A stretch of 64,000 nt of DNA, from the NCBI GenBank assembly GCA_944326425.1, contig CALVDX010000004.1, positions 62,001 through 126,000 of the forward strand, read 5' to 3'. Below the pieces are notes generated by a model. It did no database searches and had not been told where the DNA came from. It saw nothing but the letters and a program-made list of their open reading frames with translations. Position numbers and translations under genes: made by a program. Shown here piece by piece: positions 1 to 64,000 of this stretch (its first letter is position 1; the number at the start of each line of letters is the position of its first letter). The stretch comes from Candidatus Gastranaerophilales bacterium (lineage in GTDB: Bacteria > Cyanobacteriota > Vampirovibrionia > Gastranaerophilales > Gastranaerophilaceae).

Positions 1-1
1 G

Positions 2-856
2 GAAGTTAAGTTATTTAAGGCAGTAAATGAATATAAAGAATTAAATGATACTTTGCAAATACATATAAGAAACGTTTATAAAGTTAAACGCCGCGCCATT
101 TGCGAGTTATTATTAAATGCCGGTAATATAAATGTACTTGTTGACAGGTTATATTTCCAAAAAATAATTTTGAAAAAAGATTTTGAACAAATGTCCGCAG
201 CAAAGCAAAAGGCTCATGAAATCGCAGTTTTAAAAGCTACAATTGAATTGAGAAAACGGAATTTAGAACGTCAAAAAAGAACTGCAGAGAGCCAGCAAGT
301 ATATATTCAAAATGCAATTGATAAAAATGAAGCAATGATTAATAAGCTGCGTACGGACAGAGCTTATTATGAGAAGTCAGAGCGGGAACTTGCCAGACAA
401 TCTGCAAGTATCGGGTCATATATTAACAGAACTGGCAGTTCGGATGTAAAAGTGGCCTCCGGATTTATTAAGCCGATTGGCGGACCAATTACTTCTCCGT
501 TTGGAACGCGTATCCACCCGATATTTAAAAGTAAATCCTTCCATTCCGGTATTGATATCGGCGGACCGAATCTCGGAGCTATACATGCTTCAAATGCAGG
601 GAAAGTTATATTTTCTGGCTGGTACGGCGGATACGGAAAAGTTGTTATACTTGAACATGGTATAGTTAACGGTAAACCAATGACTACACTATACGCACAC
701 ATGAATACAATAAAAGTTAGTAACGGACAGTATGTACAAAAAGGGCAGGTAATCGGGCTGGAGGGTACTACCGGTTATAGTACGGGACCACATTGCCACT
801 TTGAAGTTCGTGTCAACGGTCAGCCTAATAACCCGGTTAATTATATAGGACGGTAA
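2..856 (+). CDS. M23 family murein endopeptidase (EnvC/NlpD-like), 5' end outside window
   Basis: The reading frame is open from the first bases of the window, so the N-terminus lies outside. The first half is rich in Lys, Glu and Gln and looks like a coiled coil. The C-terminal third is a LytM/M23 domain with the zinc-site motifs HSGID (His at 542-544) and HCHFE (His codons at 791 and 797). Intact motifs suggest an active endopeptidase that cuts peptidoglycan cross-links; coiled coil plus M23 is the layout of EnvC-type cell-division hydrolases. An internal TTG at 53 is possible but unlikely as the start because the frame continues upstream. The next gene begins 4 bp later, so the two are probably co-transcribed. 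Confidence 0.88.
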   Translation, partial: EVKLFKAVNEYKELNDTLQIHIRNVYKVKRRAICELLLNAGNINVLVDRLYFQKIILKKDFEQMSAAKQKAHEIAVLKATIELRKRNLERQKRTAESQQVYIQNAIDKNEAMINKLRTDRAYYEKSERELARQSASIGSYINRTGSSDVKVASGFIKPIGGPITSPFGTRIHPIFKSKSFHSGIDIGGPNLGAIHASNAGKVIFSGWYGGYGKVVILEHGIVNGKPMTTLYAHMNTIKVSNGQYVQKGQVIGLEGTTGYSTGPHCHFEVRVNGQPNNPVNYIGR

Positions 857-860
857 ATAA

Positions 861-3050
861 TTGAAAAAGAAATATACAATACTCTTAATAGCATTATTAG
901 CAGGCGCAAATTTTGCGCAGGCTGCTTTCATGGGACTTACTACTCCTGAAGATTATACAGGAGACAGTATTATCGGTCCGCCGCTTAAGAGTGTTGAACA
1001 AGCGTACAGACCGCCGAAGGAAGAAAAGGAATCGGGAACAATTCCGCCCCTTAAAAAGCTGCGCTTAAAATACCAGCATAAATATAAAAAGTTTTTTGGA
1101 GAACAGCCGCCTAACCAGTTTTTAGACCCCGAGTCTGTTTCAGAAACAGAGTTATCTGATAAAATTGACCGGCAGATTGAAAGTGATAATAACGACAATG
1201 TAACAAAGGTTAAAGAAAAGAAAAGGTGGTTTAAACGTAAGAAAAAAATTGAAAAACAAAACGCGGATAGTGCAGAGAAAAATGTTTCTAATATAACACC
1301 AGAGTCAGGTACCGAAAAAAAATTAACTGTTCAGAAGGATAATAAAGAAGTAACTGACAGAATTATAATGAATTGCCAGACTATGGACTATGATAACAAC
1401 AATGCTGTTGTTACCGCGCACGGGAATGTTGTAATAACATTTGTAGACCAGGGGGTTACACTGTATGCGGATGATGTCGTCTTTGATAAAGTTGCCAATA
1501 CTATTACTGCTACTGATAAGGTGTTAATAAGAAAGAAAAATATGGAAGTTACGGGCGACTATATTTTTATTGATTTAAATGAAGAAAATGCTCTTCTTGA
1601 TAAGCCGGTAAGCAGTATAAGTGCATTGGAAATAAACGCTGAGCAGGCTGTGCTGCAGGAAAATGTTGTAACCCAGACTAACGGATCAATTCTTTTTAAA
1701 AAGAGTGTTCCTTTCTTATTCCGCTCAGGTAAACGCGGTCCGCGAATGGAGCAAATGCTTACTAAAAAGGAAGATACACTTAGTGATGATTTACAAGAAG
1801 GGCGATATAAAGTAAAAGTAACCAAGATGGTTATAAATAGCGAAAAAGAACACGATACATTTCTGGTACAAAAGGCAACAATATACAAGGATGGCAAGAA
1901 GTTAATAACGCTTCCGCGGACTAAATTTTATACCAATAAAAATCACGATTACGCAGAAGGCGATTTTATTGAAATCGGGTCTAAACGTGATGCCGGTATT
2001 TTCTTAGGCCCCGGTGTTGTATTTAAGCTGCCAAAGGGAGCCGCATTGAAAGCTGTTCCTTTTGTTAGTTACAAGGATGAAATCGGCTTCGGCGGTATGT
2101 TGAGATTTAACAGCGGTACCAACGAAACTTACTTATTATATGGCTCACAGCGTGATAAATTTATCGGACGCGGTATTCAGGATCTTGATGACAATTTAAA
2201 AATAGAGTATGCAACAAATGACTATATGAATGAATGGTTTTTGGGGCGTGCAAGACCGGAATACGGTATAAGTTTGGTGTATGATAAATCCTATTTTAAT
2301 AGGAGTTTCCTTGGTGCAGAGCGTAATATGACATTTAGGCACCGTATATCAGGCGGCTGGTACAAAGATATTGGTGAGGATCGTTATTACAGACAATTAA
2401 AAGGAGCAGGACGCGAGACAACCAGATTTAAATATATGGCGGAAATCGATCAGACCTTGTGGGACAGAAAAAATGAGGATGATCTCACTTGGTTAAGGTT
2501 AAGTTTGGTCGGTCAATTATCAGCCGCATTGTATGGTACCGGAGATACACAAACAGTAGCCCGTATTGGTCCGCGGATACATACCCAATATAAACGCTGG
2601 ATGCAGGATATAGGGTATTTCCAGTCTGCATTTCAGGATGATTCACCGATGCCTGTATATGATGCATACAGATATGGTGCTTCCAATGCTTATATCAGAG
2701 AAACTATTAAGTTAAGTAAAATGCTTGCTGTATCGTGGTTTGGGTCAGTAACACTGTCTGATGATACCTACACAAATAAGATGTTCCAAGAGTGTGCGTT
2801 TTACGTATCATTGGGACCGGATGACTTAAGATTAAATATAGGATACGACGTTGTAAGAGAAAACGTGTACTTTATGGTTGATGTAGCATTGGATCCTAAA
2901 GGTACGGAAGTAAAATACGATAAACTGGAGATAAAAAATCCTGATAACTTAGGTAAAAAGAAGGAAGATAATACTCCGCGTCCGGAGCCTGTTTATGGTC
3001 GTCCTAAAAAAGCACCTGTTTTAAGAAATGCAATAGTGGAGCCTGCATAA
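861..3050 (+). CDS. OstA/LptD-like outer-membrane LPS-assembly protein
   Basis: 729 aa with an N-terminal signal peptide (basic start, hydrophobic stretch, Ala-rich end near residue 21). A Lys/Glu-rich linker (about 40-165) is followed by an OstA/LptA-type repeat region (about 170-270) with the pattern mDYDnnnavvtAhGnVvit. The rest is long, rich in Tyr and Arg with alternating polar and apolar residues, as in an outer-membrane beta barrel. This fits the LptD/OstA family that places lipopolysaccharide in the outer leaflet, though similarity in the C-terminal half is weak by eye. Start is TTG, 4 bp after the M23 gene, with no strong ribosome-binding site. The stop overlaps the next ATG by one base. 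Confidence 0.6.
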   Translation: MKKKYTILLIALLAGANFAQAAFMGLTTPEDYTGDSIIGPPLKSVEQAYRPPKEEKESGTIPPLKKLRLKYQHKYKKFFGEQPPNQFLDPESVSETELSDKIDRQIESDNNDNVTKVKEKKRWFKRKKKIEKQNADSAEKNVSNITPESGTEKKLTVQKDNKEVTDRIIMNCQTMDYDNNNAVVTAHGNVVITFVDQGVTLYADDVVFDKVANTITATDKVLIRKKNMEVTGDYIFIDLNEENALLDKPVSSISALEINAEQAVLQENVVTQTNGSILFKKSVPFLFRSGKRGPRMEQMLTKKEDTLSDDLQEGRYKVKVTKMVINSEKEHDTFLVQKATIYKDGKKLITLPRTKFYTNKNHDYAEGDFIEIGSKRDAGIFLGPGVVFKLPKGAALKAVPFVSYKDEIGFGGMLRFNSGTNETYLLYGSQRDKFIGRGIQDLDDNLKIEYATNDYMNEWFLGRARPEYGISLVYDKSYFNRSFLGAERNMTFRHRISGGWYKDIGEDRYYRQLKGAGRETTRFKYMAEIDQTLWDRKNEDDLTWLRLSLVGQLSAALYGTGDTQTVARIGPRIHTQYKRWMQDIGYFQSAFQDDSPMPVYDAYRYGASNAYIRETIKLSKMLAVSWFGSVTLSDDTYTNKMFQECAFYVSLGPDDLRLNIGYDVVRENVYFMVDVALDPKGTEVKYDKLEIKNPDNLGKKKEDNTPRPEPVYGRPKKAPVLRNAIVEPA

Positions 3051-3676
3051 TGGAAATAAGACATGAACTTGAAGAATTGATTATTGCTTATGGCAAGCGT
3101 ATGGGTGAGAAGAATTATACTCCCGGATATTCAGGTAATATTTCCTGCCGGTATGATGACGGTATGCTGATTACTACATCAGGTTCTTCTAATGGCTATT
3201 TAAAGTCAGAGCATATTGTTTTTACAGGTTTTGACGGACGTTCACGGGAAGAGGGAAAAAAACCTTCCTCGGAAAAACTTTTACATATAGAATTTTATAA
3301 AAAACGTCCTGATATTAATTTCATTATTCATGTGCATTCACCTTATTTGAGTGCATTTGCTTCATCCGGAAAATCTTTGGAAGAACCCATTATGGCAGAA
3401 AATGTTTTTTATTTCGGTGCTATTCCGCTCGCTGAATACGGTATGCCATCATCACAAGACCTTGTTGATAAAACCGCAAAATATTTTGATAAATATGACG
3501 CAGTTCTTATGGCTAATCATGGATTTATTATCGGAAGCAAAACAATGGATGATGCATATATGAAACTTGAACTGGCGGAATCTTATGCTCAGGTTGTTCT
3601 CTTAACGAATATGCTTGGCGGCCCAAAACCTTTAACGGATAAAGACGCGCAGGCCGTACTTGCGCTCAGGGGGTAA
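3050..3676 (+). CDS. Class II aldolase/adducin family protein (fuculose-phosphate aldolase-like)
   Basis: 208 aa, the normal length for a single-domain class II aldolase. It has the GYSGNIS segment near residue 25, SSEKLLH near 77, the metal-binding HVH near 94-96 and a third His in MANHGFI near 155. These are the ligands for Zn2+ in FucA, AraD and MtnB. The substrate cannot be read from sequence; FucA-like cleavage of a sugar phosphate or a methionine-salvage dehydratase are both possible. ATG overlaps the upstream stop (TAATG), so translation is probably coupled to the OstA-like gene although the functions look unrelated. Confidence 0.82.
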   Translation: MEIRHELEELIIAYGKRMGEKNYTPGYSGNISCRYDDGMLITTSGSSNGYLKSEHIVFTGFDGRSREEGKKPSSEKLLHIEFYKKRPDINFIIHVHSPYLSAFASSGKSLEEPIMAENVFYFGAIPLAEYGMPSSQDLVDKTAKYFDKYDAVLMANHGFIIGSKTMDDAYMKLELAESYAQVVLLTNMLGGPKPLTDKDAQAVLALRG

Positions 3677-3701
3677 ATCAGGGGGTAAATAGGGGTAAAT
3701 T
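3667..3701 (+). repeat. Triplicated GGGGTAAAT element at rnhB start region
   Basis: Three near-identical units (GGGGTAAAT, separated by CA or A) run from the stop codon of the aldolase gene to just before the rnhB ATG. Each unit contains an in-frame-dependent TAA and a G-rich core. The first copy contains the aldolase stop codon itself. It looks like slippage-type duplication of the intergenic ribosome-binding region. Confidence 0.6.
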
Positions 3702-3704
3702 AGA

Positions 3705-4355
3705 ATGCCGGGTGAGTTATTTGATTTTGACCGCAAGTATAATGTTCAGGTAATAGGCACAGATGAAGCCGGACGCGGACCTGCCTCCGGCGGAGTTTTT
3801 GCGGCGGCTGCTGCCTTTAAAGACTGCGGGGCTGATATTGAAAAAGAACTGGTTAAACTTAATGATTCTAAAAAACTATCAAAAAAGAATAGAGAAGAAC
3901 TCTATAAAGTTATAAAGGAAAATACGGTTAATTCTGTTGTTTGTATTGAGGTTAACGAGATTGAAAAATTTAATATTCTTAATTCTTCATTAAAGGCTAT
4001 GAAACTGGCATGTGAAAATGTTATTTCACAGCTAAACGGGGTTGAAACGGTTACCCTTGTTGATGGAAACAAATTGATAAAAAACTATAACTATCCTCAA
4101 AAGTATATTATCAAAGGGGATTCAAAATCGGCATCTATTGCTGCGGCCAGTATTCTTGCCAAAGTGGAACGCGATTGGTATATGGAAAAACTTGATATAG
4201 AGTTTCCTGAATACAATTGGCGTCAAAACGCCGGCTATTTGACCAAACAGCATATCGAAGCAATTCATAAATTCGGGATTACAAAATATCATCGCAGGTC
4301 TTTTTTAAAAAATATTTTAGGAGAGGATAAGCAGCTATCATTATGGGGCGGGTAA
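3705..4355 (+). CDS. rnhB: Ribonuclease HII
   Basis: 216 aa, typical length for RNase HII. The N-terminal signature GTDEAGRGPASGG carries the catalytic Asp-Glu; VTLVDGNK near residue 120 and KGDSKSASIAAASILAKVERD near 145 supply the other acidic residues and the basic patch. It removes ribonucleotides from RNA:DNA hybrids in the cytoplasm. Start is the ATG at 3705. The 28-bp gap before it holds copies of a GGGGTAAAT element that also supply the G-rich ribosome-binding stretch. It follows the aldolase gene closely and is likely in the same transcript. Confidence 0.95.
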   Translation: MPGELFDFDRKYNVQVIGTDEAGRGPASGGVFAAAAAFKDCGADIEKELVKLNDSKKLSKKNREELYKVIKENTVNSVVCIEVNEIEKFNILNSSLKAMKLACENVISQLNGVETVTLVDGNKLIKNYNYPQKYIIKGDSKSASIAAASILAKVERDWYMEKLDIEFPEYNWRQNAGYLTKQHIEAIHKFGITKYHRRSFLKNILGEDKQLSLWGG

Positions 4356-4388
4356 TTTGCCTCTTCTCTTAGATGCGGCCGGTATGTT

Positions 4389-5042
4389 TTATACTGTTTG
4401 GCATTTTGAAAGATATTCAAATCCTTTTATCATTGATATGATAAGGCAGGCTAAGGATGCCCCCAAAAGAGCCCCGCCTATTGTATCTGTCGGAAAGTGT
4501 ACGCCTAACCATATACGGGTAAACGGAATTGTAATCATCCAGATTATGATTATAGTAAATAGTATTCGTTTTATAATTATATTTTTTACATAAGTTGTTG
4601 TAAGGTATAAAAGAATTATACCCATAAAAAAGGCTGTAGTTGAGTGCCCCGAAGGGTAGGAAAATTCGGTTTCTGCAATTCTCTGGAGATGAACGTCAGG
4701 CCTGTCCCGCATTATAATATTTTTAACAACCTGAATAAACGGAACGACAAGCAAATAACTGCCGGTTATCAAAATAAATGTAATATACCTTTTTAAATAC
4801 AAGCAGACGATAAACAGCGGGATTAAAAACTGAATAAAGTATGATGAAAATCCAAAATCCGTAATCGCAACAATTAACGGCAGCGGTAAAAAATCACAGT
4901 ATTTTTTTACTGCAAGAATACATTTTATATCAATATTTGTAATTGGATTTATAAATAGTATCACAATAGCGCTATATACAATAAATGCAAAAAATAAAAT
5001 TAAAAAAGCTATAAAACTTTTACTTTTAAAAATCTCTCTCAT
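4389..5042 (-). CDS. PAP2-family membrane phosphatase (undecaprenyl-diphosphatase-like)
   Basis: 217 aa with about six hydrophobic segments. The three acid-phosphatase motifs are complete: C1 VKNIIMRDRP (about 107-116), C2 YPSGHSTT (about 128-135) and C3 RIWLGVHFPTD (about 178-188), carrying the nucleophilic His and the phosphate-binding Lys/Arg. The family dephosphorylates lipid phosphates at the membrane, such as undecaprenyl diphosphate or phosphatidylglycerol phosphate; the exact substrate is not readable. It is convergent with rnhB and divergent from the exonuclease at 5123. No ribosome-binding site precedes the ATG, and a promoter sits so close that the mRNA is probably leaderless. Confidence 0.88.
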   Translation of the reverse strand: MREIFKSKSFIAFLILFFAFIVYSAIVILFINPITNIDIKCILAVKKYCDFLPLPLIVAITDFGFSSYFIQFLIPLFIVCLYLKRYITFILITGSYLLVVPFIQVVKNIIMRDRPDVHLQRIAETEFSYPSGHSTTAFFMGIILLYLTTTYVKNIIIKRILFTIIIIWMITIPFTRIWLGVHFPTDTIGGALLGASLACLIISMIKGFEYLSKCQTV

Positions 5043-5048
5043 ATTTTG

Positions 5049-5077
5049 TTTATCACATAAAAACCGGAAAATTACAA
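5049..5077 (-). promoter_or_regulatory. Promoter of the PAP2 gene, probably giving a leaderless mRNA
   Basis: On the minus strand, TTGTAA (plus 5072-5077), a 17-bp spacer, and GATAAA (plus 5049-5054). Seven bases downstream of the -10 box is the ATG itself (5042). No Shine-Dalgarno sequence is present between. The -10 box matches the consensus at 4 of 6 positions, so this is weaker than its divergent partner. Confidence 0.5.
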
Positions 5078-5086
5078 CGCTAAGAT

Positions 5087-5115
5087 TTGTAAAATAGTTT
5101 TAATAAGGGTATAAT
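5087..5115 (+). promoter_or_regulatory. Promoter of the DEDDh exonuclease gene, probably giving a leaderless mRNA
   Basis: TTGTAA (5087-5092), 17-bp spacer, perfect TATAAT (5110-5115). The ATG is at 5123, seven bases after the -10 box, so transcription should begin at or next to the start codon. The -35 box faces the divergent TTGTAA of the PAP2 promoter only 9 bp away. Confidence 0.65.
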
Positions 5116-5122
5116 TAGTGGT

Positions 5123-5677
5123 ATGGACACAAACAGCTTTTTATCCGACTATACAATAGTTGATATAGAGACAACAGGCTTGTCGCCTTTAAGAGATGAA
5201 ATTATAGAGCTTTCAGCGTTAAAGGTGCGCCAAAATAGAATTGTTGATAAGTTTTCATCATTAGTTAAACCTTCAGGGATTATAAATTCTTTTATTTCCT
5301 CATTAACCGGAATAACAAATGATATGGTTAAAGAGGCTCCGGATTTGAAGAATACATTATTAAGTTTCAGACAATTCCTTGCTGATGATTGTATTGTCGG
5401 GCATAATGTAAATTTTGATTACCGCTTCCTGCAGCATAACATAGAAAAACATTTAGGTGAAAGTTTAAGAAACGGAAAACAGGATACGGTTAAACTTGCA
5501 AGGAAATTCTGTCCGAATCTTCCGAGTTACAAACTTTCAAACCTTGCTAAACACTTTAATATTGATATAGAAGGGCATCACAGGGCATTAAAGGATTGTG
5601 AAATAACTTACGACGTATACTACAAAATACAGGAACAACAAGAACGTCCGCAGCAGTTATCTTTTGTAGTATCATAA
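5123..5677 (+). CDS. DEDDh-family 3'-5' exonuclease (DnaQ/PolC epsilon-like)
   Basis: 184 aa. ExoI motif VDIETTGLSPLRDEIIEL near residue 13, ExoII VGHNVNFDYRFL near 91, and ExoIII GHHRALKDC near 152 with the His typical of the DEDDh class. This is the proofreading exonuclease fold of DNA polymerase III epsilon, here as a stand-alone protein; it could be a DnaQ subunit or a repair/RNA-processing exonuclease. The ATG at 5123 has no ribosome-binding site and follows TATAAT by seven bases. The next gene begins 17 bp after the stop. Confidence 0.9.
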   Translation: MDTNSFLSDYTIVDIETTGLSPLRDEIIELSALKVRQNRIVDKFSSLVKPSGIINSFISSLTGITNDMVKEAPDLKNTLLSFRQFLADDCIVGHNVNFDYRFLQHNIEKHLGESLRNGKQDTVKLARKFCPNLPSYKLSNLAKHFNIDIEGHHRALKDCEITYDVYYKIQEQQERPQQLSFVVS

Positions 5678-5694
5678 ATAAGGAAACAGAAGAG

Positions 5695-6099
5695 ATGGAT
5701 AAAATATATAGTCAGGAACATTTAGACTATTTAAAAAAAATTAATTTTGAAAAAAGGTTAAAACAGCTGGAGAAAAAATTAAAGAATAAGAAAGTTTTAT
5801 TATACGGAGCCGGTACATTTTTGCATGATATACTAACGTCTTATGACTTAAGCCGGCTGAATATTATCGGAATTGCCGACCGTTCGTTTGAACGCGGACA
5901 GGATGGCAGTATCTGCTTCGGCTTTATAAAATACACCCCTGATGAGATACCGGCATTGGCTCCCGATTATGTTCTGGTGAGTACCCTGAATTCTGTTAAT
6001 ATTATAGAAAATTTAGAACAATCGCTTAATAAAAAAATAAAAGTCCGTCCGCTGATTAGAAAACCTGTAAAAGATTTGTGGATGGAGGTTTGGAAGTAG
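5695..6099 (+). CDS. Small Rossmann-fold nucleotide-binding-like protein
   Basis: 134 aa. After a basic amphipathic N-terminus (about 1-32) there is a beta-strand and glycine loop KVLLYGAGTFLHDIL (about 33-47), then IIGIADRS (about 59-66), the acidic end of the second strand. The rest matches the half-Rossmann domain seen at the C-terminus of sugar C-methyltransferases and next to glycosyltransferases. It lacks any catalytic domain of its own. It precedes a methyltransferase and a GT8 glycosyltransferase with very short gaps, so a role in sugar or polysaccharide modification is inferred from context only. ATG is preceded by an AGGAA-type site. Confidence 0.55.
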   Translation: MDKIYSQEHLDYLKKINFEKRLKQLEKKLKNKKVLLYGAGTFLHDILTSYDLSRLNIIGIADRSFERGQDGSICFGFIKYTPDEIPALAPDYVLVSTLNSVNIIENLEQSLNKKIKVRPLIRKPVKDLWMEVWK

Positions 6100-6109
6100 G
6101 TATTGCCGC

Positions 6110-6934
6110 ATGTTTATTAGAAAAGCATATACAGATAATATTTCTAAAGAGCTGCTTGGATACGTAAGCAAAGGGTTAATGAGACGTCAGGAGCAGTTTT
6201 TCATATCCGGTATTATTCGTGAATATAACCCGGGAAAAATTCTTGAAGTTGGTGTCGCTTCCGGGGCTTCTTCTATAGTAATATTAGATGCTCTTGGCGC
6301 TGGCGGTAAGCTGTACTCTCACGATTATTCTAATACTGATTTTTCTACAGGAAAACCTGCAGGATACCTTCTTGATTTTTTGCCGGAGATGAAAAAAAAT
6401 AGAATTTTAAGAACCGGCGGTATGTGTTGTAATTATCTTGATGAATTTTGTTCTGACGGCGAAAAATTTGATCTGTGTTTTCTTGATACTGCCCACAGAA
6501 ATCCCGGGGAATTTCTTGATTTCTTACAAATTCTTCCTTATATGAAGAAAGGCGGTATTCTAATCCTGCATGATATATCACTGCATGCTCTTAAGGCGGA
6601 CAGAAGTCCTACCTGCTGTATTTTGTACAGCGCTGTTAAGGGGCAAAAAATTCTGCCTGCAGGTGATTTTTCAGTTAATATTGGCGCCGTAGTTCTTGAC
6701 GATGATATTATGGATAATATTTTTGATATTTTTAACTGTCTGCGCCTGCCATGGGAATATAAGATTACCAAAGAAGATATGATTGCGGTTAAGAAATGTT
6801 TTGCTAAACACTATTCTAAAGAACTGCTCCAATTATTTGAGGAATTTTGCAACAGGCAGACTATAACGGAACAATCCTCAAATCATCAATTATTCAGATT
6901 TATAAAAGCGGTAAAAAATAATTTATGGGTGTAA
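6110..6934 (+). CDS. Class I SAM-dependent methyltransferase (Methyltransf_24/CmcI-like)
   Basis: 274 aa. Motif I ILEVGVASGASSIVIL near residue 44 is the S-adenosylmethionine glycine loop; KLYSHDYS near 66 is the acidic second strand; FDLCFLDTAHRNPGEFLDFL near 119 resembles the DxxH motif of O-methyltransferases acting on small molecules or sugars; KKGGILILHDIS follows. The target is not readable. It starts 10 bp after the Rossmann gene and its last codons overlap the GT8 gene by 10 bp, so the three form one transcription unit probably modifying a surface glycan. Confidence 0.78.
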   Translation: MFIRKAYTDNISKELLGYVSKGLMRRQEQFFISGIIREYNPGKILEVGVASGASSIVILDALGAGGKLYSHDYSNTDFSTGKPAGYLLDFLPEMKKNRILRTGGMCCNYLDEFCSDGEKFDLCFLDTAHRNPGEFLDFLQILPYMKKGGILILHDISLHALKADRSPTCCILYSAVKGQKILPAGDFSVNIGAVVLDDDIMDNIFDIFNCLRLPWEYKITKEDMIAVKKCFAKHYSKELLQLFEEFCNRQTITEQSSNHQLFRFIKAVKNNLWV

Positions 6935-7764
6935 AACTTGTTTACATAACTGATAAAAATTATGCAATGCCTACACTGGTAAGCATTGTATCTGCAATAC
7001 AAAATAAATCTTCAAATTATAAAATATATGTGATTACAACTTTTGAAGATGCTGAGATTATCGACAAATTCCGTTTATTAAATAACGGTACTACAGAAAT
7101 AAGTATTATACCGGTTAATATAAAAGAGTTTATTCCGCAAAGTATAAGCAGCGTAAATCATGTGACAAAAACTGCGCTTATTAAGTTTTTTCTGCCTGAT
7201 ATTCTGAGTAATGAAGATAAAATTCTTTATATTGACGGAGATACAATAATTCAAAAACCGCTTGATGAGTTATATAATATGGCACTTGGCAATAATTATG
7301 CAGGAGTCGTGTTTGATAATGCTCTCTTCATCATGCCGCAGCATGCTGCACGGTTACAAATTCCTGTTGAAAAATACTTTAACTCCGGAGTAATGCTGCT
7401 TGATCTAAAAAAAATGAGAACTGATAATATTTCAGGCAGGCTTCTTGAATACAGGATGACACAGTACAACTACTTTATGGACCAAGATGCCTTTAATAAA
7501 ATCTTGTATGGCAGTGTTTTATTTATACCTGACAAATATAATATGGTACCTGTATCACACTACCACAGCAAAAACAAAATAAAAGAGGCTGTTATTCTCC
7601 ATTTTGCAGCAAGATTTAAACCCTGGATTTATAATCTTGGCGAGAGTTCCGCCCTCTTTAAAAAATACAGCAAACTCTCCCCTTACAAAGATACTAAATT
7701 GAAACTAAAAAATAATAATTTTGTAATAAAGTTTTTAAAGGCATTAATAAAGCAAAATTTATAA
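6925..7764 (+). CDS. Glycosyltransferase family 8
   Basis: 279 aa, near the usual size for bacterial GT8 (LgtC/GspA type). The N-terminus LVYITDKNYAMPTLVSI begins the nucleotide-sugar-binding fold; ILYIDGDTIIQKPLDELY near residue 98 contains the metal-binding DxD; FNSGVMLLDL near 152 and DQDAFNKILYG near 188 are typical GT8 landmarks; the C-terminal ILHFAARFKPW near 229 is the conserved HFxxxxKPW. It transfers a hexose from UDP-sugar to a surface glycan acceptor. Its ATG lies within the end of the methyltransferase gene. Confidence 0.92.
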   Translation: MGVKLVYITDKNYAMPTLVSIVSAIQNKSSNYKIYVITTFEDAEIIDKFRLLNNGTTEISIIPVNIKEFIPQSISSVNHVTKTALIKFFLPDILSNEDKILYIDGDTIIQKPLDELYNMALGNNYAGVVFDNALFIMPQHAARLQIPVEKYFNSGVMLLDLKKMRTDNISGRLLEYRMTQYNYFMDQDAFNKILYGSVLFIPDKYNMVPVSHYHSKNKIKEAVILHFAARFKPWIYNLGESSALFKKYSKLSPYKDTKLKLKNNNFVIKFLKALIKQNL

Positions 7765-8067
7765 AAATATGAGCGGTATTAATTATAAATTACCACTTTA
7801 ATTTTCGGCATGGAAAATCAGTTTAAATCATATTTATGCATATAAAATTTCTGTATCGGATTTAAAAAGTAAATACGCTATATGTCCGTTGTTACAAAAT
7901 ATTACAGCTAATATTTGACTGTAAAAAATATAAATCCTTACAGAAAGGTACTTAGAGAATTGTTAGGAAAATATTTGTAACAAAATGTAAATAATAGGGC
8001 AAAAATATTTTTGTTTTGTTTTAGAATAATTGTGTAGACAGATTAGCTTATATAAAAAGAGGCAAAC
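7765..8067 (+). other. AT-rich intergenic region, 303 bp
   Basis: No tRNA, no ORF with a ribosome-binding site and no convincing terminator; the short repeat GGTA...TACC just after the GT8 stop (about 7784-7803) is a weak hairpin without a good T run. Two TTGTAAC-like words occur near 7900-7990, similar to boxes upstream of the flagellin genes. AGAGG before 8068 is the ribosome-binding site of the next gene. Confidence 0.5.
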
Positions 8068-8823
8068 ATGAAAATTGATTTTTTACAATCAGAGAACAGA
8101 CTAAGGTCTAAGTCGCCTATGCAGAATATGTGTGCGGAGTGCAATATTCACCGAAAGAGTACGGCATTGTGTGACGAGAGATACAGTATAAATAATAATA
8201 GTAATGGCAGCGACATGAGGAATAATAATGTAGCTGCCATTAATTTTAAAGGCAAAGAAGTCGGCAAAATCAGTAAAGGTATTTTTAATTCCAAGTTGTT
8301 CAACAGAATGCTTATGTTTTTTGAAAATAAAACAGCGCTTGCGCAAAACGTTGTAGCACTTATTGTTGCCGGCGGTTTTCGTCCGGCTACAAACATATTG
8401 ATGGCCGGAAAAAATGATAAAGAAGATTCTTATCACGCAGCGGCACACGCGTTTTCATCAGCGGGTGTTGGTTTTGGTGTAACCTGCGCTGTGATGAAAC
8501 CTGTTACAGACGGAGTTAAACGTTTTAAAGATAATCCCGCTAAATACCTTAAACCCCAGATGGCATCATTCTACGGTATTGATTCTCTTGGCGCAAGAAA
8601 AGTTCAAACATCAAAGATATTTAAAAATACATGTAAACTTATTGAAATGATACCGGAAATTTCAATAGGTATCCCAAAGGCTATACTTACAATAGCGCTT
8701 ATTCCCCCGATATTAAAATACGCATTTGGTATTGAGAAAGGCGGCAGTAAAAATAAAACACCAGAAGCTGCCCCGAAAGCAGAACCGCAAAATGTGTCTG
8801 CTCCCGGAAAGGAGGTGGCATAA
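8068..8823 (+). CDS. Unrecognised protein with Asn-rich N-terminus and hydrophobic core; first of a coupled pair
   Basis: 251 aa; I do not recognise the family. Residues 1-60 are polar with four Cys (two near 18-21, others near 26 and 36) and an Asn/Ser run, then INFKGKEVGK near 60. The middle is alternately hydrophobic and small (VVALIVAGGFRP near 97; AFSSAGVGFGVTCAVMKP near 128; IPKAILTIALIPPILKY near 200) and could span or lie on a membrane. The C-terminal 20 residues are Pro/Ala/Lys rich. The stop overlaps the next ATG (TAATG), and the partner also carries an SFKGG motif after a polar N-terminus, so the two are probably functionally linked. AGAGG precedes the ATG. Confidence 0.7.
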   Translation: MKIDFLQSENRLRSKSPMQNMCAECNIHRKSTALCDERYSINNNSNGSDMRNNNVAAINFKGKEVGKISKGIFNSKLFNRMLMFFENKTALAQNVVALIVAGGFRPATNILMAGKNDKEDSYHAAAHAFSSAGVGFGVTCAVMKPVTDGVKRFKDNPAKYLKPQMASFYGIDSLGARKVQTSKIFKNTCKLIEMIPEISIGIPKAILTIALIPPILKYAFGIEKGGSKNKTPEAAPKAEPQNVSAPGKEVA

Positions 8824-10271
8824 TGAATCTTACTATCCAGCCTAAATTAGTTAATAATAACCCATATTTAAAAAATAACAGCAAGAGTTTTACTGATAAC
8901 AACAATTATGAAGAACCGTTGTCTCTTCAAAAATTGCCCAAGACTCAGTCCTTCAAAGGCGGTACTTATGACAGAGTAGTTGAAGGAATTGCTAAAAATT
9001 ATTACGGCAGTTTAATGCAGTCAGGTTTTATCAAATGGTTTGGTAAAAAGACCGAAAACATGAATATCGTAAATCTTTGTTCCGCTGTTAACTCGTTTAT
9101 TATTTCATTTATGTATGTAATTAAAACGCTTGAAAATGATAACCTTGACCCGGAAAGAAGAAATACTCTCGCAATCAATGACGGTATGACTTATATCGGC
9201 TCCACTGTTCTTGCTTATGCAATTGATAATAAACTTGCAGCAAAATGGAACAAGGTAACGCATAACTATGCGGCAACACAATTGGGGGCAACGCCGGATG
9301 AATTGCAGAAACTTATAAATGATGCTAATGAAAGACTCTTCTTCAAACAAATACAAATAGATGCAATTCAAAAGGCGAATGCAGCATTGCCTAAAGAAGC
9401 AAAAATCCCGTTAAAGCATGATATTGATATATTGATAGAAAATGCAGACGGTACACTAGATGATGCTGTTAAAACAACATTAAAAGATGATGTTAATAAT
9501 GCGATTGCTAAGGCTAATAAAAACCTTCCTAAAGATAAGCAGATTGCATTATTTGATGATGAAATTAAGAAAATAGTTGATAAATCGTATGAATTGTTGA
9601 ATGCTCCGGAAGGCAACAAAGGACTTCAAGACGATATCAACGCAGCATTGAAAAAAGTAAATTCAAAATTGCCGGAAGGGAAGAAAATACCGCTCACGGA
9701 AGATATTGAAAACGCTATTAAAAAAGCAAATGAAATCCTTTCTAAAGATAATAAGATTCCGTTTATAGACGAAATTAAAAAGGCATTTAAGAAAGCAAAC
9801 GAACTGCTTCCTGCATCTGCTAAGATAAAGCCGGAAAAAATTATTGCCAACGCGGAAGATTATACCCGTGATGTTATTAAAAACAGGGATCTCAACTTCA
9901 AAATCAAAGGTATGGGTATAGTAAAATCACTCTTTATCTTCGGTATGATTTACAGGTATGTAGTTCCTGTACTGATTATGAAACCGGCAAATAAACTGGG
10001 CGCCAAGTATAACGCAAGACATAAAAAACAAATGGAAGAACATAACAAAAAAATTGAAATGCTCAGGGAATTTGAGGCAAAAGAAGCTGCAATAAAAGAA
10101 CTTGAAGCAAAATTCAAAAAACTGAATAACGTAAATGCAGAAACGGGAAGTTCTAAATATATTAAACTTGACCCTAAAGTTCAAACTGCAGGAGCAAGCC
10201 CTGTTGTTGATAATTCCAAATACATTAAACTTGAGCCGGAAGGTTCAGAACAATTAGCGAATGCATCATAA
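8823..10271 (+). CDS. Unrecognised protein with tandem 23-residue helical repeats; second of a coupled pair
   Basis: 482 aa; no family recognised. An Asn-rich start leads to SFKGGTYDRVVEGI near residue 43, then two hydrophobic stretches (about 85-105 and 120-140). From about 180 to 340 there are five related repeats of the form aIxKANxxLPxxxKIPL; the last three have their D/E-I start at residues 271, 294 and 317, an exact 23-residue period. A hydrophobic segment near 365-385 (GIVKSLFIFGMIYRYVVPVLI) is followed by a charged coiled-coil-like tail with two copies of SKYIKL. Membrane attachment with a repetitive helical domain is inferred. A strong terminator follows. Confidence 0.7.
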   Translation: MNLTIQPKLVNNNPYLKNNSKSFTDNNNYEEPLSLQKLPKTQSFKGGTYDRVVEGIAKNYYGSLMQSGFIKWFGKKTENMNIVNLCSAVNSFIISFMYVIKTLENDNLDPERRNTLAINDGMTYIGSTVLAYAIDNKLAAKWNKVTHNYAATQLGATPDELQKLINDANERLFFKQIQIDAIQKANAALPKEAKIPLKHDIDILIENADGTLDDAVKTTLKDDVNNAIAKANKNLPKDKQIALFDDEIKKIVDKSYELLNAPEGNKGLQDDINAALKKVNSKLPEGKKIPLTEDIENAIKKANEILSKDNKIPFIDEIKKAFKKANELLPASAKIKPEKIIANAEDYTRDVIKNRDLNFKIKGMGIVKSLFIFGMIYRYVVPVLIMKPANKLGAKYNARHKKQMEEHNKKIEMLREFEAKEAAIKELEAKFKKLNNVNAETGSSKYIKLDPKVQTAGASPVVDNSKYIKLEPEGSEQLANAS

Positions 10272-10299
10272 TATATATAATATATTCTTAGATAATGAC

Positions 10300-10328
10300 A
10301 GGAGAAACTAAAATTTCTCCTTTTTTTT
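10300..10328 (+). terminator. Rho-independent terminator
   Basis: GGAGAAA, six-base loop, TTTCTCC, then eight T. It ends the two-gene unit 8068-10271. Confidence 0.85.
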
Positions 10329-10402
10329 ATATGTAATCGGACGGTTTGTATAATCCGTGGCATAAGAACATGTAAAGAAAATATTAATTGTAATAAAAAC
10401 AC

Positions 10403-10431
10403 TTGCAAAAATATTTTGTTCGGGCTATAAT
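10403..10431 (+). promoter_or_regulatory. adhE promoter
   Basis: TTGCAA (10403-10408), 17-bp spacer, perfect TATAAT (10426-10431). The predicted start site, about 10438, falls inside the Rex-type operator. Confidence 0.75.
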
Positions 10432-10435
10432 TAAA

Positions 10436-10453
10436 TCGTGAATAAAATCACGA
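10436..10453. promoter_or_regulatory. Rex-type operator overlapping the adhE transcription start
   Basis: Perfect inverted repeat TCGTGA-ATAAAA-TCACGA, 18 bp in all with a 6-bp AT-rich centre. The described Rex consensus is TTGTGA-N6-TCACAA; this site differs only by one symmetric substitution (second base of each half). A rex gene lies immediately downstream of adhE. Binding here would block transcription start. Confidence 0.7.
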
Positions 10454-10471
10454 AATAGGAGAATAGAAGAT

Positions 10472-13117
10472 ATGACTACAAAAACGAAGAAAACAGTTGA
10501 AAAGCTTGAAGAAGCTTTAAACCAACCTACTGTTGTTGAAACTGTTGAGCAGCTCGAAGGATTAATTTCCAGAGTAAAAAGGGCTCAAAAGATTTTTTCT
10601 ACTTTCTCTCAAGAAAAAGTAGATGCAATATTTAAAGCCGCAGCAACAGCTGCAGACAAAGCACGTATTCCTCTTGCAAGAATGGCTGTTGAAGAAACAG
10701 GCATGGGTGTTATGGAAGATAAAATCATTAAGAACCACTTTGCATCAGAATACATTTACAACAAACACAAAGAAGCAAAAACCTGCGGTATCATTAGAGA
10801 AGATAAGACCAACGGTATTAAGATTGTTGCTGAACCTCTCGGCGTTCTTGCAGGTATTGTTCCTACAACAAACCCGACTTCTACAGCAATATTCAAGTCT
10901 TTAATTTCATTAAAAACAAGAAACGGAATTATTTTCTCACCCCACCCGAGAGCAAAAAAATCTACAATTGCAGCAGCAAAATTAGTTCTTGATGCAGCAG
11001 TTGCAGCAGGTGCTCCGGCTGACATTATCGGCTGGATTGATGTTCCGTCTGTTGAACTTTCAGCAGCATTAATGAAACACCCTTCTGTTGATTGTATTTT
11101 AGCAACCGGCGGTCCGGGTATGGTTATGGCTGCGTACTCATCAGGCAAGCCGGCATTAGGTGTAGGTCCCGGCAACGTTCCTGCAATAATTGATGAAACC
11201 GCTGATATCCAAACAGCAGTATCTTCAATTATTTTGTCAAAAACATTTGATAACGGTATGATTTGTGCATCAGAACAATCTGTTATAATCGTTTCCGATG
11301 TATACGAACAAGTTAAGAAAGAGTTCCAATACAGAGGTGCTTATGTATTAAGCAAGGAAGAAGCAGACAAAGTTGCATCAATCATTCTTACACCGGCAGG
11401 CAGTGTTAACCCGAAAATCGTAGGTCAGCCTGCTCACACAATTGCAGAACTTGCAGGTATCAAGGTTCCTGAAAATACAAAAGTTCTTATTGGTGAAGAA
11501 AAAGAAGTTGCGGTTGAAAACCCGTTTGCACACGAAAAACTTTCTCCGCTTCTTGCAATGTATAAGGCTAAGAACTTTGAGGATGCTGTAGAAAAAGCGC
11601 ATGACCTTGTAATGCTTGGCGGCGCAGGCCACTCAGCAGCTCTTTACACTGATGCAAGAGTTCAAGACAGAATTGATTACTTTGCGGAAAGAATTCCTAC
11701 TTGCAGATTGTTAATCAACTCTCCATCTTCTCAAGGCGGTATCGGTGACTTATACAACTTCAAACTTGAACCGTCACTTACATTAGGCTGTGGGTCCTGG
11801 GGCGGCAACTCTGTAAGCGGTAACGTAGGAGTTGAAAACTTATTGAACTATAAAACAGTAGCTGAAAGGAGAGAAAATATGCTTTGGTTTAAAGTTCCGC
11901 CGAAAGTTTACTTCAAGAGAGGCGCTGTTGATTTAGCCCTTAAAGAACTTCAAGGCAGAAAACGTGCATTTATTGTTACAGACCGTTTCTTATTCAATTC
12001 AGGTGCTGTATATAATATTACTAACGTACTTGATTCAATCGGTATTGATTATCAAATCTTCTTTGATGTAAAACCGGATCCAACCCTTTCTACTATCAAT
12101 GAAGCAATGGCTATGATTAAACCGTATGAACCTGATATCTTTATTGCACTTGGCGGCGGTTCTCCGATGGATGCGGCTAAGATTATGTGGTTAATGTATG
12201 AACAGCCTGACACGGTATTTGAAGATATCTCTATGAGATTTATGGATATCAGAAAGAGAATCTGTCAAATCCCTGAACTTGGCAAGAAAGCAACAATGGT
12301 TGCAATTCCTACAACATCAGGTACCGGTTCGGAAGTTACACCGTTTGCAATTATTACAGATGATGAAACCCACGTTAAGTATGCAATTGCTGATTACGCG
12401 CTTACACCTAACATGGCAATCATTGACCCGAACTTTGTTGACGGTATGCCCAAAGGCTTAACTTCAGCATCAGGTATTGACGCATTAGTTCACGCAATTG
12501 AAGCTTATGTTTCATCAATGGCTACAAACTTTACAAATTCTAACGCTTTAGAAGCTTGTAAGTTAGTATTCAAATACCTTGAACGTTCATATAATGACGG
12601 TGCTAAGGATCCTATCGCAAGAGAAAAGATGCACTATGCTGCAACTATTGCAGGTATGGCATTTGCAAACGCATTCTTAGGACTTTGCCACTCTATGGCA
12701 CACAAACTCGGTGCTATGTTTAACGTTCCTCACGGGGTTGCAAACGCATTGTTAATCAGACAGGTAATCAAATACAACTCTACTGATTGCCCGCATAAAC
12801 AATGTATCTTCCCGCAATACAAGTTCCCGTCGGCTAAATTAAGATACAGTCAAATTGCTGATGAATTAGGACTTGGCGGTAAGAATGAAGATGAAAAAGT
12901 TCAACTTCTTATCAATGCGGTTGATAACCTGATGGGCAACATCGGACTGCCGAAATCTATCAAAGACTTTGGTGTATCAGAAGCAGACTTCTATGCTAAG
13001 TTGGATGAAATGGTTGAATTGGCATTTGACGATCAATGTACAGGTGCTAACCCGGCTTATCCTTTGATGGAAGATATCAAGAAAATCTACATCGATGCGT
13101 TCAACGGTGTTGTGTAG
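10472..13117 (+). CDS. adhE: Bifunctional acetaldehyde-CoA/alcohol dehydrogenase
   Basis: 881 aa, full AdhE length. The N-terminal aldehyde dehydrogenase half has the catalytic Cys in NGMICASEQS (about residue 265) and nucleotide-binding VGPGNVPA; the C-terminal iron-dependent alcohol dehydrogenase half has GGGSPMDAAK near 561 and the iron-ligand region HSMAHKLGAMFNVPHGVANA near 745. It reduces acetyl-CoA to ethanol in two steps and regenerates two NAD+; AdhE usually forms cytoplasmic spirosome filaments. AGGAG lies 10 bp before the ATG. A promoter and a Rex-type operator precede it and a strong terminator follows, so it is a single-gene unit under NADH/NAD+ control. Confidence 0.97.
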   Translation: MTTKTKKTVEKLEEALNQPTVVETVEQLEGLISRVKRAQKIFSTFSQEKVDAIFKAAATAADKARIPLARMAVEETGMGVMEDKIIKNHFASEYIYNKHKEAKTCGIIREDKTNGIKIVAEPLGVLAGIVPTTNPTSTAIFKSLISLKTRNGIIFSPHPRAKKSTIAAAKLVLDAAVAAGAPADIIGWIDVPSVELSAALMKHPSVDCILATGGPGMVMAAYSSGKPALGVGPGNVPAIIDETADIQTAVSSIILSKTFDNGMICASEQSVIIVSDVYEQVKKEFQYRGAYVLSKEEADKVASIILTPAGSVNPKIVGQPAHTIAELAGIKVPENTKVLIGEEKEVAVENPFAHEKLSPLLAMYKAKNFEDAVEKAHDLVMLGGAGHSAALYTDARVQDRIDYFAERIPTCRLLINSPSSQGGIGDLYNFKLEPSLTLGCGSWGGNSVSGNVGVENLLNYKTVAERRENMLWFKVPPKVYFKRGAVDLALKELQGRKRAFIVTDRFLFNSGAVYNITNVLDSIGIDYQIFFDVKPDPTLSTINEAMAMIKPYEPDIFIALGGGSPMDAAKIMWLMYEQPDTVFEDISMRFMDIRKRICQIPELGKKATMVAIPTTSGTGSEVTPFAIITDDETHVKYAIADYALTPNMAIIDPNFVDGMPKGLTSASGIDALVHAIEAYVSSMATNFTNSNALEACKLVFKYLERSYNDGAKDPIAREKMHYAATIAGMAFANAFLGLCHSMAHKLGAMFNVPHGVANALLIRQVIKYNSTDCPHKQCIFPQYKFPSAKLRYSQIADELGLGGKNEDEKVQLLINAVDNLMGNIGLPKSIKDFGVSEADFYAKLDEMVELAFDDQCTGANPAYPLMEDIKKIYIDAFNGVV

Positions 13118-13136
13118 AAAGCAGCAAATTAAATGC

Positions 13137-13163
13137 GGCGGGGAAATTTCCCCGCCCTTTTTA
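13137..13163 (+). terminator. Rho-independent terminator of adhE
   Basis: GGCGGGG, AAATTT loop, CCCCGCC, then a T run. Very stable GC stem in an AT-rich background. Confidence 0.92.
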
Positions 13164-13270
13164 ATTTATATATGCGCGGAGATGGTACTTTTTTGAAGCG
13201 GGTTGTAAATTTTGTTTCAGAGTAATAACTTTATTGAAAGCTTACAATATTAAAATATTAAAGGTGAGAG

Positions 13271-13885
13271 ATGGCAAAAAAAATTTCTGATAAAACAATA
13301 AACAGGTTAACTTTGTATCATTGTATCTTGACTGATTGTATACGAAAGGGGATTGACAGCATATCATCTACAACAATAGCCGGCTTACTGCGTATAGATG
13401 ACTCTCAGGTGAGAAAAGATATTGCAATGCTTGATAATACCGGTAAGTCACGTGTCGGGTATGATGTTAAAGACTTGAAATCGGCTATTGAACATAATTT
13501 AGCGTTTAGTAAAGTTAAAAATGTATTTATTGTAGGAGCTGGTAATTTAGGTTTTGCACTTGCTAAATATAATAATTTTTCAAATTACGGCTTAAATATT
13601 CTTGCATTGTTTGATAATAATCCGCTGAAACACGATGTGGAAGTAGGCGGCAAAAAGGTTTATCCTATTGAAGATTTGAAAGGACAGGCGCGCAAAATGG
13701 ATGTTGATATAGCAATCCTTACTGTCCCTTATAATGCTGCGCAGCAAGTTACTGATTACATGGTAGAGGCAGGAATAAAATATATCTGGAACTTTACGCC
13801 GGTTGTGCTTGCCGTTCCGGATGATGTTCAGGTTTGGAATGAAAATTTAATGGGAAATTTCCTGCAATTTACATACAGCAAATAA
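13271..13885 (+). CDS. rex: Redox-sensing transcriptional repressor Rex
   Basis: 204 aa, normal Rex length. Residues 1-80 form the winged-helix DNA-binding domain, with SSTTIAGLLRIDDSQVRKDIA as the recognition region; GAGNLG at 89-94 is the NAD(H)-binding loop of the Rossmann domain, followed by LFDNNP at the end of strand two. Rex leaves DNA when NADH is high and then lets fermentation genes such as adhE be expressed. GGTGAG precedes the ATG. It lies between adhE and hydG, both plausible targets. A near-palindrome ATTG(A)AAGCTT(A)CAAT at 13233-13248 lies in its upstream region but does not match a Rex site. Confidence 0.95.
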   Translation: MAKKISDKTINRLTLYHCILTDCIRKGIDSISSTTIAGLLRIDDSQVRKDIAMLDNTGKSRVGYDVKDLKSAIEHNLAFSKVKNVFIVGAGNLGFALAKYNNFSNYGLNILALFDNNPLKHDVEVGGKKVYPIEDLKGQARKMDVDIAILTVPYNAAQQVTDYMVEAGIKYIWNFTPVVLAVPDDVQVWNENLMGNFLQFTYSK

Positions 13886-13946
13886 TAAATAACCATAATT
13901 CTTTATGTGCTATGATGTAAATATAAACGGAGGGACACAGAGTATT

Positions 13947-15362
13947 ATGTATAATCCTAAATCTGCTAAAGCAGAAGAATTTATTTCGCACGAAGAAATC
14001 TTAGATACTTTAGAGTGGGCGGATAAAAATAAAAATAATGAAGAATTAATTAATAAAGTTCTTGATAAAGCAAGACTGAGAAAGGGGCTGGACCATAGAG
14101 AAGCGTCTTTACTTCTTGCATGTGAAATAGAGCCTAAAAATCAGGAGCTTTACGCTCTTGCCCGTGAAATAAAAGAGGATTATTATGGAAACAGGATAGT
14201 TTTGTTTGCGCCGCTTTATCTTTCAAACTATTGTGTAAACGGATGTATTTACTGTCCTTACCACAAGAAGAATACCCATATCCCGCGAAAAAAAATGACT
14301 CAGGAGGAAATAAGACGCGAAGTTATTGCACTTCAGGATATGGGGCATAAAAGGCTTGCAATAGAAGCCGGCGAAGATCCTGTTAATAATCCTATTGAAT
14401 ATATTCTTGAATCAATAAAAACTATTTACGAAACAAAACATAAAAACGGAAGTATTAGACGTATAAATGTAAACATTGCCGCTACGACCGTGGAAAATTA
14501 CAGACGTTTAAAAGAGGCACAAATCGGTACTTATGTTTTGTTTCAGGAAACGTATCATAAAGAAAGCTATGAGCGCCTGCACCCGACAGGGCCGAAACAC
14601 AATTATGCGTATCACACAGAGGCAATGGACAGGGCAATGCAGGGCGGAATTGATGATGTTAGCCTCGGGGTTTTGTTTGGTTTAGAGCGTTATAAATACG
14701 AATTTGCCGGACTTTTAATGCACGCTGAGCACTTAGAAGCTGTTTACGGTGTAGGACCGCATGCGATAAGCGTACCTAGAATTAAGAAGGCGGATGATAT
14801 CGATCCTTCTGCATTTGAAAATGGTATTGATGACGATACTTTTGCTAAAATTGTTGCTTGTATCAGAGTTTCTACCCCGTATACCGGTATGATAATTTCA
14901 ACCAGAGAAAGTCAAAAAAGCCGTGAAAGAGTACTTGAATTGGGTGTTTCCCAAATAAGCGGCGGTTCAAGAACGAGTGTCGGCGGATATACTGAACAGG
15001 TGTATGAGGAAGATACAGCACAGTTTGATATAAGTGACAGGCGTTCGCTTGATGAGGTTGTTGCTTGGCTGCTTAAACTCGGGCATATTCCCAGTTTTTG
15101 TACAGCTTGCTATTCTTCTCACAGGACAGGTGAAAGTTTTATGGCTGTTTGTAAGAATGAGCAAATCCATAATTTTTGTACACCAAACGGCTTGATGACT
15201 TTAAAAGAATACCTGCTTGATTATGCATCTCCTGAAACTAAAAAACTAGGATTTGAAGCTATTGACCGTGAATTGAAAAAATTTCCGGAGGGGGCTATGA
15301 AAGATGCTCTTTTGAAAAATCTTGACTTGATTTCAAGCGGCGGAAGAAATTATAAATTTTAG
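13947..15362 (+). CDS. hydG: [FeFe] hydrogenase H-cluster radical SAM maturase HydG
   Basis: 471 aa from ATG at 13947, chosen because GGAGGG lies just upstream and the protein then begins MYNPKSAKAEEF, as HydG proteins do; an in-frame ATG at 13905 would add 14 unrelated residues. The radical SAM cluster motif is CVNGCIYC (C96, C100, C103). The C-terminal CTAC...C has CX2CX22C spacing (about C385, C388, C411), the hallmark of the second Fe-S cluster in HydG. It cleaves tyrosine to make the CO and CN ligands of the H-cluster. It follows rex by about 60 bp, probably in one transcript. hydE and hydF are not in the window. Confidence 0.95.
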   Translation: MYNPKSAKAEEFISHEEILDTLEWADKNKNNEELINKVLDKARLRKGLDHREASLLLACEIEPKNQELYALAREIKEDYYGNRIVLFAPLYLSNYCVNGCIYCPYHKKNTHIPRKKMTQEEIRREVIALQDMGHKRLAIEAGEDPVNNPIEYILESIKTIYETKHKNGSIRRINVNIAATTVENYRRLKEAQIGTYVLFQETYHKESYERLHPTGPKHNYAYHTEAMDRAMQGGIDDVSLGVLFGLERYKYEFAGLLMHAEHLEAVYGVGPHAISVPRIKKADDIDPSAFENGIDDDTFAKIVACIRVSTPYTGMIISTRESQKSRERVLELGVSQISGGSRTSVGGYTEQVYEEDTAQFDISDRRSLDEVVAWLLKLGHIPSFCTACYSSHRTGESFMAVCKNEQIHNFCTPNGLMTLKEYLLDYASPETKKLGFEAIDRELKKFPEGAMKDALLKNLDLISSGGRNYKF

Positions 15363-15365
15363 ATA

Positions 15366-15683
15366 TTAATTATTCAGACCTTTTTCATTCTGTTTAATAT
15401 ATTCGCATTCAGCCTCAAGCCGTTTATCTTCCATAGCATCAATGAATTGCTGGATATTTTTGAGGCTGCCGAGTTCAAAACCTGTTTCCGCAAGGAGTAC
15501 ACAGTCGTTGCATAATCTGTATTCATTATACTGTATAGATCCTGCAAGGCATTTGTAACCGCCGCAGGCATCACATACAAAAAACTCATTTACTATATCG
15601 GGATTTTCTTCTATATCATCCAGACGCATTTGTTCTGCAACCTGCTGCATTTCTTCAACAATTTCTTCTTTTGATTTTGTCAT
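15366..15683 (-). CDS. Small Cys-rich (zinc-ribbon-like) protein of unknown function
   Basis: 105 aa, acidic N-terminal helix region, then VCDACGGYKC (about 33-42) and LCNDC (about 54-58): two CxxC pairs spaced like a zinc-binding knuckle. The C-terminal half is predicted helical with charged residues. No family recognised. Its ATG overlaps the pdxJ stop (TAATG), so it is translated from the murT-pdxJ transcript. It is convergent with hydG, with only 3 bp between stops; a link to hydrogenase maturation is possible but unsupported. Confidence 0.7.
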   Translation of the reverse strand: MTKSKEEIVEEMQQVAEQMRLDDIEENPDIVNEFFVCDACGGYKCLAGSIQYNEYRLCNDCVLLAETGFELGSLKNIQQFIDAMEDKRLEAECEYIKQNEKGLNN

Positions 15684-16393
15684 TATATAACCAGCTCCTT
15701 CATTTCCATAACTGCCTGTTTTAAACCTACAAATACAGCTCTTGAAATTATACTGTGCCCGATATTTAGTTCGTGAAGGTTTGGAATTTCTTTCATTCTT
15801 TTAACATTCTGGTAATTGAGTCCGTGTCCTGCATTTACTTTGAGCCCGAGGTTTTGGGCAAAAACAGCAGCACCCTTTAAATCATCAAATATTTGTTGTT
15901 CTTTTTCTCCGCCAAATTCTTCCGAATATCTGCCGGTGTGTAGTTCTATAAACTGTGCACCTGTTTTTGCGGCCGCAGAAACCTGGGAAATATCCGGATC
16001 AATAAAAAAACTTACTTCTATACCGGCATTAAGGAGCGGTTTTACGAAACAGCAGGCCCGTTCTAACTGTCCGTAGACATCAAGTCCGCCTTCTGTTGTA
16101 AGTTCCTGTCTTTTTTCCGGTACAATGCATATGGAATGCGGAAGTATACGTAGGGCAATTTCTTGCATTTCATCAGTCATAGCCATTTCTAAATTCAAAA
16201 CAGTTCTTGGAAGTTTACTTATAAGCTCAACATCCATATCATTTATATGACGTCTGTCCTCTCTTAAGTGGGTGGTAATACTGTTAGCCCCTGCATCGTT
16301 ACAAATTCTGGCTGCCTTTATAACATCCGGTTCTATTCCTCCCCTTGCATTTCTTAATGTTGCAACGTGGTCTATATTAACACCTAAAAGCAT
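15683..16393 (-). CDS. pdxJ: Pyridoxine 5'-phosphate synthase
   Basis: 236 aa, the normal PdxJ length. It opens with LGVNIDHVATLRNARGG and has DAGANSITTHLREDRRHI near 34, NLEMA near 69, the catalytic-region CIVPEKRQELTTEGGLD near 94 and VNAGHGLNYQN near 186. It condenses 1-deoxyxylulose 5-phosphate with 3-amino-2-oxopropyl phosphate to form pyridoxine 5'-phosphate. AGGAGG is at the right distance before the ATG. It sits between murT and the Cys-rich gene in a minus-strand operon; its product PLP is used by BioF encoded 6 kb away. Confidence 0.97.
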   Translation of the reverse strand: MLLGVNIDHVATLRNARGGIEPDVIKAARICNDAGANSITTHLREDRRHINDMDVELISKLPRTVLNLEMAMTDEMQEIALRILPHSICIVPEKRQELTTEGGLDVYGQLERACCFVKPLLNAGIEVSFFIDPDISQVSAAAKTGAQFIELHTGRYSEEFGGEKEQQIFDDLKGAAVFAQNLGLKVNAGHGLNYQNVKRMKEIPNLHELNIGHSIISRAVFVGLKQAVMEMKELVI

Positions 16394-16406
16394 ATTATTA
16401 TACCTC

Positions 16407-17720
16407 CTATAGTTTCTTCCATAACTTATTTAATTCCAATAGTGCGGTATAAGTTGGAAGTATTGTAATATTATTTTCTGAAATAGTTGTTATGTAGTCA
16501 ATAGCATTTTTAATGTCCGGTATAACATTAATTTTACTATCAGGAAAACCCGTGTACTTAAGTCTTACAGCCATATCATCGGCTCGCTTGCCTGAAACAA
16601 CAATAGGGTTTTGTGCTTCCTTAAACCTCTCAAAATCAGCATCCCATAACCAGGACACGTCGCGGCCGTCTGCATAATTATCATTTATTATAATAAGCAG
16701 GTTAGATGCCAAATCTACACTTTTAATTACTTCACTTGCACCTGCGGGATTTTTAATCAATTGGATGAGAGTCTTATGTCCGCGTACTTCACGTATTTCG
16801 CTTCGGCCAAACTCTGTTTTAAAATTAATAAGCGGGGCTTTAATATTTTGGATTCCTGTTGTTTTTAAGAGTGCAATGGCTGCAAGCGCGTTATAAGCAT
16901 TAAACAAGCCGACAAGCGGTACTTTAAATTCTTCGTTGTTTAATTTTATAACAGAGTAGTTTTTTTCTAAGATAATATCTGCTTCAAAATCCGGCTGCGG
17001 ACGCTTATAGCCGCACTCGCAGTAGTAATGCCCCTGCTGGGCATAAAATTTTTTTGAATATTTTAAGGTTTTACCGCAGGGACAGTTAAATATTTCTTCC
17101 GGTGCAGAAATTGTTTTTTTACCGCTGTTATCTGTGATGTTGCTAATGCCATAGAATACGGGCGGTTTAGTCTTGCTCTTAAGGCTTGCCGCAAGCGGAT
17201 CATCTGCATTCAAAACCAGTTGTACCTCCGGTATTTGATCAATCCCTTCCTGTATTTTTCTTTTTGTTGTATCCAGTTCGCCGTATCTGTCAAGCTGGTC
17301 GCGAAACAGGTTCGTTACTAAAATGTAATCCGCAGGAATAAATTTTGCAGTTTTTGCAAGATAGGCTTCGTCTGCTTCAATAACACAATTGTCGTAGTAT
17401 TTATTAGGTTCAAGCGAGAGCGCAAAGGCATTGGCTATACCTGTAAGCATGTTTGCGCCTTTTGAGTTTGCAATAACACTTTTTCCGTTTTCTCTTAAGA
17501 TATGGCTTATAATACCGCAGGTTGTAGTTTTCCCGTTTGTACCGGTAACCATAATCTTGTCTGATTTAATGAAACCGGCTGCTTTACTAAGAAAGCCGGG
17601 ATAATTTTTTAATACAAGCGACCCGATAAAAGAGGTACCTTCTCCTGCGTTTGTTAATTTGATTAATTTGTACACGCTTTTGGCTAAACCTAGTGTGATT
17701 ATGAGTTTAATATCCTGCAT
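16407..17720 (-). CDS. murT: Lipid II isoglutaminyl synthase, MurT subunit
   Basis: 437 aa from the ATG at 17720 (GGGAG lies 8 bp upstream; a longer frame to 17786 adds residues unlike the family). A Mur-ligase ATP-binding loop VTGTNGKTTT near residue 56, a four-Cys zinc ribbon (CPCGK and CECGY, about 218-248) as in MurT proteins, and a C-terminal DUF1727 domain with DVSWLWDADFE near 354, which holds the Asp that pairs with the GatD glutaminase. It amidates the alpha-carboxyl of D-Glu in lipid II. In described genomes gatD normally lies next to murT; here the neighbour is pdxJ and no gatD is visible. Confidence 0.9.
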   Translation of the reverse strand: MQDIKLIITLGLAKSVYKLIKLTNAGEGTSFIGSLVLKNYPGFLSKAAGFIKSDKIMVTGTNGKTTTCGIISHILRENGKSVIANSKGANMLTGIANAFALSLEPNKYYDNCVIEADEAYLAKTAKFIPADYILVTNLFRDQLDRYGELDTTKRKIQEGIDQIPEVQLVLNADDPLAASLKSKTKPPVFYGISNITDNSGKKTISAPEEIFNCPCGKTLKYSKKFYAQQGHYYCECGYKRPQPDFEADIILEKNYSVIKLNNEEFKVPLVGLFNAYNALAAIALLKTTGIQNIKAPLINFKTEFGRSEIREVRGHKTLIQLIKNPAGASEVIKSVDLASNLLIIINDNYADGRDVSWLWDADFERFKEAQNPIVVSGKRADDMAVRLKYTGFPDSKINVIPDIKNAIDYITTISENNITILPTYTALLELNKLWKKL

Positions 17721-17797
17721 TAAAATATTCTCCCAAATGGTATTTATTTTTTTTGAAAAATAAAATATAATAGCATGGTAATACAAAGAAGGACAAC

Positions 17798-18154
17798 ATG
17801 ATACTGTTTTTATTCACAATCGTTTTTATTGCTGAATTAATTATAACCGGCTTTATCATAATTAAGCTGGTAGATATCGACCTTGCAATAATAGAACTGG
17901 ATGAAAAACTGCAGGCGGAAAGAAGTATAGTAAAGTATTCAATGTATTATTTTAAAGAGGTATCAGCCGCTTATAAAGAACTTGTAGATGTTACATTTCA
18001 GAATATGGATAAAAAATACCGCAAACTTGGTTTTGGAACGATAAAATCTACGTTATTATCCCTGGTTATGCTTCTTATTCCAAAGACCTATCGTAAATTT
18101 ATTGACTCTACAAAGCTGGGTTATAAGGTTGTAAGGTATTTATCAAAAGCTTAA
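17798..18154 (+). CDS. Small single-pass membrane protein of unknown function
   Basis: 118 aa. Residues 1-24 are a hydrophobic transmembrane helix, followed by an acidic-basic helical domain (ELDEKLQAERSIVKYS) and a basic C-terminus that could lie on the membrane. No family recognised. AAGAAGG precedes the ATG. It is divergent from murT and begins a row of four small membrane-anchored proteins (17798-18886, 18969-19241). Confidence 0.65.
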   Translation: MILFLFTIVFIAELIITGFIIIKLVDIDLAIIELDEKLQAERSIVKYSMYYFKEVSAAYKELVDVTFQNMDKKYRKLGFGTIKSTLLSLVMLLIPKTYRKFIDSTKLGYKVVRYLSKA

Positions 18155-18194
18155 TATATGTTATAATTGAGGAAAGAAAAGAGGAATAAAGATT

Positions 18195-18506
18195 ATGTGC
18201 AAAGAAAAATCATCAATCGGATTTGGCATGGGGCTTATTGCCGGAGTAATCGGCGGTATTATTGCCGGCATCCTTTATGCGCCTAAACCCGGAGCTGAAT
18301 CCCGCAGAATTCTTAAAGAATCTATTTGTGAATTTGTTGAAAAGAATTCTCCGGCTGTTTCAGAAGCCAAAAAGAATGCTATTGAATCCGTTGATTTGCT
18401 TCGTTATAAACTTGAAAGACAGTATAAAAAAATTAATGATAAGCTGAAGTCTATGAGAATGCAAAAAGCCAAACAGTTAGAAACAACAGATTACGATTTT
18501 AACTAG
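18195..18506 (+). CDS. YtxH-domain small membrane protein
   Basis: 103 aa. The start is hydrophobic and glycine-rich (FGMGLIAGVIGGIIAGILYAPKPGAESRR), the YtxH signature of a short helix followed by APKxGxExR; the rest is a Lys/Glu-rich amphipathic helix. In Firmicutes YtxH proteins belong to a general-stress group with YtxG (DUF948), and a DUF948-like gene follows here 11 bp later. Function in envelope stress is inferred from that pairing. GAGGAA lies before the ATG. Confidence 0.85.
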   Translation: MCKEKSSIGFGMGLIAGVIGGIIAGILYAPKPGAESRRILKESICEFVEKNSPAVSEAKKNAIESVDLLRYKLERQYKKINDKLKSMRMQKAKQLETTDYDFN

Positions 18507-18517
18507 AAAGGATTATT

Positions 18518-18886
18518 ATGGATTTACAGCTAACACACGGTTTAGTATTTTTGACCTGGTCAAGTGCAATAATGATTATCCTGATAGGGATTTTTGTTAT
18601 AAAAGTTTTGTTTGACTTATCCAGACTTACAAATACTATGAATGATACAGCAAACATCGTAAAAACAGAACTTGAACCGACACTCAAAAATGTAAGCGAG
18701 ACAGTAGAAATAGTTTCTACAAGAGTAAAAGAAGCTAATAATATTGTGACTAATGTTGAAGGTAAAGTAAAAGAGGCCGCCAGACAAGGTAAAAAATTCC
18801 TTTATGCGGTAGGCGGAGGAATTTTTGCTGTTTCTAAAATGGCCTTTAATGGCATATCAGCCTATATCAAGTCAAAATTAAAATAG
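18518..18886 (+). CDS. DUF948/YtxG-like membrane-anchored protein
   Basis: 122 aa. A transmembrane helix at about 10-35, then heptad-like coil (NTMNDTANIVKTELEPTLKNVSETVEIV) and a second weakly hydrophobic stretch near 95-112. The layout matches DUF948 proteins, which pair with YtxH. GAAAGG precedes the ATG. It is 11 bp after the YtxH gene, so the two are co-transcribed. Confidence 0.7.
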   Translation: MDLQLTHGLVFLTWSSAIMIILIGIFVIKVLFDLSRLTNTMNDTANIVKTELEPTLKNVSETVEIVSTRVKEANNIVTNVEGKVKEAARQGKKFLYAVGGGIFAVSKMAFNGISAYIKSKLK

Positions 18887-18968
18887 TAAACATTTTGATT
18901 AGTCTTTTTGTTGAATTTATTTCTACAACGGGTCATTTATACTTTAGTAAAGAAAAGGAGAAAATATT

Positions 18969-19241
18969 ATGTCAGTTATGAAATTTTTTGCAGGATTTGC
19001 AGTAGGCGCAGCGCTTGGTGCGTTAGCAGGTATTTTGCTTGCCCCTCAGTCAGGTGCTGAAACCCGTGAAATGATTGGTGATGTTGCCTCTGATGTTGCA
19101 AAACGTACGGAAGATACGGTTAAGGATATTCAAAGGAAAGCAGATGACATTGTTTCCGATATGCAGGCTAAAGGCGAAGAAATGATTAATAAAATCCAGG
19201 ACCTTATCAAAAAACAAAAAGAAGAAATTGCTCAAAATTAG
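18969..19241 (+). CDS. Second YtxH-domain small membrane protein
   Basis: 90 aa. FFAGFAVGAALGALAGILLAPQSGAETRE (about 6-34) is a textbook YtxH opening; the rest is an amphipathic charged helix with VKDIQRKADDIVSDMQ repeats. It resembles the gene at 18195 in plan but is only distantly similar in sequence. AAGGAG lies just before the ATG. An 80-bp gap with its own possible promoter separates it from the DUF948 gene, and a terminator follows. Confidence 0.88.
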   Translation: MSVMKFFAGFAVGAALGALAGILLAPQSGAETREMIGDVASDVAKRTEDTVKDIQRKADDIVSDMQAKGEEMINKIQDLIKKQKEEIAQN

Positions 19242-19266
19242 AGTAAAAAACAAATTTAACCTGTTA

Positions 19267-19298
19267 AAGGTACACAAATCGTTTTGTGTGCCTTTTTT
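19267..19298 (+). terminator. Rho-independent terminator
   Basis: AAGGTACACAAA pairs with TTTGTGTGCCTT across a four-base loop (one G-T wobble), followed by T6. Ends the YtxH cluster. Confidence 0.88.
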
Positions 19299-19362
19299 CA
19301 TGCACAAATAGTATTCCCTTTTACCTTAAAATAATATATAATTTAAAAATAAGAGGGAATTT

Positions 19363-21018
19363 ATGGTTAATTTAATTATAATATTGGCAGCAGTGGTATT
19401 GGCAGGAGGTGCTATATATGTACTGTATTCTCTGCTGCTTTATACCGGTTCAAAAGACCCTCATGAAGAATTACAATTAACTACAAAAAATATTATTGAA
19501 CAAGTTGATGTACTGTACAAGAAAAAAGAGTATGCGCTTTTAGAACTATTTGCAACGAAATATTTGGATAGAGTCCCCGGTAATTATACAGTTAGAGAGT
19601 ACCTTGCAAAATCCTATTTTGAAACTAAAAAAATTAATAAAGCAATAAATGAGTGTATATTACTTATAAAACATTCACCGCAAAACCTTGAAGTTCGTAA
19701 ACTCCTCGGGGAATGTTATGTGAAAAAAGAAATGTATATGGATGCACTTACCCAGTTTGAAATTTGTTATCAACAGGATGAGCAGCAAGCTGATGTTGTA
19801 AAGCGCCTGGCAGAACTATATAAACAAACTGATCAGATTTATTCTGCAATTAACGCATATAAGCTTTATACTGAAATGATTGAAGAATCTCCGGAACAGG
19901 CCGATATATATTCAATACTTGCTGAGTTAAATGAAGCTGCAGGGTATTATCCTGCTGCATTTGAAGCTTATAAGCAGCGGCTGACCATTTATCCTACAGA
20001 TTTTGACACAAATAGAAAGCTTGCAAATCTTTATATAAAAATTAAAAATCTGCCTAAAGCCTTGGAAATACTTGAATATATGCTGACCTTTACGACGGAT
20101 AACCGCCAGAAAATAGGTCTGTTGGATAATATAATTGAAATAAAAACGGAGCTGGAGGATTATGACGGGGCTTTGGATGCCGCTAACAGGCTTCTTGAAG
20201 CACCGGGTGCAGATACTTTTAAAACAAGAAATATAATTGCATCTCTGCTTGTTAAACAAGGCAGGCTTGATGAAGGAATTCATATTCTTGAGGATCTGGT
20301 TATGCTTTCACAAAGCGCTTTTGATGTCACGATGGAACTGGCAATGGCCTACCGGCGTAATAAAAACTTTAAAGAAGCGCTGGAACGGTATAAAACTCTT
20401 TTAGATAATGCTGACCAGAAAGAAGCTAAAGAAATACGGTCAAAAATTTGCGAACTTTATATTGATTGGGCTATGTATAAAGAAAGAGGGAAGAAATTTG
20501 ATGATACTGAGGCCTTAAAATACCTTACTAACGCCATGCAGTATGATGCGCTTAATCCTAAAGTCTATTATAATTTTGCTATGGTTAGTATGAAGAATGC
20601 TAACTATAATGATGCTGTAATGTATCTTTTAAAAGCCTTAGAATTTGAAAAAGACGAAGCTGAAATGTGTCAGGATTATATTAAACTTTCGGAGTGCCAT
20701 CACCAGCTTGGCAATGTATTTGAGGAGAAAAAAGCTTTGGCTGACCTGTTGAGTATTGATGAAGAAAACGCTGTAGGTCACATGAAGATGGGAATTTTAT
20801 ATCATTCGCAGCAGGATATTAAAAATGCCGAGGAATCATTGCTAAAAGCTATTTCTCTTGATGATACGCTTGTTGATGCAAAGTATTATCTGGCGCTTAT
20901 TTATGAAACCCATGATAAAGAGAAAGCAAATAAACTCTATCAGGAAATTCTTGAACAGGATCCAACTTACCAGAATGCAAGACTTGCCCTTACGGAAATT
21001 AATGTTCAGGATAATTAA
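19363..21018 (+). CDS. Membrane-anchored TPR-repeat protein
   Basis: 551 aa. Residues 2-25 are an N-terminal transmembrane helix; the rest is an array of about twelve tetratricopeptide repeats, clearest at AREYLAKSYFETKKINKAI, LGECYVKKEMYMDALTQFE and YFNFAMVSMKNANYNDAV-like units, with a final QEILEQDPTYQNARLAL. Such proteins act as cytoplasmic or periplasmic scaffolds, similar in plan to LapB; the partner cannot be inferred. GAGGGA lies before the ATG. Its 3' end overlaps the convergent bioC by 20 bp. Confidence 0.88.
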   Translation: MVNLIIILAAVVLAGGAIYVLYSLLLYTGSKDPHEELQLTTKNIIEQVDVLYKKKEYALLELFATKYLDRVPGNYTVREYLAKSYFETKKINKAINECILLIKHSPQNLEVRKLLGECYVKKEMYMDALTQFEICYQQDEQQADVVKRLAELYKQTDQIYSAINAYKLYTEMIEESPEQADIYSILAELNEAAGYYPAAFEAYKQRLTIYPTDFDTNRKLANLYIKIKNLPKALEILEYMLTFTTDNRQKIGLLDNIIEIKTELEDYDGALDAANRLLEAPGADTFKTRNIIASLLVKQGRLDEGIHILEDLVMLSQSAFDVTMELAMAYRRNKNFKEALERYKTLLDNADQKEAKEIRSKICELYIDWAMYKERGKKFDDTEALKYLTNAMQYDALNPKVYYNFAMVSMKNANYNDAVMYLLKALEFEKDEAEMCQDYIKLSECHHQLGNVFEEKKALADLLSIDEENAVGHMKMGILYHSQQDIKNAEESLLKAISLDDTLVDAKYYLALIYETHDKEKANKLYQEILEQDPTYQNARLALTEINVQDN

Positions 21019-21697
21019 CAATTACATAAACGGGGTTGTAAGTTAGTTTTATTTTCCCAAATCGTTCTATATATTTTCTTTCAAACTCCTGTAAGCGGCC
21101 CTTCGTAAAGGTGTAATTTGTTATCGCGTTAACTCCTGTCTGCTTGATATGTTTTAAAAGTTCGATTATAGAAGTAAATTCAATCTCAACTATATCTTCT
21201 TTTACCTTGTTTGAATATTCAAAATAGTCCAGTCCGATACCAAGTAATTCTTTTATTTCATAAAAGTTTCTGTGTCCAAAGCTGGAAAAGGCAAAAGTGC
21301 CGCCTGGTGTAAGGTGTGTCTTTAGTTGTTCTATGGTCTTATAAGGGTTTTTGAACCATTGAAAAACCGCATTTGAAATAATAAGGTTGTATATCTTGTT
21401 TTCAAGTTTAATATTTTCAATATTTCCGGACAGGAATTGAATGTTTTTATCATATTTGGTTATCATACTATAACACTCATTTACAATATCATTAGCTGTA
21501 TATTTTTGATAGTTAAGCTTTTGGCTGCACTGTTGTGTTAAAAATCCGCTTCCGCATCCTATTTCCAGAATTGCGTCATAATCTTTTCCCGGAAGAATAT
21601 TTACAAGCGTTTCTGCCATTGATTTTTGTATAAATGCGTTTTCGTTATAGCTGACAATGCTTTTTTGAAAACGTTTTTTTAGCAGCATTTCATTCAT
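20999..21697 (-). CDS. bioC: Malonyl-ACP O-methyltransferase BioC
   Basis: 232 aa from ATG at 21697, which overlaps the bioG stop as ATGA; a longer start at 21712 is less likely. RFQKSIVSYNENAFIQKSMAE at the start and AILEIGCGSGFLTQ (about 40-53) are the BioC signature and the SAM motif I. NAVFQWFKNP near 113 is also typical. It methylates malonyl-ACP to disguise it as a fatty-acid primer, beginning pimelate synthesis for biotin. It is the last gene of bioF-bioG-bioC, and its end overlaps the TPR gene tail to tail. Confidence 0.93.
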   Translation of the reverse strand: MNEMLLKKRFQKSIVSYNENAFIQKSMAETLVNILPGKDYDAILEIGCGSGFLTQQCSQKLNYQKYTANDIVNECYSMITKYDKNIQFLSGNIENIKLENKIYNLIISNAVFQWFKNPYKTIEQLKTHLTPGGTFAFSSFGHRNFYEIKELLGIGLDYFEYSNKVKEDIVEIEFTSIIELLKHIKQTGVNAITNYTFTKGRLQEFERKYIERFGKIKLTYNPVYVIVNYPEH

Positions 21698-22299
21698 AAT
21701 AGTTCTTCCCATTTTGTATATTCAAAAAACGGGCAATGTCCGCTGTTTATAATTTCCGGAGTTTTCCAATAATTAATTTGAGATTTTGACGGTATAATTT
21801 TATCATTATTGCTTACAATTACTCTGGTGTAATGATAATCTTCGTTGGATTTGTAGTCCCTCAAAGCGCTAAGTTCTGCTTTTTGGTTGTTTATGCTTCG
21901 TTTGGGAAATACAAAATTCCCCGGGATTTCGTCAAACATGTTGGTTATAAATTTTTTAGCAGACAATTCATCAAAGTTCATTTCCATGAGTTTGTAAATT
22001 CTCGGATTAATCCCATATTCGGCATTAATAGGAAATAATGTTCCGTTTATTGCTGTGGCGCTTTTCTGGCTGCAATTATACAGAGTTGCAATCATAACTC
22101 CCATAGACCAGGCGATTACATGTATTTCTTTATACTCTGAAATATCCGGAAGCGGTGAAAGCTCATTGTAATCGCAAATAGTCAAGACATCATAATTCTC
22201 CGGATTAAGATGCCTTACCACGCTGTCATCCATGCCCCAGCCGTTAAAAAATATTATAAGATTAGTGTTTTCTTTTTTATTTAGCCAGTTGAAGTTCAT
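21694..22299 (-). CDS. bioG: Pimeloyl-ACP methyl ester carboxylesterase BioG (DUF452)
   Basis: 201 aa. LIIFFNGWGMDDSVVRHL near residue 14 and the nucleophile elbow VIAWSMGVMIA near 65 (Ser in WSMG) identify the BioG family; GHCPFFEYTKWEELL at the end holds the catalytic His. It removes the methyl ester from pimeloyl-ACP methyl ester, the same job as BioH in Escherichia coli. It overlaps bioF by 23 bp and bioC by 4 bp, which suggests tight translational coupling. Confidence 0.92.
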   Translation of the reverse strand: MNFNWLNKKENTNLIIFFNGWGMDDSVVRHLNPENYDVLTICDYNELSPLPDISEYKEIHVIAWSMGVMIATLYNCSQKSATAINGTLFPINAEYGINPRIYKLMEMNFDELSAKKFITNMFDEIPGNFVFPKRSINNQKAELSALRDYKSNEDYHYTRVIVSNNDKIIPSKSQINYWKTPEIINSGHCPFFEYTKWEELL

Positions 22300-23395
22300 C
22301 AGATATATTATCCAACAATGGTTTTATATCTTCAAGGGTGGTTTCAGCGGTAAGAGAAATCCGTATTCTGGAACTTCCTTCAGGTACCGTAGGCGGGCGT
22401 ATAGGCAGGACAAAATATCCAAGATTTTGGAGTTGTTCGCAAATTCTTTCTGTACGTTCGGATTCCCCAAGTATTAACGGGATTATTTGTGTTACAGACG
22501 GGGTTTCAATGCCCAGATCCTTTAAGTATTTTTGAACAGTCGTTACATTCTTAAATAGTTTTGCTTTCTGTGCCATTATTAAATCAGCCTGCTGTGTTAG
22601 CAGCCAGTATGTCCAGGCAATATTAATAGGAGGGATTGCTGTTGAAAAAATAAATGATCGTGATTTGTTTATCAATGTTGTAATAATTTCTTCTGTTGAA
22701 ACAACAAAGGCCCCGAATGATGCTAATGCTTTGCCAAATGTAGCGGTTACAATATCAACATCATAGCCTTTGCTTATTCCTCCGCCAAAATCATCGTCTA
22801 CGGCCATAAAAGCATGAGCTTCATCTATCATTAATGTACAGTTGTATTTTTTCTTTAGTTCTACAAGCCGTTTTATATCGGCGCAGTCTCCATCCATTGA
22901 AAATACGCTTTCTGAAACAATTATTGCATTCTTGAAGTTATTACGATGCTTAATTAATAATTCTTCTAAGTTGTCATAGTCCAGATGTTTGTATCTGAAA
23001 AAATTTCCGTCGGATAAACGCATTCCGTCAATTATGCTGGCATGGTTTAACTTGTCCGAAAAAACAACATCGCCTTTACCGTTTAAAGCTGATATAACTC
23101 CAAGATTACATTGATACCCTGTATTGTATAAAAGAGCTTTTTCTTTGTTAAATATTTGTGCGGCTAAAAGTTCTAAATCTTTATATATAGTTTCACTTCC
23201 GCTTAAAAGCCTTGCAGATGCAGATGAAAAGAAGTAATTTTTACCTGTTTCTAAAAATTCGTCAACAAGTTCTTTTTTTGTACTAAGCCCCAAATAATCG
23301 TTTGATGAAAGGTTTAGCAGGTTTTTGTTATTTATATTTATATATTTATCAAACCGGTAATTAATATCCTTGATAAACCTGAAATTTTTACTCAT
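22277..23395 (-). CDS. bioF: 8-amino-7-oxononanoate synthase
   Basis: 372 aa from ATG at 23395, with AGGAG 7 bp upstream; a GTG two codons earlier is too close to that site. NLSSNDYLGLS near 28, GSARLLSG-like SASARLLSGSETIYKDLE near 55, DEAHAFMAVD near 193 and the PLP-lysine region TATFGKALASFGAFV near 222. It joins pimeloyl-ACP and alanine to give KAPA in biotin synthesis and needs PLP. It is the first gene of bioF-bioG-bioC; bioA, bioB and bioD are not in the window. Confidence 0.95.
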   Translation of the reverse strand: MSKNFRFIKDINYRFDKYININNKNLLNLSSNDYLGLSTKKELVDEFLETGKNYFFSSASARLLSGSETIYKDLELLAAQIFNKEKALLYNTGYQCNLGVISALNGKGDVVFSDKLNHASIIDGMRLSDGNFFRYKHLDYDNLEELLIKHRNNFKNAIIVSESVFSMDGDCADIKRLVELKKKYNCTLMIDEAHAFMAVDDDFGGGISKGYDVDIVTATFGKALASFGAFVVSTEEIITTLINKSRSFIFSTAIPPINIAWTYWLLTQQADLIMAQKAKLFKNVTTVQKYLKDLGIETPSVTQIIPLILGESERTERICEQLQNLGYFVLPIRPPTVPEGSSRIRISLTAETTLEDIKPLLDNISDELQLAK

Positions 23396-23455
23396 ATACA
23401 CTCCTGTTCTGATAACTTATTGACTTATTCAGTCTAAAATCATCTCATCTTTAAC

Positions 23456-23483
23456 ATTTTACATCATAAAATCTGAAATTCAA
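23456..23483 (-). promoter_or_regulatory. Promoter of bioFGC
   Basis: On the minus strand TTGAAT (plus 23478-23483), 16-bp spacer, TAAAAT (plus 23456-23461), leaving a leader of about 55 nt before the bioF ATG. I see no clear BirA-type inverted repeat. Confidence 0.55.
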
Positions 23484-23507
23484 TTCTTTTATGATAAATT
23501 TTATTTA

Positions 23508-23537
23508 TTAGAAAAATAGGTTTTGTTTTGCTAAAAT
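23508..23537 (+). promoter_or_regulatory. Candidate promoter of the DUF4127 gene, probably leaderless
   Basis: TTAGAA (23508-23513), 18-bp spacer, TAAAAT (23532-23537); the ATG at 23544 follows by six bases and there is no ribosome-binding site. The -35 match is modest. Confidence 0.4.
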
Positions 23538-23543
23538 AATTCT

Positions 23544-24950
23544 ATGAGGATTTGTTTTATACCTATAGATAATCGTCCTGTATGTACTTATCTTCCTAAA
23601 GATATTATTTCTTGTGATGAGAGTATAGAGTTTTATTCTCCTCCTGTTGAATTGTTGGGCGGGCTTGATAAAAACGCAGATGCTGCTAAAATCTATGATT
23701 GGCTCCAGCAAATACCTTTTGTGGATTATGCTGTTATATCCCTCGATACAATTGCTTACGGCGGATTAATACCTTCAAGACGCAGCAGGCGTTCTTATGA
23801 TGATATTAGAATACATTTAGAAAAATTCAAAACGGTCTTAAAACAAAAAGCAGGAAAAATTTTTGCCTTTTCAAGTATAATGCGGATTTCTAATAACGAT
23901 ATTAATACTGAAGAAAAAGAGTACTGGGCTGATTACGGACAAAAAATATTTGAATACTCTTTTAATCATTCTAAATATGGCGAAGATTCCAAAGAATGCC
24001 AGAAAGCAAAGAGCCGGATACCTGATATAATCCTTAATGATTATCTGGACGGGCGTAAAAGAAACTTTGAAATTAACAAGCTTTATCTTGACTGGAAAAA
24101 AGAAGGATTTTTTGACCTTTTGATTTTTTCAAAAGACGATTGTGCGCAATTCGGGTTGAATACAGATGAGGGGTATGAACTCTATAAGCTTGGTGCTGAC
24201 GTAATGACCGGAGCGGACGAAATCCCGCTTACTCTCCTTGCACGTACGATAGAAAAAGATGTTTCTATATGTCCGGTATTTCTGGAGGAAAATTCTAAAT
24301 CTTTAATTTCAAATTATGAAGATATATCTGTTGAAAAATCTGTTATCAGACAAGTTGAACTTGCAGGATTTAAAATAAAACCATACAAAGATGCAGATAT
24401 CATTCTGATAGTTAATAATTTTAAGGAACATCAGGGTGAGATTGTTATGAAAATAGAGACAGACCCGTTCAATGGGAATTTTATTCCCCCTGATAAACCC
24501 TATATTATTGCAGATGTAAGATATACAAACGGTGCAGATAATTCTTTTGTGAAGGCACTCTTTAAAAACGGCAGAGATAAAAATTTTCTCGCCTATTCTG
24601 CGTGGAATACAACCGCAAATACTACCGGCAGTCTTTTATGTCTGGCTAAAGTTGTTTATCATTCGGCTATATTGAACCGCACGGCTTACGAAAAATTGCT
24701 CATGATAAGATTTCTTGATGATTGGGCTTATCAGGCTAATGTCCGCCGCTTAATTGATAAGCCGCAAAATATTGAAAATCTTATGATGCCCTTTCTTCAA
24801 AAGGCCGGTAAGTTCCTTGGATGGTATCCTGCATCTGTTCAGTTTACTTATCCCTGGGCAAGGGTATTTGAAATAAATGTTAATTTGAATATGGAAGAAA
24901 AAGATGAGTTTAGTAGAAGTTATACTTTTGGCGATAGCATTATCGATTGA
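23544..24950 (+). CDS. DUF4127 family protein
   Basis: 468 aa. The opening RICFIPIDNRPVCTYLP, then VISLDTIAYGGLIPSRRS near 73 and SKDDCAQFGLNTDEG near 197, are the hallmarks of DUF4127, a family of unknown function found mostly in Firmicutes. AYSAWNTTANTTGSLLCLA near 352 is also conserved-looking. No signal peptide or membrane segment. The family is sometimes next to sugar-related genes, but here the neighbour is a metal exporter whose start lies inside this gene (47-bp overlap), so the two are translated from one message. Confidence 0.88.
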   Translation: MRICFIPIDNRPVCTYLPKDIISCDESIEFYSPPVELLGGLDKNADAAKIYDWLQQIPFVDYAVISLDTIAYGGLIPSRRSRRSYDDIRIHLEKFKTVLKQKAGKIFAFSSIMRISNNDINTEEKEYWADYGQKIFEYSFNHSKYGEDSKECQKAKSRIPDIILNDYLDGRKRNFEINKLYLDWKKEGFFDLLIFSKDDCAQFGLNTDEGYELYKLGADVMTGADEIPLTLLARTIEKDVSICPVFLEENSKSLISNYEDISVEKSVIRQVELAGFKIKPYKDADIILIVNNFKEHQGEIVMKIETDPFNGNFIPPDKPYIIADVRYTNGADNSFVKALFKNGRDKNFLAYSAWNTTANTTGSLLCLAKVVYHSAILNRTAYEKLLMIRFLDDWAYQANVRRLIDKPQNIENLMMPFLQKAGKFLGWYPASVQFTYPWARVFEINVNLNMEEKDEFSRSYTFGDSIID

Positions 24951-25449
24951 TGCGTGTGTCGTATCATTTACTTACGGGCTGGTTATAGAAAAAAGGAAAC
25001 GGCTTAGTTCCTTGCTGCTTGCTTTTTTTACAGGTTTTTTCCAGTTCCTTATGCCGATTTTTGGATTTTATTTTGCAAATATTCTTCAATCGTATATTCA
25101 GAGTTTTGCTAATATAATTGTATTTCTAATATTTGCTTATCTTGGTGTAAGATTTATTCGCGAAGCTTTTCAAAAAGAAAAAAAAGAACCCAAATGCCTT
25201 TGTCTCTCCTGTCTTTTTATGATTGCAGTTGCAACCAGTATTGATGCCTTTTCTGCCGGAATTTCCCTGATGCTCTGCGGTAATACAATCATACTGCCTG
25301 CTATACTTATCGGAGTAATAACCTTTTTTAATTCGCTTTTTGGGTTCTGGGGCGGATTTATCCTCAAAAAGTTTCCGGCATTTTATCTTGAAATTGCCGG
25401 TGGTATAATACTTATAGGGTTGGGACTTAAAGCCTTAATATTTGGTTAA
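24904..25449 (+). CDS. mntP: MntP-like manganese exporter (DUF204)
   Basis: 181 aa, six hydrophobic helices. The two family repeats each carry an Asp in a Ser-Ile-Asp context: ALSIDACVVSFTYGL near 13 and VATSIDAFSAGISLML near 109. This is the MntP/DUF204 fold that exports Mn2+ across the inner membrane; the related sporulation protein YtaF is an alternative. Its ATG lies 47 bp inside the DUF4127 gene, and its stop overlaps the start of a DtxR-family regulator, which supports a metal-responsive operon. Confidence 0.8.
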   Translation: MSLVEVILLAIALSIDACVVSFTYGLVIEKRKRLSSLLLAFFTGFFQFLMPIFGFYFANILQSYIQSFANIIVFLIFAYLGVRFIREAFQKEKKEPKCLCLSCLFMIAVATSIDAFSAGISLMLCGNTIILPAILIGVITFFNSLFGFWGGFILKKFPAFYLEIAGGIILIGLGLKALIFG

Positions 25450-25883
25450 TGAAGGAGTCAATTTTGCCGCAGAAAAAATTATCCTCAAGTCTTGAAGATT
25501 ACATTGAAGCGATTTACAACCTTTCAAACAGTGAAGGAAAAGTTCGTTCGATAGATATTGCAAGAAAACTCGGCGTGAGCCGCGCCTCTGTTTCCGAAGC
25601 TGTACAAAAGCTCGCTAAAGACGGGTTGGTCGATTATACAAAATACGATGATGTTGCAATTACAAGCAAAGGTAAGAAAGCAGCAGAAGAAGTTATTTCC
25701 AGGCACAAGATTTTTACTGAATTTTTTGCGAAAGTCCTTGGGGTGGAGCAAAAAGAAGCAGAAGAAAATGCCTGCCGGATTGAGCACGTTATTTCTCCAG
25801 CAGTCTATATAAACTTAAAAGCATACATTGATTTTTTAAACCAAAATCCTGAGTTAATTCAGAAATTCAAGAGTAAAGATTAA
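25449..25883 (+). CDS. DtxR/MntR-family metal-dependent repressor
   Basis: 144 aa. Winged helix with RSIDIARKLGVSRASVSEAVQKLAKDG (about 33-59), then the dimer/metal domain; no SH3 domain, so short like MntR. Predicted metal ligands: DYIE at about 17-20, His in SRHKIF near 80, and ACRIEH near 101. The Asp/Glu pair matches MntR, but Cys replaces the MntR Glu99, as in the iron regulator DtxR. The ATG at 25449 overlaps the mntP stop; a TTG at 25464 with AAGGAG 6 bp upstream is an equally good start. It probably represses or tunes mntP in response to Mn2+ or Fe2+. Confidence 0.88.
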   Translation: MKESILPQKKLSSSLEDYIEAIYNLSNSEGKVRSIDIARKLGVSRASVSEAVQKLAKDGLVDYTKYDDVAITSKGKKAAEEVISRHKIFTEFFAKVLGVEQKEAEENACRIEHVISPAVYINLKAYIDFLNQNPELIQKFKSKD

Positions 25884-25931
25884 CTTTTGTATCAAATAAA
25901 TAAAAATACATCTATTCCCTAAAACAAAACA

Positions 25932-25960
25932 TTGACATCCCTCTGTGTGTGATGTTTAAT
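25932..25960 (+). promoter_or_regulatory. Strong promoter ahead of the tandem-repeat array
   Basis: Perfect TTGACA (25932-25937), 17-bp spacer, TTTAAT (25955-25960). It would transcribe the whole 62-bp repeat array toward rpsL, giving either a leader of about 500 nt or a separate RNA. Confidence 0.6.
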
Positions 25961-26040
25961 CATATTAGCACCTTAGTCGAAATTTTCTTGCCGGATTTGA
26001 CGGCTCAAGGGGGGCAGATAAGCGGCTCCAAAAGGGCAAA

Positions 26041-26335
26041 GGCTCTAAAGCTGGTTCCGATTGCGGGGCTCGGTGGAGTCAGGAAGCTCCAAAGGGGCGG
26101 AAGGCTCTGAAGCTGGTTCCGGTTGCGGGACTCGGTGGAGTCAGGAAGCTCCAAAGGGGCGGAAGGCTCTAAAGCTGGTTCCGGTTGCGGGACTCGGCGG
26201 AGACAGGAAGCTCCAAAGGGGCGGAAGGCTCTAAAGCTGGTTCCGATTGCGGGGCTCGGTGGAGTCAGGAAGCTCCAAAGGGGCGGAAGGCTCTAAAGCT
26301 GGTTCCGGTTGCGGGACTCGGCGGAGACAGGCTCC
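26041..26335. repeat. GC-rich 62-bp tandem repeat array
   Basis: Units begin GGCTCTRAAGCTGGTTCC at 26041, 26103, 26165, 26227 and 26289, an exact 62-bp period: four full copies and one cut short at about 26335. A degenerate half unit (GGCTCCAAAAGGGCAAA) precedes at about 26024. Units come in two main types that alternate at the end: copies 1 and 4 share GATTGCGGGGCTCGGTGGAGTC, copies 3 and 5 share GGTTGCGGGACTCGGCGGAGAC, so a two-unit (124 bp) block was probably duplicated. It is far richer in GC than its surroundings. 62 is not a multiple of three and stops occur in the frames read, so it is not a protein repeat. Short pairs such as GGAG...CTCC and AGCT..TTCC...GGAAGCT allow a hairpin in each unit. 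Confidence 0.95.
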
Positions 26336-26472
26336 AGACAGTTTGAAGCTGTTTAAGTATGAAATCCTTTTAATAAACTTTTCGGCACAGTATAATAACT
26401 ATCCCGATATTTTACAAAGGAAAGCATAACTATCTGCCAAAATGTACATTATAAAGGTAAAAAGGAGAAATT

Positions 26473-26850
26473 ATGCCTACAATTAACCAACTTGTGCGCT
26501 CTGAACGTAAGAAGCTCACAGACAAAACCAAATCGCCGGCTCTTATGGAATGTCCACAAAGACGCGGCGTTTGTACAAGGGTATACACTACTACCCCTAA
26601 AAAACCTAACTCAGCTTTGAGAAAGGTTGCCAGAGTCAGATTAACCAACGGATTTGAAGTTACATCATACATCCCCGGTATCGGACACAATCTTCAGGAA
26701 CACAGTGTTGTACTGATTAGAGGCGGCAGGGTCAAAGACCTTCCGGGTGTAAGATATCACATTGTTAGAGGTACACTTGATACAGCCGGTGTTGCTAACA
26801 GAGCACAAAGCCGTTCTAAATACGGTGCTAAAAAGGGAGGTAAGAAATAA
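26473..26850 (+). CDS. rpsL: 30S ribosomal protein S12
   Basis: 125 aa, normal length. [13 protein letters not shown] start, [25 protein letters not shown] (about 27-51) and [13 protein letters not shown] (about 85-97) are invariant S12 segments. The two lysines whose mutation gives streptomycin resistance (in TPKKPNS and GRVKDLPG) are wild type. It helps decode the A site of the ribosome. AAGGAG precedes the ATG; the stop overlaps the rpsG ATG. Confidence 0.98.
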
Positions 26851-27320
26851 TGTCAAGACGTTCTAAACCTGAAAGAAGAATCCCCGCAGCGGATCCAATC
26901 TACAATAATATCGATGTTTCTAAATTTATTAACAGAATCATGAGACGCGGTAAAAAGTCATTAGCAGAAAAAATCTTCTATGCTACACTTCAAAAAATTG
27001 AAGAAAGAACTAACGAAAAAGCCTTGGAAGTATTCCAAAAAGCAGTTACTAACGCTACACCGTTATTGGAAGTAAAGGCAAGACGTATCGGCGGTTCTAC
27101 TTATCAAGTACCTATTGAAGTTAAAGCTGACAGAGGTTTTGCTCTTGCTTCTTCATGGTTAATTACTGCTGCAAAAGCAAGAAGCGGTAAATCATTTATT
27201 GATAAGCTTACTCTTGAACTTATCGATGCTTCTAACGGTATCGGTGCAGCCTGCAAAAAACGTGAAGATACCCATAAAATGGCTGAAGCAAACAAAGCAT
27301 TTGCTCATTACAGATACTAA
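26850..27320 (+). CDS. rpsG: 30S ribosomal protein S7
   Basis: 156 aa. [10 protein letters not shown] start, FINRIMRRGKKSLAEKI near 26 and GGSTYQVPIEV near 80 are typical; RREDTHKMAEANKAFAHYR-like C-terminus. It nucleates assembly of the 30S head. It overlaps rpsL by one base. In most bacteria fusA and tufA follow; here a terminator follows instead, so this str cluster is split. Confidence 0.98.
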   Translation: MSRRSKPERRIPAADPIYNNIDVSKFINRIMRRGKKSLAEKIFYATLQKIEERTNEKALEVFQKAVTNATPLLEVKARRIGGSTYQVPIEVKADRGFALASSWLITAAKARSGKSFIDKLTLELIDASNGIGAACKKREDTHKMAEANKAFAHYRY

Positions 27321-27345
27321 TTTCAGGTATATAATAAGGAGTATA

Positions 27346-27378
27346 AAGGGACTGGTTTTTATAACCGGTTCCTTTTTG
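27346..27378 (+). terminator. Rho-independent terminator of rpsL-rpsG
   Basis: AAGGGACTGGTT, short AT loop, AACCGGTTCCTT (with wobble pairs), then T5. Confidence 0.85.
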
Positions 27379-27591
27379 TTTTTAGTTAATGCCGGTAATA
27401 ACAGAGAGTTCATTTTTCTATTTTTTCTCCTGTTATTACTTTTTTTCAAGAGATTATGAATTTTTTGTAACAAAACTATTGTAAAAATTTCATGGGGTAA
27501 GTTTAATTGGGTAAAACACTCGCTATTATTGTATTTGCTCGAATATCTAAAAAATATTTGTAAATATTTAGGCATGTATACACATTTCTGC

Positions 27592-27713
27592 TATACATTC
27601 AAATGGTTTTGGAGTATACTTTATTTATAAATTTTTGGAAATGAATATATAAGTATTCCAATTAAGAGGAGATTTTGAGCGGTAGTGGGTTATTCTATTA
27701 CCGTTTTCTTTTT
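27592..27713 (+). ncRNA. Candidate small RNA in the rpsG-gyrA gap
   Basis: Between rpsG and gyrA (27321-27794, 474 bp) there is no credible gene. TATACA (27592-27597), 17-bp spacer and TATACT (27615-27620) could be a promoter; about 60 bp later CGGTAGT (27680-27686) pairs with ATTACCG (27697-27703) and is followed by a T-rich run, as in a terminator. AAGAGGAG before the hairpin resembles a ribosome-binding site, but only a 26-codon TTG frame follows and runs through the hairpin. The transcript would be about 85 nt. Weak evidence; it could be an orphan terminator. Confidence 0.3.
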
Positions 27714-27794
27714 GTGAGAAAGAGAGAAAGGAAGAAAATTAAAAGCGCACATTGATAAATATCAACATGCGCCCTGTAAATACTTTTTATTGCT

Positions 27795-30362
27795 CTATTC
27801 TTGTTCGTTATCAAGTAAAGATCCCTGTACAGAGGTTTCTTCTTCTCCTGTTACAGCACTTTCTTCCGGTATTGCAGGTGCAGAAGCAGAAGTATCTTCC
27901 TCGCTGTCAGTGTTTACTATTTTGTTGCAAGATACTACAGTATCATTATCCGAGAGGTTTTGAGCCTTAACACCGGTTGCCGGTCTGCCCTGGCATGAAA
28001 TGTCCTGTGCCTTAATCCTTGATACAACCCCATTTGCGGTTACTATCATGATTTCATCTTTTTCGTCAACAATAGTTAAGGCCACGAGTCTTGATGCGCT
28101 TGATTTAAACTTTGTTGCAATTAGGCCGATGCCGCCTCTGTTTTGTGTTCTAAACTCGGATATTTTTGTTCTCTTGCCAAATCCGTCAGAAGTTACAACC
28201 AACAAATCGCCATCCTTATCTCTCGGAACAATATCACATCCGATAATAGTATCGCCGACCCTGAGTTTCATTGAATTAACTCCTCTTGCACTTCTGCCGA
28301 GCGGTCTTAAGTCCTCAATCGGGAATCTAATGGCCATACCGCAAGATGTTCCGATTATAATCTCGTCATTGGCTTTAGATAGTTTAACCCAGTTGAGTTT
28401 ATCATCCTCCTCCAGTCCGATTGCAATAATACCGCTTCTTCTGATATTTGCAAAATTATCTAATTCAATTCTCTTAATATAACCTTTTTGTGTAAGCATA
28501 ATAAGGTTCATATCATGTGAGAAGTTACTTACAGGTACAACCGCAGTGATTTTTTCGTCCTGCGAAATTGGCAGAACATTAACAATCGGTAAACCTTTAG
28601 CCTGTCTGCCGCCTTCAGGGAAGTCATAAACGTTCAGGCTGTAGCATATACCTTTCGTACTGAAGAATAATACTTTATCGTGCATCATTGCTGTGAAGAA
28701 ATGCTGTATATCATCATCTTCTTTCGTTTTGATACCGCTCTTTCCTCTTGTTGCCCGATTTTGACGTTCAAATGTATCAAGAGAAATTCTCTTTAAGTAT
28801 CCTTGGTGTGTAATAAAGACAGCCATCGGAATATTAGGAGTAAGATCCTCTATTGTTACTTCGTCAAGTTCCGGCACGATTTGGGTTTTTCTGTCATCTC
28901 CGTATTTTTCTTTATCTTCAAGAAGTTCTGCTTTAATAATATTCAGAACTTTTTGTCTGCTTGCCAGAATATCTTCATATTCTGCAATCTTTTTGATTAA
29001 TTCATCATATTCATTTTTAATCTTGTCTTGTTCCAATCCGGTTAAACGTCTTAATTGCATTTCGAGGATTGCGTTTGCCTGATCCGCATCAAGCCCGAAT
29101 CTGCTCATCAAACCGTTGCGTGCATCATCGGTGGTTTTGGATTTTTTGATAAGTTCAATGACTTCATCCAATGAGCCTAAAGCAATTAATAAGCCGGCTA
29201 AGATATGCGCTCTGATTTTTGCTTTCTTTAAGAAATAAATTGTACGTCGTGTAACAATTTCTACACGGTGTTCAACAAACTCGTTAAGAACGTCATATAA
29301 GTTCATTAAACGCGGTTGTTTTCCGCACAGAGCCAGCATGTTAACCCCGAAGGTTGTTGATAATTGTGTAAATTTGAACAAATTATTTTTTACTACATCA
29401 GGCTTTGCATCACGTTTAAGTTCAATCACTATACGCATGCCTTCGCGGTCTGATTCATCGCGGAGGTCTGAAATTCCGTTTATTTTTCCTTCTTTTACAA
29501 GTTCTGCAATTTTTTCTATAAGCTGCGCTTTGTTAACCTGATAAGGAATTTCTGTAACAATAATTGCAGTTCTTGCCTGACGTCCGCCGCCGCCTGGAAT
29601 TTCTTCTATTGTTGCAACTGCTCTCATTTTAATAGAGCCGCGGCCTGTTTCGTAAGCCTGTTTAATGTCGCCCAGACCTACAATCGTTGCAGCAGTCGGG
29701 AAATCGGGTCCTTTTATGTATTCCATTAATTCAGAAACTGTGATGTTTGGGTTGTCAATTAAAGCAATTGTACCGTCAACAATTTCACACAGGTTATGCG
29801 GAGGAATATTTGTTGCCATGCCGACAGCGATACCGGAGACCCCGTTTAAAAGAAGCATAGGAAGCCTTACAGGAAGGACAGAAGGTTCTTCCAGCGAGCC
29901 GTCAAAGTTTGGGATAAAGTCAACAGTTTCACAGTCGATATCTGCAAGCATAGATGTTGTTATTTTATGCATCCTTGCCTCTGTATAACGCATTGCTGCG
30001 GCGCCGTCGCCATCAACAGAACCAAAGTTTCCGTGTCCGTCAACTGTTAAATATCTTGTTGAAAAATCCTGAGCCATACGGACAAGAGATTCATAAACCG
30101 CCGTATCCCCGTGTGGGTGGTATTTACCGAGAACTTCACCAACAATACGCGCACACTTTTTAAACGGTTTATCCGGCGTCATGCCAAGTTCGTTCATCGC
30201 AAACAATATCCGTCTGTGAACAGGTTTTAGCCCGTCTCTGACATCCGGTAGTGCACGTCCAACAATTACACTCATCGCATAATCTATATATGAACGTTTC
30301 ATCTCTTCTCTTATATTAACAGGAACGATTTTCCCGTCTGAAAACATATTTTGCTGGCTCAA
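27795..30362 (-). CDS. gyrA: DNA gyrase subunit A
   Basis: 855 aa from TTG at 30362, chosen because AAGGAGG lies 5 bp upstream; a longer frame to 30383 would place that site inside the gene. [24 protein letters not shown] near 25, the quinolone-determining region [12 protein letters not shown] (Thr and Glu at the two resistance-related positions, common natural states), and the catalytic Tyr in [10 protein letters not shown]. The C-terminal blades include the GyrA box in [13 protein letters not shown], needed to wrap DNA, so this is GyrA and not ParC. The last 50 residues are acidic. It introduces negative supercoils with GyrB, which is not in the window. Confidence 0.97.
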
Positions 30363-30394
30363 AACTTCCTCCTTATATCCCAAATAATATAACT

Positions 30395-30422
30395 ATTTTA
30401 ACACAAAAAAACTAGCTGTAAA
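30395..30422 (-). promoter_or_regulatory. gyrA promoter
   Basis: On the minus strand TTTACA (plus 30417-30422), 16-bp spacer, TAAAAT (plus 30395-30400), followed by a leader of about 25 nt containing AAGGAGG. Confidence 0.6.
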
Positions 30423-30619
30423 GCAAATATAATGCCTATAATACATAAATAAAACTTAATATTTCCTTCCTGTTGTAATGAATATATTAAGAAAATTGCT
30501 CAGCTGTTCAGAAATATTGTATAGGTGTAAAAGTCCTTAATAATATCTTTAAGTATTCTTTTTGTGCCTCAAGTACCATTTCCGATATAAAATTAATAAA
30601 TCTTTATTACTGTCATTAC

Positions 30620-31588
30620 GTGGCAAAAAATATTATTCAGGACTTTTATATAAGTATGTTAGTTTCATCATGCAAAAACAATCATACTTTTCAGAGGAAA
30701 AATGTTCAAATTAAAAATTGTCAATCACTATTGGGCAGCTCTTTACAAATGCAGTCTGAAAATTTTACCAAAATATCGCCGGTTAAAAAATTTTTAATCA
30801 GTAAATTTTCCCCGAAACGTTTAAAAGAACTTGCAAGGGTAAATTGTGATGTTGCTGAAAAAGTTAAAAATTATCTTGATAATTTATACGGCAGGGATAA
30901 TTATACATTAATAGCAGTCGGGCGCTCTCTTGCTACTGTAGCTGAAACCGTAAAGCTTCTGGGCGGGGATGTAAAAATAATTCCGCTCTCTCAAATGCGG
31001 CATTCACTGCCTAAAGAAATAAAAGACACGGATGTTTATAAAAAGTATTTAGAGCATATAGGTTTGAGCCGCAAAAATTTAACTGATAATGCAAAAAGAC
31101 AATATATATTGATGGATTTTGCTGTTAGCGGTGCTTCTTTGGAGCATACCGAACAGCTGCTTAAAAGTGAAAGTTTTTTAGGCGAGCTTCAAAATTTGAC
31201 AAGGTTAGAACTAAGTACAGTTCCCGGGGTAGAGAAAATAAAAAATTTATTTCATTTCCAACGTTTTAAGCCGTTTTCTCCTGTAGGAAAACTTACTGTT
31301 GACGAATTTAAAAACGCTTTTATTCAGTCCAGGCCGGAAACCTGCCAGGAGCTTAAAGGGAATATTTCAGGTTTTTTAAGAAAACTGTTTTGTTTTAATG
31401 TAGCCGAAACACTATCTAAAGGAAGTTATAAAGACTTCTATCCTCAAAAAGAGTTACATGCTGTTGAACGTTTAACAACACAAACAGCATTAAAAAACAG
31501 TGTTAAAAGGGCAATGAAACATTTAGAAACGGTAATTAATTTAATTCTCAAAATTAACGATATAAAACCCGGCGGCAACGGGATTTGA
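30620..31588 (+). CDS. Unrecognised protein with a degenerate phosphoribosyltransferase-like motif
   Basis: 322 aa. After a polar N-terminus (about 1-60), YTLIAVGRSLATVAETVKLLGGDVKIIPLS (about 92-121) reads like a first Rossmann-like strand and turn, and YILMDFAVSGASLEHTEQLL (about 154-173) resembles the PRPP loop of phosphoribosyltransferases (consensus hhhDDxxxTGxT) with the second Asp and the Thr lost. An inactive or divergent PRTase fold is inferred. Start is GTG at 30620 (no clear ribosome-binding site); an ATG at 30656 is possible. A TTGTGC/18 bp/TATAAA promoter lies at 30562-30591. Its stop codon lies inside the tRNA-Glu gene on the other strand. Confidence 0.6.
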   Translation: MAKNIIQDFYISMLVSSCKNNHTFQRKNVQIKNCQSLLGSSLQMQSENFTKISPVKKFLISKFSPKRLKELARVNCDVAEKVKNYLDNLYGRDNYTLIAVGRSLATVAETVKLLGGDVKIIPLSQMRHSLPKEIKDTDVYKKYLEHIGLSRKNLTDNAKRQYILMDFAVSGASLEHTEQLLKSESFLGELQNLTRLELSTVPGVEKIKNLFHFQRFKPFSPVGKLTVDEFKNAFIQSRPETCQELKGNISGFLRKLFCFNVAETLSKGSYKDFYPQKELHAVERLTTQTALKNSVKRAMKHLETVINLILKINDIKPGGNGI

Positions 31589-31641
31589 ACCCGTGTCAAC
31601 AGAATGAGAATCTGCTATCCTGACCCCTAGACGATACCGCT
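31570..31641 (-). tRNA. tRNA-Glu (anticodon CUC)
   Basis: Read on the minus strand: acceptor AGCGGTA with TGCCGCC, anticodon arm GCAGA-TTCTCAT-TCTGT giving CUC, T arm ACGGG-TTCAAAT-CCCGT, discriminator G. The first pair is A1-C72, a mismatch; the remaining acceptor pairs are good (one G-U). The 3' end overlaps the last codons of the convergent gene at 30620-31588. Confidence 0.9.
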
Positions 31642-31783
31642 GCAGGCTAAGTTTATTGTAGAACAATAATATTTTTTTTCAAGTACTAAAATGTGAAACT
31701 CTATATAGCAACCGGCAAACGCTGCCGCAACACAAAATCTGCCTGCAGTCACCGGCACACAATCACACATATTATAAAAACTA

Positions 31784-31960
31784 TTATTGATTTGCTTCAG
31801 CAGTATATCTGGACATTGCTTCTGCCGAAATTTCAGCAACATCTTCAATTAAGTTGCCTGCAATTTGCATTGTTTGCTGCTGTGCTTTAATTCCTTGCAC
31901 CGCATAAGCTAATTCTACTGCATTTGCAGTCATATCACTGCTAATTTGACTAAGATCCAT
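31784..31960 (-). CDS. YjfB-like putative motility protein, 58 aa
   Basis: Short minus-strand gene: MDLSQISSDMTANAVELAYA, then VQGIKAQQQTMQIAGNLIED and a tail ending AEANQ. The plan (MD-x-S at the start, an all-helical run with VxxIKAQQQ) matches the YjfB motility family described from Bacillus, whose members are about 60 aa. AGGAAG lies 4-7 bp before the ATG and a TTGAAA/16/TATAAT promoter precedes it. Flagellin genes elsewhere in the window make a motility link sensible. Confidence 0.72.
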   Translation of the reverse strand: MDLSQISSDMTANAVELAYAVQGIKAQQQTMQIAGNLIEDVAEISAEAMSRYTAEANQ

Positions 31961-31993
31961 GTTTACTTCCTATTGTTAAATGGGGACATTATC

Positions 31994-32021
31994 ATTATAA
32001 CACTTTTTATATCCTTTTCAA
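31994..32021 (-). promoter_or_regulatory. Promoter of the YjfB-like gene
   Basis: On the minus strand TTGAAA (plus 32016-32021), 16-bp spacer, perfect TATAAT (plus 31994-31999), leader about 28 nt. Confidence 0.65.
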
Positions 32022-32168
32022 TATAAATAAGATAGCGAAAATATCATTTTACAATCATTTATTTTTTAAAAGTCCTGCAAATACTACATTTAAGATTAAA
32101 AGTAGCTTTATAAAATCTGTTTTAAAATTTGTTTACAAAAGGGGGGGATGATGTATGAAATACACATA

Positions 32169-32197
32169 TTGACAAGAGTGAATAAACTCTATAGTAT
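32169..32197 (+). promoter_or_regulatory. Promoter of the RND efflux operon with an inverted repeat in the spacer
   Basis: Perfect TTGACA (32169-32174), 17-bp spacer, TAGTAT (32192-32197). The spacer holds AGAGT-GAATAA-ACTCT (32175-32190), a 16-bp inverted repeat placed where a repressor would block RNA polymerase. No regulator gene is adjacent. Confidence 0.65.
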
Positions 32198-32235
32198 TAA
32201 GACATGTTAAGTAATCAATTCAGACCGGGAGAGTT

Positions 32236-33420
32236 ATGGGTATAAATCTAAATAGAAAACAAGCGGCAATTATTGTGCTGTTAGTTATAATAGTGCCGAT
32301 TGTGTATAACAAGGTATCAGGGGCAATACTCGGGATAATCCAAAAGCAGGCTTTACTGGCCCCCAAAGAGGTAATTGTAGATAATCCGCATATAGAGGAA
32401 GTAAATGTTTCGGCAGAAGCTACAGGACGGGTCGAGGCAAAATATTCAGTCGATTTAGTTGCCAGGGTTCCGGGGTTCCTTTTTAAAAAGTATTTCAAAG
32501 AAGGTGATTTTGTAGAAAAAGGTCAGTTGTTATTTAAGATTGATCCAAGAGAATATGAACTTGAAGTAAATAATGCACGTGCCTCGGTGAAACAGTATGA
32601 AGCATTACTTACAAATGCACAGCAGGAATTAGACCGCGCTAACGCATTAGTTAAGGAGGATTTAATAAGCCGTTCCGACGTTGATCAGACTCTTGCGGTT
32701 AGAAACCAGAACAGGGCGCTTCTTGAGGCCGCAAGGCAGCAATATGAACTTGCGAAAGTAAACTTAGGCTACACAAATATAAAATCACCTATTGACGGGA
32801 GAATAGGCAAGGTTAATATTACGGAAGGAAACTATGTCACTGCAACTTCCGGATCGCTTGTTAATGTGGCAAGTCTTGATCCTGTATATGTTTCATTCAG
32901 TCTTAAGAGCAATGATTTTGTAAAGCTTTTAAAAGCAAGCAATCAGTTTAAAGATGTTCAGGTAAAAGTTCAGTTTAGCGGAGGTCAATGGTATGACAAA
33001 ACAGGCACGGTTGATTTTGTTGATAACAAAATTGATAAGGATTCCGGTTCGGTAAGTATGCGTGCTGTATTTGATAATTCAAAATACTGGCTTGTTCCGG
33101 GCGACTATATGAAGGTTGAACTTATTGCGCCGGAAAAAATTCAATATATAACTGTTCCGCAGGCATGTACCAAAGGTGATGCAATGAGCGGATACTATGT
33201 CTGGGCAGTTGAAGATGGCAAGGCCGTAAAGAAAAATATTGAAGTTTCAGACGATATAAACACAAACTGGATTGTAGAGGACGGCGTAACGCTTAAGGAT
33301 ACAATTGTAGTTTCCGGTATACAAAATATATCAGCGGAAGGGCAAAAGTTAAAAACCATTGAACAAACAACTGATACATCCAACACTGATACTGAAGCAC
33401 AACCGACAGGTAGCAACTAA
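32236..33420 (+). CDS. RND efflux periplasmic adaptor (membrane fusion protein, AcrA/MexA family)
   Basis: 394 aa. N-terminal hydrophobic anchor (about 9-30) without a lipobox. The lipoyl/barrel-sandwich domain begins [19 protein letters not shown] near 58; a coiled-coil hairpin (about 105-165) contains [39 protein letters not shown] near 176 closes the lipoyl domain. It links the inner-membrane pump to the outer-membrane channel. GGGAGAG precedes the ATG. The stop overlaps the pump gene start (TAATG); adaptor, pump and channel form one operon. Confidence 0.95.
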
Positions 33421-36400
33421 TGAAAAAAATATTTGATAAAAATAAGTTATTCTTTTTTATACAAAAACCGCGTTTTGCACTTGTAATTTCTGTATGTATA
33501 GTAATTCTCGGGATAATTTCAATACTCGGCTTAAAGCAGGAAAGTTATCCTGACGTAACACCGCCGCAGGTTAGAGTTTCTGCCTCATATCAGGGCGCAA
33601 GTGCTGAAGTAATAGAATCCTCCGTTGCAACTGTTCTTGAAAATAAACTCAATGGTGTTGAGGATTTAACGTATATGTCCTCAACCTCTTATGACGGGAG
33701 TTATTCACTTACTCTATACTTCAAAGTTGGTTCTGATAAAGATATTAATCTGATGAATGTACAGAACAGAATACAGCAGGTTTTATCACAACTGCCTGAA
33801 GACGTACAGCGTACGGGGGTTACGGCAATCAGCCGCTCTTCCGGCTCCGGCGCAATTATTCTTACACTGTATCCTGAATCCGGCAACTGGTCGCAATTAG
33901 ACCTTACAAACTACGGTTCTATATATATTAAAGATGAATTAAAACGGGTTGAAGGGGTTGCTGATGTAAGCGTATTCGGGGCCGGCGATTATTCAATGAG
34001 AATCTGGCTTGATCCCCAGAAAATGGCAGGTTTAAACGTTTCTACAAGCGAAATTAAAACGGCAATATCTAACCAGAATACACAGGTTACGGCCGGCGCG
34101 TTAGGGGCTCTCCCTACTGATGAAAAAAGCGCCCTGCAATTAACACTGAAAACTCAGGGACGCTTGGACGAAGTTGAGCAGTTTGAAAATATAATTATAC
34201 GTTCAAACATGGACGGTTCTAACGTAAGGCTTAAAGATGTTGCACGGGTTGAGTTAGGAGCTGCGTCATACTCCAATCTGGGGCTTGTAAACGGGAAACC
34301 TGCTGCAGTTGTTGTAATATCACAGCTTCCGGATGCAAATATTATTAATTTGTCTAAGGCGGTTGGTGCAAAAGTTGACGAATTAAACGCAACTCTTAAT
34401 AACGGGATAAAAATTCTGTACGTTAAAGACGATGCGACATTTATCCATGAATCGATGAAAGAAGTAGAATTAACTATTCTCTTAACGGCTTTGATTGTTG
34501 TTATTATCATATTTCTGTTTCTCGGAGATCCGATGGCAACACTTGTACCTTGTGTTACTATTCCGGTTTCGCTGATTGGTACATTTTTTGCACTGAACGT
34601 TATGGGGATGTCAATAAACCTGCTTACCCTGTTTGCCCTCGTTCTTGCGGTCGGGGTTGTTGTTGACGATGCTATTGTTGTAATAGAAAACGTTAAACGG
34701 CACATTGAAGAGGGAAAATCTGCCGTAATTGCTACCCAGCTTACGATGGAAGAAGTAGGCTCATCACTTGTTGCTATGGCAATGGTGCTGATGGCGGTAT
34801 TTGTACCGATTATATTTATGGGCGGAATGACGGGTGTTATGTATAAGCAGTTTGCGGTATGTATCGCTGTTTCTATTGCCATTTCTGCAATATGCGCACT
34901 TTCTCTCTCTCCTGCTATGTGTTCTCACTTTCTCAAAGATAACAGGAGTAATAATAAACCCAAAGAAGAAAAACACAGTTTATTCAATATAATAAAAAAT
35001 AAAATAAATAATGAAGCGCAAATCATTGTTAAAAAGTTCAACGACTTCTTTGCAAAAGTTGAAGACTTTTATATGGAATATGTTGAAAAATTTGTTTATA
35101 ACAAAAAACTTGTAGTAATTTTCTACGTAGCAATTGTAGCGTTAACCCTTCTGTCCTTCAAAATGATTTCTACAGGTTTTATCCCGGATGAAGATCAAGG
35201 TGTTCTTCTTGCAAGTATAACCTTGCCTGACGGTGCGTCATTATCAAGAACAGAAGATGTTTCAACAAAGTTTGTTAACGAAATCCGTGATATTGACGGC
35301 ATTGATGAAGCAAAACTTACGGTATTCGGCGGCGACGGGTCGACAAACCAGTCTACTGTTATTATTCAGTTAGATGATTATGCTGACAGAAAAGTTGGTG
35401 CGGTTGACTGGGTTAAACGTAAAATAAAAGGTCAGGCAACAAATCTTTCCCACGTTGCAATTTTGAATAAAGTCAGAGCCGTAGCGGCAAATACAAAAGA
35501 GGCCTCTATTGTTGCCTTTTCTCCGCCGGCAATCAGCGGTATGAGTATGATGGGCGGGTTTGAATTCCAAATGCTTTCAAAAGGCGAATACACGCCGCAA
35601 GAACTTGAAACCTGGGCTAATAAGCTTATTGCCGCAGCAAATCAGAATCCATCGTTATCAAGTGTTTATACATCATTTCAGGCAAATGTACCGCAGTACA
35701 TAGTTGAAATTGATTATGAAAAAGCGCTTGCGCAAAAAGTGGATTTACAGGAACTTTATTCAACTCTCTCATCAATGCTCGGAACTTATTATGTAAATGA
35801 CTTTAATAAATATGACCGTGTGTTTAAAGTCCAATTACAGGCTGAAAGCCAGTTCAGAAATAAAGCAACAGACCTCTCCGGCATCTATGTTAAAAACACA
35901 AACGGTGTAATGGTGCCTATTTTGTCTATCATTAAATTAAAACAAACCGTTGGTACAGCTTCAATTTCAAGATACAACCAGTACAAATCTGTTCAAATAC
36001 AAGGGCAGCAGGCAGCAGGTAAGAGTTCGGGCGATGCAATGAATGCAATGGAGGATGTTGCAAACAGTGTTCTGCCGGATGATATGGGGTTTGACTGGTC
36101 TGGAACCTCCGCACAGGAACGTGAGGCCTCCGGACAAACGGCTATGATTGTAGGTTTGGCATTATTATTTGTATACCTTTTCCTTGTTGCTCTGTATGAA
36201 AGTTATACAATTCCTATTGCCGTTCTGCTTATTTCACCGATTGCAGTATTAGGGGCGCTGTTGTTCCAGATGATGATTAATCAGGCGTTCGATATTTATT
36301 CACAGGTCGGTATGATTACACTTGTGGGGCTTGCTGCTAAACAATCAATATTGATTGTAGAGTTTGCCAAAGAGGAACACGAAAAGCACGGTCTGCCGGT

Positions 36401-36668
36401 TAAAGAGGCTGCTATTAAAGCTGCAAAACTCAGATTTAGAGCTATTATGATGACGGAATTAGCTTTCATCATCGGCGTTATGCCTATGCTTTTTGCAGTC
36501 GGCGCCGGCGCTAATTCAAGAATATCCGTAGGTTCTACGGTAATAGGCGGTATGATTGCGGCTTGTACACTGGGTGCTGTTCTTACTCCTGCGTTTTACG
36601 TTATTGTTCAGGATATTGTTGACAAGTTTCCGACAAAAGAAATTACTGAAGAAGATTTGGAGATGTAG
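33420..36668 (+). CDS. RND multidrug efflux pump (HAE1/AcrB family)
   Basis: 1082 aa, slightly above AcrB length (1049), with 12 predicted transmembrane helices in the 1+5+1+5 pattern and two large periplasmic loops. The proton-relay residues are present: paired Asp in [14 protein letters not shown] near 415, Lys in [14 protein letters not shown] near 977 and Arg in [14 protein letters not shown] near 1002. The loop between halves (about 505-545) is longer and more charged than in AcrB, which accounts for part of the extra length. It exports drugs or other amphiphiles from the inner membrane using proton entry. Confidence 0.96.
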
Positions 36669-36676
36669 GTTTAATA

Positions 36677-38191
36677 ATGAAAAGATTTATAAGTTTAGTT
36701 CTAATGTTTTCAATCTTTGCTCTAAATACAGGGGCGGCATTTGCGTTCTGGGGAAAAAATAAGGATGATAAAAACGAAAAACCTGTTCATATTGTAAAAC
36801 CGGAAAAGAAAATAAAGATTAACAAACGAAAAGAGCGCAAGCAGAAAGAAGAAAACCAGAAAACCAAGGAAGAAACTTCAAGAGAGGCAGAGGGAATGTA
36901 TGAAACTAAATTCCCCGTAATAAACAGCCAGATTGAATACGAAGATTTTAACGGTGAAGTAACTCTTGAAGATTGTATTAAACTTGCAATTACCCACCAC
37001 CCGTCAATAATGTCAGCAATAAGCAACGCCGAAATTTATAAAACCCAAATCGGTCAGGCATGGGCTAATTATTTCCCAACGCTTAGCGCCGGTACCAGTT
37101 ATTCAAGAAACGATATGCTGATGACGATGGGCGGCGGTGCTTATTCAAGTATGATGAACAGGAAGTACGACTTGTTTTATGTTCCGACTCTTTCTGCAGA
37201 CATGCTTTTGTTTGACTTCGGAAAAACAAAAGCAAATGCCGATATGGCAAAACGTACTTATGAATCATCAAGGTATGATGCAGAAGCAAGTATTGAAACG
37301 GTTATTTATAATGTAAAAGTTGCATATTATAATGTCCTTTTTGCCGAAGAACAACAGCTTGTGTATGAGGATACTGTTAAAGACTTTGAACTCCAGTTAA
37401 AACAGGCCAAGGCATATTATGAAATTGGTAAAAAGGCAAAAATAGATGTAACAACAGCAGAGTATAACCTTGGAAATGCTAAGGTAAACCTTATTAAAGC
37501 AAAAAATACACATGAACTCGCAGCTGCGCAGCTTGCTAATGCAGTGGGGATTCCGGAACTGGAAAATGTAGTTTTAAAAAGTAAACTAAATACAAAAGTA
37601 TATGATGTACAATTTGATAAACTTTTAAGTACTGCAGAAGCCGCAAGACCGTCGCTCCTTTCTGCAAAAAAACGTATGGATGCTGCCGAACTTAACGTTC
37701 GTGCCGCAAAAAGAGCATTTGCTCCTGACATAAGCGGGTTTGCATCGTATAACAGGGGCGGGCAGCGGATTGATAGTGATAACGGATACCAATTTGGTGT
37801 ACAGCTTAATTATACGGCTTTAAATATATATTTGTTAAAGAAACAGGTTGATCAGGCAAAAGCTAATTACAAAAAACTCGTAGCTGATTATGAACTCGAA
37901 AAACAGAGTGTGTATTTGGAAGTTAAGAGTGCATATATAAATCTTATGAATTCTTTTGACAGCCTCGGGGTTTCTAAACTTGCGCTGCAGCAGGCAAAAG
38001 AACAACAGTATCAGGCATTCAGACGTTATCAGGTCGGGCTTGGTAATGCTATTGAGTTTAAAGATGCTGAAAATACATATTTAAATGCGCAATTAAGCTA
38101 TTATTCCAACCTTCTTGATTATAACGTGAATGCGGCTGAACTTGAAAGAGTAATAGGGGCGCCAATAAAAGAAACAGAAGAGGAATTGTAA
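36677..38191 (+). CDS. TolC-family outer-membrane efflux channel
   Basis: 504 aa. Signal peptide about 1-23 ending in Ala-Phe-Ala, a Lys/Glu-rich linker to about 75, then the OEP repeats: VTLEDCIKLAITHHPSIMSA near 95 and the long alpha-barrel helices with KAKIDVTTAEYNLGNAKVNL near 255 and VGLGNAIEFKDAENTYLNAQ near 453, characteristic of TolC. The charged linker is unusual for the family. It completes the tripartite pump. It begins 8 bp after the pump gene. Confidence 0.94.
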   Translation: MKRFISLVLMFSIFALNTGAAFAFWGKNKDDKNEKPVHIVKPEKKIKINKRKERKQKEENQKTKEETSREAEGMYETKFPVINSQIEYEDFNGEVTLEDCIKLAITHHPSIMSAISNAEIYKTQIGQAWANYFPTLSAGTSYSRNDMLMTMGGGAYSSMMNRKYDLFYVPTLSADMLLFDFGKTKANADMAKRTYESSRYDAEASIETVIYNVKVAYYNVLFAEEQQLVYEDTVKDFELQLKQAKAYYEIGKKAKIDVTTAEYNLGNAKVNLIKAKNTHELAAAQLANAVGIPELENVVLKSKLNTKVYDVQFDKLLSTAEAARPSLLSAKKRMDAAELNVRAAKRAFAPDISGFASYNRGGQRIDSDNGYQFGVQLNYTALNIYLLKKQVDQAKANYKKLVADYELEKQSVYLEVKSAYINLMNSFDSLGVSKLALQQAKEQQYQAFRRYQVGLGNAIEFKDAENTYLNAQLSYYSNLLDYNVNAAELERVIGAPIKETEEEL

Positions 38192-38240
38192 ATTAACGGT
38201 ATTTGTATTACAATTATTGAACACAGTTGAGGAGAAAAAC

Positions 38241-38681
38241 ATGAAAATACCTAAAGTTTACCCTGCTGCCCGCAAACGTCTCTTATGTTTAACAAAGTCT
38301 TATGTCGGCCAGCGGCCTGACGGCAGTAAATTTAACGGCTATAAGGCAGTTATAAGACAGACTCCTGAAGAAATGATGGGCATAACTCCTAACGGTACAA
38401 AAGTCTATAAAGAAAAATTCAGTGATAATTCAATGGATTTATATATGCGGACAAGGGATAATGTAGAGATAATCGCGCACAAGCGTCCGGCAAAAGTTAG
38501 TGTTGTAAAATGTCGTGATAAACAGATTATTTCAAATACAGATGCTATTGCGCATTCTTTAGATTATAGCGCGGGCGGTGATGAGAAAGTTTTGTTAAAG
38601 GCGGTTAACCGTGGCGATAAAGTAGGAGAAAAAACAAAAGGGCTGCCCAAGTTTGTAAAAAAGCTTTTTGAATTAATGTAA
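38241..38681 (+). CDS. Small basic protein of unknown function after the efflux operon
   Basis: 146 aa from ATG at 38241 (GAGGAG 7 bp upstream; an earlier TTG at 38217 is not supported). Lys/Arg-rich, no signal peptide or membrane segment; KRLLCLTKSYVGQRPDGSKFNGYKAVIRQTP near the N-terminus alternates polar and apolar residues like a beta sheet. I do not recognise it. About 50 bp separate it from the channel gene, so it may be read through from the efflux operon. A terminator follows. Confidence 0.65.
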   Translation: MKIPKVYPAARKRLLCLTKSYVGQRPDGSKFNGYKAVIRQTPEEMMGITPNGTKVYKEKFSDNSMDLYMRTRDNVEIIAHKRPAKVSVVKCRDKQIISNTDAIAHSLDYSAGGDEKVLLKAVNRGDKVGEKTKGLPKFVKKLFELM

Positions 38682-38683
38682 TA

Positions 38684-38712
38684 AAAAGCGGCTTGTTAAC
38701 AAGCCGCTTTTA
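38684..38712. terminator. Bidirectional terminator between convergent genes
   Basis: AAAAGCGGCTTGTT pairs with AACAAGCCGCTTTT, with A runs on one side and T runs on the other, so it can stop both the efflux-side transcript and the hydrogenase transcript. Confidence 0.9.
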
Positions 38713-38731
38713 TATGTTAAAGTTTATAAAA

Positions 38732-40192
38732 TTAATCGTTTCTTTCCAGATTTTTGCTGTTATCAAGTAATGTTTTTAACTCCTTTTTTGCGACGCGCGG
38801 AATGTTTATAGTCGCATTTCCTCCTATGCATCCGCCTTCACAGCACATTACTTCTACAAGGTTACATCCCGGACAGCTTTTATTTTTTGCAAAAGTTTTT
38901 AACTCTTTGGCTGTATCCTTGGTAAGTCCGCTAATTATATACGGTTTAACCTCTTCCGGATTTTTACATACTGATTTAACAGCCTCCGCAACTCCGGTAG
39001 TTACTCCGAAATTTCTGCCTTGTTTAGAGCTTTCTGTATCAAATTTTTCTTCTTCACATTCGGCAATTTCAATTCTTTTTGCAATAAAAAGTGCACCGAG
39101 TTCTTCATAAGTCATAACGTAGTCAACATTAGGATTTTCCATTGACTCTTTACGTTTTGCCACACACGGGCTTATAAATACAGTAATCGCATCAGGGTAT
39201 TTTTTCTTAACGATTTCTGCAATGTAATAAAGCGGTGTTTCAGTTGTAGATTTAAACTCCTGAATTTCCGGAAGATGTTTTTTTACAAACTGGTTATATC
39301 CGGCACAGCACGAAGTTGTCATAAAAGGTGCGCCGTGTTCCATTCTTTCTTCAAATTCTTTGGCTTCATTCAGTGTAGTTACATCAGCACCTTGCGCTAC
39401 TTCAAATACTTCGTAAAACCCTGCTTTTTTCATTGCCGTTTTTAACTGATAAATACTGCCGGGAAGTTGTCCTATAATAGAAGGTGCAACCATTGCAATA
39501 ACTTTTTTAGAGCCGGACTTGATGTATTTCAGGATATCAATAATCTGGCTTTTTTCGTGCACTGCGCCGAACGGACAGGCTGCAACGCACTTGCCGCAAG
39601 TAATACACTGTTCAAAGTCAATTCTTGTAATACCGTTTGCATCTTTTTGGATGGCGCCTACAGGGCAGGCATCTTCGCAAGGAACTGCAAGTTTTACAAT
39701 AGCGTTGTAAGGGCAGGCATTCATACACATTTTACAGCTTTTGCACTTACTGCCGTCAATTTTTGATTTGCCGTCAACCATTTCTATTGCGCCAAATTTA
39801 CAAGCTGCCTGACAAGGGCGGGCGACGCAGCCTTTGCATAAATCGGTTACATAAATACGGCTTGGAACACAGCCTGCACAGGCTGCATCGAGGACTGTTA
39901 ACGGGTTTTCATCAACTTTTTCCCTCTCAACAGCTTCTCTTGCATAATCTGATAAAAGCTTGTATTCAATATCATCTTCTAGTGCAAACCCTAAACCTGC
40001 TTTTACCCTCTCTTTTAATATGGCTCTTTCTTTGTAAATACAGCATCTGTATGGTACATCGGCACCCTTTGGCCTCATATCATAAGGTATAAGTCGGGTA
40101 TTTTCTTCGTAATTATCTGAAAAAAATGCTTCTATTATTCTTGCTAAAATCTCTTTCTTTAAATGTATTGATTGACTATTATTGTTTCCCAT
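38732..40192 (-). CDS. Monomeric [FeFe] hydrogenase (group B-like)
   Basis: 486 aa. Three ferredoxin-type clusters precede the catalytic domain (CKGCVARPCQAAC near 119; CKSCKMCMNACP near 144; CITCGKCVAACP near 190). The H-cluster motifs are TSCCAGY (about 292-298), SPCVAKRKE (about 341-349) and VMCCEGGCIGG (about 444-454). L1 has Ala where the classic TSCCP has Pro; both Cys are kept. The short size and the GG-NAT end of L3 fit group B rather than group A1; this assignment is tentative. It evolves or oxidises H2 using ferredoxin in the cytoplasm and needs HydG. Its start overlaps the 2Fe-2S protein gene by 14 bp. Confidence 0.93.
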   Translation of the reverse strand: MGNNNSQSIHLKKEILARIIEAFFSDNYEENTRLIPYDMRPKGADVPYRCCIYKERAILKERVKAGLGFALEDDIEYKLLSDYAREAVEREKVDENPLTVLDAACAGCVPSRIYVTDLCKGCVARPCQAACKFGAIEMVDGKSKIDGSKCKSCKMCMNACPYNAIVKLAVPCEDACPVGAIQKDANGITRIDFEQCITCGKCVAACPFGAVHEKSQIIDILKYIKSGSKKVIAMVAPSIIGQLPGSIYQLKTAMKKAGFYEVFEVAQGADVTTLNEAKEFEERMEHGAPFMTTSCCAGYNQFVKKHLPEIQEFKSTTETPLYYIAEIVKKKYPDAITVFISPCVAKRKESMENPNVDYVMTYEELGALFIAKRIEIAECEEEKFDTESSKQGRNFGVTTGVAEAVKSVCKNPEEVKPYIISGLTKDTAKELKTFAKNKSCPGCNLVEVMCCEGGCIGGNATINIPRVAKKELKTLLDNSKNLERND

Positions 40193-40448
40193 CTTCTTTT
40201 AACTTCCTATCTATTTCCTGTAAAACCTTATCAATTGTAGCTTCCTGAATGATAACATCATCAACTTTAACGTATGGTGCTTTAGAATATTCGGAATTAT
40301 CGGTGCAGTAGTTAAGGCAGGTGCTGCCAACTACTACCACATCTTCTCCATATCTTTTGTTAACAATATCTACCAGATCCTGAAGCTGTGATGAGCCCAT
40401 TACAAAACAAGTTGTTCCCATACAGATTTTTACATTAACTTTTGCCAT
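40179..40448 (-). CDS. NuoE-like [2Fe-2S] thioredoxin-fold protein
   Basis: 89 aa. CMGTTCFVMG (about 9-18) and STCLNYC (about 45-51) give the C-x4-C...C-x3-C pattern of the thioredoxin-like 2Fe-2S ferredoxins found in NuoE and in the HydC-type subunits of electron-bifurcating hydrogenases. It would pass electrons to or from the hydrogenase encoded immediately downstream with a 14-bp overlap. A NuoF-like flavin subunit, needed for NADH use, is not in the window. Confidence 0.88.
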   Translation of the reverse strand: MAKVNVKICMGTTCFVMGSSQLQDLVDIVNKRYGEDVVVVGSTCLNYCTDNSEYSKAPYVKVDDVIIQEATIDKVLQEIDRKLKEDGKQ

Positions 40449-40625
40449 ATTCTATTCCTTTATAATTTTGTTTATAACTCATTATACCATATTTTATTTA
40501 CATACATATCTTCCGGAGATTTTAAGGGAAGATTGTTTATGTAATGTGCCTTACTTCATTTTGCACTAAGCAAAGTAATAATACAACGATTTATAGAGAA
40601 AATGTTACAAAATTATTTTGAATTA

Positions 40626-40943
40626 TTAATTTGATAATAATTTTAATCCTGTAATACCGCAGAGAATAAGCCCGATACAAATCAGGCGCATAGCAGTTGC
40701 CGGTTCTTTAAAAAGTATTATTCCAAGGATAACAGTTCCTAACGTCCCTATACCTGTCCAAATTGCGTATGCTGTTCCAAGAGGCAGGCTTTTTAATGCA
40801 AGAGCCAGAAAGTAAAAACTTGCAATCATACAAACTACAGTTATGACTGAAATAACCGGCTGCGTAAATCCGTGAGAATATTTAAGCCCTATAGCCCAGC
40901 TTATTTCAAATAATCCGGCAATTAATAAGTGAATCCATTCCAT
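40626..40943 (-). CDS. gdx: SMR-family guanidinium exporter (Gdx/SugE)
   Basis: 105 aa, four hydrophobic helices. The start MEWIHLLIAGLFEISWAIGLKYS carries the central Glu of the SMR family in the SugE/Gdx context, followed by LALKSLPLGTAYAIWTGIG (about 48-66), the Gdx signature (drug-exporting EmrE proteins differ here). Gdx proteins exchange guanidinium for protons across the inner membrane. The guanidine-I riboswitch immediately upstream supports this function strongly. GGAA lies before the ATG. It is a single-gene unit. Confidence 0.95.
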   Translation of the reverse strand: MEWIHLLIAGLFEISWAIGLKYSHGFTQPVISVITVVCMIASFYFLALALKSLPLGTAYAIWTGIGTLGTVILGIILFKEPATAMRLICIGLILCGITGLKLLSN

Positions 40944-40961
40944 GTTTAGTTCCTTTCTTTT

Positions 40962-41000
40962 TTTATAAAAAAGCCCGGGAGATGTTAAATCTCCCGGGCT
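40962..41000 (-). terminator. Riboswitch-controlled terminator before gdx
   Basis: On the minus strand AGCCCGGGAGAT pairs with ATCTCCCGGGCT and a T run follows. The 5' arm is the 3' end of the aptamer (AAAGCCCGGGAGA), so aptamer folding and terminator formation exclude one another. Confidence 0.92.
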
Positions 41001-41074
41001 TTTGTCCCTCCGTGTCCGTAAATTTACGGGTTTTCTCTCGGTCCAGTCCGGAATTGCTCCGCGGAACCCTAGAA
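40990..41074 (-). promoter_or_regulatory. Guanidine-I (ykkC) riboswitch aptamer
   Basis: On the minus strand the leader reads CTAGGGTTCCG, then GGACTGGACCGAGAGAAAAC, then ACACGGAGGGACAAAAGCCC. These are the conserved blocks of the ykkC guanidine-I aptamer in the expected order and spacing. A TATAAT -10 box lies at plus 41087-41092, so transcription starts just upstream of the aptamer. Guanidine binding should prevent the overlapping terminator and switch on the exporter. Confidence 0.95.
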
Positions 41075-41147
41075 AAACTATAATTTATTATAGCAAAAAA
41101 TATTATGGATTATATGAATTTACTTCGCATAATTTTTTTAAGTCATA

Positions 41148-41173
41148 CAAAAAAGAGGCGATGTACGCCTCTT
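41148..41173 (-). terminator. Terminator after the flavoprotein gene
   Basis: On the minus strand AAGAGGCG, short loop TACAT, CGCCTCTT and a T run. Confidence 0.8.
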
Positions 41174-41183
41174 AATTTTTTGA

Positions 41184-41828
41184 TTAGATTGTCTTTCCAA
41201 GTTCATAGGCTTTTTGCGGGAATGTAGTGCTTTTAATATCACCGGCATTCCATACTCCGGGAACAATAATTTGTCCGGCATCACTCCAGCCCAGATATGA
41301 TATAAGTCTTTCATAATGCTTAATAATTGGTTCTGCTTCAATTTTAGCAGTATCAGCATAAGTCATAAACAGGACTGCCTTTTTCGGGCGGTGTATTTGC
41401 CCGTTAATTGCATAGAAACGGTCAATTACAGCTTTGATTTGTGCAGAAATCCCAAAATAGTACATCGGGCTTGCCAGAACGACTGCATCTGCGTCAATAA
41501 TATTTTCTTTTATAAACTCAAAATCGTCTTTAAACACGCATTCTCCGTTCATACCGCATTTGTTACAGGCAATACAAGGATGAACGTTCTTTTGTGCGGA
41601 ATCAAAACGTACAACTTTATGCCCTGCTTCTTCGGCTCCTTTTATAAAATTATCAACAAGCGTATTTGAATTTCCGTTCATTCTCGGGCTGCCTGTTATA
41701 ACAAGTATTTTCATCTTTTTCCCTCCTGTATTTTCGCTGCTCTGTGTTACAGAAACTCCGACAATTCCTGCCCCTGCTGCTGCAGCAGCTGTGAGTAAAG
41801 TGTTTTTTATAAAATCTCTTCTGTCCAT
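41184..41828 (-). CDS. Iron-sulfur flavoprotein (Isf-like) with Tat-type signal
   Basis: 214 aa. The N-terminus DRRDFIKNTLLTAAAAAGAGIVG matches a twin-arginine signal with an Ala-rich core, then a lipobox-free linker. From about 38 a flavodoxin fold begins (MKILVITGSPRMNGNSNTLVDNF); CIACNKCGMNGEC (about 85-97) has CX2CX2CX5C, the compact 4Fe-4S motif of Isf; ASPMYYFGISAQIKAVIDRF binds FMN. It should carry electrons, possibly outside the cytoplasm. It could also be a domain fusion mispredicted at the start: a cytoplasmic version would start at the Met near 39. Confidence 0.85.
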   Translation of the reverse strand: MDRRDFIKNTLLTAAAAAGAGIVGVSVTQSSENTGGKKMKILVITGSPRMNGNSNTLVDNFIKGAEEAGHKVVRFDSAQKNVHPCIACNKCGMNGECVFKDDFEFIKENIIDADAVVLASPMYYFGISAQIKAVIDRFYAINGQIHRPKKAVLFMTYADTAKIEAEPIIKHYERLISYLGWSDAGQIIVPGVWNAGDIKSTTFPQKAYELGKTI

Positions 41829-41930
41829 TTTATCAACTCCTGAATATTAGTGTAATGCATTAGAGCTGCTCTAAGTCAAGGGGGATGGTGTTAAGTGAAT
41901 TTAATCGGATACGATAATATTATTTTATAC

Positions 41931-41961
41931 AAAAAAAAGCGGAGAATAATCCTCCGCTTTT
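41931..41961 (-). terminator. Terminator after rplA
   Basis: On the minus strand AAAAGCGGAGG, ATTATT loop, CTCCGCTTTTTTTT. It ends the ribosomal operon before rplJ-rplL, which are not here. Confidence 0.9.
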
Positions 41962-41980
41962 CATAAAGGTTTTTTTAAGC

Positions 41981-42706
41981 TTAACCAAGAAGTTCTTTTA
42001 CTTCGCTTGCAAGGTTTTTAGTATCAAGTTTAAGCCCCGGTCCCATTGTTGTTGTAAGGTAAGCGGACTTAACATAAGTACCTTTTGCAGAAGCCGGTTT
42101 TGCTCTTAAAACTGCATCTGCAAGAGTTGCAAAGTTTTTAATAAGGTCTTCTTGAGAGAATTGAATTTTACCGATAGGACAGTGAATCATACCTTGTTTG
42201 TCAGCACGGAATTCAACTTTACCTGCTTTTGCATCTTTAACAGCTTTTGCAATATCAAGAGTAACTGTTCCGGTTTTCGGGTTTGGCATCAAGCCTTTAG
42301 GGCCTAATACTTTACCTAATTTACCGAGCATACCCATACAATCAGGAGTAGCTATAAGAGTATCAAACTCAAACCAGCCATTGCTGATTTTGTCGATAAT
42401 GTCTTCAGTGCCTGCAAATTCTGCGCCTGCTTCTTTTGCTTCGGTAACTTTAGCCCCTTTAGCAATAACACAAACGCGGACTTCTTTTCCTAATCCTGCG
42501 GGAAGTACAACTGTAGAACGCACTTGTTGATCGGCGTGTTTTACTTCAATACCTAATCTCATGTGACATTCAACAGTTTCATTGAACTTTGAAAGTTCCT
42601 TTGATATTTCTTGTAATTTAGCTATGGCTTGCGTGGAAGTTGTCGGTTGTTCAAACCCTTCTAACATTTCCATAACCTTTTTTTGTTTTTTAGTTAATTT
42701 TGACAT
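41981..42706 (-). CDS. rplA: 50S ribosomal protein L1
   Basis: 241 aa, normal length. [23 protein letters not shown] near 59, [31 protein letters not shown] (about 116-146) and [10 protein letters not shown]-like [10 protein letters not shown] near the end are L1 signatures. It forms the mobile stalk near the E site and also represses its own mRNA. It follows rplK and is the last gene of the operon; rplJ-rplL are absent and a terminator follows. Confidence 0.98.
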
Positions 42707-42757
42707 TTTAAAATTCCTTTCATGGTATTAGCGGACAAAAGTCCTTCCATAATTTAC

Positions 42758-43189
42758 TTACGCTTCTTCTTTAACTGTAACACCCATAGCTCTGCAAGAA
42801 CCTTTAATCATTTTAACGGCTGCTTCCATAGATGTAGCGTTCAAATCGTTCATTTTGATTTTAGCGATTTCTTCCAGTTGAGCGCGGGTAATTTCACCGA
42901 CTTTTTGTTTGTTAGGTGCAGCAGAACCTTTTGCAAGGTTGATTGCTTTCTTAATCAAAACAGGAGCCGGAGGTGATTTTGTAACAAAAGTGAAACTTCT
43001 GTCTTCGTAAACATCAATAACAACAGGGATAATGTAACCTGCTTGTGATTCTGTTTTAGCGTTGAACTGCTTACAGAAATCCATGATGTTAACACCGTGC
43101 TGACCGAGCGCCGGACCTACCGGAGGTGACGGGTTAGCTTTACCTGCTTCTATTTGCAGTTTAATTTTACCTACTACTTTTTTTGCCAT
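42758..43189 (-). CDS. rplK: 50S ribosomal protein L11
   Basis: 143 aa from ATG at 43189, chosen because GGAG precedes it and the product begins [29 protein letters not shown], the canonical L11 start. [21 protein letters not shown] near 53 is also standard. It forms part of the factor-binding region and is the thiostrepton target. It follows nusG after a 55-bp gap that can form a hairpin likely to be the L1 regulatory site. Confidence 0.98.
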
Positions 43190-43203
43190 TTTATTTCTCC
43201 TTT

Positions 43204-43235
43204 CGTGGTACGAACGGGGGGCAGCCCCTTCCACG
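43204..43235 (-). promoter_or_regulatory. Candidate L1 autoregulatory leader hairpin before rplK
   Basis: On the minus strand CGTGG pairs with CCACG, enclosing GGGGCTGCCCC and a GTTCGTA loop, just upstream of the rplK ribosome-binding site. Ribosomal protein L1 regulates rplK-rplA in many bacteria by binding a GC-rich hairpin at this place. Assignment rests on position and structure only. Confidence 0.4.
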
Positions 43236-43244
43236 TACTATTCA

Positions 43245-43871
43245 TTATATTTTTTGAATTTGTTTGTATTCTAACTCAACAGGGGTTTCACGACCGAATA
43301 CCGAAACGTTAACTCTGAGTTTAGCTTTATCCGGATAAACTTCCGTAATATCACCGACAAAGTCTGCAAACGGTCCGGATATAATTCTGATTTTGTCGCC
43401 TGCTTTAACGTCAAGTTCAATCTTTTGAACCTGTGAAGTAGAGCGGTGGATAATCTTTTTAATTTCGCTTTCTTTTGCCGGAATTGGCTTTTTAGCGGAA
43501 CCGACAAATTTGGTAACACCTGCCGTGTGGCGGACAACGTACCAGCTGTCCTCGTCCATAATCATTTCGACCAGAACATAGCCAGGGAAGATTTTTTCAT
43601 CTTTTTCGTGCTTTTTGCCGTTTTTAATCTGGGTAACGGTTTTTTGCGGAACTTCTACGCGGAAAATTTTATCAGACATATTCATGTATTCAATACGTTT
43701 TTCAAGGTTGCTTTTAACCTTGTTTTCGTAGCCTGAATATGTGTGTACAATATACCAGCGTTTTTCATTTTTGCGGCGGCTTTTGTGTTCTTCTTCCGGC
43801 TGTTCTTCCGCTAAAACTTCATCATTCTCTTCTGTTTCAGCTATATTCATTTCTTGGTCTTTTTCACTCAT
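43245..43871 (-). CDS. nusG: Transcription termination/antitermination factor NusG
   Basis: 208 aa from ATG at 43871, which lies 7 bp after AAGGTG. An acidic N-terminal extension (about 1-35) precedes the NGN domain (RWYIVHTYSGYENKVKSNLEKR near 41; PGYVLVEMIMDEDSWYVVRHTAGVTKFVG) and a C-terminal KOW domain (AGDKIRIISGPFADFVGDI near 149). It binds RNA polymerase and links it to Rho or the ribosome. The extension is long for bacterial NusG but similar ones occur. Starts 11 bp after secE. Confidence 0.97.
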   Translation of the reverse strand: MSEKDQEMNIAETEENDEVLAEEQPEEEHKSRRKNEKRWYIVHTYSGYENKVKSNLEKRIEYMNMSDKIFRVEVPQKTVTQIKNGKKHEKDEKIFPGYVLVEMIMDEDSWYVVRHTAGVTKFVGSAKKPIPAKESEIKKIIHRSTSQVQKIELDVKAGDKIRIISGPFADFVGDITEVYPDKAKLRVNVSVFGRETPVELEYKQIQKI

Positions 43872-43882
43872 TACCATTCACC

Positions 43883-44101
43883 TTATATTTTGGATAATAC
43901 GAAATCAAATAAAATATCTACAATGTAGATAAATACGGTAAATACAAAAACGATACCTACAACAAATACGGTTTCAACGACAACCTGCTGTCTTTCAGGC
44001 CAGGTAATTTTGCCCCATTCGGATCTTACGCCTTTAAAATAATTAACAATTCCGTTTGCGGCATTTGTCATTTTCACATTTTCGTTAGTTTCAGTGCTCA
44101 T
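43883..44101 (-). CDS. secE: Preprotein translocase subunit SecE
   Basis: 72 aa. IVNYFKGVRSEWGKITWPERQQVVVETVFVVGIVFVFTVFIYIVDILF is the SecE core: the amphipathic helix with WGKITWP and one transmembrane helix. It stabilises SecY in the inner membrane. It lies between tRNA-Trp and nusG, the usual secE-nusG-rplK order. Confidence 0.97.
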   Translation of the reverse strand: MSTETNENVKMTNAANGIVNYFKGVRSEWGKITWPERQQVVVETVFVVGIVFVFTVFIYIVDILFDFVLSKI

Positions 44102-44122
44102 TTTTGTTCCTTTTTATAAAAT

Positions 44123-44195
44123 CACGCCCTGAAGGACTCGAACCTCCGACATCCGGTTTTGGAGACCGACGTTCTACCAGCTGAACTAAGGACGC
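44123..44195 (-). tRNA. tRNA-Trp (anticodon CCA)
   Basis: Read on the minus strand: acceptor GCGTCCT with AGGGCGT, D arm TAGTTCAGCTGGTAGAAC, anticodon arm TCGGT-CTCCAAA-ACCGG giving CCA, T arm GGAGG-TTCGAGT-CCTTC, discriminator G. It lies between rpmG and secE, a classic arrangement. Confidence 0.97.
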
Positions 44196-44229
44196 TTATA
44201 GCAGACGAGCCGATTCGCCTGCTTTATTG

Positions 44230-44397
44230 CTACTTAGTTTCTTTATGGTTAGTGTGTTTTTTACATGTCGGACAATACTTGCTTAATTCAAGTCTGTCTT
44301 TTATGTTTTTTTTGTTCTTAACGGTTGTGTAGTTTCTTTCTTTGCAGTCTTCGCAAGCAAGAACTACCATTCTGTCATTTTTTCCTTTAATGCCCAT
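44230..44397 (-). CDS. rpmG: 50S ribosomal protein L33
   Basis: 55 aa. [20 protein letters not shown] and [15 protein letters not shown] carry two CxxC pairs, so this is the zinc-ribbon type of L33, and the sequence [11 protein letters not shown] is typical. It is the first gene of rpmG-tRNA-Trp-secE-nusG-rplK-rplA. AAGGAATAAAAC before the ATG supplies a ribosome-binding site. Confidence 0.96.
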
Positions 44398-44431
44398 TGT
44401 TTTATTCCTTTATATAATTTGTTTTCTATCT

Positions 44432-44462
44432 AAAACAGAATGTGGCTCCCACATTCTGTTTT
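44432..44462 (-). promoter_or_regulatory. Strong hairpin in the rpmG leader (possible attenuator)
   Basis: AAAACAGAATGTGG pairs perfectly with CCACATTCTGTTTT over 14 bp with a 3-base loop. On the minus strand it lies in the leader, after a TTGCAA/17/TATCAT promoter (plus 44480-44508) and 34 bp before rpmG. Only four T follow, so it may regulate or protect the mRNA rather than simply terminate it. Confidence 0.6.
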
Positions 44463-44479
44463 TATCGGCGTACTGTTCT

Positions 44480-44508
44480 ATGATATTACAAACATATTTT
44501 AATTGCAA
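44480..44508 (-). promoter_or_regulatory. Promoter of the rpmG-secE-nusG-rplKA operon
   Basis: On the minus strand TTGCAA (plus 44503-44508), 17-bp spacer, TATCAT (plus 44480-44485). Leader of about 75 nt containing the 14-bp hairpin. Confidence 0.6.
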
Positions 44509-44907
44509 ATAATTGCAAAGATTTGTTAAGTGGCGGGAAAGTTTACACATTTTCCATTTCTTGTTTAACTTTATTGCTTATTATTGCACGCTTAATTATA
44601 CCGGCGGTTGCGCCTATTGCTCCAAGCATAATAAGCCCGTATCCTATATTACTTAATCCGGCTCCTTTTTGCGGGCGTACGCCGCCCATAAGAATGCCTG
44701 CTAACAAACAAATATCGGCAGCATCATCATAACTCTTGTTTTATCTGCAATGCAGCATCATATTTTGGGCTGTGTATTTGTATTCGCTGCTTGTAAATTT
44801 ATGCAGCAAAATAATAAATGCATAAATGATATTATTTGTATAGTAAAAGCGGGTGGAATAAAATCCACACGCTTTTACTATATCTATTTATTTGCCCCTT
44901 TACCCCC
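44509..44907. other. Intergenic region between the ribosomal operon and the ArsB/NhaD-type gene
   Basis: About 400 bp. A minus-strand frame (44543-44707) could encode a 50-aa hydrophobic peptide with GAGLSNIGYGLIMLGAIGATAG, but it has no ribosome-binding site and only a TTG or internal ATG start, so I do not call it. Near 44843-44878 there is a 15-bp hairpin with one mismatch. Confidence 0.5.
44843..44878. terminator. Long hairpin after the ArsB/NhaD-type gene, probable terminator
   Basis: GTAAAAGCGGGTGGA pairs with TCCACACGCTTTTAC (one mismatch) around an ATAAAA loop. The T run is weak in both directions. Confidence 0.55.
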
Positions 44908-46245
44908 TTATCCAAGCCAGTGGAGGAAACGTATTCCGATATAAAGAGTTGACAGTACTAAAGAAACAAATGTTACGAGAACACCATATTTCAGATAGTA
45001 CATAAACTTAATCGGATGACCTTTACCTGCAGCCGTTTCAGAAACAATAACATTTGCGGCTGCACCGATAATTGTCATATTTCCGCCAAGACATGCACCA
45101 AGGGATAAGCACCACCATAGCGGGTGTGCATAAGCTGCGCCCATCTGGTTTTGAATTTCAAGAAGCATCGGTGCCATTGTGGCCGTGTAAGGGATATTGT
45201 CAATAACTCCGGAGAGGATACCTGAACACCAGATAACAATCATTGAAGCCGCGGTTTGTGAACCATGAGTTACATGTAAAATCCAGTCTGCCATAAGTTT
45301 AATACCGCCCGCTGCATCCAGTGCGCCGATTATAATGAATAAACCGATAAAGAAGAAAATAGTACTCCATTCAACTTCTTCAAATATTTTAGCGGGTTTT
45401 TCAAATAAAAGCAGAACACTTGCGCCGAGCATTGCTGTAATTGAAGTTTGAATGTGTGTTACATCATGCAGAACAAATCCTATTATTACAAGAACAAGCA
45501 CGATTGCTGAACGCCATAATAAGAACTTATCTGTTATTGTATTTGAGTTATCAAGGTTTGCTACTTTTTCCATTTTATCAGCAGTAGTAACCAGTTGTTT
45601 TTTGAATATAAAAGCGAGAATAATAACATTTACTATAAGTATCAATGCTACAATACCTGTTAATTCCTTTAAGAAGTCCAGGAAGGAAAGCCCTGCAACA
45701 CTTCCGATGATAATATTCGGCGGGTCGCCTATTAAAGTAGCTGTACCGCCAATATTGGATGCCATAATTTCTGTTATAAGAAAAGGTATTGGATTAATAT
45801 CCAATTCTTTAGCAATAACAAAAGTTACAGGCATAATAAGAATTACTGTTGTAACATTATCTAAAAATGCTGAAGCAATAGCAGTGAAAATAGCAAGGGC
45901 AAAGAATATTTTTACCGGATGCCCTTTCGTTTTTTTCAGCATTGCATTTGCAATCCAGTTAAACATTCCGCTGCGGGCGCAGATACTTACTATAATCATC
46001 ATTGATACAAGTAAGAATATTACGTTAAAATCAATAAAGTTGATAAAGTAGCGCGGATCAAAAGCGCCGTCACCTGTTGTTTGATATTGGCTTAAAAGCC
46101 CCAGAATCAAAGTAATACTACCGCAAAGCAGTGCAATTGTAGTTTTGGGGATTTTTTCAATTGCAATAAATATATATGCAATTATCAAAATCGCAGCAGA
46201 TACAGCTATTGCGTTACTTTGAATAAATGCTGTAACAAATTCCAT
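44908..46245 (-). CDS. ArsB/NhaD-family (DASS/IT superfamily) ion transporter
   Basis: 445 aa, about 11-12 hydrophobic helices. Two inverted-repeat signatures stand out: MASNIGGTATLIGDPPNIIIGSVAG (about 161-185), typical of NhaD/ArsB, and GACLGGNMTIIGAAANVIVSETA near 392, the corresponding site in the second half. The family moves Na+, H+, arsenite or dicarboxylates; the GDPPNII form with TATLIG fits Na+/H+ exchange best, but the substrate is open. GGAG precedes the ATG. Divergent from hisS. Confidence 0.85.
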   Translation of the reverse strand: MEFVTAFIQSNAIAVSAAILIIAYIFIAIEKIPKTTIALLCGSITLILGLLSQYQTTGDGAFDPRYFINFIDFNVIFLLVSMMIIVSICARSGMFNWIANAMLKKTKGHPVKIFFALAIFTAIASAFLDNVTTVILIMPVTFVIAKELDINPIPFLITEIMASNIGGTATLIGDPPNIIIGSVAGLSFLDFLKELTGIVALILIVNVIILAFIFKKQLVTTADKMEKVANLDNSNTITDKFLLWRSAIVLVLVIIGFVLHDVTHIQTSITAMLGASVLLLFEKPAKIFEEVEWSTIFFFIGLFIIIGALDAAGGIKLMADWILHVTHGSQTAASMIVIWCSGILSGVIDNIPYTATMAPMLLEIQNQMGAAYAHPLWWCLSLGACLGGNMTIIGAAANVIVSETAAGKGHPIKFMYYLKYGVLVTFVSLVLSTLYIGIRFLHWLG

Positions 46246-46308
46246 GGCATCTCCTTTTCATTTTTCCTCTAACGTGAAAATTCTATCATAAAATAATTCA
46301 AATTTGAA

Positions 46309-46338
46309 TTGACTTAAAGACTCCGGTTTTATTATAAT
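46309..46338 (+). promoter_or_regulatory. hisS promoter, predicting a leaderless mRNA
   Basis: TTGACT (46309-46314), 18-bp spacer, perfect TATAAT (46333-46338). The ATG at 46345 is seven bases later and no ribosome-binding site exists in the gap. Confidence 0.65.
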
Positions 46339-46344
46339 TTTAAT

Positions 46345-47664
46345 ATGGCACAGATAATTAAGGTACAAAAGGGTACAAAGGATATATTACCGCAGGATAT
46401 GGCGGTTTGGCATAAAATGGAGACGGCTGCGCTTGAAATATTTACAAGGGCAGGTTATAAGGAAATCCGCACTCCTATATTTGAGGCAACCGAACTGTTT
46501 CAACGCGGTGTTGGTGATACAACCGATATTGTAAATAAAGAAATGTACACGTTTGAAAAGTCAGAGCGCTCATTGACTTTAAGACCGGAAAATACAGCAG
46601 GAGTTGTTCGTTCATATATTGAAAACGGAATGCACAGACTTTCAGCGCCTGTAAAATTGTGGTACAAAGGTCCTATGTTCAGGTATGAGCGCCCGCAGGC
46701 AGGGCGCCAGCGCCAGTTCCATCAGGTCGGGGTCGAAATGTTCGGTATCGAAGACCCGTCTGCTGATGCAGAAGTTATACTGCTTGCGCTTAATTACCTG
46801 AAAAAACTCGGGCTGCCTAATCTCTCTGTAGAGTTAAATACCCTCGGGTGTACAAACTGCAGAAAAGAATTCAGGGCTCTGTTAATTGAAACGCTGCGTC
46901 CTCACTATGATAAACTCTGTGATGACTGTAAAGAACGCTTTGAAAAAAATCCATTGAGACTTTTAGATTGTAAGGTTGAATCTTGTAAGGAAATTTTTGC
47001 ACTTCCTGAAGTGCAGCAGGTTATCCAATCTGACTATACCTGTCCTGATTGTACGCTGCACTTTGAGCAGTTAAAAAATTACCTTGATAATCTGGGGGTA
47101 AATTATACTGTAAATAAACTCTTAGTAAGAGGGTTGGATTATTATAACAGAACTGTTTTTGAAATAAAATCAGAAAACCTCGGGTCGCAAAATGCCGTTT
47201 GCGGCGGCGGTCGTTACGATACTCTTGTTTCTAACTTAGGCGGAGAGCCTGCTCCCGCAATCGGCTGGGCAATGGGGATGGAACGGCTGGCGGTGCTTTT
47301 ACCTGTATTGGAGGACGAAAAGCTCGATATTTATGTTGTTTCAGATAATAAACTGGAGGCCATTAAATTAACCGAACGTCTTAGAGCTTTAAGTTATAAC
47401 GTAGATTTTGATATGGCCGGCAAAAAGTTTTCAAAGCAACTTGAGAAAGCTGCAAAGACAGCCTGTTTTGCTATAATTCTGGGCGAAGATGAAATAAACG
47501 GCGAATATTTAACACTTAAAAATCTGGAAACCTCTGTTCAGATACAATTCCCGTTGGCTAATTTGTCTGATTTTGAAAAACATACTTATAAATTCATTAG
47601 TACAAACACCTCAGAGTGGCTTAAGTCCAAGCTTTCAATGCTGGCATCGGGTTTTGTGATGTAG
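46345..47664 (+). CDS. hisS: Histidyl-tRNA synthetase
   Basis: 439 aa, normal length. Class II motif 2 MFRYERPQAGRQRQFHQVGVEMFG near 112, the histidine-specific LVRGLDYYNRTVFEI near 259, and motif 3 region AIGWAMGMERLAVLL near 308. ATP-binding and anticodon domains complete; four CxxC pairs (about 171-236) in the insertion suggest a zinc site, as in several cyanobacterial and clostridial HisRS. It charges tRNA-His. The start ATG seems to be at the very 5' end of its mRNA. A strong terminator follows. Confidence 0.97.
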   Translation: MAQIIKVQKGTKDILPQDMAVWHKMETAALEIFTRAGYKEIRTPIFEATELFQRGVGDTTDIVNKEMYTFEKSERSLTLRPENTAGVVRSYIENGMHRLSAPVKLWYKGPMFRYERPQAGRQRQFHQVGVEMFGIEDPSADAEVILLALNYLKKLGLPNLSVELNTLGCTNCRKEFRALLIETLRPHYDKLCDDCKERFEKNPLRLLDCKVESCKEIFALPEVQQVIQSDYTCPDCTLHFEQLKNYLDNLGVNYTVNKLLVRGLDYYNRTVFEIKSENLGSQNAVCGGGRYDTLVSNLGGEPAPAIGWAMGMERLAVLLPVLEDEKLDIYVVSDNKLEAIKLTERLRALSYNVDFDMAGKKFSKQLEKAAKTACFAIILGEDEINGEYLTLKNLETSVQIQFPLANLSDFEKHTYKFISTNTSEWLKSKLSMLASGFVM

Positions 47665-47682
47665 ATAGAGATTTGTTTATTT

Positions 47683-47717
47683 AATTGGCGGTTGCATTTT
47701 TCAACCGCCAATTTTTT
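47683..47717 (+). terminator. Rho-independent terminator of hisS
   Basis: AATTGGCGGTTG, CATTTTT loop, CAACCGCCAATT, then T run. Confidence 0.92.
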
Positions 47718-47782
47718 GTTTTTTGAAAAAGCTCTTAAAACCCTGTCGATACATTATTTACAACTGATTGTTTTTATAATTA

Positions 47783-47821
47783 TTGTAAACTTTTGTAACA
47801 AATATGAATTAGTTTTGTTAT
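47783..47821 (+). promoter_or_regulatory. Flagellin gene 1 promoter with tandem TTGTAA boxes
   Basis: TTGTAA at 47783-47788 and 47793-47798 (10 bp apart), 17-bp spacer, TGTTAT (47816-47821). The same layout precedes the second flagellin gene. It does not resemble the sigma-28 or sigma-54 consensus. Confidence 0.6.
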
Positions 47822-47911
47822 AGAAAAATTAAAAACAGGAATATATATTTTGTGGGAACCACGCAAGGATGCATGTAAAAAAATACAAGACAAAATGAAA
47901 GGAGTCTCAAA

Positions 47912-48757
47912 ATGTCTTTATCTATTGTTACCAACGTTCAGTCACTCAAAGTGCAACAAAACCTCACTGCGGCAACCGACACATTAAATTCCGCAATTGA
48001 AAGAATGACCACAGGTTACAAAATCAACAGTGCAAAGGATGACGCTGCAGGTTATAGTATTGCAGCACAAATGGAGGCGAAATTAAGTTCTTATGACGTT
48101 GCTTCAAACAACGCCCAAATCGGTCTGGATATGTTAACAACAACCGAAGAAAACTATTCATTGATTGTTGACCACTTACAACGTATCAGAGACCTGACCG
48201 AGCAAGCAGCAAACGGTACTTATTCCGATGATTCAAGAGCTGCGATTGAAGCTGAAATTAAGGCTCGTCTTGATGAAATTGATCGTGTAGCTGGATCAGC
48301 AGAATATAACGGTATGAACTTAATGGATGGTTCATTAGTAGATGATGTTAATATTCAGGTTGGTATTGACGGTTCTGCTAACAGCCGTGTAACACTTGCC
48401 AGTACTTTATTTGAAGCAGCTGATGCTCAAACTCTTTTAAAAACTGATAATGCGACTTTTGCTTCGGATTGTTCCGGAACAGATGCTTTTGATCAGCTGT
48501 CAACAATTGATGCGGCTATTAATAATATAAGCACACGTGTTACAAACTTAGGTGCTTCTCAAAACAGACTTGAGTCTGCAATCGATTCAATCAATGTTAC
48601 TACTGAAAACTTAACTTCTTCACTTTCAACCGTCAAGGATGCAGATATAGCTGAAGAATCTACAAGATATCTTCAAGCTCAAATTTTGCAGTCAGCAGCA
48701 ACGACATTGCTTTCAACTGCAAACCAAACCCCATCAATAGCATTACAGTTACTATAA
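47912..48757 (+). CDS. Flagellin, first copy
   Basis: 281 aa, a compact flagellin: conserved N-terminal D0/D1 (SIVTNVQSLKVQQNLTAATDTLNSAIERMTTGYKINSAKDDAAGYSIAA near residue 3), a short central segment without a large D2/D3, and C-terminal D1/D0 (NLGASQNRLESAIDSINVTTENLTSSLSTVKDADIAEE; ILQSAATTLLSTANQ). LQRIRDLTEQAANGT (about 90-104) is the TLR5-contact region. It is the external filament subunit, exported by the flagellar type III system. GGAG lies 9 bp before the ATG. A second copy lies 400 bp downstream. Confidence 0.97.
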   Translation: MSLSIVTNVQSLKVQQNLTAATDTLNSAIERMTTGYKINSAKDDAAGYSIAAQMEAKLSSYDVASNNAQIGLDMLTTTEENYSLIVDHLQRIRDLTEQAANGTYSDDSRAAIEAEIKARLDEIDRVAGSAEYNGMNLMDGSLVDDVNIQVGIDGSANSRVTLASTLFEAADAQTLLKTDNATFASDCSGTDAFDQLSTIDAAINNISTRVTNLGASQNRLESAIDSINVTTENLTSSLSTVKDADIAEESTRYLQAQILQSAATTLLSTANQTPSIALQLL

Positions 48758-48786
48758 TAGCTTTTGATTTGGTATATGTGTTATAC

Positions 48787-48815
48787 GGGCAGGGATTAAT
48801 TCCTGCCCTTTTATT
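48787..48815 (+). terminator. Rho-independent terminator of flagellin gene 1
   Basis: GGGCAGG, GATTAATT loop, CCTGCCC, then T4ATTT. Confidence 0.88.
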
Positions 48816-48920
48816 TAAACTTAATGCAGTTTTTGAAAGTACTTTATATTCCTGCTTTGCCATTTTAGTATTATGTATGACTTGACAATTTTATATGTGT
48901 AACATAACATAATCTAGTGG

Positions 48921-48992
48921 GGCGACATGGCCAAGTGGTAAGGCAGGAGCCTGCAAAGCTCTTATCCCCCAGTTCGAATCTGGGTGTCGCCT
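48921..48992 (+). tRNA. tRNA-Cys (anticodon GCA)
   Basis: Acceptor GGCGACA with TGTCGCC, anticodon arm GAGC-CTGCAAA-GCTC giving GCA, T arm CCCAG-TTCGAAT-CTGGG, discriminator T, followed by T7. It lies between the two flagellin genes. Confidence 0.96.
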
Positions 48993-49053
48993 TTTTTTGT
49001 TAAATGCTGTATCCTTTTCTGAAATACTTAATTTCAGAGCATTTTGTGCACTA

Positions 49054-49092
49054 TTGTAAACTTTTGTAAATAAATGAAATAGTTTTTGTTAT
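49054..49092 (+). promoter_or_regulatory. Flagellin gene 2 promoter with tandem TTGTAA boxes
   Basis: TTGTAA at 49054-49059 and 49064-49069, 17-bp spacer, TGTTAT (49087-49092): same elements and spacing as before flagellin gene 1, followed in both by a GGAATATATA word. Confidence 0.6.
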
Positions 49093-49168
49093 TAAATATC
49101 AAAAATCAGGAATATATACCATGTAGGATTTGCGCAAGGCTGCGCAGAACAACATGGAGAACCTGAAT

Positions 49169-50014
49169 ATGCCATTATCTATCGTTACAAATGTACAATC
49201 CCTAAAAGTTCAACAGAACCTAACGTCAGCAACAGACAAATTGAATACTGCAATTGAAAGGATGACGACAGGTTACAAAATCAACAGCGCAAAGGATGAT
49301 GCGGCAGGATATAGTATTGCGGCTCAGATGAGTGCAAAACTTAGTTCTTATGACGTAGCGTCTAATAATGCTCAGATTGGTTTGGACATGTTGACAACAA
49401 CTGAAGAAAACTACAGCTTAATTAATGAGCACCTTCAACGTATCAGGGATTTGACCGAACAGGCTGCAAACGGTACTTATTCAGATGATTCAAGAGCGGC
49501 AATACAGGCTGAAATTACCTCCCGCCTTGAGGAAATTGATCGTATCGCTGCAAGTGCAGAATATAATGGTATGTTATTAATGGATGGTTCTACTGGCCCT
49601 GTTAATATTCAGGTTGGTATTGATGGTTCTGCTAACAGCCGTGTAACGCTTACTGCAGATTTGTTTGCGGATGCTTCTGCACAGTCATTAACAGGTGTGG
49701 CTAATGCTACATTTGCTCAGGATTGTTCTGCTGCTGATACTGCAGCTGATCAGCTGGAAAAACTGGATGATGCAATTTCTGATATTAGTACGCGTGTTAC
49801 TAACCTTGGTGCTTCGCAAAACCGTCTGGAGTCAGCTATTGATTCTATTTCTGTTACTACTGAAAATCTGACATCATCACTGTCAACCGTTCGTGATGCA
49901 GATATTGCTGAAGAATCAACACAGTACTTGCAAGCTCAAATCCTTCAGTCTGCGGCTACTACGCTGTTATCAACAGCTAACCAAACTCCTTCAATTGCTT
50001 TACAATTGATTTAG
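49169..50014 (+). CDS. Flagellin, second copy
   Basis: 281 aa from ATG at 49169 (GGAG 9 bp upstream; an in-frame TTG at 49130 has no support). Same length and plan as the copy at 47912: nearly identical termini, variable centre, but many synonymous base changes, so the duplication is old or under purifying selection. LQRIRDLTEQAANGT is kept. The two may form mixed or alternate filaments. Its terminator lies within the 3' end of the convergent gene at 50045. Confidence 0.97.
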   Translation: MPLSIVTNVQSLKVQQNLTSATDKLNTAIERMTTGYKINSAKDDAAGYSIAAQMSAKLSSYDVASNNAQIGLDMLTTTEENYSLINEHLQRIRDLTEQAANGTYSDDSRAAIQAEITSRLEEIDRIAASAEYNGMLLMDGSTGPVNIQVGIDGSANSRVTLTADLFADASAQSLTGVANATFAQDCSAADTAADQLEKLDDAISDISTRVTNLGASQNRLESAIDSISVTTENLTSSLSTVRDADIAEESTQYLQAQILQSAATTLLSTANQTPSIALQLI

Positions 50015-50038
50015 CCGCATTTATAACAGTTTTATACA

Positions 50039-50084
50039 AACCGGTCAGAGGATTGGCAATTCGGTTTCTCTGTCCGGTTTTTCC
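50039..50084 (+). terminator. Terminator of flagellin gene 2
   Basis: AACCGGTCAGAG pairs with CTCTGTCCGGTT (one T-T mismatch), then T5. Its stem lies inside the last codons of the solute-binding protein gene on the other strand. Confidence 0.75.
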
Positions 50085-51208
50085 TGTTTGTATGTCTTTA
50101 ATAGGTTATTTATTTTGTCTCTTGTATAATCATAGTTTGCCGGGTATTTTATTGGAATTGCGTTTTCTGCCAGAGTTATAAATAGTTTTGAATTTTGAGG
50201 CGGCGGAGCATAAAATATGTTGCTGTTAGCGCAGTTTTTTCTCGCCGGAACAATTATACCTGTTGAAGTCATTTTATTTAAGGCTTTTTCTGAGGAAAGA
50301 TAATTTACAAATTCAGCAGACTCTTTTAAATGTTTTGTACGCTTTGAAATCCCCCATCCTGTGGCATCGCAGGGTGCTAAGCTTCCTGCCTTACCGGCGG
50401 GGAAAGGTAATATATCCCAATCAAATTGAGCATACTCTCTTAGTTTAGGAGTTACCCAGCGTCCGGATAACAGGAATGCACTTTTACCGTTTAGAAAAAA
50501 TTCACATCCCGTTGCTGCTCCCAGTTCATAATTCTGCGGTGCATAGTGATGTTTTAAACTTAAACTTTTATAGAAATCAATGCTTGAGTAGTTTTTTAAA
50601 TTTTCTATATTTATAGTTTCAGGGGATTCTCCATTACTCATTATGAAAGGGTAGGTATAAAATAAATCATCTTCTAATGGTATTGTAAATATATTTTTAT
50701 TTTTTAATCTTTTTGCAATTGTGAGAAAATCGTTCATATTCCACTCCCGGGGCGGAAGGGGAATGTAATTATTATTTAATAAAGTTTTATTATAATATAT
50801 AACAAGAATTGAAATATCCCTTGGTATAGCCTTTAGTTCATTATTGAGCGAAAGACCTTTTATTGCATTATGGAAAAAAACGTTTTTAAACTCTTTATCA
50901 TCAAATGTTATTAAAAATTTCCCGTATCTTTCAATATTCTGGTTATTTATTAGTATAATATCGGGTTCAGTTTTTGAGGCAAATTGCAGGTGTAATTTTT
51001 TAAAGTAGTTCTGCGGAGTATGAATTAGTGTTATTTTTATTTCAGGGTGCTGCGCTTCGTAATCCTTTATAAGTTCTTTAATTATATTAATTTCCGAAGC
51101 TGTTCCCCATGTGGAAAATTTAAGTGTTACCTGCTCATTATCAGAATTTCTGTTGCAGCCGCACATAATTAGTGGCAGAAACAGCATAGCAAGTATCTTT
51201 TTTATCAT
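50045..51208 (-). CDS. Extracellular solute-binding lipoprotein (family 1, sugar-type)
   Basis: 387 aa. Signal ending in LIMCGCNRNS suggests lipoprotein processing at the second Cys (about residue 18). TLKFSTWGTASEINIIKELIKDYEAQHPEIKITLI near 28 and SAEFVNYLSSEKALNKM near 300 are typical of MalE/UgpB-like sugar-binding proteins; SGRWVTPKLREYAQFDWDILPFPAG near 250 fits too. No ABC permease or ATPase lies nearby, so it is an orphan binding protein or works with a distant transporter. It overlaps the upstream gene by 4 bp. Confidence 0.88.
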   Translation of the reverse strand: MIKKILAMLFLPLIMCGCNRNSDNEQVTLKFSTWGTASEINIIKELIKDYEAQHPEIKITLIHTPQNYFKKLHLQFASKTEPDIILINNQNIERYGKFLITFDDKEFKNVFFHNAIKGLSLNNELKAIPRDISILVIYYNKTLLNNNYIPLPPREWNMNDFLTIAKRLKNKNIFTIPLEDDLFYTYPFIMSNGESPETINIENLKNYSSIDFYKSLSLKHHYAPQNYELGAATGCEFFLNGKSAFLLSGRWVTPKLREYAQFDWDILPFPAGKAGSLAPCDATGWGISKRTKHLKESAEFVNYLSSEKALNKMTSTGIIVPARKNCANSNIFYAPPPQNSKLFITLAENAIPIKYPANYDYTRDKINNLLKTYKQEKPDRETELPIL

Positions 51209-53709
51209 AATGCAAGAACCATTTTTATATCATTGTCAGAGATATCTATAACAAATTTTTCCTTATCTGCACGGACAATATATCTGATACTGCCGTTTTC
51301 TGTTTCTTCCGCTTTTCTTGCTGTTAATTTTTTGGGAATTTCACCATTATTAAAATCGTACAGTTTTGTTATTGTACCATTTTTCATACCGATTAGGGAT
51401 ATGTGATTTTCGTAAGATGTAATATAAAGTTCTGTTGAAAAATCGATATTACATGATGCGTAAATCTGTTCATCTGACTGCATTTTTTCGTCTGTGGTAT
51501 CTGTGGTGATGGTAGAAAGTTCTTGTTGTTGCATATTATTTTCTTCAGATGGTTCTACTATTTCTGCAGCAGGATTTGTTTGGTTTAACATGGCAGGTTC
51601 TTCTGTTTCGTCAGAACTGAATTCCACTCCCAGAGCTTTAAATTGTGCTTCAATATCATCCATAGAAGTGAAAATTGTTGTAGAAAAATGTTCATCCGAT
51701 CTTGGAACTTCAATTTCCGGTTTTATTAGTTTGAATTCAGATAAAATAGGATCATTATCTGAGGGGGCTTGTTCCTGTTGTTTATTTTCTTCAAATTGCT
51801 TTTGTTTGTTTATCATTTCCATTTCATGCGCAATTGCATTATCTATATCTTCAGTTGTTGGAGCGGTATCACTATTAGGCATATCGGGAAAATCGGGTTT
51901 AGCAAATGAAAATTCTTTGAAAATATCGTCATTTGAAAAATCAACATTTTCTAAATCAGGATAAACATTATTATCCAGGACAACGAGTTCATCAGGATTT
52001 TGTACATCTTGTGTTTTTATTAATGTAAATGCAAAATCTTGTTCATTCTCATAATATTGTATATTTTCTTCATCTACTCTTTCTTTTCTTAGTTTTGCTT
52101 CCAGAATAGCGTCTTCAGACATTTCATAAGATGTTATTGGTGAAAAAATAACATTAATATCAATATCGTTAAATTTAATATTTTTATTGTTAATTATATT
52201 GTTAATTTCATTATCACTGAGCAGCGGATATTTTTTATCAAATTCTTCAACTGTTAGTTTTTGATGTGGTGTTTCGTTAGCCCTTTCCGGCAATGTTTGC
52301 ATGATTTCAGAAGACATATCTGCTTGTAATTTTGTAGTTATGGCATCAATATCAGAATCTGTAAATGACATATTTTGGGTAGTGATTACATCATCAATTA
52401 AATTATCAATAGGATTATCTTCATTATTAATAGTGGTATCTGCTGCAAGTTGGGTTTTAAGATTGTCCTCCGGAATATCTGTTTGTAGATTAATATTTTC
52501 AGGGTTATCATCGTTTGGCTTAGTAGTGCTGTTAGAGGTTGCTGTTTGATTATCAACGTACTCTTCATCTTCTTCATCAACAAAAGCCGAAAGAAAATCG
52601 TCAATGTCTTCATCTTCTGTGTCAGGACTTATGTTATTATTTCCCGAGTTGTTTGTACCGGTATTAGTTTGTTCTGTATTGTCAGGTTCTATTTTAGACG
52701 TCAATACAGGGGTTTTAGGTCCTGCATATATTTCATCAAGGTCGATAACAGTTTCTTCTGTCTCTTCATTTTGGGAAATAGTAGAAGTTCTAGCAGTTTC
52801 TTTTTTAGAACTATTGTAACTGTAATCCAGATCAATCATACCGATAGGAGATTCTTGCTTAGCTTTTGGTTTGGTTTGTTTATTTTTTTGTGTTTTATTT
52901 TCCTTAGCTTTTTTATTATCGTCGATATTTATATTCATATCGCCGCATAGTTCCTGAATTTTATCTTTTCCTTTGATATAGAGTAGTATAACAACAAGCA
53001 ATATAGCTGCTGTTCCGATAAGAATATATAGAATTTCACTTGTATGGCCTGTTGAAAGAGGACGGGTTTGTTTTACCGGGGGAGCGGCTTGGGGGGGCGG
53101 TGGCGATGGTTCATTAGCTTCTGTTTTTGTTTCCGGCTGTGGTTGGGGAGTCTCGGGTTCTTCTATATATTCATCTTCTTCAATGTTTTCTTCTTCTTCA
53201 TATATTGTATCATTTTCTGTTTCAAAATCGGACTGTTGTTCCCTATTTCGTTGTTCTTCTAATAAACGCTGTTGTTCTTCATTCTTTTGCTGATTTTGTT
53301 GTTCAATGTTAGCTAAATCCTCAGGGTTTGCCGCTCTGGCTTCCGCAAAAACAATAACTCCGGGCGCTGCTTTTATAGAAACACGTGTATATGAGCCGCT
53401 GCCTGTTGATGATGGAAGAGTTGTTACCTTAATAAAATCTACATTAGGGGTTGTTGGCTTATAAGCTTCATTTATTCCGTTACCTAAATTTGGCAGTATA
53501 ACATTATAGTATTCTCCTGATTTTACTGCTTTTACAGTCCCTGTATATGTTTTTTCCGTTATTATTACAATTCTTACCAGTGAGTTGTTTTCAAATAACT
53601 TCAGGTTGATAATTTTATTGTCGGTAGTTGCAGCGTAAATTGATGATATACTCATTACTACAGCTGATAATAATACCCAGATTCTCTTCTTTATTCCACC
53701 ACTATTCAT
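51205..53709 (-). CDS. Large acidic single-pass membrane protein with AMIN-like N-terminus
   Basis: 834 aa. Signal peptide about 1-26; residues 30-125 (IINLKLFENNSLVRIVIITEKTYTGTVKAVKSGEYYNVILPN...) resemble an AMIN domain, which binds peptidoglycan in pilus and division proteins. A Glu/Gln and Pro-rich linker, a transmembrane helix at about 225-247, then some 450 acidic, low-complexity residues that would be cytoplasmic, and a compact C-terminal domain (about 745-834). The plan recalls FimV-type proteins that organise polar machines, but the similarity is only in layout. Its stop overlaps the solute-binding gene (ATGA). Confidence 0.6.
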   Translation of the reverse strand: MNSGGIKKRIWVLLSAVVMSISSIYAATTDNKIINLKLFENNSLVRIVIITEKTYTGTVKAVKSGEYYNVILPNLGNGINEAYKPTTPNVDFIKVTTLPSSTGSGSYTRVSIKAAPGVIVFAEARAANPEDLANIEQQNQQKNEEQQRLLEEQRNREQQSDFETENDTIYEEEENIEEDEYIEEPETPQPQPETKTEANEPSPPPPQAAPPVKQTRPLSTGHTSEILYILIGTAAILLVVILLYIKGKDKIQELCGDMNINIDDNKKAKENKTQKNKQTKPKAKQESPIGMIDLDYSYNSSKKETARTSTISQNEETEETVIDLDEIYAGPKTPVLTSKIEPDNTEQTNTGTNNSGNNNISPDTEDEDIDDFLSAFVDEEDEEYVDNQTATSNSTTKPNDDNPENINLQTDIPEDNLKTQLAADTTINNEDNPIDNLIDDVITTQNMSFTDSDIDAITTKLQADMSSEIMQTLPERANETPHQKLTVEEFDKKYPLLSDNEINNIINNKNIKFNDIDINVIFSPITSYEMSEDAILEAKLRKERVDEENIQYYENEQDFAFTLIKTQDVQNPDELVVLDNNVYPDLENVDFSNDDIFKEFSFAKPDFPDMPNSDTAPTTEDIDNAIAHEMEMINKQKQFEENKQQEQAPSDNDPILSEFKLIKPEIEVPRSDEHFSTTIFTSMDDIEAQFKALGVEFSSDETEEPAMLNQTNPAAEIVEPSEENNMQQQELSTITTDTTDEKMQSDEQIYASCNIDFSTELYITSYENHISLIGMKNGTITKLYDFNNGEIPKKLTARKAEETENGSIRYIVRADKEKFVIDISDNDIKMVLAL

Positions 53710-53827
53710 ACTTTATATTTTATCACAACCATTGTTTATTGTGTATATTTGTAACGAAATTTTTGCTTGATGAAATTTGTAAAAAAATATATACTTATAA
53801 TATATATAACAACGATGGAGGATTTAT

Positions 53828-54097
53828 ATGTCATCAGTTAACAGCAATCAATTTGCGCAAATGTTTAAGGAAGTTTTTGGTGCTGCTAAAATTACCAAAA
53901 CAGAAGCAAATGCTCAGGGCCTTGATGTTTCTAATGTAGAGTCAAACATGATTAGCGCTCAAGTTGCTTTTGAAGACAAAGATATGCAAGAGTATGTGAT
54001 TGCGCAATACAATGCAGACCTTGAGACTTTAGATGAAATTCCGGAAGAAGAGGAGGATATTGCTCCTGCTGAAGGCGGTACTAAAGCTGATGCGTAG
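53828..54097 (+). CDS. Small acidic protein of unknown function
   Basis: 89 aa. SSVNSNQFAQMFKEVFGAAKIT, then a helical core and a strongly acidic tail EEEEDIAPAEGG. No signal peptide or membrane segment. I do not recognise it. ATGGAGG gives the ribosome-binding site 8 bp before the ATG, and TATAAT at 53796-53801 is a likely -10 box. Divergent from the large acidic protein at 51205. Confidence 0.65.
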   Translation: MSSVNSNQFAQMFKEVFGAAKITKTEANAQGLDVSNVESNMISAQVAFEDKDMQEYVIAQYNADLETLDEIPEEEEDIAPAEGGTKADA

Positions 54098-54114
54098 TTT
54101 TGTTTTCTTATTTT

Positions 54115-54144
54115 AAATCCGTACTTTTTTTAGTACGGATTTTT
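54115..54144. terminator. Terminator between convergent genes
   Basis: AAATCCGTACT, T-rich loop, AGTACGGATTT, T run. Can serve the small acidic gene (plus) and the gene at 54151 (minus). Confidence 0.85.
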
Positions 54145-54150
54145 AGGATA

Positions 54151-54564
54151 TTATCTTACGGTAAACTCTCCAAAGGCTAGAGGTATATTAAGATTTTGCG
54201 GGTTATAAACCTGTAAAATATATCTGCCTGGCTGATGAATAATGAAGTAATCCGTTTGATAGTAAACTTCATCTTTCATCAATCGGTATTCTTTAACACG
54301 CACCATTTCATATCCGCCTCGTGAAATGTTGTCTGCTGTTTTAAATACCTGTACACGAATGTAGTCATTTTCTAAAGGTTTTTTAGAAAAAAACAAGTAA
54401 TAAATTTTGGCGCCGGTTTGAAACTCAGAAACAGGATGAAGGACGGTTTCTTTTGTTATCGGCCGGTCGTTAAAACATACAAAAGCTTTTTGCTTTGTAT
54501 AACCGCAGAGTAATATTACTGATATTGCTGATAGAAGAATAAGATTAATTAATTTGAGTTTCAT
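54151..54564 (-). CDS. Secreted or lipid-anchored small protein of unknown function
   Basis: 137 aa. N-terminal hydrophobic segment (about 5-20) ending in VILLCGYTK; the Cys could be a lipid site, though -1 Leu is not typical. The rest is beta-rich with many Tyr and ends FGEFTVR, as in immunoglobulin-like domains. No family recognised. It overlaps the TPR gene by 1 bp and would be the last gene of that transcript. Confidence 0.6.
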   Translation of the reverse strand: MKLKLINLILLSAISVILLCGYTKQKAFVCFNDRPITKETVLHPVSEFQTGAKIYYLFFSKKPLENDYIRVQVFKTADNISRGGYEMVRVKEYRLMKDEVYYQTDYFIIHQPGRYILQVYNPQNLNIPLAFGEFTVR

Positions 54565-56642
54565 TATTCTTCCAGTCTTTTTATTTTTTCGTCGATAGTA
54601 TTGAGCATGTGTTCATCGTCCTCAAATCCTTTATATAAGGTATAATTTTCTATTGCATTAAATTTATCTCCGAGTTTTTCATACGCCTGACCAAGTGCAT
54701 AGTATGAATAAGGGTAGTCCGGAGTTAATTTTATAACAGTATCAAAACATTTTATACTATCCTTATGCCTGTTAAGTTTTACATAAACCAAACCCAGATT
54801 AAACCACCCGTTTGCATAAGACGGATTCGCTTCTACTGAATGTTCATAAAATAGTGCTGCTTTTTCTTCATCGCCCAATAAATTGTAAATATTACCTATT
54901 TTCAGCATTGTTGTACAATCAGAAGGTTTCATTATTGTTGCTTTGGTATAATACTCAACGGCTTCATTATATTTTCCTGATTGATAGTACTCATTACCTT
55001 TTTTTACTAAATCATCATAAGTCAAGGGAACGTTAGCAGAGTCGGCTGTTTTTACTGACTCTTGGACTTTATCAGGAACAGCAATTTCTTCTTTTTTATC
55101 TCCTAACGGTGTTGTTTGTATTGCATCTTCTGTAATTTCTTTTGATGTATTATCAGAAGCGGTTTCTTGCGGCAGAGCTGCTGTAAATTCCTGATATGCC
55201 TTATAATACTCTGTATTGTCCGGTTCTTTTTCAAGTGCAAGTTTATAGTTTTCTTTTGCAAGTTCTGTCAATCCCATAGCTTTAGAAGCTTCCGCAATTC
55301 CAAAATATGCAGACCCTTCTTCAGGACTGTCCCTTAGTGCATCTTTAAAATACAAGGTTGCCTGGGCATAGTCCATACGTTCTAATAGATAATAACCATA
55401 AGCAATTTGTGCAGATACAAGATTTTGTGCAATTCTGTCATTTTCTTTTACCAGTAACAAATCCTTATATAAATCAATTGCTGCCGGATAGTTCTTTTGT
55501 GCATGCAAAACAAGTGCTTTGTTTGCCTTTATATCGAAGTCATCAGGGTTGGTTTGAAGTACCAGATCATAGTATTTTAGCGCGTTTGAATAATCTTTAT
55601 TTTCGTGGTAGTACCGTGCTAAAAGTTTTTGGGTTTCAATGTTTGCCGGATCTTTCAAGTATGACTTTTCAAGATTGAGTAGTGCAAGGGCGTCTTTTCC
55701 GCTCTCTTTATAAACGACGCCAAGGTTTTTATATGCAGCTGCATCCTCCGGAAACGCTTCAATATACTCTTTATAAGCTGTTATTGCATCTTCGTATTTA
55801 TCCATATTTCCGAGTAGATTTGCATAATCAAATTTTAGTCCGGTTAGTTTAGGGTTTAATTCAAAGGTCTTATTAAAGGCATTAAGTGCAAGTTCTTTTT
55901 CATCCAGATTTTGATATGATAATGCCAAATCTGCCCACGCTAAAGTATTTGACTCATCTGCTTCAATTGCTTTTTGAAGCATTGGTACAGCACTTTCATA
56001 TTTTTTTGTATTAAAAAGAGCAACCCCGTATCTAAAATAGTCTTTAAAATTTGAAGGGTACTCTTTATATAATTTATTATAAATATCGCAGGCCTTTTCA
56101 TAATCTTTAACCGCAAGGTAAGAGTTTGCAAGATTTTCATTTGCTTCTATGTGTTCGGGGTATGCGGAAAGAAATGTATTGTAATAATCAATTGCTGATT
56201 TATAATCTTTTGAGATGTATTTAACATTTGCCATATTTAAATAGTTATACTTATAGCTCGGGAAAATTTCGGTCCCTTTTGCATAGGCTTCAAATGCAGC
56301 ATCATAGTTTTGCATACTTTGCTGCAGGCTTCCTATGCTTATATAAATGAAGGCATCATTTGGCTGGAGTTTTAATGCTTTTTTATACGCTTCAAGAGCT
56401 GCATTATAATCCCCGGTTTCTGCGTATAATCCTGCAATTTTGGTATAGAGCATTGCATCATCACCATTAATTTCAAGAGCTTTATTAATGATATTTATTG
56501 CCTGCGGGTAATTACGTTTATATTCATATCCGCAAGCTTCCTGATACAATTCATGCGCTTCTTTACTCATTTTGGCCTCAACTCCTTGAGTGACAGTTCC
56601 AAATAGTAATAGTAATGCAATGGCGCAATTTATATATTTCAT
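54564..56642 (-). CDS. Exported TPR-repeat protein
   Basis: 692 aa. Signal peptide about 1-24, then about 16 tetratricopeptide repeats in two blocks (about 28-480 and 560-690) separated by a low-complexity linker (about 485-550). Clear units include YTKIAGLYAETGDYNAALEAYKKAL and NGWFNLGLVYVKLNRHKDSIK. Likely a periplasmic scaffold in envelope or surface assembly. 21 bp separate it from the AsmA-like gene upstream, so they are co-transcribed. Confidence 0.9.
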   Translation of the reverse strand: MKYINCAIALLLLFGTVTQGVEAKMSKEAHELYQEACGYEYKRNYPQAINIINKALEINGDDAMLYTKIAGLYAETGDYNAALEAYKKALKLQPNDAFIYISIGSLQQSMQNYDAAFEAYAKGTEIFPSYKYNYLNMANVKYISKDYKSAIDYYNTFLSAYPEHIEANENLANSYLAVKDYEKACDIYNKLYKEYPSNFKDYFRYGVALFNTKKYESAVPMLQKAIEADESNTLAWADLALSYQNLDEKELALNAFNKTFELNPKLTGLKFDYANLLGNMDKYEDAITAYKEYIEAFPEDAAAYKNLGVVYKESGKDALALLNLEKSYLKDPANIETQKLLARYYHENKDYSNALKYYDLVLQTNPDDFDIKANKALVLHAQKNYPAAIDLYKDLLLVKENDRIAQNLVSAQIAYGYYLLERMDYAQATLYFKDALRDSPEEGSAYFGIAEASKAMGLTELAKENYKLALEKEPDNTEYYKAYQEFTAALPQETASDNTSKEITEDAIQTTPLGDKKEEIAVPDKVQESVKTADSANVPLTYDDLVKKGNEYYQSGKYNEAVEYYTKATIMKPSDCTTMLKIGNIYNLLGDEEKAALFYEHSVEANPSYANGWFNLGLVYVKLNRHKDSIKCFDTVIKLTPDYPYSYYALGQAYEKLGDKFNAIENYTLYKGFEDDEHMLNTIDEKIKRLEE

Positions 56643-56663
56643 AATTATCCTCTTAATTAAAAA

Positions 56664-59600
56664 CTATTGCTTTTTAAAAAATCCTTTTATTCCTTTGAGT
56701 ATATTTTTGCTTGTATCAACAATTTCTTGTATTGCTCCGGCCTTTTCTTCATCAATATTTGAGAAGTTTTTTGTATTTTGGGCTGCTTCCTCTATTGCTC
56801 TTTGTTGGATATAGGAATTAGCATTATCTATATCGCTTTGAAGTACAAGCCATTTGAATGATTTTACAAGAGAAAGAGGTTTCGCAACATCCCCTCTTGC
56901 TATGACCTGGAATTTTGTAGCATTGTAATCCGAGTATTCTTCACTGAAATGCGGGATTGCATCCATTTCTTCCTGCGAAATTGTTTCACAGAAGAGAGTG
57001 TAAAGTCCGAGTGTTGCAAGGCTCATTATTGACGAGCCTGTTTTCGTTTGAATCATATTTACAGGGTTGAGCATTGCTATAGGCCCCAGCATATCAGATA
57101 CCGTTGAGGCAAGACGCCCTCTTATTCTCAAATCTGCAAGGTTTGCAAGTATATCAAAGTTACCTTCAATATTGAGACACATGATTTCACCTAAAGATGT
57201 AATCGGTTCTATTTCTGCTACTCCGTTATTTAAAGTTATATGTCCTTTTAATTCATCGAAATGTGAAGTATTAACGGAAAGCAAGTCGTTAATTATTCCG
57301 CCGATAGCAGTTTGGAAGAACTCTGATTCCCTGATATTCGGAGCTAAAATAAGGTTCTCTAATCTTCCGAACGGCCCTAATTGACCGTTGATAATAGTGA
57401 AATCTACTGTACCGTTCAGAGATTTCATTTGTTCTTCGTAAGTGCTGCCCTGTAAAGACACGTTTGTATCAAAGCTTGCTGTACCTGTTAATGTATCTTT
57501 CATATTGGCGAGCCCGAGCAGAGATTTCTCAACATTAAATCCGCTTCCGTTTACATTAACTCTAAGCAAAGAACTTAAAAGGTTCATAGAAGCATTGCCT
57601 CTCAGACTTCCTTCAAATGCGTTTGCAAGTATATCACTTACATACAAAATATTGTTTTTCATTAAAAGATTGCAGGTAATATTACTTGCATCGATGCCTC
57701 CGGTTTTAGCGCGTTTGATATTTACTTTCCCGTTGCGCAGTTCTACAGGTATATCTGCATTGACTGTATTACTTCCTGCCGGTACTGCTGATACTCCGGA
57801 TTGAGGAAGAAGTTTCATTGCAGCATCGGAAACTTTCATCATCTTGTCTAAATCAATATAATCAGAATTAAGATTAAGACTGTCAATAATGATGTTAGCT
57901 GCTGGCAGTAAGCTTATATTGGTATTTATTTGCATAACTGAATCATTTAAATTCAAATCGGAAACCCGTGTTTCCAGAGTATTTCCTTTAAAATCAAGTA
58001 TAATAGTTTTTACAGTTGTATAAAGCGTTGGGATATTGATATTTTTTATTGTAAATTTTCCCTTAAATCTTGGGGCAGGCAGTGCGCCATAACTGAACAA
58101 ATGTCCGCCGAATGTAAAACTGGAATTATCAAGGCCTTGAATAGACCCGTTTAAATCTCCCTGTGTTTTAATTTTCAGTACATTTATGTGCGGTGTAGAG
58201 TTTAGTCCTGTAACGGTGCCTGAAAGCCCTATTACTTCATTATATTTTGTAATTATTTTATCCGGATTTTTTTCATCCGGAATTTGTGTTTTTATGTAGA
58301 CACCTGAATCATGAATTTTTATTCTGTCTTGTTTAAAATCTATCGTTGATTTTATTGCCGTATTTTTACCGGCGAGAAGGTTTAAATGAACAGGAGTAAG
58401 ATAATTACTTCTGTCAGTATCTATTGTTATATCAAGGGTTTGTTTCTTTTTATCCCCGTTAATCTTTGCAATAAACGGTATAATACCTTTTGCATCAATG
58501 AATGGTGCAGCCATACTTCCGCCAAGCTGTTTTATGCCTTCGGAAACAAGTTTTCCGTCTGCAGTTATATCGAAATGAGGGTTAGAATTGTAATTAGCTA
58601 TTTTACCATTAAGTGTTATTGTTGAAGTATTGTTTATTTTTAACACTGATGGATTTATAGTTATGTCATTTTTATCAATATTAATAACAGTATCATCGCT
58701 TGTTATTATTGATGTTGATTGAGGTATTGTAACCTTAAATCCTTTATTTGTTATGTTTCCGGTTATATTCTTTAAATCGCTTGTAAAATTACCTTCAAAC
58801 GAGTTGTTTGCAAGTTTAATTTTACTTGCCTTTTCATACATTGAAAAATCTTTTAATCCGACTTTAATATTGCTTATGGCTTTTTTTAGTTCTCCTGTCA
58901 GGTTAACATCTGCGTAAATATTTCCGGAAGTTATTTCGTACGCATTTTTAAGTTCAGCCGGAGCAAATGATTTAAACAAAGGTGCTAAAGGCAGTTTTTC
59001 AAGGTATACATTTATATCGGCAATAGATTTTTCATTGATAGAACCGTTTATTTTGATGTCGGTGCCATTTATTGTTGCACCGGTATCTTTTATTTGCAGA
59101 AGGTTGTTATTTAGATCGATTAATGAATTAAAATTCATAAAGTTTAAGTTATATTTTTTATTAACAATACCCGCATCTTTTATTTTTATATCACCTGCAG
59201 ACTTAAGAGTTTTAAAGTTAGTTTTAAATTGGGTATCAGCAACAACATATCCGTAACCGGCAAAGAGATTTAAATCATTCTTAATTCTCAGAGTGTCAAG
59301 AAGAGCTTTAGTCAGGATAATTACGTCGTTAAAATAGATTTTATCGCTTTTAATTTTTAAATCGGCGAGTTTATATCTGCCGTAGTTAATTAATCCGAGA
59401 ATATTAACAGCCTGTCCTTCTTTTATAACGAGGTTTGTATCTATGTTTGCACGTGTTCCGCGTGTGTTTAAGTGTATATAAGACGGCGGAAGTGTAACAT
59501 TAGAGAGTGACATTGTTAAATTATCAAGGTTAAGAGTTCCGTAGGTCAGGATGGTATTTTTTCTCTGGCGTATTTTCATATCCATATTGATGTTGCCTTT

Positions 59601-60392
59601 AGGATCATAATCTCTGTAAATAAGAACAGGATTTACGAAAGGAATATCAATAATTTCCTGCGGATCATCTTCTTTATCAAGTTTTGCAGCTTTCGGGATA
59701 AAACAGTTGAGGTTAATATTTGCTGTAATATTTGTATTTTGATCGCTCATTAATTGTGAATTGGTTTTAACTTTGAAGCTTTTCCCGTTATAGCCGAGAA
59801 CAAAAGTTTCACCTTTCAAAGTCAGAGAATGTGAGGTTTTAAGATCATTAATTACTGCTTTATAATTATTGATTTTAATTGAAGGAATATTAATTCTTAT
59901 TGGCAGCGGCATTTTGGCAGCCTGGCTTTCTGCCTGTGCATCTGCTTGCAGGAGCTTTTGTTCAATGGTATCATCACCGTCGTTTAGAATTGATTCAACA
60001 AGAGTGATTATTTTGAACTGCTTTCCGTTTTGAATTTCGAGGTTAATAACAGGAGAGTCAATTTCTGCGCAGGAAACTTTCACACAGAGAACTAACAGAT
60101 GAGGCAGAGAGAGTCTTGTTTTAATTTTATTTGCGCTTGTAAGCAGTGAACCGTCAGGAAGCTTAACCGATAAGTCCTCTGCCTGTATACCTATAGCAAG
60201 CAGCGGAGTTGTAATTATTTGTGCATTTTCAAAGTTGACATCAAGTTTTGAATATTCTTGTGCTAATTGCTGGATTTTGGGTTTAAACTGGTTTAGGTCT
60301 ACAGCCCGCGGCAGTACAAAAATAAATGCCAGATACAAAAGAACAACGACCACTCCCAGAGTAATTCCCAGCCACTTAAAAAATGTTTTCAT
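56664..60392 (-). CDS. AsmA-family giant envelope protein
   Basis: 1242 aa from ATG at 60392, with AGGAGAGG 6 bp upstream. A single N-terminal transmembrane helix (about 5-28) then LPRAVDLNQFKPKIQQLAQEYSKLDVNFENAQI, the AsmA N-terminal signature. The long beta-rich middle ends in the AsmA C-terminal motif GQLGPFGRLENLILAPNIRE near 1026 and LNNGVAEIEPITSLG near 1070. Such proteins bridge the inner and outer membranes and move or balance phospholipids. Similar in size to TamB/YhdP-class proteins. First gene of a unit with TPR and small exported genes. Confidence 0.85.
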   Translation of the reverse strand: MKTFFKWLGITLGVVVVLLYLAFIFVLPRAVDLNQFKPKIQQLAQEYSKLDVNFENAQIITTPLLAIGIQAEDLSVKLPDGSLLTSANKIKTRLSLPHLLVLCVKVSCAEIDSPVINLEIQNGKQFKIITLVESILNDGDDTIEQKLLQADAQAESQAAKMPLPIRINIPSIKINNYKAVINDLKTSHSLTLKGETFVLGYNGKSFKVKTNSQLMSDQNTNITANINLNCFIPKAAKLDKEDDPQEIIDIPFVNPVLIYRDYDPKGNINMDMKIRQRKNTILTYGTLNLDNLTMSLSNVTLPPSYIHLNTRGTRANIDTNLVIKEGQAVNILGLINYGRYKLADLKIKSDKIYFNDVIILTKALLDTLRIKNDLNLFAGYGYVVADTQFKTNFKTLKSAGDIKIKDAGIVNKKYNLNFMNFNSLIDLNNNLLQIKDTGATINGTDIKINGSINEKSIADINVYLEKLPLAPLFKSFAPAELKNAYEITSGNIYADVNLTGELKKAISNIKVGLKDFSMYEKASKIKLANNSFEGNFTSDLKNITGNITNKGFKVTIPQSTSIITSDDTVINIDKNDITINPSVLKINNTSTITLNGKIANYNSNPHFDITADGKLVSEGIKQLGGSMAAPFIDAKGIIPFIAKINGDKKKQTLDITIDTDRSNYLTPVHLNLLAGKNTAIKSTIDFKQDRIKIHDSGVYIKTQIPDEKNPDKIITKYNEVIGLSGTVTGLNSTPHINVLKIKTQGDLNGSIQGLDNSSFTFGGHLFSYGALPAPRFKGKFTIKNINIPTLYTTVKTIILDFKGNTLETRVSDLNLNDSVMQINTNISLLPAANIIIDSLNLNSDYIDLDKMMKVSDAAMKLLPQSGVSAVPAGSNTVNADIPVELRNGKVNIKRAKTGGIDASNITCNLLMKNNILYVSDILANAFEGSLRGNASMNLLSSLLRVNVNGSGFNVEKSLLGLANMKDTLTGTASFDTNVSLQGSTYEEQMKSLNGTVDFTIINGQLGPFGRLENLILAPNIRESEFFQTAIGGIINDLLSVNTSHFDELKGHITLNNGVAEIEPITSLGEIMCLNIEGNFDILANLADLRIRGRLASTVSDMLGPIAMLNPVNMIQTKTGSSIMSLATLGLYTLFCETISQEEMDAIPHFSEEYSDYNATKFQVIARGDVAKPLSLVKSFKWLVLQSDIDNANSYIQQRAIEEAAQNTKNFSNIDEEKAGAIQEIVDTSKNILKGIKGFFKKQ

Positions 60393-60546
60393 AATTACCT
60401 CTCCTAACCTCTTTTTATACATGGGATGATAGCACAAAAAAAAGTTGTCCGCAAGCGTTAAAATTTAATAGAAATACACTTTTGAGGTTTTGTTTCCTGG
60501 TTCTATGGAGGAGTGAAAGTTAATAATAAATTAAAGAAAATAAATT

Positions 60547-61098
60547 TTATAATTCAAGGTATAATGCCTTGTTTAAAACCCGGTCATTTCTGAAATAGCT
60601 TTCATAAAAAATAGCTTTTTTAATACGGTCATACCAGTCATCGTAAGTATCGCGGTATTCTGTAATGTTTTTATTTATATAATGTATTGTAATGACCCCT
60701 TTGTGTCCTTTTGCGGCCCTGAGAATTTCGCACTGGGGGGCAAGGTTTTTGTAAATATTTGTACAACGGACAGCGATAGCATCGTTGGTTGTGTTTTTCA
60801 CTAATGTATAACGGGATGTCGGATTTTGCCTTTGGTTTAGTTCCATTACGGATCCAAGAAGAGCTCTCGCTGTATTTATGTAATTATTGTAAGCGTGGAT
60901 AATAACGGTTTTTTGCCAATTTCTTGAGGTGTCGCCTTTTAGAACGTATTGTGCGATTCCTTCATTTACGGTTTGTCTGTAATAAACCGGTTCCCATAAT
61001 TCTCCGTCAGGATACTTTACAATGACAGTTTCATAAGCAAATACATGTAAGCCGCTTAATAAAAAAGCAAGGATACTAAATAAAAGGAGTTTTTTCAT
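60547..61098 (-). CDS. Secreted protein of unknown function
   Basis: 183 aa. Signal peptide about 1-21 (ends FAY/E). The mature part has ETVIVKYPDGELWEPVYYRQTVNEG, two Cys (about 112 and 123) that could form a disulfide, and a Tyr/Asp-rich C-terminus. No family recognised. It starts 22 bp inside the 3' end of the NIF3-like gene, so is translated from the coaBC-nif3 transcript; the functional link is not evident. Confidence 0.65.
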   Translation of the reverse strand: MKKLLLFSILAFLLSGLHVFAYETVIVKYPDGELWEPVYYRQTVNEGIAQYVLKGDTSRNWQKTVIIHAYNNYINTARALLGSVMELNQRQNPTSRYTLVKNTTNDAIAVRCTNIYKNLAPQCEILRAAKGHKGVITIHYINKNITEYRDTYDDWYDRIKKAIFYESYFRNDRVLNKALYLEL

Positions 61099-61744
61099 CA
61101 GCCAAAAATCCTTCTATTCCTGTTATTTCTCTTAGTTTTTCTTTTATTAGGACTTCACTTTCAAAGTGTCCTATGTCAAAGACAACTTTATTTGTTTCGC
61201 ATGCAGTGTGGTATTTTAAATCTCCCGTAACAAAACATTCTACATTTGTAGTTTCTATAAACTCACTTCCCGAACCGGCGCAAAACCCTATTGTCCGGAT
61301 AGTTTCAGTGTGATTATTATTTATATATCTCAGTTTCGGCGAGATTTTTCGTAGTTTTTCTGCTAGTTTTTCTACACTCAAAGGTGTATTTAATTCAACT
61401 ATACGTACAAAATCATTTTCTGTTTTTGGATTTTTAAATCCAAGTTTTTCAATGAGCGTGTCGGTTGTTCCTCCCTTTGCTTTATCAAGGTTTGTATGCG
61501 CGCAGTACATTTGTATATCACGGTACTTAACCGACACGGAAAAAAGCGGGTGATGTGAAATAATTAAATCACAGTTTTTGTTTTTTGCCTGACGGTAGAC
61601 ATCTTCTGTGATAGTAAGTGCGTACATCAGGTTTCTTATATTATTCTCCGGATGTTCTATAATCCAGCCGCTGCAGTCCCAGGGCTCCTGGGTCTCAGGC
61701 GGTGCAAACGCTTCCAGTTTTGATATTATCTCCTGCTTGTTCAA
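61076..61744 (-). CDS. NIF3-like dinuclear-metal protein (YqfO family)
   Basis: 222 aa. Start TTG at 61744; the product MNKQEIISKLEAFAPPETQEPWDCSGW aligns with the family start. Metal-binding segments LIISHHPLFS (about 57-66), HTNLDKAKGG near 79, and the C-terminal GHFESEV (about 196-202) are intact. The family forms hexameric rings; its role is debated, with GTP cyclohydrolase-like activity described for some members. It overlaps coaBC by 50 bp and the next gene by 23 bp, so the three are tightly coupled. Confidence 0.9.
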   Translation of the reverse strand: MNKQEIISKLEAFAPPETQEPWDCSGWIIEHPENNIRNLMYALTITEDVYRQAKNKNCDLIISHHPLFSVSVKYRDIQMYCAHTNLDKAKGGTTDTLIEKLGFKNPKTENDFVRIVELNTPLSVEKLAEKLRKISPKLRYINNNHTETIRTIGFCAGSGSEFIETTNVECFVTGDLKYHTACETNKVVFDIGHFESEVLIKEKLREITGIEGFLADEKTPFI

Positions 61745-62924
61745 ATATGCTCTCCAAAATTATTTTTGCAACTTCATTTTTAGTTGTTTTTTCTACAAAT
61801 TTAGTATTGAGTTTTTTGTCGATTATATAGACCTCATTGTAGTCGCTTGAAAATCCGGAATCCTTTTTAGATATATCATTTGCTATTATATAATCGCATC
61901 CTTTTGCTTTGATTTTTTTTACGGCATTCTCAAGAATGTTTTCGCTTTCTGCTGAAAATCCGGCAATTACAGGTACAGCCCCTTTCCTTTTACTGCAAAT
62001 TGTTTTTAAAATATCTGGATTCTTAATCAGTTCTATATTCCAACTATCAGTGTTACCTGTCTTTTTTACTTTTTGCTGGTTATAATTTTTTACTTTCCAG
62101 TCGGCAACGGCTGCGGCCATAATTATACAATCTTGTTCTAAAAATAAATTCTCAACTTCTGCAAGCATTTCATCTGCAGATGACGTAACTATATTATTAA
62201 AATTCCCTTCTGCTTTAAATGTTGAAATAAGTGTAACCTTTGCTCCAAGATTGGCGGCGCTGTTCGCAAGAGCCAGTCCCATTTTACCCGATGAAAAATT
62301 GGAAATATATCTTACCGGGTCTATTTTTTCTACTGTACCTCCTGCGGTAATTAATATTTTTTTGCCTTCTAACGGTTTTAACGGGTTTAACAGTTCGGCT
62401 GTTCTCAGATAAATACTGTTTAAATCAGCCAATCGTCCTGTTCCGTTTGTGCCGCAGGCTAAGAAGCCTGTTGCGGGGCTTACAAAATTATAGTCAAGAG
62501 AAATCAGTTTGGTAATGTTCTCTTGTGTAATCGGGTTATTATACATATTACAATTCATTGCGGGGGCAATTAAGAAGGGTTTATTATAAGCAGCGGCAAG
62601 TGAAGTCAGAAGGTTATCGCAAATTCCGTTCGCAATTTTTGCAATGGTATTTGCTGTTGCAGGTGCGATTACAAATATATCACTCCATTCGCAAAGGGAA
62701 ATATGTTCCGGACTGTAACATGAAGTGTCAAAGTTGTTTATATAAACCTTATTGTTGGTGAGTGTCTGAACAGTCAACGGTGTTACAAATTCAAGTGCAT
62801 TGTTTGTTAAAACGGCTTTAACCTCTGCTCCTGCACGTTTATACATACGTATTAGTTCAAGTGCTTTATATGCTGCAATTCCACCCGTTATTCCAATTAA
62901 TATTTTTTTGCCTTCTAAGTTCAT
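61695..62924 (-). CDS. coaBC: Bifunctional phosphopantothenoylcysteine decarboxylase / phosphopantothenate-cysteine ligase
   Basis: 409 aa from ATG at 62924. The flavin-dependent CoaC half begins KKILIGITGGIAAYKALELIRM and has PAMNCNMYNNP near 124 and the substrate clamp ACGTNGTGRLAD near 156; the CoaB half begins KKILITAGGTVEKIDPVRYISNFSSGKMG near 188 and has AAAVADWKVKNY near 272 and the Lys-region DYIIANDISKKDS near 345. It makes 4'-phosphopantetheine for coenzyme A from CTP, phosphopantothenate and cysteine. It heads a minus-strand operon with the NIF3-like and secreted genes. Confidence 0.96.
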   Translation of the reverse strand: MNLEGKKILIGITGGIAAYKALELIRMYKRAGAEVKAVLTNNALEFVTPLTVQTLTNNKVYINNFDTSCYSPEHISLCEWSDIFVIAPATANTIAKIANGICDNLLTSLAAAYNKPFLIAPAMNCNMYNNPITQENITKLISLDYNFVSPATGFLACGTNGTGRLADLNSIYLRTAELLNPLKPLEGKKILITAGGTVEKIDPVRYISNFSSGKMGLALANSAANLGAKVTLISTFKAEGNFNNIVTSSADEMLAEVENLFLEQDCIIMAAAVADWKVKNYNQQKVKKTGNTDSWNIELIKNPDILKTICSKRKGAVPVIAGFSAESENILENAVKKIKAKGCDYIIANDISKKDSGFSSDYNEVYIIDKKLNTKFVEKTTKNEVAKIILESIFEQAGDNIKTGSVCTA

Positions 62925-62943
62925 CAAATCGCATCCCTGCGTA

Positions 62944-62972
62944 ATTATAACATGTTAAAAATCTTTATACAA
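62944..62972 (-). promoter_or_regulatory. coaBC promoter
   Basis: On the minus strand TTGTAT (plus 62967-62972), 17-bp spacer, perfect TATAAT (plus 62944-62949); leader about 13 nt, so only a short 5' leader and a weak GGGA site. Confidence 0.65.
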
Positions 62973-63057
62973 TTGTGCATATATTCGTTCGGGGAAAGGA
63001 TTAATAATTCTTAATAAAATATTTCTTGCCTGTTAATTAAGTGGCATACTTGAATAT

Positions 63058-63999
63058 ATGAAAGTTAATTATATTACTCCATATACAACAGTATTAGAGC
63101 AAAAAAGAAAGTACACAGGCTTTAAGGCAATGAAACCGTCTATGTTTAAGGGGACAGACTATGCTTGTGTTAGAAAATTTAAGGCTCCTGTTGAAAAATT
63201 TAATTCGCCGGCGGATCTTCAATGCTGGGCGTTAAACCGTATAAAAGAATTACTTGGACGGGAATTTACAGGAAGACGTGAAACAACAGAAATTCAAAGA
63301 AGAGCTATGGTTGCGGAGTGGAGCAGTTATCTGTTGAACGGAAATAATATTGTTCCCCCGGCTCTTTCGCTTATTATTTTGTCTGCAATATTAAAAGAGC
63401 TGAAGCCAAATAACGATAATGTTCCTCCTGTTTTAAACAAATATGCTTTTGAAGGTGCACTGTCAGATTTAAACTCTATTCTGGTTAATGACAAAGACAG
63501 ACAGTTTGATTTCAATAAAATTTACCGGCAGAATATGGATCGGATAGATGCATTGGATGATGCTTTGATTAAAAATTCTTCAGGCTGGCTGGTTATTCCT
63601 TCTGAGGGGAAGGACAAAAATAATTTTGATGAAAATGTTAACAGACTTAAACGATTCTCGGCCCTGTCGTGGTGTACAAAATCTTTTAATGCGGAATATT
63701 ATTTATCAAAAGGTGATTTCCACATTTATTTTGAAAACGGGAAACCAAAAATTGCTTTAAGGTTTGATAACGATATTCTGGTTGAAATTCAAAATGAGCA
63801 GAATAATAATCATATTTCTCTTAAATTTTTTGATATTCTCAAAAAATATATCGAAAATAATTCTTTTAATTTATCGGGAATACTCGAAAAATGTATACAG
63901 GATTCTGAAAGTAAAAAAGCAGTTATTGCCGATATTTGGAAAAATGTTGATGACAGATTATCTAATGCTCCCCGTATATATAAATTAATGGATTATCTC
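63058..63999 (+). CDS. Unrecognised protein, 3' end outside window
   Basis: At least 314 aa; the frame is open to the window edge. The start, MKVNYITPYTTVLEQKRKYT, GFKAMKPSMFKG, is polar and basic with two FK motifs like those in the coupled genes at 8068 and 8823. A middle region (about 175-250) contains ALSWCTKSFNAEYYLSKGDFHIYFENGKPKIALRF, a WC...SKGDFxIYxxxGKPxIAL pattern that may be a domain, but I cannot name it. No membrane segment so far. No ribosome-binding site; CATACT (63045-63050) lies seven bases before the ATG, which would suggest a leaderless start, with a weak -35. Confidence 0.6.
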   Translation, partial: MKVNYITPYTTVLEQKRKYTGFKAMKPSMFKGTDYACVRKFKAPVEKFNSPADLQCWALNRIKELLGREFTGRRETTEIQRRAMVAEWSSYLLNGNNIVPPALSLIILSAILKELKPNNDNVPPVLNKYAFEGALSDLNSILVNDKDRQFDFNKIYRQNMDRIDALDDALIKNSSGWLVIPSEGKDKNNFDENVNRLKRFSALSWCTKSFNAEYYLSKGDFHIYFENGKPKIALRFDNDILVEIQNEQNNNHISLKFFDILKKYIENNSFNLSGILEKCIQDSESKKAVIADIWKNVDDRLSNAPRIYKLMDYL

Positions 64000-64000
64000 G

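Follow-up and report, generated by a model that had tools for sequence, protein, structure and literature searches.

In the portions available of two published studies, the consensus of the Rex operator (ROP) of Gram-positive bacteria is given as TTGTGAANNNNTTCACAA (PMC5355995, PMC6391272). In one of these, again as far as the text was available, Rex of Streptomyces avermitilis protected an atpI region containing TTGTGATACGGTTCACGA in a footprint and gel-shifted a probe of the hppA promoter, for which Table 1 lists the site TCGTGAATCAATTCACGA, so that contact with that particular site is read from the listing (PMC5355995). Predicted Rex sites of Thermoanaerobacterium saccharolyticum take the form TTGTTA-N6-TAACNN and lie at adhE and hydG in the excerpts of a further report (PMC5886521), and hydG is described as a validated or predicted Rex target in other bacteria in the parts available of two of these papers (PMC6391272, PMC5886521).

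We studied a predicted Rex operator upstream of adhE in a 64-kb window (64,000 nucleotides; G000:C4:62001-126000) from the 2.0 Mb genome of a gut bacterium belonging to the Gastranaerophilales (G000), where the gene order is adhE, a terminator-like hairpin, rex and hydG. The features of the window are as follows.

10403-10408, + strand: -35 hexamer TTGCAA of the adhE promoter; its CACTTG(C) context recurs in most aligned family upstreams
10426-10431, + strand: -10 hexamer TATAAT of the adhE promoter, separated by a 17-bp spacer from the -35 hexamer
10436-10453, + strand: predicted Rex operator TCGTGAATAAAATCACGA (arms TCGTGA and TCACGA around ATAAAA), covering the predicted transcription start; from same-genus (6/6) and family comparison
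10457-10461, + strand: probable ribosome-binding site AGGAG, read from the sequence
10472-13117, + strand: adhE, bifunctional acetaldehyde-CoA/alcohol dehydrogenase (NF010378, 1397 bits against a cut-off of 951)
13137-13156, no strand assigned: terminator-like hairpin in the adhE-rex gap, with a T-rich tail on the + side
13271-13885, + strand: rex, redox-sensing repressor (PF06971 and PF02629; GAGNLG loop)
13950-15362, + strand: hydG, [FeFe]-hydrogenase maturase, 64 bases past rex (TIGR03955, 861 bits against a cut-off of 312)
38732-40192: a further [FeFe]-hydrogenase-like protein of 486 residues (PF02906), separate from two on contig C9

Upstream of adhE there is also a 482-residue frame (8823-10271) with repeated KAN..LPK..KIPL-type stretches, for which we found no Pfam or NCBIfam match.

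The operator begins 4 bp past the -10 box, and since transcription is expected to start some 7 nucleotides past that box, the predicted start is at about 10438, within the left arm. The first-pass annotation had placed the word exactly on the transcription start of adhE, at a promoter with a 17-bp spacer and with rex as the next gene; the promoter and the gene order agree with this and the word does cover the start, whose position is itself a prediction from the -10 box. It had also called the word a perfect 18-bp inverted repeat with the half-site length and spacing of Rex operators. The 6-bp arms are indeed complementary and separated by N6 as described; the spacer and the flanks are not palindromic, and the repeat is thus confined to the arms.

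Compared with the Gram-positive ROP, as given in the portions of those papers available, the site shares the 6-bp arms, the N6 spacing, the G-T-G-A core and the overlap with a promoter, and adhE is among the ROP targets. Judged as an inverted repeat of TTGTGA half-sites, it departs from the consensus at two of its 12 arm bases, position 2 being C and position 17 G, and the T just inside the right half-site of the ROP (T-TCAC) is an A here. The closest described match is the site listed for hppA in the available part of the S. avermitilis study, which has identical arms and spacing, though the spacer letters, the target gene and the phylum all differ. The T. saccharolyticum sites, in the excerpts of that report, have the same layout, but their half-site change is at position 5 rather than position 2, and adhE has two sites and hydG a single one there, compared to one site in all here.

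The product of rex scores above curated cut-offs for both the winged-helix N-terminal domain (PF06971, 52.3 bits against 27) and the Rossmann NAD(H)-binding domain (PF02629, 74.8 against 22.3), as well as for NF003994 (225 against 130), and can be aligned with solved Rex structures. It is the one Rex homologue of this genome, and among named records the gene has its best relatives in an uncultured-bacterium bin, at 99% identity, and in Candidatus Gastranaerophilales assemblies, at 90–97%.

To compare relatives we examined the adhE upstreams of 99 of the 137 adhE-bearing genomes among 146 searched, leaving four duplicate or fragmentary adhE genes (G008b, G046b, G012b and G069b) out of the counts and assigning rex-adhE linkage by hand from gene coordinates. 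Absence of the word from related adhE upstreams had been named at the outset as evidence against an operator. Instead, the exact word is found there in 6/6 genomes of its own genus, and the variant TNGTGA-N6-TCACRA (second base free, position 17 G or A) in 66/94 genomes, compared to 0.02 on average, and never more than 1, in 100 rounds of dinucleotide shuffling. The aligned sequences show a recurrent promoter layout of a CACTTG-type -35, an A/T-rich -10, 4 bp and the operator, with the gap of 4 bp in 50 of the 66 genomes that have the site. In two genomes (G033 and G064) the site picked by our script was a second one near -202 instead of that at the promoter (-36). Four upstreams of genera g6 and g33 (L119, L120, L143 and L144) have, besides the site at about -36, another Rex-like one near -190 to -205 (for instance TTGTGAAAAAAATCACAA in L144); such pairs might permit looping.

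Presence of the site follows presence of the regulator: it lies at the same promoter in 63/88 Rex-positive relatives, against 3/11 Rex-negative ones (Fisher p = 0.006, relatedness ignored). The site persists in 45/48 genomes with rex unlinked to adhE, and is therefore not simply a feature of the linked operon. Where rex lies beside adhE the exact site is kept in only 16/38, and of the 25/88 Rex-positive genomes that lack it, 22 have the two genes adjoining; several of these Rex-positive genomes keep weaker forms at the same place, such as TAGAGA...TCACGA. Within genera, the expected contrast (at least one Rex-positive member with the site, a Rex-negative member without) is seen in g3, g19 and g21; g8 and g23 break it through G045 and G058, which retain the site but have no detectable rex. 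The Rex-negative genomes with a good site are these two (99% and 94% complete) and G004 (75%); the sites in G045 and G058 (upstreams L061 and L138) may reflect recent loss of rex, an assembly gap or another binder. It is on this comparison with relatives, in which the site and its spacing are conserved and occur together with rex, that we identify the word as very probably a Rex operator on the adhE promoter, as the first-pass annotation had proposed.

The evidence for an operator is in the placement of the word and not in its bare frequency. Some 1.13 matches with up to two mismatches are expected by chance in the 64-kb window, and the exact pattern has 13 forward matches in the 146 family genomes compared to 10 for a backwards control, so that the word by itself is not enriched. 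Eleven of the 13, however, sit just upstream of adhE, in all six genomes of the genus and in five of six sampled from genus g10; the remaining two (G098 and G126) are on contigs other than that of adhE.

The same half-site layout is shared by CRP/FNR proteins, and TGTGA-N6-TCACA is the CRP consensus too, so a regulator of that type could in principle bind here; some relatives, G058 among them, have HTH_Crp_2 proteins above the cut-off. Profile searches of G000 gave no match to the cNMP-binding domain (PF00027) and only a 150-residue frame at 24.6 bits for HTH_Crp_2 (PF13545), below the cut-off of 27. Since no protein with a cNMP-binding domain is detectable in this genome, since the placement over the start site fits a repressor and since the site tracks rex, we regard a CRP/FNR binder as highly improbable. 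The co-occurrence with rex also argues against the repeat acting as an RNA hairpin at the beginning of the adhE transcript, although TTGTGA...TCACGA can pair in RNA with one U-G wobble. With the predicted start inside the left arm only four pairs are left, and the leader from 10438 folds into a 4-bp stem of -3.3 kcal/mol (z -1.85; matched or exceeded in stability by 12 of 200 shuffles), while in several genera TAGTGA or TAGAGA left halves break the pairing with the promoter context kept. We thus give the RNA reading very little chance, and the Rex operator is the reading followed below.

The departures from TTGTGA had been taken as a symmetric, lineage-specific change pointing to co-evolved DNA recognition, in which the Rex of this genus would prefer TCGTGA over TTGTGA. 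Both arms are TCGTGA in 6/6 genomes of the genus, its Rex is divergent (at most 68% identical to those of other genera) and three residues of the N-terminal domain (R25, S30 and T34) set it apart from TTGTGA genomes. The family does not bear the idea out. Weighted by genus over 32 genera, position 17 carries G in 25.2 against A in 6.5, and at position 2 T accounts for 20.5, A for 8.2 and C for 3.0; as the promoter-distal TCACGA is the family norm, any change in the genus is confined to the proximal half, whose TCGTGA is common to a second genus, g10. R25, S30 and T34 separate this genus alone, are not part of the recognition helix and are all absent from g10, which has the same operator arms. 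Within the helix (QVRKD), Q46, R48, K49 and D50 are invariant in 73/73 Rex proteins, and the DNA-binding domain has no column that separates the 11 proteins of the two TCGTGA genera (g1, the genus studied here, and g10) from 25 of TTGTGA genomes. Finally, the hppA probe bound by S. avermitilis Rex has the same arms, which, as far as the available text goes, places the variant within the range that a Rex protein accepts (PMC5355995). Altered recognition is accordingly very unlikely, and the C and G at positions 2 and 17 would be tolerated half-site variation readable by the conserved Rex of the family. As judged from sequence, the operator is ordinary in kind, and its unusual letter is very probably not a newly evolved recognition code.

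We looked for further copies in the same genome. TYGTGANNNNNNTCACRA with up to one mismatch gives nine sites compared to 20 for the backwards control, and no other copy is intergenic, the remaining eight all falling within open frames of 150 residues or more. A looser search gives 22 sites, one exact and 21 with two mismatches, of which 10 were inspected with their loci, plus three more. Open frames of 80 residues or more contain eight of the nine inexact sites with loci; the ninth (L006) has no frame of that size, and its minus strand carries a short infA-like frame, read by eye. The genome has three [FeFe]-hydrogenase-like genes, and the first-pass annotation had suggested looking for the word at such genes. 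We scanned the contig C9 region between divergent genes, which is probably the upstream region of the HydABC-like genes as well as of the second hydrogenase-like gene on that contig (the intervening genes were read in part), and the region before the window's own hydA-like gene. A weight matrix built from 31 other genera scored nothing above zero in these two hydrogenase upstreams, in the adhE-rex gap or in the rex-hydG gap, and the word is thus lacking from the hydrogenase promoters checked in this genome. One tentative picture, which we put forward as a possibility less probable than its opposite, is that the family has an asymmetric adhE operator in a fixed orientation (the distal TCACGA near-constant, the start-site half TTGTGA, TCGTGA, TAGTGA or TAGAGA) and that Rex is here mostly a one-site adhE switch and not a global regulator.

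By analogy with known Rex systems, at a low NADH/NAD+ ratio a Rex dimer would sit on the operator and block RNA polymerase at the adhE start; on a rise in NADH it would take up NADH and leave the DNA, adhE would be transcribed, and the formation of ethanol through AdhE would re-oxidise NADH and restore NAD+. Our literature search found no paper on Rex in Melainabacteria, and for Gastranaerophilales and Rex it returned only microbiota and gut-profile studies, as judged by title and the start of the abstract; 'Rex' is absent from the main text, in the part available, of a study of Gastranaerophilales fermentation and hydrogenases (PMC4040986). The adhE operator of these bacteria therefore appears to be undescribed in the literature searched, though its kind is well known and it opens no new mechanism. 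For the Gastranaerophilales, an order known largely from assembled metagenomes, it provides a well-supported predicted site of fermentation control. It also indicates that the second base of the Rex half-site varies while the recognition helix stays the same, a variation to be allowed for when predicting Rex regulons in the non-photosynthetic relatives of Cyanobacteria.
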